Assembly (NCBI RefSeq): GCF_900009145.1 | Contig: NZ_LN889782.1 | Coordinates: forward strand, 922,236-957,307 | Direction of reading: 5' to 3' | Length of the DNA stretch: 35,072 nt | Source: Planktothrix tepida PCC 9214 | GTDB lineage: Bacteria > Cyanobacteriota > Cyanobacteriia > Cyanobacteriales > Microcoleaceae | Translations under genes and position numbers: made by a program | In this document: positions 1-35,072 of the stretch, piece after piece | Layout of the letters: each line of letters opens with the position of its first letter | Position numbering within the stretch: the first letter of the stretch is position 1 | The notes under the pieces: model-generated | Told to the model about the DNA's origin: nothing | Seen by the model: only the letters and a program-made list of their open reading frames with translations | Databases searched by the model: none

Positions 1-2
1 AC

Positions 3-614
3 AATGTTTATCATTGTGGATATCATGCTAAAGCCTCTTTTGCAGCAACCAGTTATTTTATTCAATATCCCCAGGGTAATATTTTAGTTGATTCTCCTCG
101 ATTTACCCCGGCTTTAGTCAAACGATTAGAAGAATTAGGGGGAATACGTTGGATGTATTTAACCCATCAAGATGATGTAGCTGATCATCAGAAATTTCAT
201 GATCATTTTGGATGCGATCGCATTTTACATCAAGATGAGATTCAGGAAGGAACAAAAGATGTAGAAGTCAAATTAATCGGAACAGATAACATTCAATTAA
301 GCGATGATTTGCTGATCATTCCTGTTCCAGGTCATACCAAAGGACACACCGTTTTACTATATCAAAATAAATTTTTATTTACCGGAGATCATTTAGCTTG
401 GTCAAACCCTCTGCAACAGTTATACGCCTTTCCAAACTATTGTTGGTATTCCTGGACAAGCTTAGTCAATTCGACGCAAAAATTACTAAATTATTCCTTT
501 GAGTGGGTGCTTCCGGGTCATGGACGGCGCTATCATGCTGATGCATCTACGATGCAGCAACAACTCAAAATTTGTATAAGCTGGATGGAAACACAAAATG
601 CTAGAAAATCGTGA
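3..614 (+). CDS. MBL-fold metallo-hydrolase, 5' partial
   Basis: The reading frame is open from base 3 with no upstream stop, so the gene begins before the window. An ATG at 153 is internal, because the codons before it encode a normal MBL N-terminus ([11 protein letters not shown], then NILVDSPRF). The visible 203 residues show the metallo-beta-lactamase fold: a first metal motif THQDDVADH, which is a variant of HxHxDH with the first spacing altered, then [14 protein letters not shown] and PGHGRRYH. These should hold one or two metal ions for hydrolysis of an unknown substrate; glyoxalase II-like enzymes are the nearest broad relatives. The gene overlaps the next by 17 bases in another frame, which implies co-transcription and coupled translation with the peroxiredoxin-glutaredoxin gene and hints at a role in thiol or oxidant detoxification. 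The family is secure; the substrate is not known. Confidence 0.85.
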
Positions 615-1332
615 AGGTCAACAAGTTCCAAACGTAACATTTAGAACTCGCAAAGATAATCAATGGGTTGATGTTAAAACAGATGATTTATTTTCAGGAA
701 AAAATGTAATTGTATTTGCCCTACCTGGCGCATTTACCCCGACCTGTTCCAGTAGTCATGTCCCTGGTTATAACGATTTAGCAAAGGTATTTAAACAGAA
801 TGGAATAGATGAAATTGTTTGTATTTCTGTTAATGATGCTTTTGTCATGAATGAATGGGCAAAAGATCAACAAGCGGAAAATATCACTCTGATTCCTGAT
901 GGGAATGGAGAATTTACAGAACAGATGGGAATGTTAGTTGATAAAGCCGATTTAGGCTTTGGGAAACGGTCATGGCGTTATTCAATGTTAGTGAAAGATG
1001 GGGTGATCGAAAAAATGTTTATTGAACCGGATGTTCCTGGTGATCCTTTTGAAGTTTCTGATGCAGAAACGATGCTCAAATATATTAATCCTGATGCCGT
1101 TAAACCTTCTTTAGTCTCACTATTCACAAGAGTAGGGTGTCCCTATTGTACTCGTGCTAAAGCCTTCTTAAAAGAGCGAGGAATTGATTTTGAAGAGATT
1201 GTTTTAGGGCAAAATATAACAACAAAAACCTTGCAAGCCGTAACAGGAGCCACCAACGTTCCTCAAGTTTTTATTGATGGAAAATTAATCGGCGGTTCAG
1301 AAGATTTAGTGAAATATTTTGCAGTATCTTGA
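598..1332 (+). CDS. Hybrid peroxiredoxin-glutaredoxin (Prx5-Grx)
   Basis: This 244-residue protein joins two redox enzymes. Residues 1-165 are a Prx5-type peroxiredoxin with [12 protein letters not shown], peroxidatic Cys50 and a conserved Arg127 in SWRYSM. Residues 170-244 are a glutaredoxin with a dithiol CPYC site at 181-184, the cis-Pro segment TNVPQVFI and GGSEDL. In characterised bacterial hybrids (for example from Haemophilus influenzae) the glutaredoxin domain reduces the peroxiredoxin using glutathione, giving a self-contained hydroperoxide reductase in the cytoplasm. The ATG at 598 lies inside the end of the upstream MBL gene, so translation is probably coupled. The full length and all key cysteines are present. 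Confidence in domain content is high; the physiological peroxide is inferred. Confidence 0.95.
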
Positions 1333-1363
1333 TCAACCCTTAAGTTAAGGTTGTTAATGAGTA

Positions 1364-1400
1364 AATCTCCCCTCTTTTTTTACAAAGTTTAGGGGAGATT
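1364..1400 (+). terminator. Hairpin after the Prx-Grx gene
   Basis: AATCTCCCCT (1364-1373) pairs perfectly with AGGGGAGATT (1391-1400) across a 17-base T-rich loop. It lies 31 bases after the stop codon of the hybrid peroxiredoxin gene. A second, shorter inverted repeat (CAACC..GGTTG, 1334-1353) sits just before it. There is no clear T-run after the 10-bp stem, so this may be a terminator, an RNA-stabilising hairpin or part of an intergenic repeat. Confidence 0.4.
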
Positions 1401-1455
1401 ATCTGTAGTATTTCTCATAAAATTTTAGATTACTAGATGCTTAAATTCTAAACCT

Positions 1456-1962
1456 ATGACATCAACAAAACCTAAAAATTCTCATCTTGAAAAAATAGCT
1501 GTTGTCCGAAAAATGCGACAATTAAGTAATATTTTAGATAATGCGATTCGGGTTCCGGGTACATCGATTGGGATTGGAATTGATCCGATTTTAGGATTAA
1601 TTCCAGGAGGAGGAGATATATTAGGAGGAATTCTTTCTATTTATATTGTATTTCAAGCTTTTAAATTAGGTGTACCCCGTGAAACCTTAACCCGAATGGT
1701 CTCTAATATTGCTTTAGAAACCATTACGGGGACTGTTCCCGTATTTGGAGATATTTTTGATGTAGCTTGGAAAGCTAATGTTAAAAATGTGGAAATATTA
1801 GAAGCTCATCTTAATTCTCCAGTAGCAGGAAAAAAAGCAGATCAGTGGTTTATTATTTTACTATTAGGCGGATTATTATTATTAATTATATTAATTTCTG
1901 CCCTAGGTATTTTTGTTTTAACCTTAATTTGGCAGGCATTAATACCCTATTTTAATTCCTGA
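1456..1962 (+). CDS. DUF4112 membrane protein
   Basis: A 168-residue protein with the DUF4112 signature: DPILGLIPGGGD around residues 43-54, then a second similar glycine/proline-rich segment, GTVPVFGDIFD (residues 92-102), followed by KANVKNVEIL. The last 40 residues hold one strongly hydrophobic helix (about 131-160, rich in Leu, Ile and Gly), and the glycine-rich segments could form re-entrant or additional membrane pieces. No function is established for the family. The gene stands alone between the Prx-Grx gene (124-base gap) and a convergent ABC ATPase gene 19 bases away. The family assignment comes from motif recognition. Confidence 0.85.
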   Translation: MTSTKPKNSHLEKIAVVRKMRQLSNILDNAIRVPGTSIGIGIDPILGLIPGGGDILGGILSIYIVFQAFKLGVPRETLTRMVSNIALETITGTVPVFGDIFDVAWKANVKNVEILEAHLNSPVAGKKADQWFIILLLGGLLLLIILISALGIFVLTLIWQALIPYFNS

Positions 1963-1981
1963 ATAATTTTAAAATGGCGGT

Positions 1982-2959
1982 TTAAGTTGCACGAGGAAGT
2001 ACCCAACAGGCGACTTTATGATTAGGTTCAATCTGTTCTAAGGGTGGATTTTCTTGAAAACAATGTTCAATGGCAAATTGACATCGAGGAGCAAAAGGAC
2101 ATCCTGGGGGATAATCAATTAAATTGGGGGGAGTTCCTTCAATAGTTGATAATGATTCTTGACGAATTTGATCGAGTCGCGGTAAACTTTTTAATAACCC
2201 AATAGTATAGGGATGACGTGGGGTTTTATAGAGTTGATGCACCGTTGCTTGTTCAACAATTTGCCCCGCATACATAACTAAAATTCGATCAGCTAATCCC
2301 GCTAATAAAGCTAAATCATGGGTAATCCAAATCACAGACATTCCCTGTTGATTTCGCAGTTGTTTAACTAATTCTACAACCTGGGCTTGCACCGTTACAT
2401 CTAATGCCGTTGTCGGTTCATCTGCAATTAATAATTGAGGTTGACACCCTAATGCCATTGCAATCATAACCCGTTGACGCATTCCCCCGGAAAATTCATG
2501 GGGATAGTTTTTTAACCGTCGTTCTGGACTAGGAATTCCGACCTGCTGCAACAGTTGAATGGCACGATTTTGAGCTTGTTCTGAAGTGAATTTGAGATGA
2601 AGTTGTAGAGCTTCTGTAAGTTGTTTTCCAATGGTTAAAACCGGGTTTAAAGAAGTCATGGGGTCTTGAAAAATCATCGCAATATCACGACCCCGAATTT
2701 TTTGTAACTGTTGAGCATTCAGTTGCAGTAAATTTTTCCCCTGAAACCAGATTTCACCTTGGGTAATTTTTCCAGGGGGTGATGGAATTAACCTTAAAAT
2801 TGATAACACACTCATACTTTTCCCTGACCCCGACTCCCCAACAATTCCCAGGGTTTCACCGGGATAAACCTGATAGGAAATTCCATTGACTGCTTGAACA
2901 ATTCCATCCAGGGTAACAAACTGAATGGCTAAATTTTTAACCTCTAATAATGGAATCAT
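1982..2959 (-). CDS. Oligopeptide/dipeptide ABC transporter ATP-binding protein (OppD/DppD type)
   Basis: ATP-binding subunit of a peptide or nickel-type importer, acting at the inner face of the plasma membrane. Numbered from the ATG at 2959 it has Walker A GESGSGKS (41-48), the signature SGGMRQR (157-163), Walker B LLIADEP (176-182) and the H-loop ITHD. The C-terminal oligo_HPY extension is complete, with cysteines 287, 293, 300 and 318 (CPFAPRC..HC..C); in some DppD/OppD homologues this group binds a [4Fe-4S] cluster. The frame is open further upstream to 3010, but those residues (rich in Leu and Phe, before MIPLLEVKNL) do not belong to the family, so I place the start at 2959; the ATG at 2971 is possible. 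No permease or OppF gene is adjacent, as is common in cyanobacteria where these subunits are scattered. Confidence 0.9.
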   Translation of the reverse strand: MIPLLEVKNLAIQFVTLDGIVQAVNGISYQVYPGETLGIVGESGSGKSMSVLSILRLIPSPPGKITQGEIWFQGKNLLQLNAQQLQKIRGRDIAMIFQDPMTSLNPVLTIGKQLTEALQLHLKFTSEQAQNRAIQLLQQVGIPSPERRLKNYPHEFSGGMRQRVMIAMALGCQPQLLIADEPTTALDVTVQAQVVELVKQLRNQQGMSVIWITHDLALLAGLADRILVMYAGQIVEQATVHQLYKTPRHPYTIGLLKSLPRLDQIRQESLSTIEGTPPNLIDYPPGCPFAPRCQFAIEHCFQENPPLEQIEPNHKVACWVLPRAT

Positions 2960-3080
2960 AATGTTTAACATTAAATCAGAATTGCCGAAGAGTAGAGACA
3001 GAATTAACAATATCTCTACTCAGTTTCTAAAAATGACTTCAGTTTTGGCGTTTTTTAGAGCAAATTTTACACAGGTAAAT

Positions 3081-3923
3081 TTATTTAACGACTCGTAACC
3101 GTTGTGTGACTAATGTTACTCCTCCTTGACGCATCAAAATGGCAGAAACCCAATTATCTCCTGATGTATTCGGTGCTTGACCGACTTTGAAAATCCCTCC
3201 AGAAGGCAAAAATTCTAGCTGTAAAAGTTCCTCTTGAGTATAAGCTTTTGCTGTTACGGGCTCTGTGATAGCAGTTCCAATCAGAATTTCCTCATTTAAG
3301 GGTTCTTGAACAATGGCATCCACCGTATATTCCTGACCGATTTTGACTTCCTTCGGTACATTAAAAACTACCGTTGGAGGTTGGTTTCCTAATGTTAATT
3401 TATTTTTCTCCGCTAGAATTTCCTGTTGTACAATTTTCCCGCCTTCAATCTGTTGTTGTGAAGTAATTGTTGAGGTTAAGGCAAATTCTCGATTATTAAT
3501 TGTTCTGGTTCCCGTAATTTCTGTTACCGTTGTGGTGGTTAAAGCTTCCCCATTTTGTTGCCAAGATTGCAATTGGGTGCGATAATTCAGACGAGAATAT
3601 TTATTCCAAAAATCTTTGAGAACTTGTTTGAGCGTTTGATGATTTAATCCATCGGAATTGGTAAAATTAGAACTATAAAAACCCATCACGGCTTCTACAT
3701 CCTGACGATTAGACGCATCATCAATTTGAGTTAAAAGATTGGTCACGTTAGCGGGTGCTGTTTCTGGGGTTTCGGCATTAACGGGCTGAGAAATTGCTGT
3801 ACCCGTTCCCCAAATTACCAATCCTAGAAGCACAGAAAATAACGGTGTTGTCAATATAGGCCGTGTCTGTACACAAGACCCATTCTGAAAAAATTGCCGT
3901 TGAACGATTGCGAAAAGTGTCAT
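3081..3923 (-). CDS. Exported protein with NTF2-like (SnoaL-type) domain
   Basis: A 280-residue protein with a hydrophobic N-terminal segment (VLLGLVIWGTGTAISQPVNA, about residues 30-49) that looks like a signal peptide or membrane anchor. It is followed by LLTQIDDASNRQDVEAVMGFY, the helix opening typical of NTF2-like domains, and by strands up to about residue 160. The C-terminal third (from about 175) is a separate beta-rich region, PPTVVFNVPKEVKIGQEYTV onward, which resembles an Ig-like module. The frame extends upstream to a TTG at 3953, but the ATG at 3923 is preferred; neither has a clear ribosome binding site. Function unknown; probably periplasmic or membrane bound. It is transcribed divergently from murG, sharing a 130-base AT-rich intergenic region. 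Confidence 0.7.
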   Translation of the reverse strand: MTLFAIVQRQFFQNGSCVQTRPILTTPLFSVLLGLVIWGTGTAISQPVNAETPETAPANVTNLLTQIDDASNRQDVEAVMGFYSSNFTNSDGLNHQTLKQVLKDFWNKYSRLNYRTQLQSWQQNGEALTTTTVTEITGTRTINNREFALTSTITSQQQIEGGKIVQQEILAEKNKLTLGNQPPTVVFNVPKEVKIGQEYTVDAIVQEPLNEEILIGTAITEPVTAKAYTQEELLQLEFLPSGGIFKVGQAPNTSGDNWVSAILMRQGGVTLVTQRLRVVK

Positions 3924-4041
3924 AAGAATATAAAGATGGGAGAGGGGAAACAAGCGTGTCTTCAGACCTGAAAGTAAATACGATTTTGTACAAATTTTAT
4001 GGTAACTTAAAAATTCATAACACTAATATTGAACACAGAGT

Positions 4042-4048
4042 AGGGGAG
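4042..4048 (+). promoter_or_regulatory. Shine-Dalgarno deciding the TTG start of murG
   Basis: AGGGGAG ends five bases before the TTG at 4054. MurG homology begins within a few residues of this TTG (IRLLIAASGTGGH), and no in-frame ATG lies near it, so this site supports TTG initiation. Confidence 0.7.
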
Positions 4049-4053
4049 AAAAC

Positions 4054-5118
4054 TTGAGTCAAACACCCATTCGCTTACTGATTGCTGCTAGTGGTACAGG
4101 GGGACATTTATTTCCGGCGATCGCCACTGCCGAAAACCTGTCAGATTTTGAGATAGAATGGCTGGGTGTGCCTGATCGCTTAGAACGGGAATTAGTTCCC
4201 CCCGAATATCCCCTGCATACGATTTCCGTTGAAGGCTTCCAACAACGCTTCGGTTTCGGAACCTTAAGAATTTTAGCAAAATTCGCCCTTTCCCTCGTAC
4301 AAGTCACCTCTCTCCTCAAAACAGGACAGTTCCGAGGGGTATTTACCACAGGGGGATATATTGCAGCACCTGCTATTATCGCGGCTCGTTTCCTGGGTCT
4401 ACCTGTGATTTTACATGAGTCTAACGCCTTACCGGGTAAGGTGACTCGGAATTTCGGCCCTTGGTGTAATACCGTTGCTTTGGGGTTTGCGGCGGCTGTT
4501 CCTTACCTAGCCAATGCCAAGACCGTTGTGGTTGGAACCCCCGTGCGTTCGGCTTTTATGCAAGCGTCTGAACCCTTGTCTTTTTTCCTACCGGATGATG
4601 TTCCGGTTATTGTGGTGGTGGGAGGAAGTCAAGGTGCGGTGAGTGTGAATAACTGGGTGCGACAGGCGGCTCCTAGTTGGTTTGAAGCCGGGGCTTGGGT
4701 GGTACATTTAACCGGAGACAATGACCCGGATGTTGAAGCGTTAAACCATCCTCAATATATTAAAATGCCCTTCTACAATAATATGGCAGCCCTCTTAAAA
4801 CGGGCAAATTTAGCAGTGAGTCGGGCAGGTTCAGGAACCTTAACCGAATTAGCCATTACCCACACTCCTTCGATTTTAATTCCCTATCCCTTTGCGGCTG
4901 AAGATCATCAAACTTATAACGCCAATGTTTTTGCTGAAGCGGGTGCATCCTTCGTCTTTCAACAAAAGGATTTAACCGCCGACTTGCTGGCAAGTAAAGT
5001 TTTGTATCTGCTGCAATCACCCCAACAGTTAAAACAAATGGCTAAAGCCACAGCGACCGTCGCCGTTACCAATAGCGCCCAACAATTAGGGGATTTAATC
5101 CGAAATTTAATAATTTAA
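4054..5118 (+). CDS. murG: MurG, UDP-GlcNAc:lipid I N-acetylglucosaminyltransferase
   Basis: MurG adds N-acetylglucosamine from UDP-GlcNAc to lipid I on the cytoplasmic membrane face, forming lipid II for peptidoglycan synthesis. The 354 residues are a complete GT-B glycosyltransferase of GT28 type: the N-terminal glycine loop GTGGHLFPA (14-22), a second loop FTTGGYIAAPA, the acceptor-side segment LHESNALPGKVTR, the start of the C-terminal domain at VVVGGSQGA, and the donor-binding motif SRAGSGTLTELA followed by PYPFAAEDHQ. Translation begins at TTG (4054) behind a good Shine-Dalgarno sequence. The gene stands alone rather than in a dcw cluster, as is usual in cyanobacteria. The length is normal for the family. 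Confidence 0.97.
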   Translation: MSQTPIRLLIAASGTGGHLFPAIATAENLSDFEIEWLGVPDRLERELVPPEYPLHTISVEGFQQRFGFGTLRILAKFALSLVQVTSLLKTGQFRGVFTTGGYIAAPAIIAARFLGLPVILHESNALPGKVTRNFGPWCNTVALGFAAAVPYLANAKTVVVGTPVRSAFMQASEPLSFFLPDDVPVIVVVGGSQGAVSVNNWVRQAAPSWFEAGAWVVHLTGDNDPDVEALNHPQYIKMPFYNNMAALLKRANLAVSRAGSGTLTELAITHTPSILIPYPFAAEDHQTYNANVFAEAGASFVFQQKDLTADLLASKVLYLLQSPQQLKQMAKATATVAVTNSAQQLGDLIRNLII

Positions 5119-5268
5119 GTGGGTCTGTATCAACACATACCGTTTTTCTCAGTGATTTCCGTCACACAGGGATCACTGCAATATCACATCCAACCGGGAT
5201 TCTACTCATACCGCTATGCCCGATAATAAGAGATAGTACAGAACATAGAGTTTTCTGAGGGTGTGGGT

Positions 5269-5925
5269 ATGAAATTCGCAGCAGTAACCACCACAGTAGT
5301 GATGATGATCTTGGGTTTAACTGTTCCCGCTCAAGCTGAGAACCCCGCCCATCTCAAGCAGCTATTGGAAACGAAAAACTGCCCTGGATGTGATCTCAGT
5401 GGCGCTCAATTAGTCGGTGTGAATCTTCAGGGTGCTAACCTCCGAGATGCCAACTTAAATGGAGCTAACTTACAAGGTGCTAATCTCAACGAAGTCAATT
5501 TTAATCGAGCAGGATTAACTGAAGCGAATTTAGAAAGTGCCAGTCTGATTGCTGCTAAATTACATGGTGCTAATTTAGAACGTGCTAATTTGAGCCATTC
5601 TAACTTGAGTTTAGCAGGTTTAGTGATTGCCAGTTTAAACCATGCTAATTTAAGTCATGCTAATTTAATTGGGGCAAATTTAGAGAGTGCAGATTTAACA
5701 GGTGCTAACCTAAGAAATGCTCAACAATCCGTTGCAACTTTAGGTGAAGTGAAGTTACAAGAAGGCAGTTTATATGGATTTGATATCAGTGGTGTGAATT
5801 TACGCGATGCTAATTTAACAGGGGCTAATCTCACAGGGGCTAATTTAACGGCTTCAGATTTAGCCGGAGCTACCTTAGAAAATACCACCATGATTAATGC
5901 AAATCTCATGAATATTCGTCGGTAA
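5269..5925 (+). CDS. Secreted pentapeptide-repeat protein
   Basis: The protein begins with a clear Sec signal peptide (MKFAAVTTTVVMMILGLTVP, ending AQA before ENPAH). A short helical segment with the paired cysteines of CPGCDLSGA follows, then pentapeptide repeats of the A(N/D)LxX type run to the end (ANLRDANLNGANLQGANLNE and so on). Such repeats fold as a right-handed quadrilateral beta-helix, so the mature protein should be a rod in the periplasm or thylakoid lumen. I chose the ATG at 5269 over the in-frame GTG at 5263 because TGAGG at 5256-5260 is correctly spaced for the ATG and too close to the GTG. The LETKNCPGCDLSGA opening is common in cyanobacterial members; its function is unknown. 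A good terminator follows 20 bases after the stop. Confidence 0.92.
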   Translation: MKFAAVTTTVVMMILGLTVPAQAENPAHLKQLLETKNCPGCDLSGAQLVGVNLQGANLRDANLNGANLQGANLNEVNFNRAGLTEANLESASLIAAKLHGANLERANLSHSNLSLAGLVIASLNHANLSHANLIGANLESADLTGANLRNAQQSVATLGEVKLQEGSLYGFDISGVNLRDANLTGANLTGANLTASDLAGATLENTTMINANLMNIRR

Positions 5926-5945
5926 TTATGACATCGATTTTTCTT

Positions 5946-5980
5946 CACCGTCCTTAACTTGAGTTGGGGATGGTGTTTTT
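5946..5980 (+). terminator. Rho-independent terminator of the pentapeptide-repeat gene
   Basis: A near-continuous stem of about 12-14 pairs (CACCGTCCTTAACT with AGTTGGGGATGGTG, a few G-T pairs) spans 5946-5975 and is followed directly by TTTTT (5976-5980). Confidence 0.8.
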
Positions 5981-6048
5981 CATTTCGGGATGGCTCTAAT
6001 GTAATGCAATATTTTACATCTAAAAACCAAGATTTAAGCACAATGTGG

Positions 6049-6067
6049 AACAGGCATCTTGCCTGTT
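6049..6067. repeat. Perfect small hairpin, AACAGGCA-TCT-TGCCTGTT
   Basis: An 8-bp perfect inverted repeat with a 3-base loop, preceded by TGG. The surrounding phrase (a hairpin carrying 'caggcatcttgcctg') is a familiar interspersed repeat of cyanobacterial intergenic DNA; that familiarity is from memory. Confidence 0.6.
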
Positions 6068-6095
6068 ATCACCTTATCACGAACTATAAAATAAA

Positions 6096-6179
6096 TTAAT
6101 TTAAAATATTGTCATATTGGTTATGATTTCCAACCCAAAACCAATAATAATCATCGCCTTTTTTGATAGCTAAGGCTCT
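6096..6179 (-). pseudogene. C-terminal stub of a RelE/ParE-like toxin
   Basis: Reading the minus strand from the insertion-sequence edge gives RALAIKKGDDYYWFWVGNHN, then QYDNILN and a stop at 6096-6098. The pattern RALA(I/V)..GD..WFW(V/I)G.H.(E/Q)YD is the usual end of RelE/ParE-family toxins of type II toxin-antitoxin modules. Only 27 codons remain; the reading frame runs straight into the inverted repeat of the insertion sequence at 6181. The remaining toxin and the antitoxin are not found on the other side of the element, so they were lost by deletion or rearrangement. The fragment is certainly not functional by itself. Family identity rests on this short motif only. Confidence 0.6.
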
Positions 6180-6180
6180 A

Positions 6181-6201
6181 TCCCTCTTCTGTCACTCTCC
6201 G
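6181..6201 (+). repeat. Left terminal inverted repeat of the IS
   Basis: TCCCTCTTCTGTCACTCTCC plus G. It matches the reverse complement of 7616-7636 at 20 of 21 positions (mismatch at position 15). Confidence 0.88.
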
Positions 6202-6227
6202 AAATCAACAAGTAATAAAAAGTAGAG

Positions 6228-7562
6228 TTATCCATTGGGAAAATAAGATTGAAATTGATTAATATTCTCAATTAATTTATGAAAACCCACTAATAAATGG
6301 CGGTCGGGAAAAATATCTAGCCACGGGACAATCAACCACAATATAATAGTAGGCTGAATTATTAAACGCAGATTATTTAAAACATTTTTCCATCCCTCTT
6401 TGTGATTCCATTGTTGATGAGTTGAGCAATCGGTGGTGTTTTTTTTGCTCTCAGATTCTCGGGGACTGCCTTGACTTAAAGACCGGAAAACTTCGGAGTT
6501 GAAACTAATCATTAAATACACACAGAAAATGATTTCCCACCATTTTTCTATATCGGGAAAATCCGTCAACCGATAATCAGTCCAACCCAGTTCTTGTTTA
6601 CATTGTCGAAATCCATATTCCACCCATGTTCTTAACCCGTATAAATTACCTAATGTCTTTTTCATCTGGCTTCTCTTCTCTGTTAAATTTGTCATGACAA
6701 ACGAAGTTGATGTTTCTGGCATCGTTTCTGGATCTGTGGTAATTTCCCAATAGGTTCTTGTACTTCTTTTCCCAAATATGATTTCTCTAATATATCTGGT
6801 TTCTGATTCTTGATTGCTAAAAATCCTCTCAAATTTACACCATTTGTTGGCTCTAACTTTCTGCTCGCTTGACATCCAGACTCCATGATTACTTCTTATT
6901 GCTAGTACCCAAGGAATTTGAAATTGATCTAATGTACTGATAAACGAACTACTTTCACCATAAAGGCTATCTGCTAATACCAATTCAATCTGAAATCCCC
7001 AATCAACCAATTCTGTTAGAATTTCTGATGCGATTTCAATCTTAGTTTTGTAGACATCTCCTTCTTTTAATGTTCCTTTGGGTTTAAATACTCTAAACAC
7101 TAAAGGAAAGGTTATATTTTTATAAACACCGTAAGCATTAACTGATACTATTCCCCGATCTGTTTTGCCCACACTTCCCAAGTATTGTCTAGCTATATAG
7201 TCGGTTTTTTTTCCCTTTCTCCTATCTCCTGTCTCATCAATTATTACTATAATCTTCTCTCCTTTCAATGCTTTTAGAGTTCGGGCTAATCTTCTTTCCT
7301 TTAATTCCCTTGCTGACCAAGGCGAATTGGCTAAGAAATGATGCAGTGATTGTGGCGACCTAATTCCTACTATTTTAGCAATTTCCGGTAAAGATTTTCT
7401 CGGAATTGGTGAGATAATTCCTAGATGTAAGTATTTAAAACATTCGTAACTTCTCACTTCTGGGAATAGGTCTTTATAACCTTGACAATATTCATCAATC
7501 ACTGAAACTGTTGGTTGTGCATCTCGGGCTAAATGTTTGATCATCTGTAATTCTACATCCAT
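6228..7562 (-). CDS. IS701-family transposase
   Basis: A 444-residue DDE transposase of the DDE_5/IS701 group. The N-terminal part contains SLHHFLANSPWS (about 72-83), the first catalytic aspartate in VIIDETGDRRKGK (Asp109), the family block ARQYLGSVGKTDRGIVSVN, the second aspartate in LVLADSLYG (Asp198) and the third acidic residue in VEYGFRQCKQELGW (Glu315). The frame is intact, the ATG at 7562 lies 54 bases inside the inner edge of the right inverted repeat, and both ends of the element are present, so it may still be active. Its phrase GSVGKTDRGIV differs from that of the neighbouring remnant (GEIGKTDNGIV), so these are distinct elements. Confidence 0.92.
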   Translation of the reverse strand: MDVELQMIKHLARDAQPTVSVIDEYCQGYKDLFPEVRSYECFKYLHLGIISPIPRKSLPEIAKIVGIRSPQSLHHFLANSPWSARELKERRLARTLKALKGEKIIVIIDETGDRRKGKKTDYIARQYLGSVGKTDRGIVSVNAYGVYKNITFPLVFRVFKPKGTLKEGDVYKTKIEIASEILTELVDWGFQIELVLADSLYGESSSFISTLDQFQIPWVLAIRSNHGVWMSSEQKVRANKWCKFERIFSNQESETRYIREIIFGKRSTRTYWEITTDPETMPETSTSFVMTNLTEKRSQMKKTLGNLYGLRTWVEYGFRQCKQELGWTDYRLTDFPDIEKWWEIIFCVYLMISFNSEVFRSLSQGSPRESESKKNTTDCSTHQQWNHKEGWKNVLNNLRLIIQPTIILWLIVPWLDIFPDRHLLVGFHKLIENINQFQSYFPNG

Positions 7563-7615
7563 TACCCTATCCCCCTTCTAGCTACCCATCTGGTTTATTT
7601 TCTAATTTTACTCCT

Positions 7616-7636
7616 CGGAGACTGACAGAAGAGGGA
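7616..7636 (-). repeat. Right terminal inverted repeat of the IS
   Basis: Read on the minus strand it begins TCCCTCTTCTGTCAGTCTCC; one mismatch from the left repeat. Confidence 0.88.
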
Positions 7637-7941
7637 TATAACTCTATATCTAATGGTAAGCTTTTTTTGCCATCGTATAGATGGCTTGTTACTGCGACGA
7701 TTCCATTATCTGTTTTTCCAATTTCTCCGATGTATTGCCGTCCCACTCCCTCAGTAAAGTTCCCACTTTTTCGATGTCCTGAATCATCAATAATTAGGGT
7801 AAATCCCCGACTAACCTGGGTTTGCTTACACTGATTCATCACCTCCAGCCGACGCTGATTCAGTTCCATTGCTGACCAAGGTGCTTCGGTTAAAAAGTGG
7901 TGTAATCGGTGGTAAGTTACTCCTAATACTCTCTTTAGAGC
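7637..7941 (-). pseudogene. Transposase remnant, IS701 family, internal fragment
   Basis: The minus-strand frame reads ALKRVLGVTYHRLHHFLTEA then PWSAMELNQRRLEV, with the first catalytic aspartate in LIIDDSGHRKSGN, VGRQYIGEIGKTDNGIVAV and KSLPLDIELY. This is the N-terminal catalytic half of a second IS701-family transposase. It is cut exactly at the end of the inverted repeat of the complete IS: the last genuine codon (Tyr of IELY) abuts position 7636, and beyond it the frame runs into IS sequence. Upstream it begins abruptly next to the stop codon of another remnant at 7943. No second or third catalytic residue remains. Confidence 0.85.
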
Positions 7942-7942
7942 C

Positions 7943-8155
7943 TTATTTCTGTTTAAGTCCCGTTAATTGTTTAATCTCTCGGTGAAATTCCTCAATTTTC
8001 CATCGTAGTTTACATTCAGATATGACTTCATCTGAGGAAAATCTCTTGTCGAGTACCGTATTATCAAAAACCAGACAAGCTTCGGGATGGCTCTGAAGTT
8101 CTGAATGCACTTTTTCCCAAATCACTTCGGGTGTGATGTGTAACTGGTTATTCAC
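7943..8155 (-). pseudogene. Transposase remnant with large internal deletion
   Basis: This 70-codon open frame (GTG start) fuses two distant parts of a cyanobacterial DDE transposase: ITPEVIWEKVHSEL and CLVFDNTVLDKRFSS, which hold the first catalytic aspartate, then CKLRWKIEEFHREIKQLTG, which holds the C-terminal catalytic glutamate. Some 200 residues normally between them are missing, yet the frame is preserved through the junction. It ends GLKQK before the expected cysteine-rich continuation. It cannot catalyse transposition. A 7-bp inverted repeat (TAGTCTA 8161-8167, TAGACTA 8183-8189) lies just upstream. Confidence 0.8.
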
Positions 8156-8355
8156 AAAAGTAGTCTATATGGTATCATGGATTAGACTATCATAGATGAG
8201 TTACATCTCCAATATTTGGGAAAAAATATTCCAAATCAACAGAATTATTAAGTTTGTCAGAAAAAACCAAAAGATGTAACGATTCGTAAATACCGAGAGT
8301 ACATGAACTGAGGTAATGAATGATATGGGCGATCGCAGCATAGGGGTCTTTGTGA

Positions 8356-9630
8356 ATGATATACTTTTCTAGAAGGTTATTACGGCTAGGAATTGTTCTT
8401 AGTATATTTCTCATATTGTTATCGAATTGTCAGGGGATTCATCAAAAACAGGATAACGTCATTCATTTAAGCCTTTGGCAATCCGTCAATCCTCCTCCAA
8501 ACCGGGATGTGTTTGAAAGATTAGTGAATAAATTTAATCAAACCCATCCTGATATTCAGATAGAATCTATCTTTATTGGTCAGCCTCAATTGCCAAAAAT
8601 ATTAACAGCCGTTGTCGGGAATTCCCCACCGGATTTGTTAGTATATGACCCCCAAACCACCGGTCAATTTGCGGAATTAGGGGCAATTCAACCCTTAGAT
8701 GAATGGGTGGAAAATTTACCCTTTAAATCTGATATTGTTCCCGGTTTATTTGAGCAATTGAGCTTAGAGGGTCATATTTGGTCAAGTCCCTTATACACGG
8801 CTAATCTTGGTATTTTTTACCGACCGAAGTTGTTTCAATTGGCAGGAATTACAGAACTTCCTAAAACTTGGGAAGAATTCAGACAAGTGGCGAAAAAGCT
8901 GACGATTGACCGCAATGGAGATAGAAGACCTGAACAATATGGACTGTTATTGCCATTAGGAAAAGGAGAATGGACGGTCTTTAGTTGGTTCCCATTTTTA
9001 TTAAGTGCTGGAGGCGAAATCTTAACGAATAATCAACCCAATTTTATCAATCCAGGGGCTATTCATGCCTTACAGTTCTGGCAGGATTTGATCAAAGAAG
9101 GTTCAGCGACTCTTTCTCAGCCAGAACGGGGTTATGAAGAGGCGGATTTTATATCAGGTCGAGTAGCCATGCAAATTACTGGGCCTTGGACTTATATCAC
9201 CAAGTCTAACGTTGATTATCAGGTGTTTCCCATACCGACTGATATTAAACCCTCTACGGTTACAGCAACGGGCAATATTTTTGTGATGAAAACCACCTCA
9301 GAACGAGAAAAAGCCGCTTTAAAATTCTTAGAATTTGTTTTAAGTGAGGAATTTCAAACCGAATGGGCAATGGGAACGGATTTTTTACCAGTCAATCTCA
9401 AATCTGTGCAAAGTCAAGACTACCAAGAATACCTCAAATCAAGATCTTGGTTAAAAGTATTTGTAGAGCAAATGTCCGTAGCGGGTTCTCGTCCCATTAT
9501 AGCCGGATATACTCGAATTTCTGATACTTTAGGTAGCGCAATTGAGGCAACTTTATTAGGTCAATCTTCGGCTGAATCTGCATTAAAAGAAGCACAGAAA
9601 CGATTAGAAGTGATTTTTGGGGGAAAGTGA
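8356..9630 (+). CDS. Extracellular sugar-binding lipoprotein of an ABC importer (family 1 SBP)
   Basis: A 424-residue solute-binding protein that should capture a sugar or oligosaccharide outside the plasma membrane and pass it to an ABC permease. The N-terminus is a lipoprotein signal (RRLLRLGIVLSIFLILL) with lipobox LSNC and lipidated Cys25. The mature part shows the family 1 pattern: VIHLSLWQSVNPP, FERLVNKFNQTHPDIQIE, PDLLVYDP, ELGAIQPLDEW, the hinge region PLYTANLGIFYRPKLFQ, LPKTWEEFRQVAKKLT, and RVAMQITGPW. AGGGG at 8342-8346 lies nine bases before the ATG. No permease or ATPase gene is adjacent, so its partners are encoded elsewhere. Upstream lies transposase debris, which may have separated it from former neighbours. 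The substrate is unknown. Confidence 0.9.
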   Translation: MIYFSRRLLRLGIVLSIFLILLSNCQGIHQKQDNVIHLSLWQSVNPPPNRDVFERLVNKFNQTHPDIQIESIFIGQPQLPKILTAVVGNSPPDLLVYDPQTTGQFAELGAIQPLDEWVENLPFKSDIVPGLFEQLSLEGHIWSSPLYTANLGIFYRPKLFQLAGITELPKTWEEFRQVAKKLTIDRNGDRRPEQYGLLLPLGKGEWTVFSWFPFLLSAGGEILTNNQPNFINPGAIHALQFWQDLIKEGSATLSQPERGYEEADFISGRVAMQITGPWTYITKSNVDYQVFPIPTDIKPSTVTATGNIFVMKTTSEREKAALKFLEFVLSEEFQTEWAMGTDFLPVNLKSVQSQDYQEYLKSRSWLKVFVEQMSVAGSRPIIAGYTRISDTLGSAIEATLLGQSSAESALKEAQKRLEVIFGGK

Positions 9631-9991
9631 CCGGAAATCAACAAACCACTAGCCACTCAATTCATTGATAAGGATCAGTCCAACTCAGAATCGATTCCCC
9701 TTGCCTACCGCTTTTGATGGGGTGTGATAAGATGGAATTCATAACGATAACTCAGTGAGTGCGACCGACTAGGGTAACTCTTTTGACTGTCCCTTTTAGG
9801 TCTATCCTAAAGAATCTCCGTCCCTTGAGCGCGGAGAATGTCAAACAACTTCAAGCTGGTGGAGAACTGTAAGACTTGTTAGCAATTTTGCTAAACAGCG
9901 AGTTTCCGTCAATCAAGACTCTCTGGCGACACCGTGTTTGTGAGCGCAGGAGTCTCAAAGATAGCATAAGCCTGACATAGAGACGCACATC
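9631..9991 (+). other. 361-base intergenic region before the DUF760 gene
   Basis: No coding frame stands out. A TAAGAT at 9728-9733 could be a -10 element without a good -35. Two small hairpins follow: TTTAGG-TCTAT-CCTAAA (9795-9811) and CTCCG..CGGAG (9816-9836). If transcription starts near 9740, the DUF760 mRNA would have a structured leader of about 250 bases, or the region could hold a small RNA. Both readings are weak. Confidence 0.3.
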
Positions 9992-10324
9992 ATGGTTTTT
10001 AACCCTGACTTTCTCAAATCTGATGTTCAAGAGACCGCCGAAAACCCGTTGTTGACCTACCTGCAAAGTCAGCATCCTGATGTTTTGGCAACGGTTGCTC
10101 AGTCTGCCAGTTCAGAAATTAAAGAAATTATTAGTAAAAACGTTCAAGGATTAGTCGGGGTATTACCCTCCGATCACTTCGACGTGCAGATTACAACCAA
10201 CCGGGAAAACTTGGCAGGTCTGTTAGCATCAGCAATGATGACGGGTTACTTTTTACGTCAGATGGAACAACGGATGCACTTAGAAGAAAACCTCTCTCGA
10301 ACGAATTCGATTGACTCCAAGTAA
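9992..10324 (+). CDS. DUF760 protein
   Basis: A 110-residue soluble protein of the DUF760 family, found in cyanobacteria and plastids. Recognisable features are PLLTYLQSQHPDVLATVAQS near the N-terminus, the block EIKEIISKNVQGLVGVLPSD and FDVQITTNRENLAGLLASAM followed by TGYFLRQMEQRM. It is mostly helical with a long C-terminal amphipathic helix. The family has no fully established role in cyanobacteria. It ends 13 bases from the convergent protease gene. The ATG at 9992 fits the usual start; no strong Shine-Dalgarno sequence is visible. Confidence 0.87.
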   Translation: MVFNPDFLKSDVQETAENPLLTYLQSQHPDVLATVAQSASSEIKEIISKNVQGLVGVLPSDHFDVQITTNRENLAGLLASAMMTGYFLRQMEQRMHLEENLSRTNSIDSK

Positions 10325-10337
10325 TCCGGTTCACACC

Positions 10338-11558
10338 CTAATTATTAAATTCCCCGGCTAAAGCAAATTCGGGGAACACCCCGGTTTTAAGGATTAGGGT
10401 TTTTTGTTGACCCTGGCGATTAATTTCAATCGGAAGTTCCTCTCCGACGGCTTTGGTTTCAATTTGCTCTTGAACTTGAGACGGAGTGTTGACCGCAACG
10501 CCATCCACTTTCACCAAAATATCTCCCTTGAGAATTCCGCCTTGAGCCGCCGGAGACTCTTCTACCACCCGTACCACAATCACCCCGGTATCTTGGGTGA
10601 GACTCACTTCCAGTTGTTGATCCATTTCCGCTTTGACCGTCGGACTCAGTTCCACCATTTGCACCCCTATATAAGGATGATCGGCTTTACCCTTGGTAAA
10701 CAGTTGACTGGCAATCCGAATCGCTGTTTCAATGGGAATGGCAAATCCTAACCCTTGAGCATTCGCTCGAATTGCTGTATTAATCCCAATTACATGACCT
10801 TGATCGTTTAACAAGGGCCCCCCAGAATTTCCAGGGTTAATGGCGGCATCGGTTTGAATGAAGCGAACTCGTTTATCAGGAATGCCAACCTGGGTAGCCG
10901 AACGACCTGTGGCGCTAATAATGCCAATGGTAACGGTATTATCTAATCCTAAAGGATTGCCAATGGCGATGGCCCACTGTCCCGGAACTAAATTCTCCGA
11001 GAACCCAATGGGGGCTGTGGGTAACTCCTTACTCTCAATTTTGACCGCCGCTACATCCGTTATGGGATCAACCCCTTTAACTTTCCCTTCAAAAACGCGA
11101 CCATCATTTAACGTGACTTGAACGCTATCGGCCCCATCCACAACATGAGCATTGGTAATAATTCGGCCATCGGAATGCAGTATAAATCCTGAACCGGTAC
11201 CTCGACGAACTCGTTCTTCTGGGGTGGGGATTTGAGCGCCAAAGAAGCGTTTAAACAGAGGATTTTTAAACGCATCCGGGACATCTTGTTCTGTTTTGCG
11301 AGTGGCATCAATGCGAACCACCGTCGGGCCTACAATTTCTGCGGCTTCGGCAATAAAATTCGGACTACTACGGTCAATGACCTGTTGTTCTAAAACCGTT
11401 GGAGGAGCAACAGTTGGTAAGGGTTTGACGACGGCGACGGTCGCCGATAATTGGGTGGGGTTGTTAGTTTGGACATAGCGACTGCCTAACCATCCTGCCC
11501 CTCCTCCGAGGGAGAGTAAAGCCAGATATACCGTAAACTGTTTGAAAGATAAATCCAT
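10338..11558 (-). CDS. hhoA: HhoA/HtrA-type serine protease (Deg family)
   Basis: A 406-residue periplasmic or thylakoid-lumen protease of the Deg/HtrA family that handles misfolded or damaged proteins under stress. Numbered from the ATG at 11558: membrane or signal segment YLALLSLGGGAGWLGSRYV (11-29), protease domain with catalytic His138 (ITNAHVVDG), Asp168 (DPITDVAAVKI) and Ser245 (INPGNSGGPL), then one PDZ domain in the last 100 residues (GVIVVRVVEESPAAQGGI). The frame continues upstream to 11672, but those 38 residues are unlike the family, and the ATG at 11558 directly precedes a typical Deg N-terminus. HhoA, HhoB and HtrA are close paralogues in cyanobacteria, so the symbol is tentative. 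Confidence 0.93.
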   Translation of the reverse strand: MDLSFKQFTVYLALLSLGGGAGWLGSRYVQTNNPTQLSATVAVVKPLPTVAPPTVLEQQVIDRSSPNFIAEAAEIVGPTVVRIDATRKTEQDVPDAFKNPLFKRFFGAQIPTPEERVRRGTGSGFILHSDGRIITNAHVVDGADSVQVTLNDGRVFEGKVKGVDPITDVAAVKIESKELPTAPIGFSENLVPGQWAIAIGNPLGLDNTVTIGIISATGRSATQVGIPDKRVRFIQTDAAINPGNSGGPLLNDQGHVIGINTAIRANAQGLGFAIPIETAIRIASQLFTKGKADHPYIGVQMVELSPTVKAEMDQQLEVSLTQDTGVIVVRVVEESPAAQGGILKGDILVKVDGVAVNTPSQVQEQIETKAVGEELPIEINRQGQQKTLILKTGVFPEFALAGEFNN

Positions 11559-11802
11559 CTGTGTTGCCGTCTGGAAATACAATTCTGTTGGGGGTCTAGC
11601 GGAACAGGTTCTGTGTCCTCTAATCTTAAGAGTAAGAGTATTGAATAACGACTCTTTAACTTTAATTAGCACATCTTGAACCTTCAGTTTGTGATCTGTG
11701 CGCCACGATGTTGATACAGCGACTCGCCCAAACCAGAGTGCTGATCACTCACTGGGGGAGCCAAAGGTGATCCGCTCATTTTAAGTTAAGTTTAATGAAT
11801 CC

Positions 11803-12687
11803 ATGATCATGAGGTTTGAACGCTTAGGAATAGTATTGTTGGGATTGATCGCAAATCTGATGGGGATATTCGCGAGTCCTGTACCCTCGGTGAAGTCACA
11901 AGAAGCTCAACAAGAAGCTCAAGCAGTTTGTCCATCCCCGGTCTTATCTCGTTTAAAACGTCATCGTCTGGCTGCTGGGGAAACGGTGGACAGTATCGCC
12001 CGCCAATATAATTTAATTCCCGCAACGTTACTGGGGATGAATCCGATTTTACAACGGGGGTCAGCGCCTCTGGGAGCAGAAATTCTGATTCCACCTTACA
12101 ATGGCATTCAAGTGGAAATTCCCCCAGGTCGGTCTTGGCAAGAAGTCGTTCAAGCTTATAATGCTCGTCCTGATGTGGTTTTTGAAGTCAATGGTTGTCA
12201 AACTCAACCCATAGCGTTGTTTCTTCCCGGTGTGAATTGGTCGCCCAAAGGCCCCCCTGTTCCTGCTTTCTCCGTCCTATCGGGCTATCCTCTCCCCCAA
12301 CCGACCAGCATACAAATGGGTTATGGTTGGCAATTAAACCCGGTTTTGGGTCGCGTGGTGTTCCACAGTGGTTTAGATTTAACCGCAACGGTGGGAACTC
12401 CGGTGTTATCTGTTGGAGCAGGAAAAATTGCTTTTGCAGGCGAACGGGAAGGTTATGGAAAATTAGTAGTTGTTAATCATGGGTCGGGAAAACAAACCCG
12501 TTATGCTCATCTGGATACAATTAATGTAAAAGTCGGTCAACCCGTTAATTTAGGGGATGTATTAGGGACAGTGGGAACCACCGGACAACCGGATAGTGAC
12601 CCATCCCATTTGCATTTTGAAATTCGTTATAACTCCGATTTAGGATGGATTTCAGAAGATCCCAATCCTTATTTTAGGGGGAGATGA
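11803..12687 (+). CDS. LysM-M23 peptidoglycan peptidase (NlpD/EnvC-like)
   Basis: A 294-residue exported cell-wall hydrolase or hydrolase activator. An N-terminal signal segment (GIVLLGLIANLMGIFASPV) is followed by a LysM domain (about 54-97: HRLAAGETVDSIARQYNL then LLGMNP and ILIPPYN), a linker containing a second LysM-like half, and a C-terminal M23 domain (about 160-290). The zinc ligands are present: His188 and Asp192 in FHSGLDL, and His269/His271 in SHLHFEI, with His236 in RYAHLD. It should therefore be a catalytically intact endopeptidase that cuts peptide cross-links, probably during growth or division. Start is at ATG 11803; the in-frame ATG at 11809 is equally possible. The divergent HhoA gene lies 244 bases upstream. 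Confidence 0.93.
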   Translation: MIMRFERLGIVLLGLIANLMGIFASPVPSVKSQEAQQEAQAVCPSPVLSRLKRHRLAAGETVDSIARQYNLIPATLLGMNPILQRGSAPLGAEILIPPYNGIQVEIPPGRSWQEVVQAYNARPDVVFEVNGCQTQPIALFLPGVNWSPKGPPVPAFSVLSGYPLPQPTSIQMGYGWQLNPVLGRVVFHSGLDLTATVGTPVLSVGAGKIAFAGEREGYGKLVVVNHGSGKQTRYAHLDTINVKVGQPVNLGDVLGTVGTTGQPDSDPSHLHFEIRYNSDLGWISEDPNPYFRGR

Positions 12688-12700
12688 TCATGATCCTGAA

Positions 12701-12964
12701 TTATCTGAATCCCTTGGGTAAAGTTCGACTGACTTTGGCCGGACAGCAAATTCTATCGCCATCTCGATATCCCACAAAACGAACATAAACGCTTTCTCCC
12801 GGCTGAATATCGGTAACATCCGGTTGATGAAATTGGGGATTATATTCTACTTGTTGCCAAGGAGTACCAATCCGTTTATAACCCCAATTTTCTAATAAAC
12901 CATCAATAGAACTTACGAAAGAAATTATATTTCTATTCAGTAAATTAGGGCTTGATTGTATCAT
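12701..12964 (-). CDS. Small conserved-looking protein of unknown function
   Basis: An 87-residue protein that I do not recognise. Its composition looks genuinely coding: an N-terminal half with WGYKRIGTPWQQVEYNPQFH and a C-terminal beta-like half PGESVYVRFVGYRDGDRICC then PAKVSRT. The C-terminal part could be a small OB or SH3-like barrel, with the ESVYVRFVGY strand and a turn at DGD. There is no signal peptide or membrane helix. It converges on the M23 gene with only 13 bases between them. A TATACT at 12973-12978 (minus strand) lies nine bases before the ATG, which would give a nearly leaderless mRNA if it is the -10 element. Confidence 0.6.
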   Translation of the reverse strand: MIQSSPNLLNRNIISFVSSIDGLLENWGYKRIGTPWQQVEYNPQFHQPDVTDIQPGESVYVRFVGYRDGDRICCPAKVSRTLPKGFR

Positions 12965-13397
12965 TTTTTCACAGTATAGTTTCCTATTTATAATTACGAT
13001 AACAAGTTAAAAGGATGAGAATGGTTATAAGATTTTGTGAGCTTTCCTCCTAGTTTCTTCCATCTGGGATTACTTAATATTGTAGTTGCCGTATCATCAA
13101 TTAAAGGAGAAATAAATAGGATTACCCGAAAATTTTATAAAATCTTTAAAAATTACTGAGAAAATCGAAGAATAGCTTTATAATAGTTCACATTTGTTTA
13201 CATCAATCTTCAAGTCCCTAGAACCCTAACCTACTAACTTTAAATCCTACAACCAATCTGATAGCAACAGCCCAAACACAGTGCTTGACTGATAATCAGA
13301 CAACAAACCCAGGAGGATGAAGTCTTTTCCTCCCGGTTTCCCGTTAAGCTGTTCCCTACTATAACAGTCAATTTTTAGATGTTTTTCAGCCAAAAGT
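12965..13397. other. 433-base AT-rich intergenic region
   Basis: No coding frame or RNA gene is evident. On the plus strand there is a TATAAT at 13179-13184 without a convincing -35. A small hairpin GGAGGA..TCCTCC spans roughly 13312-13333. A plus-strand transcript starting near 13191 and ending at the strong hairpin at 13398-13443 would be about 250 bases, so an unannotated small RNA is possible but not supported by known family features. Confidence 0.3.
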
Positions 13398-13443
13398 TTA
13401 AAGCCACCCCCCCCCTATTCTTGAATTGAGGGGGTGGCTTTAA
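13398..13443 (-). terminator. Strong GC-rich hairpin between the RTX gene and the intergenic region
   Basis: TTAAAGCCACCCCC pairs with GGGGGTGGCTTTAA (14 bp, perfect) around an 18-base loop. It lies 14 bases after the stop of the minus-strand RTX gene, and on that strand is followed by ACTTTTGG, a short T-run. It could also stop plus-strand transcription. Confidence 0.7.
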
Positions 13444-13456
13444 GTTCAGGGAAGGA

Positions 13457-14248
13457 TTAAATAAAGACATATTGATTACTATCAAAGGTCGATGCAATAT
13501 CTCCTTGAACAAGGGCTAATAATTGTTTTGAACCATCTATATTCTGTTTGAAAATAGCAACCCCTTCCGGTACATTTCGAGGAGAACTATCAATCGTATA
13601 TAATTCAGGAACACCTGCTAAGAGTAATTTATCTTCATCTCCATTAAAATCAGTAATTAAAGTATATCCTAAACTATCACTAGAAATACCTAAAAGCGTA
13701 TCATTACCGCGATCGCCTAATAGTAAATCGTTTCCTGTCCCCCCAATCAAACTATCATTTCCTTGACCTCCATAAATACTATCGTCTCCACCATCTGCAA
13801 ACAGAGTATCTTCATCATTATTCCCAAACACAAGATCTGGGTCTGGCCCCCCATAAACCGTATCAACTCCGACATCACCAAATAGGGTATCAATTCCTGA
13901 ATTTCCGATGACTAAATCATTCCCTCGACCTGAAAATAGAATATCATCTCCATTTTGTCCTTCAATAAAATCATCTCCTAGGAAACTGGAAATCATATCA
14001 TTTCCATCTCGACCTGCAATCACATCACGATTAATTGTTCCAACTAAAGTATCATCTTTGCTCGTACCAATGAGTGATGTAGCAGGGCTTAAGGGGGAAA
14101 TTTGATCTCCATTTCGACGCAAAAAGAACGAATCTGCACCAGCACCTCCAATGAGAGTATCTACTTCACTATCAAATACAGTTACGATGGGGTTAGAGGT
14201 TATTGTTTCTCTAGCAACTGGGTTAGACACGGGCTCAAAACTTAGCAT
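13457..14248 (-). CDS. RTX calcium-binding repeat protein
   Basis: A 263-residue protein built mainly of hemolysin-type nonapeptide repeats of the form GGxGxDxUx (for example GGQGNDSLIGGTGNDLLLGD), running from about residue 60 to 190. Each pair of repeats should bind calcium and fold as a parallel beta-roll. The C-terminal part (SLGYTLITDFNGDEDKLLLA and onward) is the usual end of cyanobacterial RTX proteins and may contain a type I secretion signal. There is no Sec signal peptide, consistent with type I export. No enzymatic domain is seen, so it may be a surface or extracellular matrix protein. No HlyB/HlyD transporter genes lie nearby. A strong terminator follows. Confidence 0.9.
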   Translation of the reverse strand: MLSFEPVSNPVARETITSNPIVTVFDSEVDTLIGGAGADSFFLRRNGDQISPLSPATSLIGTSKDDTLVGTINRDVIAGRDGNDMISSFLGDDFIEGQNGDDILFSGRGNDLVIGNSGIDTLFGDVGVDTVYGGPDPDLVFGNNDEDTLFADGGDDSIYGGQGNDSLIGGTGNDLLLGDRGNDTLLGISSDSLGYTLITDFNGDEDKLLLAGVPELYTIDSSPRNVPEGVAIFKQNIDGSKQLLALVQGDIASTFDSNQYVFI

Positions 14249-14609
14249 TGTACTTCAGGGTAAACAACAAAAGGGTTACAGAGGAAGAAAACATTATTAA
14301 TATCGATTTACCAGATTTCAGGAAGTACAAACACATCCCTGAAATCTCATCTTGTTTTCTGGCCTCTGCCTCTGGAATAGTAGACTCTTGTTAGCTTACA
14401 GAATCAGGATGATTTTTAACAATCTTTTAGAGATAATTCGTAAAATATAGGTAAAATTTTGGTAAGATTTTAATAGATATGTTAAATTATGATAAATTCA
14501 AACTATAGCACTACTTGAACAGGGAACAGGGAACAGGGAACAGGGAACAGGGAACAGTAAGAAGTGAAAGGGTTTCAGGATGATTTTTATTAGATTTTTT
14601 TTTGACGTG
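14249..14609. other. 361-base AT-rich intergenic region
   Basis: It separates the start of the RTX gene from the end of the methyltransferase gene; both are on the minus strand, so the RTX promoter should lie here. Apart from the heptamer array at 14517-14557 I see only AT-rich sequence and no coding frame. Confidence 0.4.
14517..14557. repeat. Heptamer tandem repeat (GAACAGG x 5.9)
   Basis: Five perfect copies and a six-base partial copy of GAACAGG. This is a short tandemly repeated repetitive (STRR) sequence of the type known from filamentous cyanobacteria. It lies 52 bases beyond the stop codon of the methyltransferase gene. Confidence 0.95.
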
Positions 14610-15740
14610 TTAAAAAAGATTACTATAGATTTGAATTAAATTTTCTACAGTTGTTGTTTCAAAGACCCATTCTAATCCTTGGGAATTAATAGCTTTAATT
14701 AAAATAATAGATTGTTGAGAATTTTTACCCAGAGGAACTTGGCAAGACCAAGACCATTGAGACTCAGTTTCTGAGGGGTGAATAGAGAGTAAACAATTTT
14801 GGATTAACGTTCCATTGACGAAAACTAAAATTTCTTCTAATTGGCTATGGGGATTAATTTCTGATACCCATCCTTTTAATAAAAGGTTTCCCTCTGAGGT
14901 TAATTCACACTGTTCTATTTTTCCTTGGGGGTTGTGACTAAATTTTAGGGAAGATAAGGGTTTTTGAGGATGGCGGGTGACTAGATATAAATCTTGATAC
15001 CGACAAATTCCTTGGGGAATTCGAGAATAAATTGCTTCTCCTTTACTAATGGTATTTAAGCAATTAGCCACGAAGGTTTCACCGACATAGGCTGTGCCAT
15101 ATTGATTAACATCTAAGCTGCGACTTTCACTATTGGGAATAAATAAAATATCGGTTGGTGAAATGGCTAAATGAGAAGGTAATAAAAGTCGATCATGAAC
15201 GCTAAACATTAATATTCCTTGGGGAGAAAGCAAAGAATAAAGTTTTTGTAACCACGAGAAAAACGTAGCTTCAGGCAGATGACTAAAGAAAGAACAAGCT
15301 AAAATACAATCAAAGGATTGTTGAATTGGATAATCCTGGGGATAGGTGGTTGAAACAATTCCTTGAACCCCAAATTGTTCTTTTTGAAATTCAACCGCTT
15401 GAGCATAAATATCCGAAATCCAGATCTTTTGAGGAGGGAGATCCTGAACTAAAAATCGAGTGAAACGTCCATAACCACTGGCAAAATCTAAAAAGGATGA
15501 AATTCGATTCAAATCTTCAAAATTCCAGTTTAAAACCTGATGAACTGTATCTAAAATTCGACGGCCATTAAAATAATAACGAATACAGGCGCGCTCCGGT
15601 ATACCGTGATTCGCTAAGGCAAATAAATACATCTCATCCTGAGCACAAATATCGGCATTAAAGGTAGCGGGACATAAGGTTTGATCTTGAATAAACCGTT
15701 GCAAAGCTAAGGATTGACGGGATAAATCAACAAGCTGCAT
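14610..15740 (-). CDS. Class I SAM-dependent methyltransferase with C-terminal beta domain
   Basis: A 376-residue protein. The central Rossmann-fold methyltransferase domain (about 75-200) has motif I ISSFLDFASGYGRFTRFL, motif II with the acidic residue in IWISDIYAQAVEF, the post-motif FDCILACSFFSHLPE and LLSPQGILMFSVHD, which is the usual order in class I enzymes. The N-terminal 70 residues contain a cysteine-bearing segment (TLCPATFNADIC). The last 120 residues (GKIEQCELTSEGNLLLKGWV onward) look like an added beta-sandwich of the kind found in cell-surface and glycan-related cyanobacterial proteins. The substrate is unknown; a sugar or surface polymer is a reasonable guess only. It stands alone, with the divergent DUF3110 gene 146 bases upstream. 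Confidence 0.82.
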   Translation of the reverse strand: MQLVDLSRQSLALQRFIQDQTLCPATFNADICAQDEMYLFALANHGIPERACIRYYFNGRRILDTVHQVLNWNFEDLNRISSFLDFASGYGRFTRFLVQDLPPQKIWISDIYAQAVEFQKEQFGVQGIVSTTYPQDYPIQQSFDCILACSFFSHLPEATFFSWLQKLYSLLSPQGILMFSVHDRLLLPSHLAISPTDILFIPNSESRSLDVNQYGTAYVGETFVANCLNTISKGEAIYSRIPQGICRYQDLYLVTRHPQKPLSSLKFSHNPQGKIEQCELTSEGNLLLKGWVSEINPHSQLEEILVFVNGTLIQNCLLSIHPSETESQWSWSCQVPLGKNSQQSIILIKAINSQGLEWVFETTTVENLIQIYSNLF

Positions 15741-15886
15741 TGACTGTTATAAAAAATAAAAGTATTTCTCTCAATGTCATCTTACAGAAGACTGTTACCC
15801 AAAACAATCAGGCAGACCTGAAAAAAATTTTGACGGTTTGGCTGTAAGATAGTAAAGCTATAGTTATTACAACTTCATGAAAAGCT

Positions 15887-16267
15887 ATGCGAGTTTATGT
15901 GCTGCTGTTCAATGCGGGAACAGAAAATGAGGGGATTCATACGATTCAGATGGGCGATCGCAATAAAGTGTTAATGTTTGAAGATGAGGATGATGCCACC
16001 CGCTATGGCTTGCTGCTGGAGGCTCAGGATTTCCCGACTCCACTGGTTGAAGCTCTTGATGCAGAGGAAATTAAGGAGTTTTGCCAAAGCGTTGACTATG
16101 ACTGGGAACTGATTGCATCTGGAGAGTTAGCAATTCCCCCGGAACAGAATGTGGATAAAACCGACTGGCAAATTGAAGCCGAGCCCTTAGAAGAGGAACA
16201 GGAGGAGCCCGAATTTGCCTCTCCTGAACTGGATGATATTCGGAAACGACTTGAAGGATTATTGTAA
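15887..16267 (+). CDS. DUF3110 protein
   Basis: A 126-residue acidic, soluble protein. Residues 1-85 are the DUF3110 domain: MRVYVLLFNAGTENEGIHTI, then VLMFEDEDDATRYGLLLEAQ, FPTPLVEALDAEEIKEFC and DYDWELI. The C-terminal 40 residues are a Glu/Pro-rich tail (EAEPLEEEQEEPEF) ending in a short helix DIRKRLEGLL. The family is confined to cyanobacteria and plants and has no settled function; the aspartate- and glutamate-rich fold suggests a small regulatory or protein-binding role. A HIP1 palindrome lies inside the coding sequence (around 15954). Start ATG at 15887 matches the family's N-terminus exactly. Confidence 0.9.
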   Translation: MRVYVLLFNAGTENEGIHTIQMGDRNKVLMFEDEDDATRYGLLLEAQDFPTPLVEALDAEEIKEFCQSVDYDWELIASGELAIPPEQNVDKTDWQIEAEPLEEEQEEPEFASPELDDIRKRLEGLL

Positions 16268-16457
16268 ATGGGGTTATTGGGACTTAAACAAAAATTAAGC
16301 CCAAATCAAGCCTAAACTTGTTTTGTAGGCTGCAAATATATCCCTATTATGCTGGAGCCACTCCACAAATCGAAAAGATATTGCTGTGCGAAAGGCTCCA
16401 ATGGCATCAGCAAATGTGTTTAAGTTCCACTAAGCTGCTAGAATAACCTGCTTTTTC

Positions 16458-18206
16458 TCAAATGATCGACTTTATCACCCTCTCAACCTGTCGAGGCGCT
16501 TCAATTTCTGTAAATAGTTGAATTGCATTATCAAAATTAGGTTTGCTGTTTTCCCTATCCCCCATCTGTTGATAGGTTAAAGCTTGTTGATAATAAGCTT
16601 CAGCTAAATCACATTTTGCCCCAATATTTTCTAAAATTTCTATCGATTCTTGATGATGGGTAAGTGCGGTTGCAAATTCGCCTTGTATTCGGTAAAGTTC
16701 TCCTAGACCTGTTAAAGACTTTGCTTTTAACTGAGAATAATTACTTTCTTCTGAATATAGGATTGCTTTATCTCGCTCTCGTGTAATTACTTCGCCTGCA
16801 TTATCAAAATCTTGGATTGCAACATAGTGATAATAAGCTTCTAAAGCTGTTAATCCATCTTGTAGGGTTTCAATACTCTTAACACTCTCTGTCCAAAACT
16901 CCGCAGCTTTAATATTAGCGGTTTCCCAATCTCCACTTTTTCTTAAACGTGCGATCGCTTCTTCTCTAATCATCGGATGTAAAAAGAACTCATCCTTTTT
17001 AAATTCCACTAAAGAACGATTTTTTAATGACTCAATTACCCTACGCTGTTCACCTTCTGAAACATCCCATAATAAACACAATAACCCATTATAAGGAACA
17101 GTTGGAACATCTTGATAACGATAACATCCCAACCGATTTAATAATTTAAACGCATTAATATCAAGTTCTTGCAAACGCTTAAACTGAGAATTCACTAAAT
17201 TTTTTAAATCGGGTTTAGCTAAAAGTTCAGCTTTATTAAAATTCCAATAAGCTTGAATATCTCCTTGATCATCTTCTTGAACTGCACCACACAGAATTCG
17301 CATTGCCTTGGCATTTCCACCATAGGCTTTGTGCATTTCTGTTAAAATAGACTCATGATTATTAATCTGATAATATTCAAAATATTGTTTCCAGGCAGAA
17401 TAGTCTAAGTCAGGTAAACGATAGGTTTCAACCGTAATATCCCCTTCACACAACCGTTCACGACTGGTGATTAAAGTTACTGACTGCACCATCGAATCTG
17501 TTAACACCCTCAATAGTTCAATATAACTTCGATGGGGTTCAATAAATCTAAACTCAGAATCTAGTGCAGGTTCTAAGTTATCAATTAATATCCCAATTTT
17601 TTGATTTTGTAACAGTCGTTTTAGCCGTCCCAAGGACACCATAAAATCCCGTCCAGGTTCCTCTTCAAAATCCTTTTTCAGCCATTCCTCAACAATACTT
17701 TCAACAGGCGAGATAGTTTCCCTTTCCTTCGCCATCGTCAAATATAAGATTTTATCAAAATTTTGATTCTTCAGAAATTCTGTAGCCAGAGTTGTTTTAC
17801 CAATTCCTGCTGCGGCTTGAATTAAAATAATTTTTGCACCTTGATTGATTTTAGTTTGAAGGTGAGCGATCGCATTTTCACGACCGATAAAATTAATATT
17901 TTCATTAACAATATTTTCAGGAATGGCGATCGCAACTCTGTTATAGTAGCATTCTACAACTGTTTGCACATTATTCTTTTGAACTCTTTCTCCACATAGG
18001 TCTGACAACCGCTGCCACAGTTTAGATGCAGCCATCTTAACACTGTGACCTGAAAAGTTATACCAGCCTCCAATTTCGTTATATCTTTTACCATTTATAC
18101 CCTTCCAGGCTTCTTCCAAGATTATAGTTTCAAGGGGACTCAAGGTCTTGAGTTTCTCAGCCCTCAGTTGTGAACTGATAAAGCCTAACGCTGAAGTGAT
18201 GTCCAT
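16458..18206 (-). CDS. STAND NTPase: VMAP-N-type HTH, NB-ARC and TPR
   Basis: A 582-residue signal-transducing ATPase. Numbered from the ATG at 18206: residues 1-90 form a helical HTH-like domain (SPLETIILEEAWKGINGKRY, SVKMAASKLWQRLSDLCGE) matching the vWA-MoxR-associated N-terminal domain common in cyanobacterial STAND proteins; FIGRE (107-111) opens the NTPase; Walker A is AAAGIGKTT (131-139); Walker B is KIGILIDN with Asp209; the winged-helix part follows; the last 110 residues are TPR-like helices (LKAKSLTGLGELYRIQGEFA, AEAYYQQALTYQQMGDRENS). Such proteins are usually kept inactive until the repeats sense a trigger, and many act in defence or cell-death-like responses. No effector enzyme domain is visible. 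A TTG at 18245 would add 13 residues; the ATG fits the family better. Confidence 0.85.
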   Translation of the reverse strand: MDITSALGFISSQLRAEKLKTLSPLETIILEEAWKGINGKRYNEIGGWYNFSGHSVKMAASKLWQRLSDLCGERVQKNNVQTVVECYYNRVAIAIPENIVNENINFIGRENAIAHLQTKINQGAKIILIQAAAGIGKTTLATEFLKNQNFDKILYLTMAKERETISPVESIVEEWLKKDFEEEPGRDFMVSLGRLKRLLQNQKIGILIDNLEPALDSEFRFIEPHRSYIELLRVLTDSMVQSVTLITSRERLCEGDITVETYRLPDLDYSAWKQYFEYYQINNHESILTEMHKAYGGNAKAMRILCGAVQEDDQGDIQAYWNFNKAELLAKPDLKNLVNSQFKRLQELDINAFKLLNRLGCYRYQDVPTVPYNGLLCLLWDVSEGEQRRVIESLKNRSLVEFKKDEFFLHPMIREEAIARLRKSGDWETANIKAAEFWTESVKSIETLQDGLTALEAYYHYVAIQDFDNAGEVITRERDKAILYSEESNYSQLKAKSLTGLGELYRIQGEFATALTHHQESIEILENIGAKCDLAEAYYQQALTYQQMGDRENSKPNFDNAIQLFTEIEAPRQVERVIKSII

Positions 18207-18254
18207 AGATATATCCAGATAGTAAGCAGCAACCTCTAATAACAATTAGAACTA

Positions 18255-18373
18255 ACTTTATTTTACTTTATTTTACTTTGTGTTGGCTTTTTCTATTGAA
18301 GTGTTTACTTTATTTTACTTTGTGTTGACTTTTTTCTATTGAAGTGTTTACTTTATCTTACTTATTTCTATTG
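18255..18373. repeat. AT-rich direct repeats (42-43 bp unit) upstream of the STAND gene
   Basis: Two nearly identical units, 18265-18306 and 18307-18349, each beginning ACTTTATTTTACTTTGTGTT and ending CTATTGAAGTGTTT. A shortened third copy (ACTTTATCTTACTT..CTATTG) runs to 18373, and an extra ACTTTATTTT precedes the array at 18255. They lie 49 bases or more upstream of the STAND gene start, where its promoter is expected. Confidence 0.92.
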
Positions 18374-18482
18374 CGATATTGCATAAATAGTCGCATAATT
18401 AACGATTAAAGGATAAAACACACGATAAAAAGTGTGCATGATTTTCAAGCTCTCTGACGATGGCTGCGTAGCCGATCAACCG

Positions 18483-18514
18483 AAAAAAAGCCAGTTGATT
18501 TGCCGATCAACTGG
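18483..18514 (-). terminator. Rho-independent terminator of the 55-codon gene
   Basis: On the minus strand: perfect 9-bp stem CCAGTTGAT / ATCAACTGG with a 6-base loop, followed by C and then seven T (18489-18483). This is one of the clearest intrinsic terminators in the window. It lies 41 bases after the stop codon of the small ORF at 18556-18723. Confidence 0.85.
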
Positions 18515-18555
18515 AAATAGAAGGTTAAATTTTATCATTGTTGGCTTATCGTCCG

Positions 18556-18723
18556 TTAGTGTATCCGGTTCTTAGCTGCTCGTGTCCGCCAAGCCCAAGC
18601 AGCTAGATCCACACATAAAATTACTAAAGTTGTGTCACTTAGTAACCCTGCAATGCCTCCATCGGAAATTCGCATTAGAAGCAGAGGTGGGATCAGGCTA
18701 AAACGCAAGTATTTAGGATTCAT
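18556..18723 (-). CDS. Small hydrophobic protein, 55 residues
   Basis: A short frame with ATG at 18723 and TAA at 18556-18558. The product begins MNPKYLRFSLIPPLLLMRIS, continues DGGIAGLLSDTTLVILCVDL and ends AAWAWRTRAAKNRIH. It has one or two hydrophobic stretches (about 8-18 and 30-44) and a basic C-terminus, which suggests a small membrane protein with the basic end inside. AAGGAT lies about ten bases before the ATG as a ribosome binding site, and a strong intrinsic terminator follows the stop. These signals make it more credible than a chance frame of this length. I do not recognise the protein. It stands alone between the STAND gene and xisI on the same strand. Confidence 0.55.
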   Translation of the reverse strand: MNPKYLRFSLIPPLLLMRISDGGIAGLLSDTTLVILCVDLAAWAWRTRAAKNRIH

Positions 18724-19030
18724 ACAATAAATTATCCTTGTCTACATTACGTTAACCTTCTTGTAGTCATGCGATAGCCGTAGCGTCCTCCCTTCAGGTT
18801 GGGGCGCTACTTGGCATCTGCAAAAACTACCTGATGGAAATACTAACAAAGAGTTTGCTTAATCTGCAATACTTTTTGGAATTTTTTTTCAGTCATTGCA
18901 AAATAACCCCCTTTTGTCACTTTAAGGGAAAACTTTGATTTTCCGTAGGCTGAAACGGCTTAAATTCGTTCAAATACCCCGAACTGACAATCATAGGGAT
19001 AACTAAACCCGCCCGTAATTGTTTTTATTA
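18724..19030. other. 307-base intergenic region with one hairpin
   Basis: No coding frame is seen. GTAGCGTCC (18780-18788) pairs with GGGCGCTAC (18802-18810) in a 9-bp stem containing one G-T pair; the preceding GCGATAGCC gives it the look of an interspersed cyanobacterial repeat. The region should contain the promoter of the 55-codon gene and the 3' end of the xisI transcript. Confidence 0.35.
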
Positions 19031-19366
19031 TTAATTAACAGCAAACTCCGTGTAAGGACGAATATTAGGGGGATGAAACCCTAAAACAATTTTAGTTTTG
19101 GGAATTCCTGCCTTAACTAACTCATTGGCAATTCCATCCTCTAATCCATCTCGATGTATCCAAATTTTATCGCCAATCACCTCTATATGAACCAAACATC
19201 CATGAATCTGTACATCATCTTCCCATCCCAAAGTAATCAATAAAAAGTTGTTTCTATCTTCACTCACAATCAAACGACATTGTAAATCCCCATACGCATA
19301 GGGGATTTCTGTATATTCTTTAAGTTTTGCTTGAATAATTTCTCGATATTGAACTAAACTATCCAT
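19031..19366 (-). CDS. xisI: XisI-family protein (fdxN element excision controlling factor homologue)
   Basis: A 111-residue complete XisI-like protein: YREIIQAKLKEYTEIPYAYG at the N-terminus, then ITLGWEDDVQIHGCLVHIEV, KIWIHRDGLEDGIANELVKA and the C-terminal KIVLGFHPPNIRPYTEFAVN. In heterocystous species XisI with XisH is needed for the XisF-dependent excision of the fdxN element, but xisH/xisI pairs are widespread in cyanobacteria that lack that element, and their general role is unresolved. A very good ribosome binding site, AAAGGAGG (19384-19377), precedes the ATG by ten bases. No xisH frame is found upstream, where it usually lies, so this copy is an orphan. Confidence 0.9.
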   Translation of the reverse strand: MDSLVQYREIIQAKLKEYTEIPYAYGDLQCRLIVSEDRNNFLLITLGWEDDVQIHGCLVHIEVIGDKIWIHRDGLEDGIANELVKAGIPKTKIVLGFHPPNIRPYTEFAVN

Positions 19367-19449
19367 TGAACAATTTCCTCCTTTTGACTTTCAAAAATTA
19401 ATAAATTAACTCGATATTTATTAATCACTAACCTTACTCCTCAATACTA

Positions 19450-19483
19450 AAAACTTTAGTCAGTTTTAACCAACTAAAGTTTT
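19450..19483 (-). terminator. AT-rich stem-loop after the Asn-rich secreted protein gene
   Basis: AAAACTTTAGT (19450-19460) and ACTAAAGTTTT (19473-19483) form a perfect 11-bp stem with a 12-base loop. On the minus strand the stem runs into TTTTTAG. A second perfect palindrome AACCTATT-TT-AATAGGTT lies at 19501-19518. One or both probably end the transcript of the gene that stops at 19602; the low GC content makes this uncertain. Confidence 0.45.
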
Positions 19484-19601
19484 AGCTTTATTAATTTTTC
19501 AACCTATTTTAATAGGTTTGAGCTTTAATTCAAGGCTCTATTTTGGCTTGATAAATCAATCATCCTAGATAGTGTGAACACTGGGATGGAGTACCCTACA
19601 A

Positions 19602-20336
19602 TTAACGAGTGTAACGACCATTATTGGGATAGGGTTGGGGATAGGTTTGATTGTTACGATTATAACGATCATAGCGATCGCTGCCATTATAAGTTCCTGA
19701 ATTATACCGACCATTATTATAATTTCCGTTGTTGTCTCCCCGTTTCCAAGCTTCATATTCTTGATCTAAACGTTGATCTAACTGAGTGTGAGAATCTCGA
19801 ATCATTTGGGCTTTTTGGGCTGAGGTTAAATTGTTATATTGAGGTTTTCTCACCTCTTGTCGCATTTGCTGTTCTAACTCCGCATGACGGCGTTGACGAT
19901 ATTGATCAAATGATTGTTGGTTATAGCGATCGTTACGATTATTGTTATTATTGCGATTATTGTTATTATAACGACCATTATTATAACGACCATTGTTATT
20001 ATTACGGCCATTATTAGATTGCCGTTGTTTCCAGGTTTCATATTCCCGATCTAAACTTTGATCGAGGGCATTATGAGCATCCCGAATCATTTGAGCTTTT
20101 TGGGCTGAAGTTAAATTGTTATATTGAGGTTTTTTTACCTCTTCCCGCATTTGCTGTTCTAACTGTGCATGACGCTGTTGACGATATTGATCAAAATTAT
20201 TTTGAGCTAGAATTAAATCTTGAGAGGACTGTCTTGAAGAAGTTGTGTTAATGGGGTTGTTAGGCATCACAGCATAAGCTGGAAGCATAGAACTGGCTGC
20301 TAATACCAATGTCGCTAAGGTTAATGTCGGTTTCAT
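19602..20336 (-). CDS. Secreted Asn/Arg/Tyr-rich protein with duplicated helical module
   Basis: A 244-residue exported protein of unknown function. From the ATG at 20336 it has a Sec signal peptide (MKPTLTLATLVLAASSMLPA, ending AYA before VMPNN). It then carries two copies of a 58-residue helical module, at about 48-105 and 143-200. Both contain FDQYRQ.RHA.LEQQM, KPQYNNLTSAQKAQMIRD and an LDQ.LD.EYE.WK ending. Between and after them are low-complexity linkers of Asn, Gly, Arg and Tyr (NNGRYNNGRYNNNNRNNNNN). The module looks like a paired amphipathic helix, perhaps binding a surface or nucleic acid through the basic linkers. The frame could also start at TTG 20348, but the ATG gives a better signal peptide. 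Confidence 0.75.
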   Translation of the reverse strand: MKPTLTLATLVLAASSMLPAYAVMPNNPINTTSSRQSSQDLILAQNNFDQYRQQRHAQLEQQMREEVKKPQYNNLTSAQKAQMIRDAHNALDQSLDREYETWKQRQSNNGRNNNNGRYNNGRYNNNNRNNNNNRNDRYNQQSFDQYRQRRHAELEQQMRQEVRKPQYNNLTSAQKAQMIRDSHTQLDQRLDQEYEAWKRGDNNGNYNNGRYNSGTYNGSDRYDRYNRNNQTYPQPYPNNGRYTR

Positions 20337-20606
20337 AGGTTTGCTCAACTTGAGAAAATGGTGGATTCTTTTCCTGATTTTAAACTAAAACTTTCTGGGG
20401 GCGTTTACATCATCCTGAGAGAAGATTTTAACAGTTGTGATCAGAATTCCGAGGCTATCTGGGGAAAAGGCAAGTCAGCAATTTTCCTAACTCCTGACTT
20501 ACTTTAATAGTCGATGGACATCGCAAAAGGTTCCCTAACCAGCGAGAACCCAAAAAACCCAGTTTCTATTGATATTTAGTGATTAGTGAAAGCATTATAG
20601 AGTGAA

Positions 20607-22781
20607 TCAACTATCCACTTCTTGACTGATAACTGATAACTGATGACTGATAACTGATTTCAGTTGGACAGCACAGGCTTTTAATTCTGGTTGGCGAGAG
20701 TCGGGACAGGCGTGAGGGTGGGTTAACGTGTTGGCTTCTGCGTCCGATGCCCATAATGTCCCCCAGTGCATCGGGACAAATACAGTTCCAGGGGCGATAA
20801 AAGCGGTTACTTTAGCCGGAAATTGACAACTTCCCCGCCGAGAACGCACTTCAACAATATCACCATTTTCAATCCCTAAATTCCCTGCATCTTTGGGATG
20901 AATCTCAATAAAGGGGTCGGGGTGCATTTGTTGGGTTTTGTTGGTTCTTCCGGTGCGGGTGAGGGTGTGCCAATGACCATACAGACGACCCGTTGTTAAC
21001 ACATAGGGATAATTCGGATCACTGGGCTCAGCCAACCCTTTAGAATGATACCCGCCAAAAATTGCCCGACGGTCGGGGGTCGCAAAATGATTATCAGTGT
21101 ATAAGCGTTGGCGACCGGGCTCCGTACTTCCTGCGGGACAAGGCCATTGGGTCGGCCCTTGATGTTGCAAACGGTCATGGCTTAACCCCGACATATCACA
21201 GGGACGACCTGACGTGAGTTGCACAAATTCAGCATAGACATCCGCCGAGGTTTGAAAGGCAAATTGTTCTTTAAACCCTAAGCGTCGTCCGACTTCGGCA
21301 AAAATCTCCCAGTCATGTCGAGCTTCTCCCAGAGGTTGATCAAACCCTGGACAGTAGGTAACACGCCGTTCTGAGTTGGTCATCACTCCCGTTTTTTCGC
21401 TCCATTGGGTGGCGGGGAGGAGGACATGGGCATAGGCTGAGGTTTCGGTGGGATAGTAGGCTTCTTGATAGACAGTAAAGGGAGATTTTAACAAGGCGGC
21501 TTTGGTACGTTCGAGATCGGGTAGACTAACAGCCGGATTTGTGGCGGCGATCCAGAGAAACTGCACTTCATCTTGTTCTAAACCGAGAATCATATCCCAA
21601 ACGGTGCGTCCGGGGGTGGGAGAAATGCGACCTTCAGGAATTCCCCAAAACTGTTCAACTTCAGCCCGGTGTTGGGGGTTGTTGACAAAGCGATAACCGG
21701 GTAATAGATGGGCAAGTCCTCCGGCTTCTCGTCCTCCCATGGCGTTGGGTTGTCCAGTGAGGGAAAAGGGGCCACAACCTGCTTTACCAATTTGACCTGT
21801 CATTAAGTGTAGATTAATCAGCGATCGCACTTTTGCAGTACCTTCGGAAGACTGATTTAATCCCATTGACCATAACGATAAAATCCGTTTCGATTGTTGC
21901 CAATAACGGGCGGCTGTTTCTAATGCTTCAATTGTAATTCCACACCGTTTAGCTACAATTTCGGGGGTATAGGATTGTAAAAGTTGAGCATATTGTTGAA
22001 AGTTGCGAGTACATTCATCAATAAAAACTGCATCAATATCCCCCCATCTTAATAATAAATAACCAATGCCATTAAATAAATCAATATCCGTTCCGGGGCG
22101 AATGGGTAAATGTAGGTCGGCGGCTTCGGCAGTTGGGGTATATCGAGGGTCAACAACTATTAATTTAACGTCAGGATTTTTTTTATGATATTTAGCGAAA
22201 CGATTAAAAACAATGGGATGACATTCTGCGGTATTACTACCGACAATAAACGCACAATCGGTTAATTCTAAATCTTCATAACAACAAGGGGGGCCATCGG
22301 AACCTAAGCTTTGAACATAACCTGATACAGCAGAAGACATACATAAACGAGAATTTGCATCAAAATTATTGGTTCCTAAACACCCTTTCATCAGTTTTTG
22401 GGCAATATAATAATCTTCGGTAACGAACTGACCGGAACCGTACATAGATAACGCATCGGAACCATAATCACGTTGAACCGTTTGGATACGTTCTACCATC
22501 AAATTTAAGGCTTCATCCCAACTCACTTGTCGGAAGGGTTGATCTAAGGTTTCTCGGATCATTGGGTGTAAAAGGCGATCACGACGAATGGATTCTGTGA
22601 CGGTAGCTCCTTTAACACAGACCATGCCTTGACTAGAGGGATGTTGGCGATCGCCTCGAACTTTCCAAATCGGGTTTCCCTGTTCGTCCCGTTTAATCTC
22701 TTGATCAGTTGTTGCTGTAGAGACAATTTCTAAACCACAACCCACACCACAAAATGGACAAAGTGTTTGAATTAATTTCAT
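20607..22781 (-). CDS. narB: NarB, ferredoxin-dependent assimilatory nitrate reductase
   Basis: NarB reduces nitrate to nitrite in the cytoplasm with electrons from reduced ferredoxin, using a [4Fe-4S] cluster and bis-MGD molybdenum. The 724 residues show the cluster ligands Cys8, Cys11, Cys15 (CPFCGVGC) and Cys55 (GMVCVKG), and the molybdenum ligand Cys147 in NSRLCMSS. Pterin-binding segments follow ([51 protein letters not shown]), as does the C-terminal domain with [19 protein letters not shown]. It lies 223 bases downstream of nrtD as the last gene of the nitrate operon. The final residues ([17 protein letters not shown]) do not belong to the enzyme: they are translated from a heptamer tandem repeat that has entered the 3' end. 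Confidence 0.97.
20625..20659. repeat. Heptamer tandem repeat (ACTGATA x 5) inside the 3' end of narB
   Basis: Five tandem units, ACTGATA, ACTGATA, ACTGATG, ACTGATA, ACTGATT. This is a typical STRR sequence. It lies within the coding region and encodes the tail [11 protein letters not shown]. Confidence 0.93.
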
Positions 22782-23004
22782 TGTTTTATCATTGTTTGCT
22801 CAAAAAAGAGTTGTTTGGCTGAAGCCTCTCAATCTTTAGCCTAAAGCTCAACAACTCAAGATTTTGTATAAGTATTTATTCTTGCGGATCAACTGGCTAT
22901 AAAAATCGTACTATTTAGGAATTAACTAATATTCCCTATTCCCCATTCTTTTCCCTAGAGGAATTAGGATAATCATTAACTCCCAATTCCTCCGATTCAA
23001 TTTC

Positions 23005-24999
23005 CTATTGAGCCGATTTGAGATCTAAAGTTCCTACGGGAGTAAAGGTTGCCTCAAATTGGGTATAAGGAGTTTGGGTAACATCCGACTTGACTAACTT
23101 CGGCAAAGGGGTATTATTAACATTTTGAGTCGCATCGGGAGATTTAGCTTCGTAACTTAAAATATCCCCGGTTCGACTTACCTTAATCAAATAAACGGAT
23201 ACAGCCGTTACCGGAGTGTTTGTCCAAGCTTGATTAATGGTGGCAAAAACCTCTTGATTTAACTGTTCAAGATCCTCAGCACTAGGGGTTGCTGTTGTGC
23301 TACTAATGGATGTTGCTGATTCAGTCGGCGAGGTGGTAGCCACCGGAGAAGAAGAAACCGAGGGTGAGGCCGTTGTGGTAGGTGCGGTTGCCGTTGCAGA
23401 TGGGGAAGTTGTAGTCGCCGCTAAACTTTCAGGCGTTGGGGATGCAGTCGCAACGGGAGAGGGTGAAATCGTTGTTGGGGATGGAGATAGGGTTGTTGTC
23501 GGGGCAATAGCCGTTGTTGAACTGGGAGAGGGAAGGGTTGTTGTCGATCCAAGGCTATTGGGACTCGGTGATGTCGTTGCTACTGCGTTCGGTGAAGGAG
23601 TTGCGGTTGACTCCAAGGAGGGAGAAGGACTGACCGAGGGAACTGTAGTAGGGGATAAGGTAGCAGTCGGAGTGGGGGATAGGGTGGGAGAAGCCGTGGT
23701 GATGGGAGTAACCGTTTCAGCAACGGGGGTGGTTTCTGTTTCCATCGTCGTAGCAGATGGTTCTGGGGTTTCTGCCTCTTTATTTGCGGTAGTGGGCGTG
23801 GAATTAAAAACTAATGAGCCCACTAAGGTTGCGATAATCACTCCCCAGAGTGAAAATAATATCGCTGTTTTTGTTGCAGGCGACATTTCTTCAGGTGGAG
23901 TCGCCGGATCAACCCCATGAGTAAACTCAGGTTCGGGGGTTTTAGCATAGGGATTTTTATCTGGAATTACCGGATCAACCCCACGAGTGAGTTCAGGTTC
24001 AGGCGTTTTAGCATAGGGATTTTCATCCGGGTTAGGTCTATTGGGTTGCATATTCAGCACCTCTGTTGCTATATGACTAGAACTGGGTGCTATTGTAGTG
24101 CTTTGTGCTAATCCCGTGTCAGGGGTTTTATCTTCTGTTGTGATCTCTTCGGTAGTCTCTTCATCTTCTTCGTGATGAGCAAAACGTCGGAAGAGAAAAT
24201 CGAGAGCATAGTTCCGCAATTCATAATATCGCGGATCTTCCATAATTTTCGCCCGATTTCTAGGACGGGAGAAGGGAATGTCTAAAATTTCCCCAATTTG
24301 GGCGGCTGGGCCATTGGTCATCATCACCAAACGGTCGGCTAAAAACAAGGCTTCATCAATATCATGGGTAATCATTAAAACTGTAATCCGATGATCTTGC
24401 CAAATATTGAGCAGTTCTTCCTGTAATTCTTCGCGGGTAATGGGGTCTAAGGCTCCAAAGGGTTCGTCTAAAATTAAAATTTGGGGACGAGTGGCTAAGG
24501 CGCGAGCAATAGAAACCCGTTGTTTCATACCTCCTGAGAGTTGAGAGGGTTTTTTATTCGCCGCTTCGGATAACCCGACTAACTCTAAATTTTCTTTGAC
24601 AATTTCCAGTTGTTCAGCCGTAGATTTGTCAGGATATACTGACTCAACCCCTAAGTGAATATTTTCTTTGGCGGTCAACCAAGGTAACAGAGAATAATTT
24701 TGAAACACCACCATCCGTTCTGGCCCAGGTTCGGTGATCAACTGTCCTTGAACGGATATTACCCCGGTTGTCGGTTGATTAAACCCAGCCACCATATTTA
24801 ATAGCGTGGATTTTCCACACCCAGAGTGACCGATAATGCAAATAAATTCGCCTTCTTTGACCCGAAGATTAACATCTTCAAGCACAATATATTTCCCTTT
24901 AGGGGTGTCATAAACTTTAGACACTTGATCAATCACCAAAAAGTCATCGGATTTTAAGGAAGAAGTGGGTTTAGAGGAAATATTATCTAAAATTTGCAT
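23005..24999 (-). CDS. nrtD: NrtD nitrate ABC ATPase fused to a membrane-anchored Pro/Ser/Thr-rich protein
   Basis: Residues 1-275 are a complete NrtD, the second ATPase of the nitrate/nitrite importer: Walker [10 protein letters not shown] (57-65), Q-loop [11 protein letters not shown], signature LSGGMKQ (154-160), Walker B ILILDEP (174-180), H-loop His212, and the nitrate-family ending PRYYELRNYALDFLFRRF. Normal NrtD stops about here. This protein continues without a stop to residue 664: acidic linker (276-326), two tandem 22-residue repeats beginning NPYAKTPEPE (327-348, 349-370), one transmembrane helix (377-398, TAILFSLWGVIIATLVGSLV), a Pro/Ser/Thr stalk (399-572) and a C-terminal domain (573-664) with LIKVSRTGDILSYEAKSPDA and FEATFTPVGTL. 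That domain vaguely resembles TonB C-terminal folds. Topology implies the stalk is periplasmic. The gene lies 33 bases after nrtC. Confidence 0.92.
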   Translation of the reverse strand: MQILDNISSKPTSSLKSDDFLVIDQVSKVYDTPKGKYIVLEDVNLRVKEGEFICIIGHSGCGKSTLLNMVAGFNQPTTGVISVQGQLITEPGPERMVVFQNYSLLPWLTAKENIHLGVESVYPDKSTAEQLEIVKENLELVGLSEAANKKPSQLSGGMKQRVSIARALATRPQILILDEPFGALDPITREELQEELLNIWQDHRITVLMITHDIDEALFLADRLVMMTNGPAAQIGEILDIPFSRPRNRAKIMEDPRYYELRNYALDFLFRRFAHHEEDEETTEEITTEDKTPDTGLAQSTTIAPSSSHIATEVLNMQPNRPNPDENPYAKTPEPELTRGVDPVIPDKNPYAKTPEPEFTHGVDPATPPEEMSPATKTAILFSLWGVIIATLVGSLVFNSTPTTANKEAETPEPSATTMETETTPVAETVTPITTASPTLSPTPTATLSPTTVPSVSPSPSLESTATPSPNAVATTSPSPNSLGSTTTLPSPSSTTAIAPTTTLSPSPTTISPSPVATASPTPESLAATTTSPSATATAPTTTASPSVSSSPVATTSPTESATSISSTTATPSAEDLEQLNQEVFATINQAWTNTPVTAVSVYLIKVSRTGDILSYEAKSPDATQNVNNTPLPKLVKSDVTQTPYTQFEATFTPVGTLDLKSAQ
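24058..24064 (-). promoter_or_regulatory. Possible internal ribosome binding site within nrtD
   Basis: On the minus strand AGAGGTG lies six bases before an in-frame ATG at 24051 (residue 317 of the fusion, MQPNRPNPDE). Translation from here would give a 348-residue membrane protein without the ATPase, so the extension may once have been, or still be, a separate product. The sequence match alone is modest evidence. Confidence 0.4.
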
Positions 25000-25032
25000 A
25001 ATGTTTGAGGGTTAACGGTTGACAGTTGACAG

Positions 25033-27036
25033 TTAAGCAGCGATCGGATCAAGGATAATTTCTTCAATCCGAATTTCCTGTTTAATCTTCAGATTTTTGA
25101 GATATTTAATCGGTTCATGGGGATTAAATATTGTGCCATCAAACAGTTTTATACTTTGGCGATCGCGTCCCATATCGGATAATCCTAATTCTCTGGCAGC
25201 TTGACCATAAACATCCGTTCTTAACACTCGTTCTATAATGGAAACCCAGTTTCTCGGAAAGGGAATAATTCCCCAACGTGCCATTTCTGCCATGATCCAA
25301 AGGAATTCTGTGGCATCGGGGCAATTGGTTTTATCCACAAAAAATTGATTGTAATTGACTAATAATTCGGGTGGTTTACCATCCCCCCGTTGAACCGGAT
25401 CAATAAATCCTAATCGGGTATATTCCGGTGCAGAACCAACATATTCATCGCGGCATAAAATCTCTAAAATTTCTTCTCGATTTCGGCGATCATCGCAATA
25501 ATCGCAAGCTTCAATTAAGGCTTTCACCAAGGCAATATGGGTCTTTGGATAACGATTTGCCCAGTCTTCTGTTGCCCCTAAAACTTTCTCTGTATGTCCA
25601 TTGGGGAAAATATCAAAACTATTGGCAATAATAAAGCCTAACCCTTCATGAACAGAGCGAGCATTCCACGGCCCCCCGACACAATAACCATCAATATTCC
25701 CCGCTTTTAAATTCGCTTGCATTTGGGGCGGTGGAATCACGGTTAAATTAACATCTTGATCCGGGTTAATTCCTCCTGCGGCTAACCAATACCTGAGCAT
25801 TAAATTGTGCATGGAACTCGGATGAACCATACCTAATGTATGCACTTTGTCAAGTTTTTTTTCGATATAATTTTTAAAGTCTTCTAAAGTTATAACTCCG
25901 TTTTCATACAACTGTTTATTCAAAGTAATGGCATTTCCATTGCGAGATAAAGTTAAGGCGGTTACCATTGGAATTGGGGGATTTTTACCGAAGCCTAATG
26001 TCATGGCTAAGGGCATTCCTGCCACCATTTGGGCTGCATCTAAACGCCCTTCAACTACGCCTTGACCTAACAGTTTCCAACTGGTTTCTCGGCTTAAGTT
26101 GACTTCCGTTAAGCCATATTCCTCAAAAATTCCTTTTTCTTTGGCAATAATCAAAGGAGCGCAGTCGGTTAAGGGGATAAAGCCGATATCTAAATTGACT
26201 TTTTCTAAACCATTTTTGGCAATAACGGTAGGAGCTTTTTTGAGTGTTGATTTTTTGGCTTTTTTCTGTTGGTTTAGGAAATAAACAATTTCATTTCGCA
26301 GGGCATAATAGCTGGGATGATTTACCACTTCCATGCGTTGACGAGGACGGGGAATATTCACATCTAAAATTTGCCCAATATGCGCTTCTGGGCCGTTGGT
26401 TAACATGACAATGCGATCCGATAAAAGCAAGGCTTCATCGACATCGTGCGTTACCATCACAGCACTGACTTGGTTCGCTTCGCAGATTTTCATTAACTGC
26501 TCTTGTAACCCGCCTCTGGTTAACGCATCTAACGCCCCAAAGGGTTCATCTAAAAGTAATAATTGGGGGCGAATAGCAAGGGCACGGGCGATGGCAACTC
26601 GTTGTTTCATCCCCCCTGAAATTTCTCCGGGTAATTTATCAGCAGCTTGTCTTAAACCGACTAATTTAATGTGTCGTTCAATAATCTCTTTTCGTTCAGT
26701 TTTAGACCGTTTGCGATAAACTTCATCAACGGCTAAGGCAATATTCTCTCGTACCGTTAACCAAGGTAATAAGGAATAATTTTGAAACACTACCATGCGA
26801 TCTGGCCCAGGTTCACGGACTTCTCGACCTTCAACAATAATTCCACCTTGACTGGCTTGATCTAACCCGGCAATAATATTTAAAAGGGTCGATTTTCCAC
26901 AGCCCGAATGTCCGATTAATGAAATAAATTCACCTTTTTTAATTTTGAGTTCAATATTTTTCAGTGCAATATATTGTTCTCCATTGGGGAGATTAAAAAC
27001 GCGATGAACGTGATCAACTTCGACGAATACAGACAT
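25033..27036 (-). CDS. nrtC: NrtC, nitrate ABC transporter ATPase with NrtA-like regulatory domain
   Basis: A 667-residue protein of normal NrtC length and two-domain layout. Residues 1-260 are the ATPase: Walker [10 protein letters not shown] (42-50), signature ISGGMKQ (139-145), Walker B LLLLDEP (159-165) and [10 protein letters not shown]. Residues from about 280 to the end are related to the substrate-binding protein Nrt[20 protein letters not shown] resembles NrtA's GFIALTDSAPLIIALEKG, and [20 protein letters not shown] and [11 protein letters not shown] recur too. In Synechococcus the C-terminal domain mediates inhibition of nitrate uptake by ammonium. NrtC pairs with NrtD and the NrtB permease. 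Gaps are 42 bases to nrtB and 33 bases to nrtD, and the latter contains a short GTTGACA duplication. Confidence 0.97.
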
Positions 27037-27078
27037 AATTTCAGGTAAGAAAGGTGAACAATTGACGGAAATCAGAGT

Positions 27079-27918
27079 TTATTTTTGCTCGGCGGGAACC
27101 ACTTTTGAAGCAATGAAACCAATGGTGCGGTCGAGGATTAAACCCACAACACCAACATAGATTAAAGCAACGATAATGGCACTAATTCGAGAACTATTAT
27201 AGGCATCCCAAATAAAGAACCCAATACCAACTCCACCGACTAACATTTCCGCCGCAATAATGGCTAACCAAGATAAACCGATGCCAATTCTTAACCCGGT
27301 AAAGATATAAGGAACGGCGGAAGGAAATAATACTTTGAAGAAGTATTTTTGTCGGGGTAAACGTAACACTCTAGCTACGTTTTTATAGTCTTGGGGAATT
27401 TGTTGAACGCCGACGGTGGTGTTAATAATAATTGGCCAAATTGCTGTAATAAAGATGACGAAAATCGCGGAAGGATTGGATTGTTGAAAGGCAGCTAAGG
27501 CGATGGGTAACCAAGCCAGGGGAGGAATTGTTCTGAGGATTTGAAATAAGGGATCTAAGGCATCATACATAAAGGTATTTGTCCCGATTAAAATCCCTAA
27601 TGCAATTCCAACAATTGCCGATAAGGTAAATCCAATGGCAACTCGTTGTAAACTGGCTAGAACTTGCCAAAATAACCCTTTATCTGTACCTCCATTATCA
27701 AAAAATGGGTTAATAATTAATTGCCAAGATTCTTTAACGGTGGTAATGGGAGAAGGTAAGTTAGGGTTTTCTCCTGAACATAACAGTTGCCAAAGGGCGA
27801 GGAAAATAACTACTGCAATTAACGGGCGGATGATTTTATTACGGTTTTTATTAAACCAATCAAAGACAAAATTGAGAGGATTATTACTGCTAGAACGGAC
27901 TTTAATGCTAGTGGTCAT
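27079..27918 (-). CDS. nrtB: NrtB, nitrate/nitrite ABC transporter permease
   Basis: A 279-residue inner-membrane permease of the nitrate/sulfonate/taurine type, forming the channel of NrtABCD as a homodimer. Hydrophobic helices include PLIAVVIFLALWQLLC near the N-terminus, VAIGFTLSAIVGIALGILIG, IFVIFITAIWPIIINTTVGV and SAIIVALIYVGVVGLILDRT. The EAA-type loop that contacts the ATPases is visible at NVARVLRLPRQKYFFKVLFP followed by SAVPYIFTGLRIGIG. It is of normal length. A repeat-like hairpin element separates it from nrtA (144-base gap), whereas the gap to nrtC is only 42 bases. Confidence 0.96.
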   Translation of the reverse strand: MTTSIKVRSSSNNPLNFVFDWFNKNRNKIIRPLIAVVIFLALWQLLCSGENPNLPSPITTVKESWQLIINPFFDNGGTDKGLFWQVLASLQRVAIGFTLSAIVGIALGILIGTNTFMYDALDPLFQILRTIPPLAWLPIALAAFQQSNPSAIFVIFITAIWPIIINTTVGVQQIPQDYKNVARVLRLPRQKYFFKVLFPSAVPYIFTGLRIGIGLSWLAIIAAEMLVGGVGIGFFIWDAYNSSRISAIIVALIYVGVVGLILDRTIGFIASKVVPAEQK

Positions 27919-27970
27919 GACTGTTAGAGATGAGTGAATTTGAATCAGATTTTTACTGATATATCCCTAG

Positions 27971-28054
27971 ATTTGATCCCCCTAAATCCCCTTAAAAAGG
28001 GGGACTTTGATTATTGAGTTACCCTTTTTTTTCATGAGTTAGGGGGGGTCAAAT
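27971..28054. repeat. 84-bp element with inverted ends between nrtA and nrtB (MITE-like)
   Basis: The ends ATTTGATCCCCCTAA (27971-27985) and TTAGGGGGGGTCAAAT (28039-28054) are inverted copies of each other. Inside lies a smaller hairpin (CCCCTT-AAAAAGGGG around 27988-28003). The phrase CCCCCTAAATCCCCTTAAAA followed by AGGGGGACTTTGA is a common interspersed repeat of cyanobacterial genomes as I remember it. On the mRNA it would form a stable stem-loop between the nrtA and nrtB cistrons. Confidence 0.8.
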
Positions 28055-28062
28055 AGAGAATA

Positions 28063-29400
28063 TTAGATTTTTTTGATGGCTAAACCATTAAGATAAGCTT
28101 GAGGATCATCGGGGTTAAATTGGACACCATCAAAGAAGGTTTCAACACCACGAGAAGGGGTTGCTGGAATTTGTTCTGCGGGAACATTTAACGATTTTGC
28201 GGCTTCCTTCCAGATATCTTCACGGTTGACTTTATCAACGGTGGCTTTAATATCTAAATCGGGCGGTAAATATCCCCAACGAATATCTTCCGTTAAGAAC
28301 CAAGTATCATGGCTTTTATAGGGGTAAGAAGCGTTATCTCTCCAGAATTTCATCGCAATGGGGCTGGCGGTTACAACCCGACCATCACCGAAGTCAATAT
28401 TTCCCTTAGAGCGCTCAATAATATCTTTTACAGGTACTTTAAACCACTTATCTTGGGAAACAATTTGACACATCTCTTCAATATTTTCGGGTTTATCACA
28501 CCATTGTTGCGCTTCTAAGACCGCCATTGTTAATGCTTTTGCGGCTTTGGGGTTTTTATCTACCCAGTCGGCGCGCATACTAAAGGCTTTTTCCGGGTGA
28601 TCTTTCCACAATTCTCCAGTAATTAATGCCGTATATCCTGCTTTCTGATTCACTAATTGAGCATTCCAAGGTTCACCCACACAGAAGCCTTCCATATTGC
28701 CAACTTTCATATTAGCAACCATTTGGGGAGGCGGAACTGGAATAATCGAAATATCACTATCAGGAATTGTCCCCCCTGAAGCTAACCAGTAGCGCATCCA
28801 TAAATCGTGGGTTCCTCCGGGGAATGTAATGGCGGCTTTGACTTCTTTTCCTGAATTCTTTGCCCCTAATACAAGGTCTTTGAATCTAGCACTATCATTA
28901 ATAGTTATTTTAGCATCCAGGTAATCTTTCCCTAATGAAATTGCCTGACCGTTGGTATTTAATCGGGCTAAAAGATACATGGGAACGGGTTGTTTGGTAA
29001 TCGTTCCTAATGTCATTAAATAAGGCATAGGGGATAAAATATGAGCCCCATCAATTCCTCCACCAGCAGACCCTAATTCTAAGTTATCACGGGTGACAGG
29101 CCAAGAGGCTTGTTTAACCACCTTAACATCCGTCATTCCATATTTAGCGAATAAGCCTTTTTCTAAGGCAATAATTAAGGGGGCAGAGTCGGTTAAAGCA
29201 ATAAATCCTAATGTTGCCGTTGGTGTTTCTGGTGCATCAGCCGGATTAATATTCGCTGCGGGAACTGCCGTTGCAGCCGGGGAAGGATTAGAGGCAGTTG
29301 TTGAAGAATTAGTACCGGAAGTACAACCATGTACAAAGATGGTTCCCGCCGCAGTAACACCAGCCGTCAAAAGGAATTTACGTCGTGAAAGCTTACTCAT
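28063..29400 (-). CDS. nrtA: NrtA, nitrate/nitrite-binding lipoprotein
   Basis: A 445-residue solute-binding protein that captures nitrate and nitrite with high affinity at the outer face of the plasma membrane and delivers them to NrtB. The N-terminus has a twin-arginine-type signal, SRRKFLLTAGVTAAGT, combined with a lipobox VHGC (Cys26), so the folded protein is probably exported by Tat and lipid anchored. A Ser/Thr/Ala/Pro-rich tether (30-60) follows, then the conserved domain from LGFIALTDSAPLIIALEKGL to PSRGVETFFDGVQFNPDDPQ. Ligand-site segments include ITFPGGTHDLWMRYWLASGG and MEGFCVGEPWNAQLV. It lies 65 bases downstream of nirA. Confidence 0.97.
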   Translation of the reverse strand: MSKLSRRKFLLTAGVTAAGTIFVHGCTSGTNSSTTASNPSPAATAVPAANINPADAPETPTATLGFIALTDSAPLIIALEKGLFAKYGMTDVKVVKQASWPVTRDNLELGSAGGGIDGAHILSPMPYLMTLGTITKQPVPMYLLARLNTNGQAISLGKDYLDAKITINDSARFKDLVLGAKNSGKEVKAAITFPGGTHDLWMRYWLASGGTIPDSDISIIPVPPPQMVANMKVGNMEGFCVGEPWNAQLVNQKAGYTALITGELWKDHPEKAFSMRADWVDKNPKAAKALTMAVLEAQQWCDKPENIEEMCQIVSQDKWFKVPVKDIIERSKGNIDFGDGRVVTASPIAMKFWRDNASYPYKSHDTWFLTEDIRWGYLPPDLDIKATVDKVNREDIWKEAAKSLNVPAEQIPATPSRGVETFFDGVQFNPDDPQAYLNGLAIKKI

Positions 29401-29465
29401 GTCCTATGTCTTTATTCCGTGTTGGTAAATAATTGATGGGGTTTTCTTGCTTAATCTTTGAGTCG

Positions 29466-31325
29466 TTAAGCATCAATAACGACTGTATTTATCGCCTGGG
29501 CACTACAGGTTAAAATCATACCCGGTTCTAGGTCTTTCGCAGCATCAGGATTGTTATTATATTGGATCTGCCCTTCAATTAATTTTTGTTGGCAAGTTCC
29601 ACAATTTCCTGAACGGCAGCTACTGGGAATTGGAATTCCTTCCCGTTCTGCTACGTCGAGAATGAGTTCATTTTCTGTACAGGTAATGGTTTTACCCGAT
29701 TTAGCAAAAACAATTGTGGCTGTTTTAACGGGTATTTCTGGGGTATTGTTTTGGGAATTAATCTCAGAGTCTGAACTTGTTAAATCCACTCCATCTTTGA
29801 GTCTAGCGCCAAATTGCTCTACAAGAATTTGTCGCAAAATGGGTTTTAAATCGTCACAAGGAATGGATTTTTGAACACATTCACCGAGTTGAGCATCTTT
29901 CCCAACTTTTCCGCCCATATAGAGGTTAACGCCTTCAACAACTTTACCATCTTTGCGGGCTTTTGTTCCCATTAATCCAATATCAGCGACTTGGGGTTGT
30001 CCGCAGGAATTAGGGCAGCCTGTCCAATGAATTCGCACGGGTTTTTCGACAGTTAATTCTGCTTCTAATTCTTTTACTAATGCCGTAGCCCGATTTTTAG
30101 TTTCAACTAAAGCAAAGTTACAGAATTGTGCGCCTGTACAGGACACTAACCCTCGGCTTAAACCCGATGGACTAATGGAGAATTTCTCTAAAAGGGGTTC
30201 AGTGAGAAAAGCTTCTAAACGGCTATCAGAAATATGGGGAATAATGACATTTTGCTCAACGGTTAAACGAATTTCACCAGCACCATAGACTTCAGAAATT
30301 CGGGCTAATTCTAACATATCGTTGGCATACAACCGCCCAACAGGAACGTTTAATCCCACATAGTTGAATCCTGGTTGCTTTTGTTTATAAACCCCAATAT
30401 GATCCCGTTTTTCCCAGAGAATTTCGTCTTTTTCCGCTTCGGGTTCTAAAGAATAACCCATTTGTTTTTCCACTTCCGAACGGAACTTGTCAATCCCCCA
30501 TTCATCAATTAACCACATCAACCGAGCTTTTTGACGACTTCCTCTTAACCCATTGTCTCGATAAACTTCTAAAATACCTCGACACAAACCCACTACTTCA
30601 TGGGGTTGTACCCAGGCATTTAAGGGAATAGCAGCCGCACAACGGGTGGCAGAAAAGAAGCCTCCCACTAAGACATTGAACCCAAAAATATCCTGTTTAA
30701 ATGCGGGAACAAAGGCAATATCATTGATTTCAGCATGAACGGAATTATCCCGACATCCGGCGATCGCAATATTGAATTTTCGCGGTAAATTAGTAAATTC
30801 AATATTGCCTTTTCCGTGATTGGTAATTAAGTCTTGAACTTGTTGGACTAACTCGCGGGTATCATACAGTTCATCTGCATCTAACCCCGCAACGGGTGAA
30901 CCTGTGATGTTTCGCACGTTATCCATTCCTGACTGAATGCTCGTGAGTCCAACGGTTTCAAAGCGCCGGAAAATGTCAGGAATATCCTCAAGCCGAATTC
31001 CTCTTAACTGAAGGTTCTGTCTTGTGGTAATATCAGCATTACCGTCATCACCGTAGCGTTGCACGATTTCCCCCAAAACCCGCATCTGCTCACTGGTGAT
31101 GACCCCATTCGGTAAACGCATTCGCAGCATGAATTTACCCGGAGTCACCGGACGAAAGAAAACCCCTAACCATTTCAGGCGGTAGTCTCGGTCTGTTTCG
31201 TCCATTGCTTCCCAACCCAGTCGGGTTAAGGTTTCGATTTCGTCTTTGACGGCTAAACCGTCTTTTTCTGCTTTGAGTTTCTCAAATTTGTTGGTAGCCA
31301 CCTTTTGTGGGAGTGTGCTGGTCAT
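29466..31325 (-). CDS. nirA: NirA, ferredoxin-nitrite reductase with C-terminal [2Fe-2S] ferredoxin domain
   Basis: NirA reduces nitrite to ammonium with six electrons from ferredoxin, using siroheme and a [4Fe-4S] cluster. Residues 1-510 are a complete nitrite reductase; the shared cluster ligands are Cys396 and Cys402 (SCTGAQFC) and Cys437 and Cys441 (TGCPNSCG). Residues 531-619 add a plant-type ferredoxin domain with CRSGNCGTC (Cys570, 575, 578) and Cys607 in ILTCSAQ, giving the complete four-cysteine set. Most cyanobacterial NirA proteins end near residue 510, but such an extension is known, for example in Plectonema boryanum. The tethered ferredoxin may feed electrons directly to the reductase. 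It is the first gene of the operon, with a leader of roughly 200 bases from the NtcA promoter. Confidence 0.97.
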   Translation of the reverse strand: MTSTLPQKVATNKFEKLKAEKDGLAVKDEIETLTRLGWEAMDETDRDYRLKWLGVFFRPVTPGKFMLRMRLPNGVITSEQMRVLGEIVQRYGDDGNADITTRQNLQLRGIRLEDIPDIFRRFETVGLTSIQSGMDNVRNITGSPVAGLDADELYDTRELVQQVQDLITNHGKGNIEFTNLPRKFNIAIAGCRDNSVHAEINDIAFVPAFKQDIFGFNVLVGGFFSATRCAAAIPLNAWVQPHEVVGLCRGILEVYRDNGLRGSRQKARLMWLIDEWGIDKFRSEVEKQMGYSLEPEAEKDEILWEKRDHIGVYKQKQPGFNYVGLNVPVGRLYANDMLELARISEVYGAGEIRLTVEQNVIIPHISDSRLEAFLTEPLLEKFSISPSGLSRGLVSCTGAQFCNFALVETKNRATALVKELEAELTVEKPVRIHWTGCPNSCGQPQVADIGLMGTKARKDGKVVEGVNLYMGGKVGKDAQLGECVQKSIPCDDLKPILRQILVEQFGARLKDGVDLTSSDSEINSQNNTPEIPVKTATIVFAKSGKTITCTENELILDVAEREGIPIPSSCRSGNCGTCQQKLIEGQIQYNNNPDAAKDLEPGMILTCSAQAINTVVIDA

Positions 31326-31534
31326 AGCCTATTCCTCAGTATTGCTCGGTCTCGAACTCGTTAGGCCAAAATGAAAAATGGATCAAATTTGGCCAAATCC
31401 TAACAGGTCTATTCAAGGCAAACCGTATCATGCGAGACTCAAATGTCAAAAATTGCTGAATTTTAGGGTGAAAATCATCCTAAAGTGAGAGCTTTCATCT
31501 CTGTTCTTCAACCAAACGGTTAAGGAATATGAAT
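31326..31534 (-). other. nirA mRNA leader
   Basis: About 200 bases from the predicted start site (around 31528) to the nirA ATG. It contains a 7-bp inverted repeat GGCCAAA (31364-31370) / TTTGGCC (31388-31394), close to the start codon. No known riboswitch is recognised, and no small ORF stands out. Confidence 0.4.
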
Positions 31535-31576
31535 AAGTTAGTGCTGAAAATTCGATACAATCGTAGCTAATGTTAC
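31535..31576 (-). promoter_or_regulatory. NtcA-activated promoter of the nirA operon
   Basis: The palindrome GTAGCTAATGTTAC (31563-31576) is an exact GTA-N8-TAC NtcA box. Read on the minus strand, exactly 22 bases separate it from TAACTT (31540-31535), which fits the TAN3T -10 of class II NtcA promoters. Spacing, orientation and position upstream of nirA all agree. NtcA activates such promoters when 2-oxoglutarate rises under nitrogen limitation. On the plus strand a TAGCAT lies 24 bases from the box, so weak divergent activity toward codA is conceivable. Confidence 0.9.
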
Positions 31577-31671
31577 AAAACTTAAAAGTTTATGAAAATT
31601 TAGCATTGCTACCATACATTTTTTGCATAATCCTCAATCTTTAGAGAGTTTTTAGCTTTGGCGTAGGAAAA

Positions 31672-31904
31672 CCCTGCTTAGACTCAAAAACCGGGCTTCT
31701 TACGGAAGAAGCTAAAAAAGCAGAGAAACCCGGTTTCTAGTCCCCTGCTTAGACTCAGAAACGGGTTTTCTTTCCAGTTGTTGCTGAAATCATGTTAAAA
31801 AGCAGAGAAACCCGGTTTCTATTGCTCTACTTAGACTCAGAAACGGGTTTTCTTTCCAGTTGTTGCTGAAATCATGTTAAAAAGTATAGAAACCCTCTTT
31901 CTAT
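31672..31904. repeat. Three degenerate direct repeats with palindromic cores
   Basis: The motif CTTAGACTCA recurs at 31677, 31748 and 31830 (periods 71 and 82). Units two and three are almost identical (AAACGGGTTTTCTTTCCAGT then TGTTGCTGAAATCATGTTAA). Each unit ends near a form of the palindrome AGAAACCCGGTTTCT. The first half of each unit is roughly inverted relative to its end, so each copy can fold as a long hairpin. The array lies directly upstream of codA. Confidence 0.9.
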
Positions 31905-31913
31905 CCGCCACTT

Positions 31914-33242
31914 ATGATTCCTAATACCTCTTGTTATTGCTTAAAAAATGTTCGTGTTCCCGTTTGTGTACTCAAAGATAAAGATGAGTCCATCGCAAAT
32001 TCAGTCAATCAAGAAGGTATGGCAGTCGTGGATGTTCAAATTGCATCGGGACTCTTTGAGCAAATTGTGATTGCGGGTCAAAGTGAATCAGATAATATTA
32101 CAACCGTAGATTTACAGAGACAACAGATTTGGCCTTGTTTTGTAGATGTTCATACCCATTTAGATAAAGGTCATATTTGGGAACGTTCGCCGAATACAAA
32201 AGGAACCTTTAACGATGCGTTAACGGCCACGTTTAAAGATGAAGAAACCTGGACGGCGGAAGATATTTATCGACGCATGGAATTTGGATTAAAGTGTAGT
32301 TATGTACATGGAACAAAAGCGATTAGGACTCATTTAGATTCTTCAGGACGGTTAATAGACTTAAGTTGGGATGTGTTTAAAACCCTAAGAACAGAATGGG
32401 AAAATCGTTTAATCTTACAAGCGGTGGCTTTAGCTTCTTTGGATTATTATTTAACGCCAGAGGGTGAACAACTTATTGATAAAATTGCAGAATTAGGCGG
32501 AATTTTAGGGGGAGTTGCCTATATGAACGCTGATTTAGATCAGCAAATTAACCGAGTTTTTGAAATAGCTAAAGAACGGAAATTAAACTTAGATTTCCAT
32601 GTTGATGAAACGGGAGAAGCAGAATCAATTTGTTTATATAAAATTGCTGAAGCAGCGTTAAAATATAATTTTGAAGGTCAAATTGTTTGCGGACATTGTT
32701 GTAGTTTAGCCGTACAACCCGATGATGTTGTTCAACATACCTTAAATTTAGTTAAATCAGCCGGAATTGGGGTTGTGAGTTTACCAATGTGTAATCTCTA
32801 TTTACAAGATCGTCAATATCATTCCTCTGAATCTCCAAAAACCCCCCACTGGCGAGGGACAACCTTAGTTCATGAATTGAAACAAACCGGGGTTCCCGTT
32901 GCTTTTGCGAGTGATAATTGTCGAGATCCGTTTTATGGATTTGGCGATCATGATAGCTTAGAAGTGTTTAAAATGGCGGTGAGAATTTGCCATTTAGATC
33001 GACCTTTTGAAGATTGGTTATGTAGTGTTACAACAACTCCAGCCGATTTAATGGGGTTATCAGATGTAGGACGAATTGGTGTCGGACTTCCAGCAGATTT
33101 TATTATTTTTAAAGGTCGTTATTTGAGTGAAATCTTATCCCGTCAACAAAGCGATCGCATTGTGGTAAGAAAAGGTAAAATATTAGAGGATAAATTACCC
33201 GATTATTCAGAATTAGATGATCTGATTTTCCATCACCCTTAA
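31914..33242 (+). CDS. codA: Cytosine deaminase-type amidohydrolase (CodA family)
   Basis: A 442-residue amidohydrolase that should deaminate cytosine, or a related ring, to uracil and ammonium in the cytoplasm. The metal and catalytic residues of the CodA family are in order: HTH at 80-82 followed by LD, His229 and Glu232 in FHVDETGEAES, His261 in CGHCCS and Asp334 in FASDNCRDPFYGFGDHD. These correspond to His61/His63, His214/Glu217, His246 and Asp313 of E. coli CodA. The C-terminal strands (GLPADFIIFKG) complete the composite domain. It is divergent from nirA, 588 bases apart, and releases ammonium, so it fits a nitrogen-scavenging role. Some relatives act on other substrates, such as creatinine, isoguanine or triazines, so the substrate is not certain. 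No cytosine permease is adjacent. Confidence 0.87.
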   Translation: MIPNTSCYCLKNVRVPVCVLKDKDESIANSVNQEGMAVVDVQIASGLFEQIVIAGQSESDNITTVDLQRQQIWPCFVDVHTHLDKGHIWERSPNTKGTFNDALTATFKDEETWTAEDIYRRMEFGLKCSYVHGTKAIRTHLDSSGRLIDLSWDVFKTLRTEWENRLILQAVALASLDYYLTPEGEQLIDKIAELGGILGGVAYMNADLDQQINRVFEIAKERKLNLDFHVDETGEAESICLYKIAEAALKYNFEGQIVCGHCCSLAVQPDDVVQHTLNLVKSAGIGVVSLPMCNLYLQDRQYHSSESPKTPHWRGTTLVHELKQTGVPVAFASDNCRDPFYGFGDHDSLEVFKMAVRICHLDRPFEDWLCSVTTTPADLMGLSDVGRIGVGLPADFIIFKGRYLSEILSRQQSDRIVVRKGKILEDKLPDYSELDDLIFHHP

Positions 33243-33503
33243 TTAAAGTTGAGATTATAGGCTTCTAAGTTTTGATTAGATCAACCTAGGGAAATTCTTC
33301 TCAAAAAAAAGCGGTTTTAAAAAGACAAGATTTTAATGATTTATTTTTGTCTATATTAATAATTGATTGTTATATTTATAACAATCAAAAATATTTATTA
33401 TAAATTTTAAAAACTAAAAATTTCATAAAGAATCTTTTTTTACTTTACTACAGATTTAAACTATACTTTAATCAAGCAAACCAGATTATGACTTGCACCC
33501 TGT
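33243..33503. other. 261-base AT-rich intergenic region before the sensor gene
   Basis: Very AT-rich, no coding frame seen. It should contain the promoter of the sensor protein gene; no confident -35/-10 pair can be named among the many AT-rich matches. Confidence 0.35.
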
Positions 33504-35072
33504 ATGAATAACAAACCCACCTACACCATTTTAACTGTAGATGATAGTGCAGAAGATAGAGAAATTTTTTGTCGTTATTTATACAAAGAGACGATCTGCT
33601 ACTATCAAATTTTAGAAGCAGAATTAGTGAGTGAAGCATTAGAGATTTGTGATCGGACTCTACCGGATCTGATCCTGTTGGATTATCTATTACCTGATGA
33701 TAATGGATTGGTATTTTTGCAGGAATGGCAAAAACGCTATAGAAACAGCGTTGTCCCGGTAATCCTGTTAACAGGAGAGGGAAACGAAACCATCGCCACC
33801 GAGGCTATCAAATATGGTGCATACGATTATTGGGTTAAAGGGAAATTGAGCAGTTCTGAGATTCGCCAGAAAACTCTGTTTTTATTACAACAGTTAAGCT
33901 TAAAACGGCAAATCGCCCGTCAACAAGAACAGCAGAATTTAGTTAACAGTATTGCCCTGCGAATTCGCGAATCTCTGCGATTAGAACAAGTATTACAAAG
34001 GACTGTGGAGGAAGTGCGGGAGTGTCTCCAGACTGATCGGGTTTTAATCTACAAATTTTTGCCTGATTTCAGTGGGGTGATGGTAGCAGAATCCGTATTA
34101 CCCCCGAATAGGGTCTGTTTCAACCTCCAATTCGAAGATGTCTGTTTTAAGGAAAACTATCTGCAACCCTATCGCCAAGGTAGAGTTTTTGTAGCCTCAG
34201 ATATTGACATCGCTGACATCGCTGAATGCCATCGCGAGATGTTAAAAAGCTTTGATGTTCGGGCTAATTTGGTTGTGCCACTCTTATTAAGTAACTACAA
34301 TACTTCAGAAACCAGTTGTTCAATCTCAAAACCAGAAACTGAGTATAATTTATGGGGGTTATTAATCGCCCATCAATGTGATCGCCCCCGTCAATGGCAA
34401 GATGACGAAATCAATTTGTTACAGCAGTTAGCGTTACAACTGGTGATCGCCATTCAACAAGCAGAAATGTATGAATGGTTAGAGACAGAACTTTACAAAC
34501 ACATCGATGCTGAATTACTCGAACGCCAGCGCGTAGCGGCAGAATTTCGCGCTTTAGTCGAAAACGCCACAGATATTATTTATCGCATTGATCTCGAAAT
34601 GCGTTATCTCTACTTTAATCCCGCGATCGAGAAGTTAGTCCAACAACCCGCGTCTAACTTAATTGGCAAGACCCCGGAGGATTTAGGAGTTTGTTCAGAG
34701 ATTATTAATTTATGGAATACTACTCTCAATCAAATTATTCAGACAAAAACTCAAGAAACTATTGAACATCCCTTTCCTGATTTGAATAGCTCGATTTGGC
34801 TTCAAATTCGGATTGTCCCCGAATTCAATGAAGCCGGGGAAGTTTATTCATTTCTCTGTATTGCCCGCGATATTAGCCAGAACAAACATCATGAACAAAT
34901 GTTAAAATTTCAAGCTGAGATTCTCGAAAGAATCCACGATTCGGTCGTTTCTACTGACCTTTCTGGGAAAATTTGCACTTGGAATCGAGGAGCGGAAAAA
35001 CTCTATGGTTATACTGCTGCTGAAGCCATTGGTCAAAATATTAGCATACTCTATTATCCTGAAGATTTTCCT
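33504..35072 (+). CDS. REC-GAF(cyanobacteriochrome-like)-PAS-PAS sensor protein, 3' partial
   Basis: The frame is open from ATG 33504 to the window edge (523 codons, no stop). Residues 5-128 are a receiver domain with Asp13/Asp14 (VDDS), phospho-acceptor Asp60 (LLDYLLPD), Thr90 and Lys112. A helix (130-160) leads to a GAF domain (about 157-320) ending LWGLLIAHQCDRPRQWQDDE. The GAF carries a DXCF motif, DVCF with Cys214, and a canonical Cys242-His243, 28 residues apart, with YRQGRV and ANLVVP between and after. This arrangement matches bilin-binding DXCF cyanobacteriochromes such as TePixJ. Two PAS domains follow (about 347-455 and 470 onward: VSTDLSGKICTWNRGAEKLY). A histidine kinase or cyclase output is probably encoded beyond the window. 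No Shine-Dalgarno sequence is obvious. Confidence 0.9.
   Translation, partial: MNNKPTYTILTVDDSAEDREIFCRYLYKETICYYQILEAELVSEALEICDRTLPDLILLDYLLPDDNGLVFLQEWQKRYRNSVVPVILLTGEGNETIATEAIKYGAYDYWVKGKLSSSEIRQKTLFLLQQLSLKRQIARQQEQQNLVNSIALRIRESLRLEQVLQRTVEEVRECLQTDRVLIYKFLPDFSGVMVAESVLPPNRVCFNLQFEDVCFKENYLQPYRQGRVFVASDIDIADIAECHREMLKSFDVRANLVVPLLLSNYNTSETSCSISKPETEYNLWGLLIAHQCDRPRQWQDDEINLLQQLALQLVIAIQQAEMYEWLETELYKHIDAELLERQRVAAEFRALVENATDIIYRIDLEMRYLYFNPAIEKLVQQPASNLIGKTPEDLGVCSEIINLWNTTLNQIIQTKTQETIEHPFPDLNSSIWLQIRIVPEFNEAGEVYSFLCIARDISQNKHHEQMLKFQAEILERIHDSVVSTDLSGKICTWNRGAEKLYGYTAAEAIGQNISILYYPEDFP

Follow-up and report, generated by a model that had tools for sequence, protein, structure and literature searches.

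NrtD is an ATPase of the cyanobacterial nitrate importer NrtABCD; in the solved structures (8wm7, 8w9m), it ends at residue 277, and its gene is located between nrtC and narB. NrtC, also a nitrate ATPase, carries a large C-terminal addition, an NMT1_2 domain. Proteins of the TolA/TonB type (E. coli TolA domain III, TonB-CTD) combine one membrane helix, a long periplasmic spacer, and a small C-terminal domain; the partners of this domain are outer-membrane proteins and Pal/TolB, and the helices contain a histidine serving ExbBD/TolQR. The TonB-like proteins of Anabaena PCC 7120 consist of a cytosolic stub, a helix, a linker, and a C-terminal domain, and TonB2 was proposed to be TolA-like; as described there, these proteins are not fused to transporters (PMC8597729).

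The window, i.e., the whole analyzed stretch of 35,072 nucleotides from Planktothrix tepida PCC 9214, contains a nitrate locus with the gene order nirA-nrtA-nrtB-nrtC-nrtD-narB, every gene being encoded on the minus strand. The neighbors of nrtD are the following:

29466–31325, minus strand: nirA with a C-terminal 2Fe-2S domain (PRK09566, 919 bits; fdx_plant at 542–617, below cut-off)
28063–29400, minus strand: nrtA (by place and weak matches to substrate-binding proteins)
27079–27918, minus strand: nrtB (TIGR01183, 361.1 bits)
25033–27036, minus strand: nrtC (TIGR01184 plus NMT1_2)
20607–22781, minus strand: narB (molybdopterin oxidoreductase domains)

The ferredoxin-like C-terminal domain of NirA scored 55.4 bits with fdx_plant, below the cut-off of 81. 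The nirA frame of genome G004 was of similar length (637), and the frames of G001 and G005 had 529 residues and lacked the 2Fe-2S domain.

The nrtD frame occupies its usual place in nirA-nrtABCD-narB and continues far beyond residue 277. It is open without a break over 664 codons of the minus strand, the plus-strand translation of the same interval being full of stops, and comprises the following parts:

23005–24999, minus strand: nrtD with an arm of membrane helix, stalk, and TolA/TonB-like domain, 664 aa (single open frame, TIGR01184, 8wm7_D, relatives)
24169–24999, minus strand: NrtD ATPase, residues 1–277 (TIGR01184, 400.9 bits with a cut-off of 291.8; aligned to 8wm7_D)
24052–24168, minus strand: linker, residues 278–316, its distal part probably derived from the leader of the downstream gene (alignments)
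23005–24051, minus strand: nested ORF from Met317, 348 aa, with cytoplasmic stub, membrane helix, stalk, and C-terminal domain (start kept in 10/10 genomes; stand-alone homologues L047, L048, L052, L058)
23893–24024, minus strand: two 22-residue repeats, residues 326–369 (doubled in the strain of the window only)
23800–23877, minus strand: predicted single membrane helix, residues 375–400 (hydrophobicity)
23275–23799, minus strand: Pro/Ser/Thr stalk, residues 401–575 (composition; dN/dS 0.22)
23008–23274, minus strand: C-terminal TolA/TonB-like domain, residues 576–664, 89 residues (AlphaFold2 pLDDT 88.6; Foldseek first match TolA 2x9a_B; dN/dS 0.10)

Residues 1–277 aligned end to end with chain D of 8wm7, the solved NrtD of 277 residues, and the ORF exceeded the curated cut-off of TIGR01184 (nitrate ABC ATPase). 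The complete N-terminal NrtD ATPase and the single uninterrupted frame proposed in the initial annotation were thus recovered, and the same parts were open in 9/10 genomes of the genus. NrtD is expected to end near residue 277 and to be peripheral and cytoplasmic, but the ORF of the window adds 387 residues and a predicted membrane helix. The addition is unrelated to the NMT1_2 domain of NrtC. Residues 277–664 contained one hydrophobic peak at 375–400 (Kyte–Doolittle up to 2.35; ATKTAILFSLWGVIIATLVGSLVFNS, histidine absent), and the predicted topology places the C-terminus outside the cytoplasm. The stalk of 175 residues is composed of T (29%), S (21%), P (18%), and A (13%). The succession of membrane helix, low-complexity stalk, and C-terminal domain was also part of the initial description and agrees with these predictions. 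The 22-residue repeats of that description were found in the strain of the window but were not conserved: the other 9 genomes had a single unit.

The fusion was present in 9/10 Planktothrix genomes, that of the window included, with 78–95% identity to the protein of the window; it is real and not a product of chance. Mean dN/dS over 36 pairs among the nine fused genomes was 0.06 for the ATPase, 0.10 for the C-terminal domain, 0.12 for the helix, 0.22 for the stalk, and 0.27 for the stub. The linker between FAHHE and AQSTT varied in length (16, 20, 23, or 25 residues) and was in frame in 9/9. A second NrtD-like ATPase without the extension, 71% identical and possibly CmpD, was encoded elsewhere in the genome of the window (L016).

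The C-terminal domain looks TolA/TonB-like in its modeled structure, and we do not call it a member of that family. An AlphaFold2 model from nine sequences (pLDDT 88.6, pTM 0.81) had the order H-E-E-H-H-E-E. Among 368 Foldseek matches, the first was TolA (2x9a_B; probability 0.80, TM 0.47, E 0.18), the second was FusB, which we take to be TonB-like, and ranks 5, 6, 11, 15, 16, and 19 were TonB, TolA, or HasB domains; none had an E value up to 0.001. No Pfam model matched the domain of the window, and TonB_2 (PF13103) gave no match over its cut-off anywhere in the same genome. In two sets of relatives, it matched 10/18 (E up to 10) and 10/12 (E up to 1); of the ten relatives checked, six gave a match with an E value not above 0.1, but a single one, an NrtD fusion (L118), exceeded the cut-off of 22, with 23.2 bits. 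Against E. coli TolA alone, a profile comparison gave 6.7% over a short alignment in another register and so does not support kinship to this protein; the controls Pal and TolR scored below it. A search of the PDB by sequence returned nothing matching the domain. The arm shares with TolA and TonB, whose domains took Foldseek ranks 1, 5, 6, 11, 15, and 16, a predicted single helix, a periplasmic spacer, and a small C-terminal domain; it differs in the absence of a significant structural or sequence match, in being joined to an ABC ATPase, and in a helix devoid of histidine (residues 375–400). The order of parts is also that of the Anabaena TonB-like proteins as presented in PMC8597729, a likeness of layout. 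Of the initial proposal of a tethered ATPase with an extracytoplasmic sensor or wall-binding domain, the tether and the extracytoplasmic location agree with the predicted topology, but "sensor or wall-binding" is too vague for a domain that resembles the TolA/TonB C-terminal fold.

Inside the ORF, Met317 is encoded by an ATG at 24049–24051 and is preceded by the following elements:

24060–24064, minus strand: AGAGG, Shine–Dalgarno-like, 8 nt before the nested ATG (10/10 genomes)
24052–24135, minus strand: synonymously conserved block, codons 289–316, directly 5' of the nested start (lowest pS)
24092–24097, minus strand: TACAAT, invariant in 10 genomes, a possible −10 element (alignment)

Both the ATG and AGAGG were kept in 10/10 Planktothrix genomes; the Shine–Dalgarno-like motif and ATG at 24051 had been pointed out initially. 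Across 642 overlapping 18-codon windows along the ORF, pS had its minimum of 0.094 at codons 297–314, just before Met317 (median 0.42; rank 1/642). Among codons with an invariant amino acid in all nine genomes, 12/14 were identical in sequence within 289–316 and 133/363 elsewhere (Fisher p 3e-4). No such trough was found between the ATPase and the helix in 22 Microcoleus-type NrtD fusions (lowest 0.383, median 0.35; 23 were aligned, one being dropped for a run of unknown bases); therefore, it is not general to fused NrtD. A consensus promoter search of the linker revealed no sigma-70-type site at TACAAT, so an own promoter of the nested gene is a candidate at most. At the level of sequence, these data establish a nested, strongly conserved putative translation start, the apparent leader DNA of which is now translated as linker. 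We infer that two products may be made, the 664-residue NrtD-arm and a free arm of 348 residues. The Planktothrix gene illustrates that a fusion can swallow the leader and start of a neighbor and leave both intact. A single ORF may then give rise to a fused product as well as a free one, and annotation easily overlooks nested products of this sort.

Stand-alone proteins consisting of stub, helix, stalk, and domain were encoded in Lyngbya aestuarii BL J (G011, L047/L138), G014 (L048), G018 and G019 (L052, L126), and G010 (L058); within about 1.5 kb, the relatives in Lyngbya, G014, G018, and G010 were not part of nitrate loci. Alignment of the 70 bases preceding Met317 to the G018/G019 leader scored 48, against a maximum of 34 in 2000 shuffles. 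When 409 leaders were scored, only this leader stood out besides the copy of genome G009 described below, and the best unrelated one scored 30. The Lyngbya leader was at background with the linker of the window (score 24, 61/2000 shuffles) and matched the copy of Planktothrix G003 (score 30, 1/2000 shuffles); the leaders of G014 (20; 84/2000) and G010 (16; 897/2000) did not match the linker of the window. Because of the alignment with a stand-alone leader, we conclude that linker codons from about 297 to 316 most probably represent the former leader DNA of a gene into which nrtD ran. The comparisons likewise mark the arm as foreign in origin and, by all appearances, once a separate gene.

In one Planktothrix genome, the MAG KTt_bin-1839 (G009; contig CAITND010000223.1, 99% complete), the arm was found without the ATPase. 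The genome gave no match to narB; NrtD or NrtC of the window's type was absent at E 1e-60; nrtA and nrtB had no match in 20 kb around the site; and the nirA search gave only a 28% partial match, similar matches being obtained in the two further genomes examined. The arm (L034:10375-12784) is encoded by its own ORF with AGAGG and ATG, and the DNA upstream begins with the NrtD linker. Its flanks are a codA-like gene, which is located before nirA in relatives, and the gene that follows narB. The codA-like gene starts exactly at the junction by the arm; the ORF following narB, which occupies 19574–20348 of the window on the minus strand, is Asn/Arg/Tyr-rich and repetitive and has a long plus-strand mirror ORF. 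The G009 branch carried 12.0 synonymous and 7.0 nonsynonymous changes over 313 comparable codons (sister G004, 13.8 and 10.2); thus, the arm appears not to be visibly decayed, with the reservations that the loss could be recent and that the contig is from a MAG. An ancestral unfused state is the less likely reading of G009, because the C-domain trees place its arm among those of Planktothrix and the upstream DNA starts with the NrtD linker. The read-through fusion with a downstream gene suggested in the initial annotation is well supported by the leader homology, the pS trough before Met317, and the downstream piece alone in G009; its further suggestion that this piece may still be made alone is consistent with the conserved ATG and AGAGG and with the state of G009.

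The best explanation, whose chances of being correct we put at about even, is that the importer ATPase is tethered to an envelope arm that would span the periplasm and would also be made alone from the nested start. The ORF would represent the NrtD ATPase fused with a once stand-alone envelope-arm gene. The 664-residue protein would sit in the NrtBCD importer and reach through the peptidoglycan; its end domain might, with less certainty, use an outer-membrane protein or the wall as its docking site, and docking would hold the nitrate importer at the site of entry. The free 348-residue arm could play the same role for other partners or compete for the dock. If each residue of a helix contributes 0.15 nm, as assumed for the Anabaena TonB proteins, the 175-residue stalk would measure about 26 nm, which is close to the distance of 32 nm between the membranes quoted in PMC8597729; the discussion of that article also mentions the binding of TolA to porins in E. 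coli. Tethering of NrtD could also alter PII control, because PII binds NrtC and NrtD in Synechocystis (PMC6603209). The route by which nitrate crosses the outer membrane and wall of cyanobacteria on its way to the importer is seldom considered.

A serious but unlikely alternative is that the arm is the only working part, i.e., a stand-alone envelope gene trapped behind nrtD and expressed from its own start, the fused form then being a by-product that is tolerated but plays no part in nitrate uptake. Such a gene would explain the conserved nested start and leader, the retention of the arm in G009 after the loss of the rest, and the location of the stand-alone relatives outside nitrate loci. 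Nevertheless, the linker is kept in frame in 9/9 genomes despite its changes in length, and the NrtD-arm fusions of the Microcoleus type have no trough in the linker, so there the fused protein must presumably be the product.

In the family, a readable NrtD-arm frame was found in 36/61 genomes: 9 of Planktothrix, 3 of genus g7, and 24 of genus g9, which we take to be Microcoleus-type. Fusions outside the family were L118, L189, L197, L198, L199, L200, and L202. Both stand-alone homologues and other NrtD fusions, a search for which had been recommended initially, thus occur in cyanobacterial genomes. Forcing all NrtD arms together cost 68.9 log units in the C-domain tree (p-AU 4e-67) and 33.4 log units in a C-domain tree with more families (p-AU 5e-4); a single origin for all NrtD arms was rejected. 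Planktothrix arms grouped with stand-alone and FeoA-linked proteins (99/97), and other lineages appear to have acquired their NrtD arm independently of Planktothrix. In the ATPase tree, for which 22 of 30 chosen rows were usable and which was midpoint-rooted without an outgroup, Planktothrix, g9, and g7 fell on the same side of one branch (100/98). With the ATPases of the three genera so placed, the trees are compatible with two histories: a second acquisition of such an arm by NrtD, or the replacement of an older arm in Planktothrix.

It is improbable that the helix is a plain anchor keeping the ATPase at the membrane, with the stalk and end domain as passengers. Two NrtDs ending, by eye, in a hydrophobic tail without a further domain (L116, L077) would fit an anchor; however, the C-terminal domain is under tighter constraint (dN/dS 0.10) than the stalk (0.22) and stub (0.27), and the same domain type has apparently been put on NrtD more than once. 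Still less can be said for a true TonB, energized by ExbBD-type motors and opening an outer-membrane receptor for nitrate, which we regard as very improbable: the order of helix, spacer, and C-terminal domain is that of TonB, but the helix ATKTAILFSLWGVIIATLVGSLVFNS lacks the histidine characteristic of TonB/TolA, and NrtD already has its own energy source. A sequencing or assembly artefact has a negligible chance and is ruled out, because 9/10 genomes have an open frame across the same parts, including residues 276–316, for which a stop or frameshift had initially been considered, and independent genomes such as Planktothrix rubescens PCC 7821 and P. paucivesiculata PCC 9631 carry the fusion.

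Loci of a second class of nitrate transporter, NrtP, also contain the arm, as a separate gene. Eight small arm proteins of 185–268 residues (L172–L175, L179, L183, L185, L186) adjoin nrtP in 8/8 such loci of the family; on the other side were nirA in five, a divergent codA-like gene in two, and a contig end in one. In an order-wide profile search, 106/156 genomes matched at 1e-12, and, of the genomes from other families, the 20 with the highest scores had their loci read (G079, examined before, was left out). They comprised 17 nitrate loci and 3 DUF4335 proteins; since the loci were chosen by a profile built from nitrate-locus copies, 17/20 shows an arrangement and is not an unbiased rate. The 17 nitrate loci included 10 with nirA-arm-nrtP, 6 NrtD-arm fusions, and one (L193) with NrtD and the domain in different frames. 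In four of the ten nirA-arm-nrtP loci (L190, L191, L192, L194), two different arm genes were found in a row. The literature searched, largely open-access, yielded no description of the NrtD extension or of the nirA-arm-nrtP order.

NrtP is an MFS transporter unrelated to NrtABCD, and the presence of the arm by both supports a nitrate function. The separately acquired arms on NrtDs of other lineages and the arm genes beside nrtP are supporting evidence for such a function in the arm of the window as well. The repeated independent pairing of two unrelated nitrate transporter classes with TolA/TonB-like arms offers a testable link between uptake and envelope and suggests that cyanobacteria may tether their nitrate transporters to the cell envelope.

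The arm is not nitrate-specific, because copies of the domain are also found in association with DUF4335 and WD40 proteins and with iron genes. Of 9 small Microcoleus-type domain proteins, 6 had a ferritin-like gene as a neighbor, joined in 5 cases by a gene for an FTR1-type permease, and 3 had neither within the stretch read; small arm proteins with iron-gene neighbors of these two kinds are, e.g., L169, L178, L180, L184, and L188. FeoA-arm fusions also exist (L051, FeoA 58.1 bits). We tentatively propose, as a possibility somewhat short of probable, that a cyanobacterial family of importer-dedicated TolA/TonB-like arms, fused to NrtABCD and FeoA, adjacent to NrtP, and present in FTR1/ferritin loci, couples inner-membrane uptake to outer-membrane entry, and that Planktothrix replaced its nitrate arm with one of foreign origin that brought its own leader, resulting in what is still a gene inside a gene.

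L051, L053, and L063 all consist of FeoA, a helix, a stalk, and the same C-terminal domain type; in L063 and L064, a gene that looks cobA-like by eye follows. WD40 proteins ending in the domain adjoin a ferric-reductase-like membrane gene in 3/4 loci (L003, L130, L182). In the genome of the window, DUF3038, a DUF4335 protein with the domain, and an OmpA-type protein are encoded in a row (L002), an arrangement with a Tol-Pal-like look.
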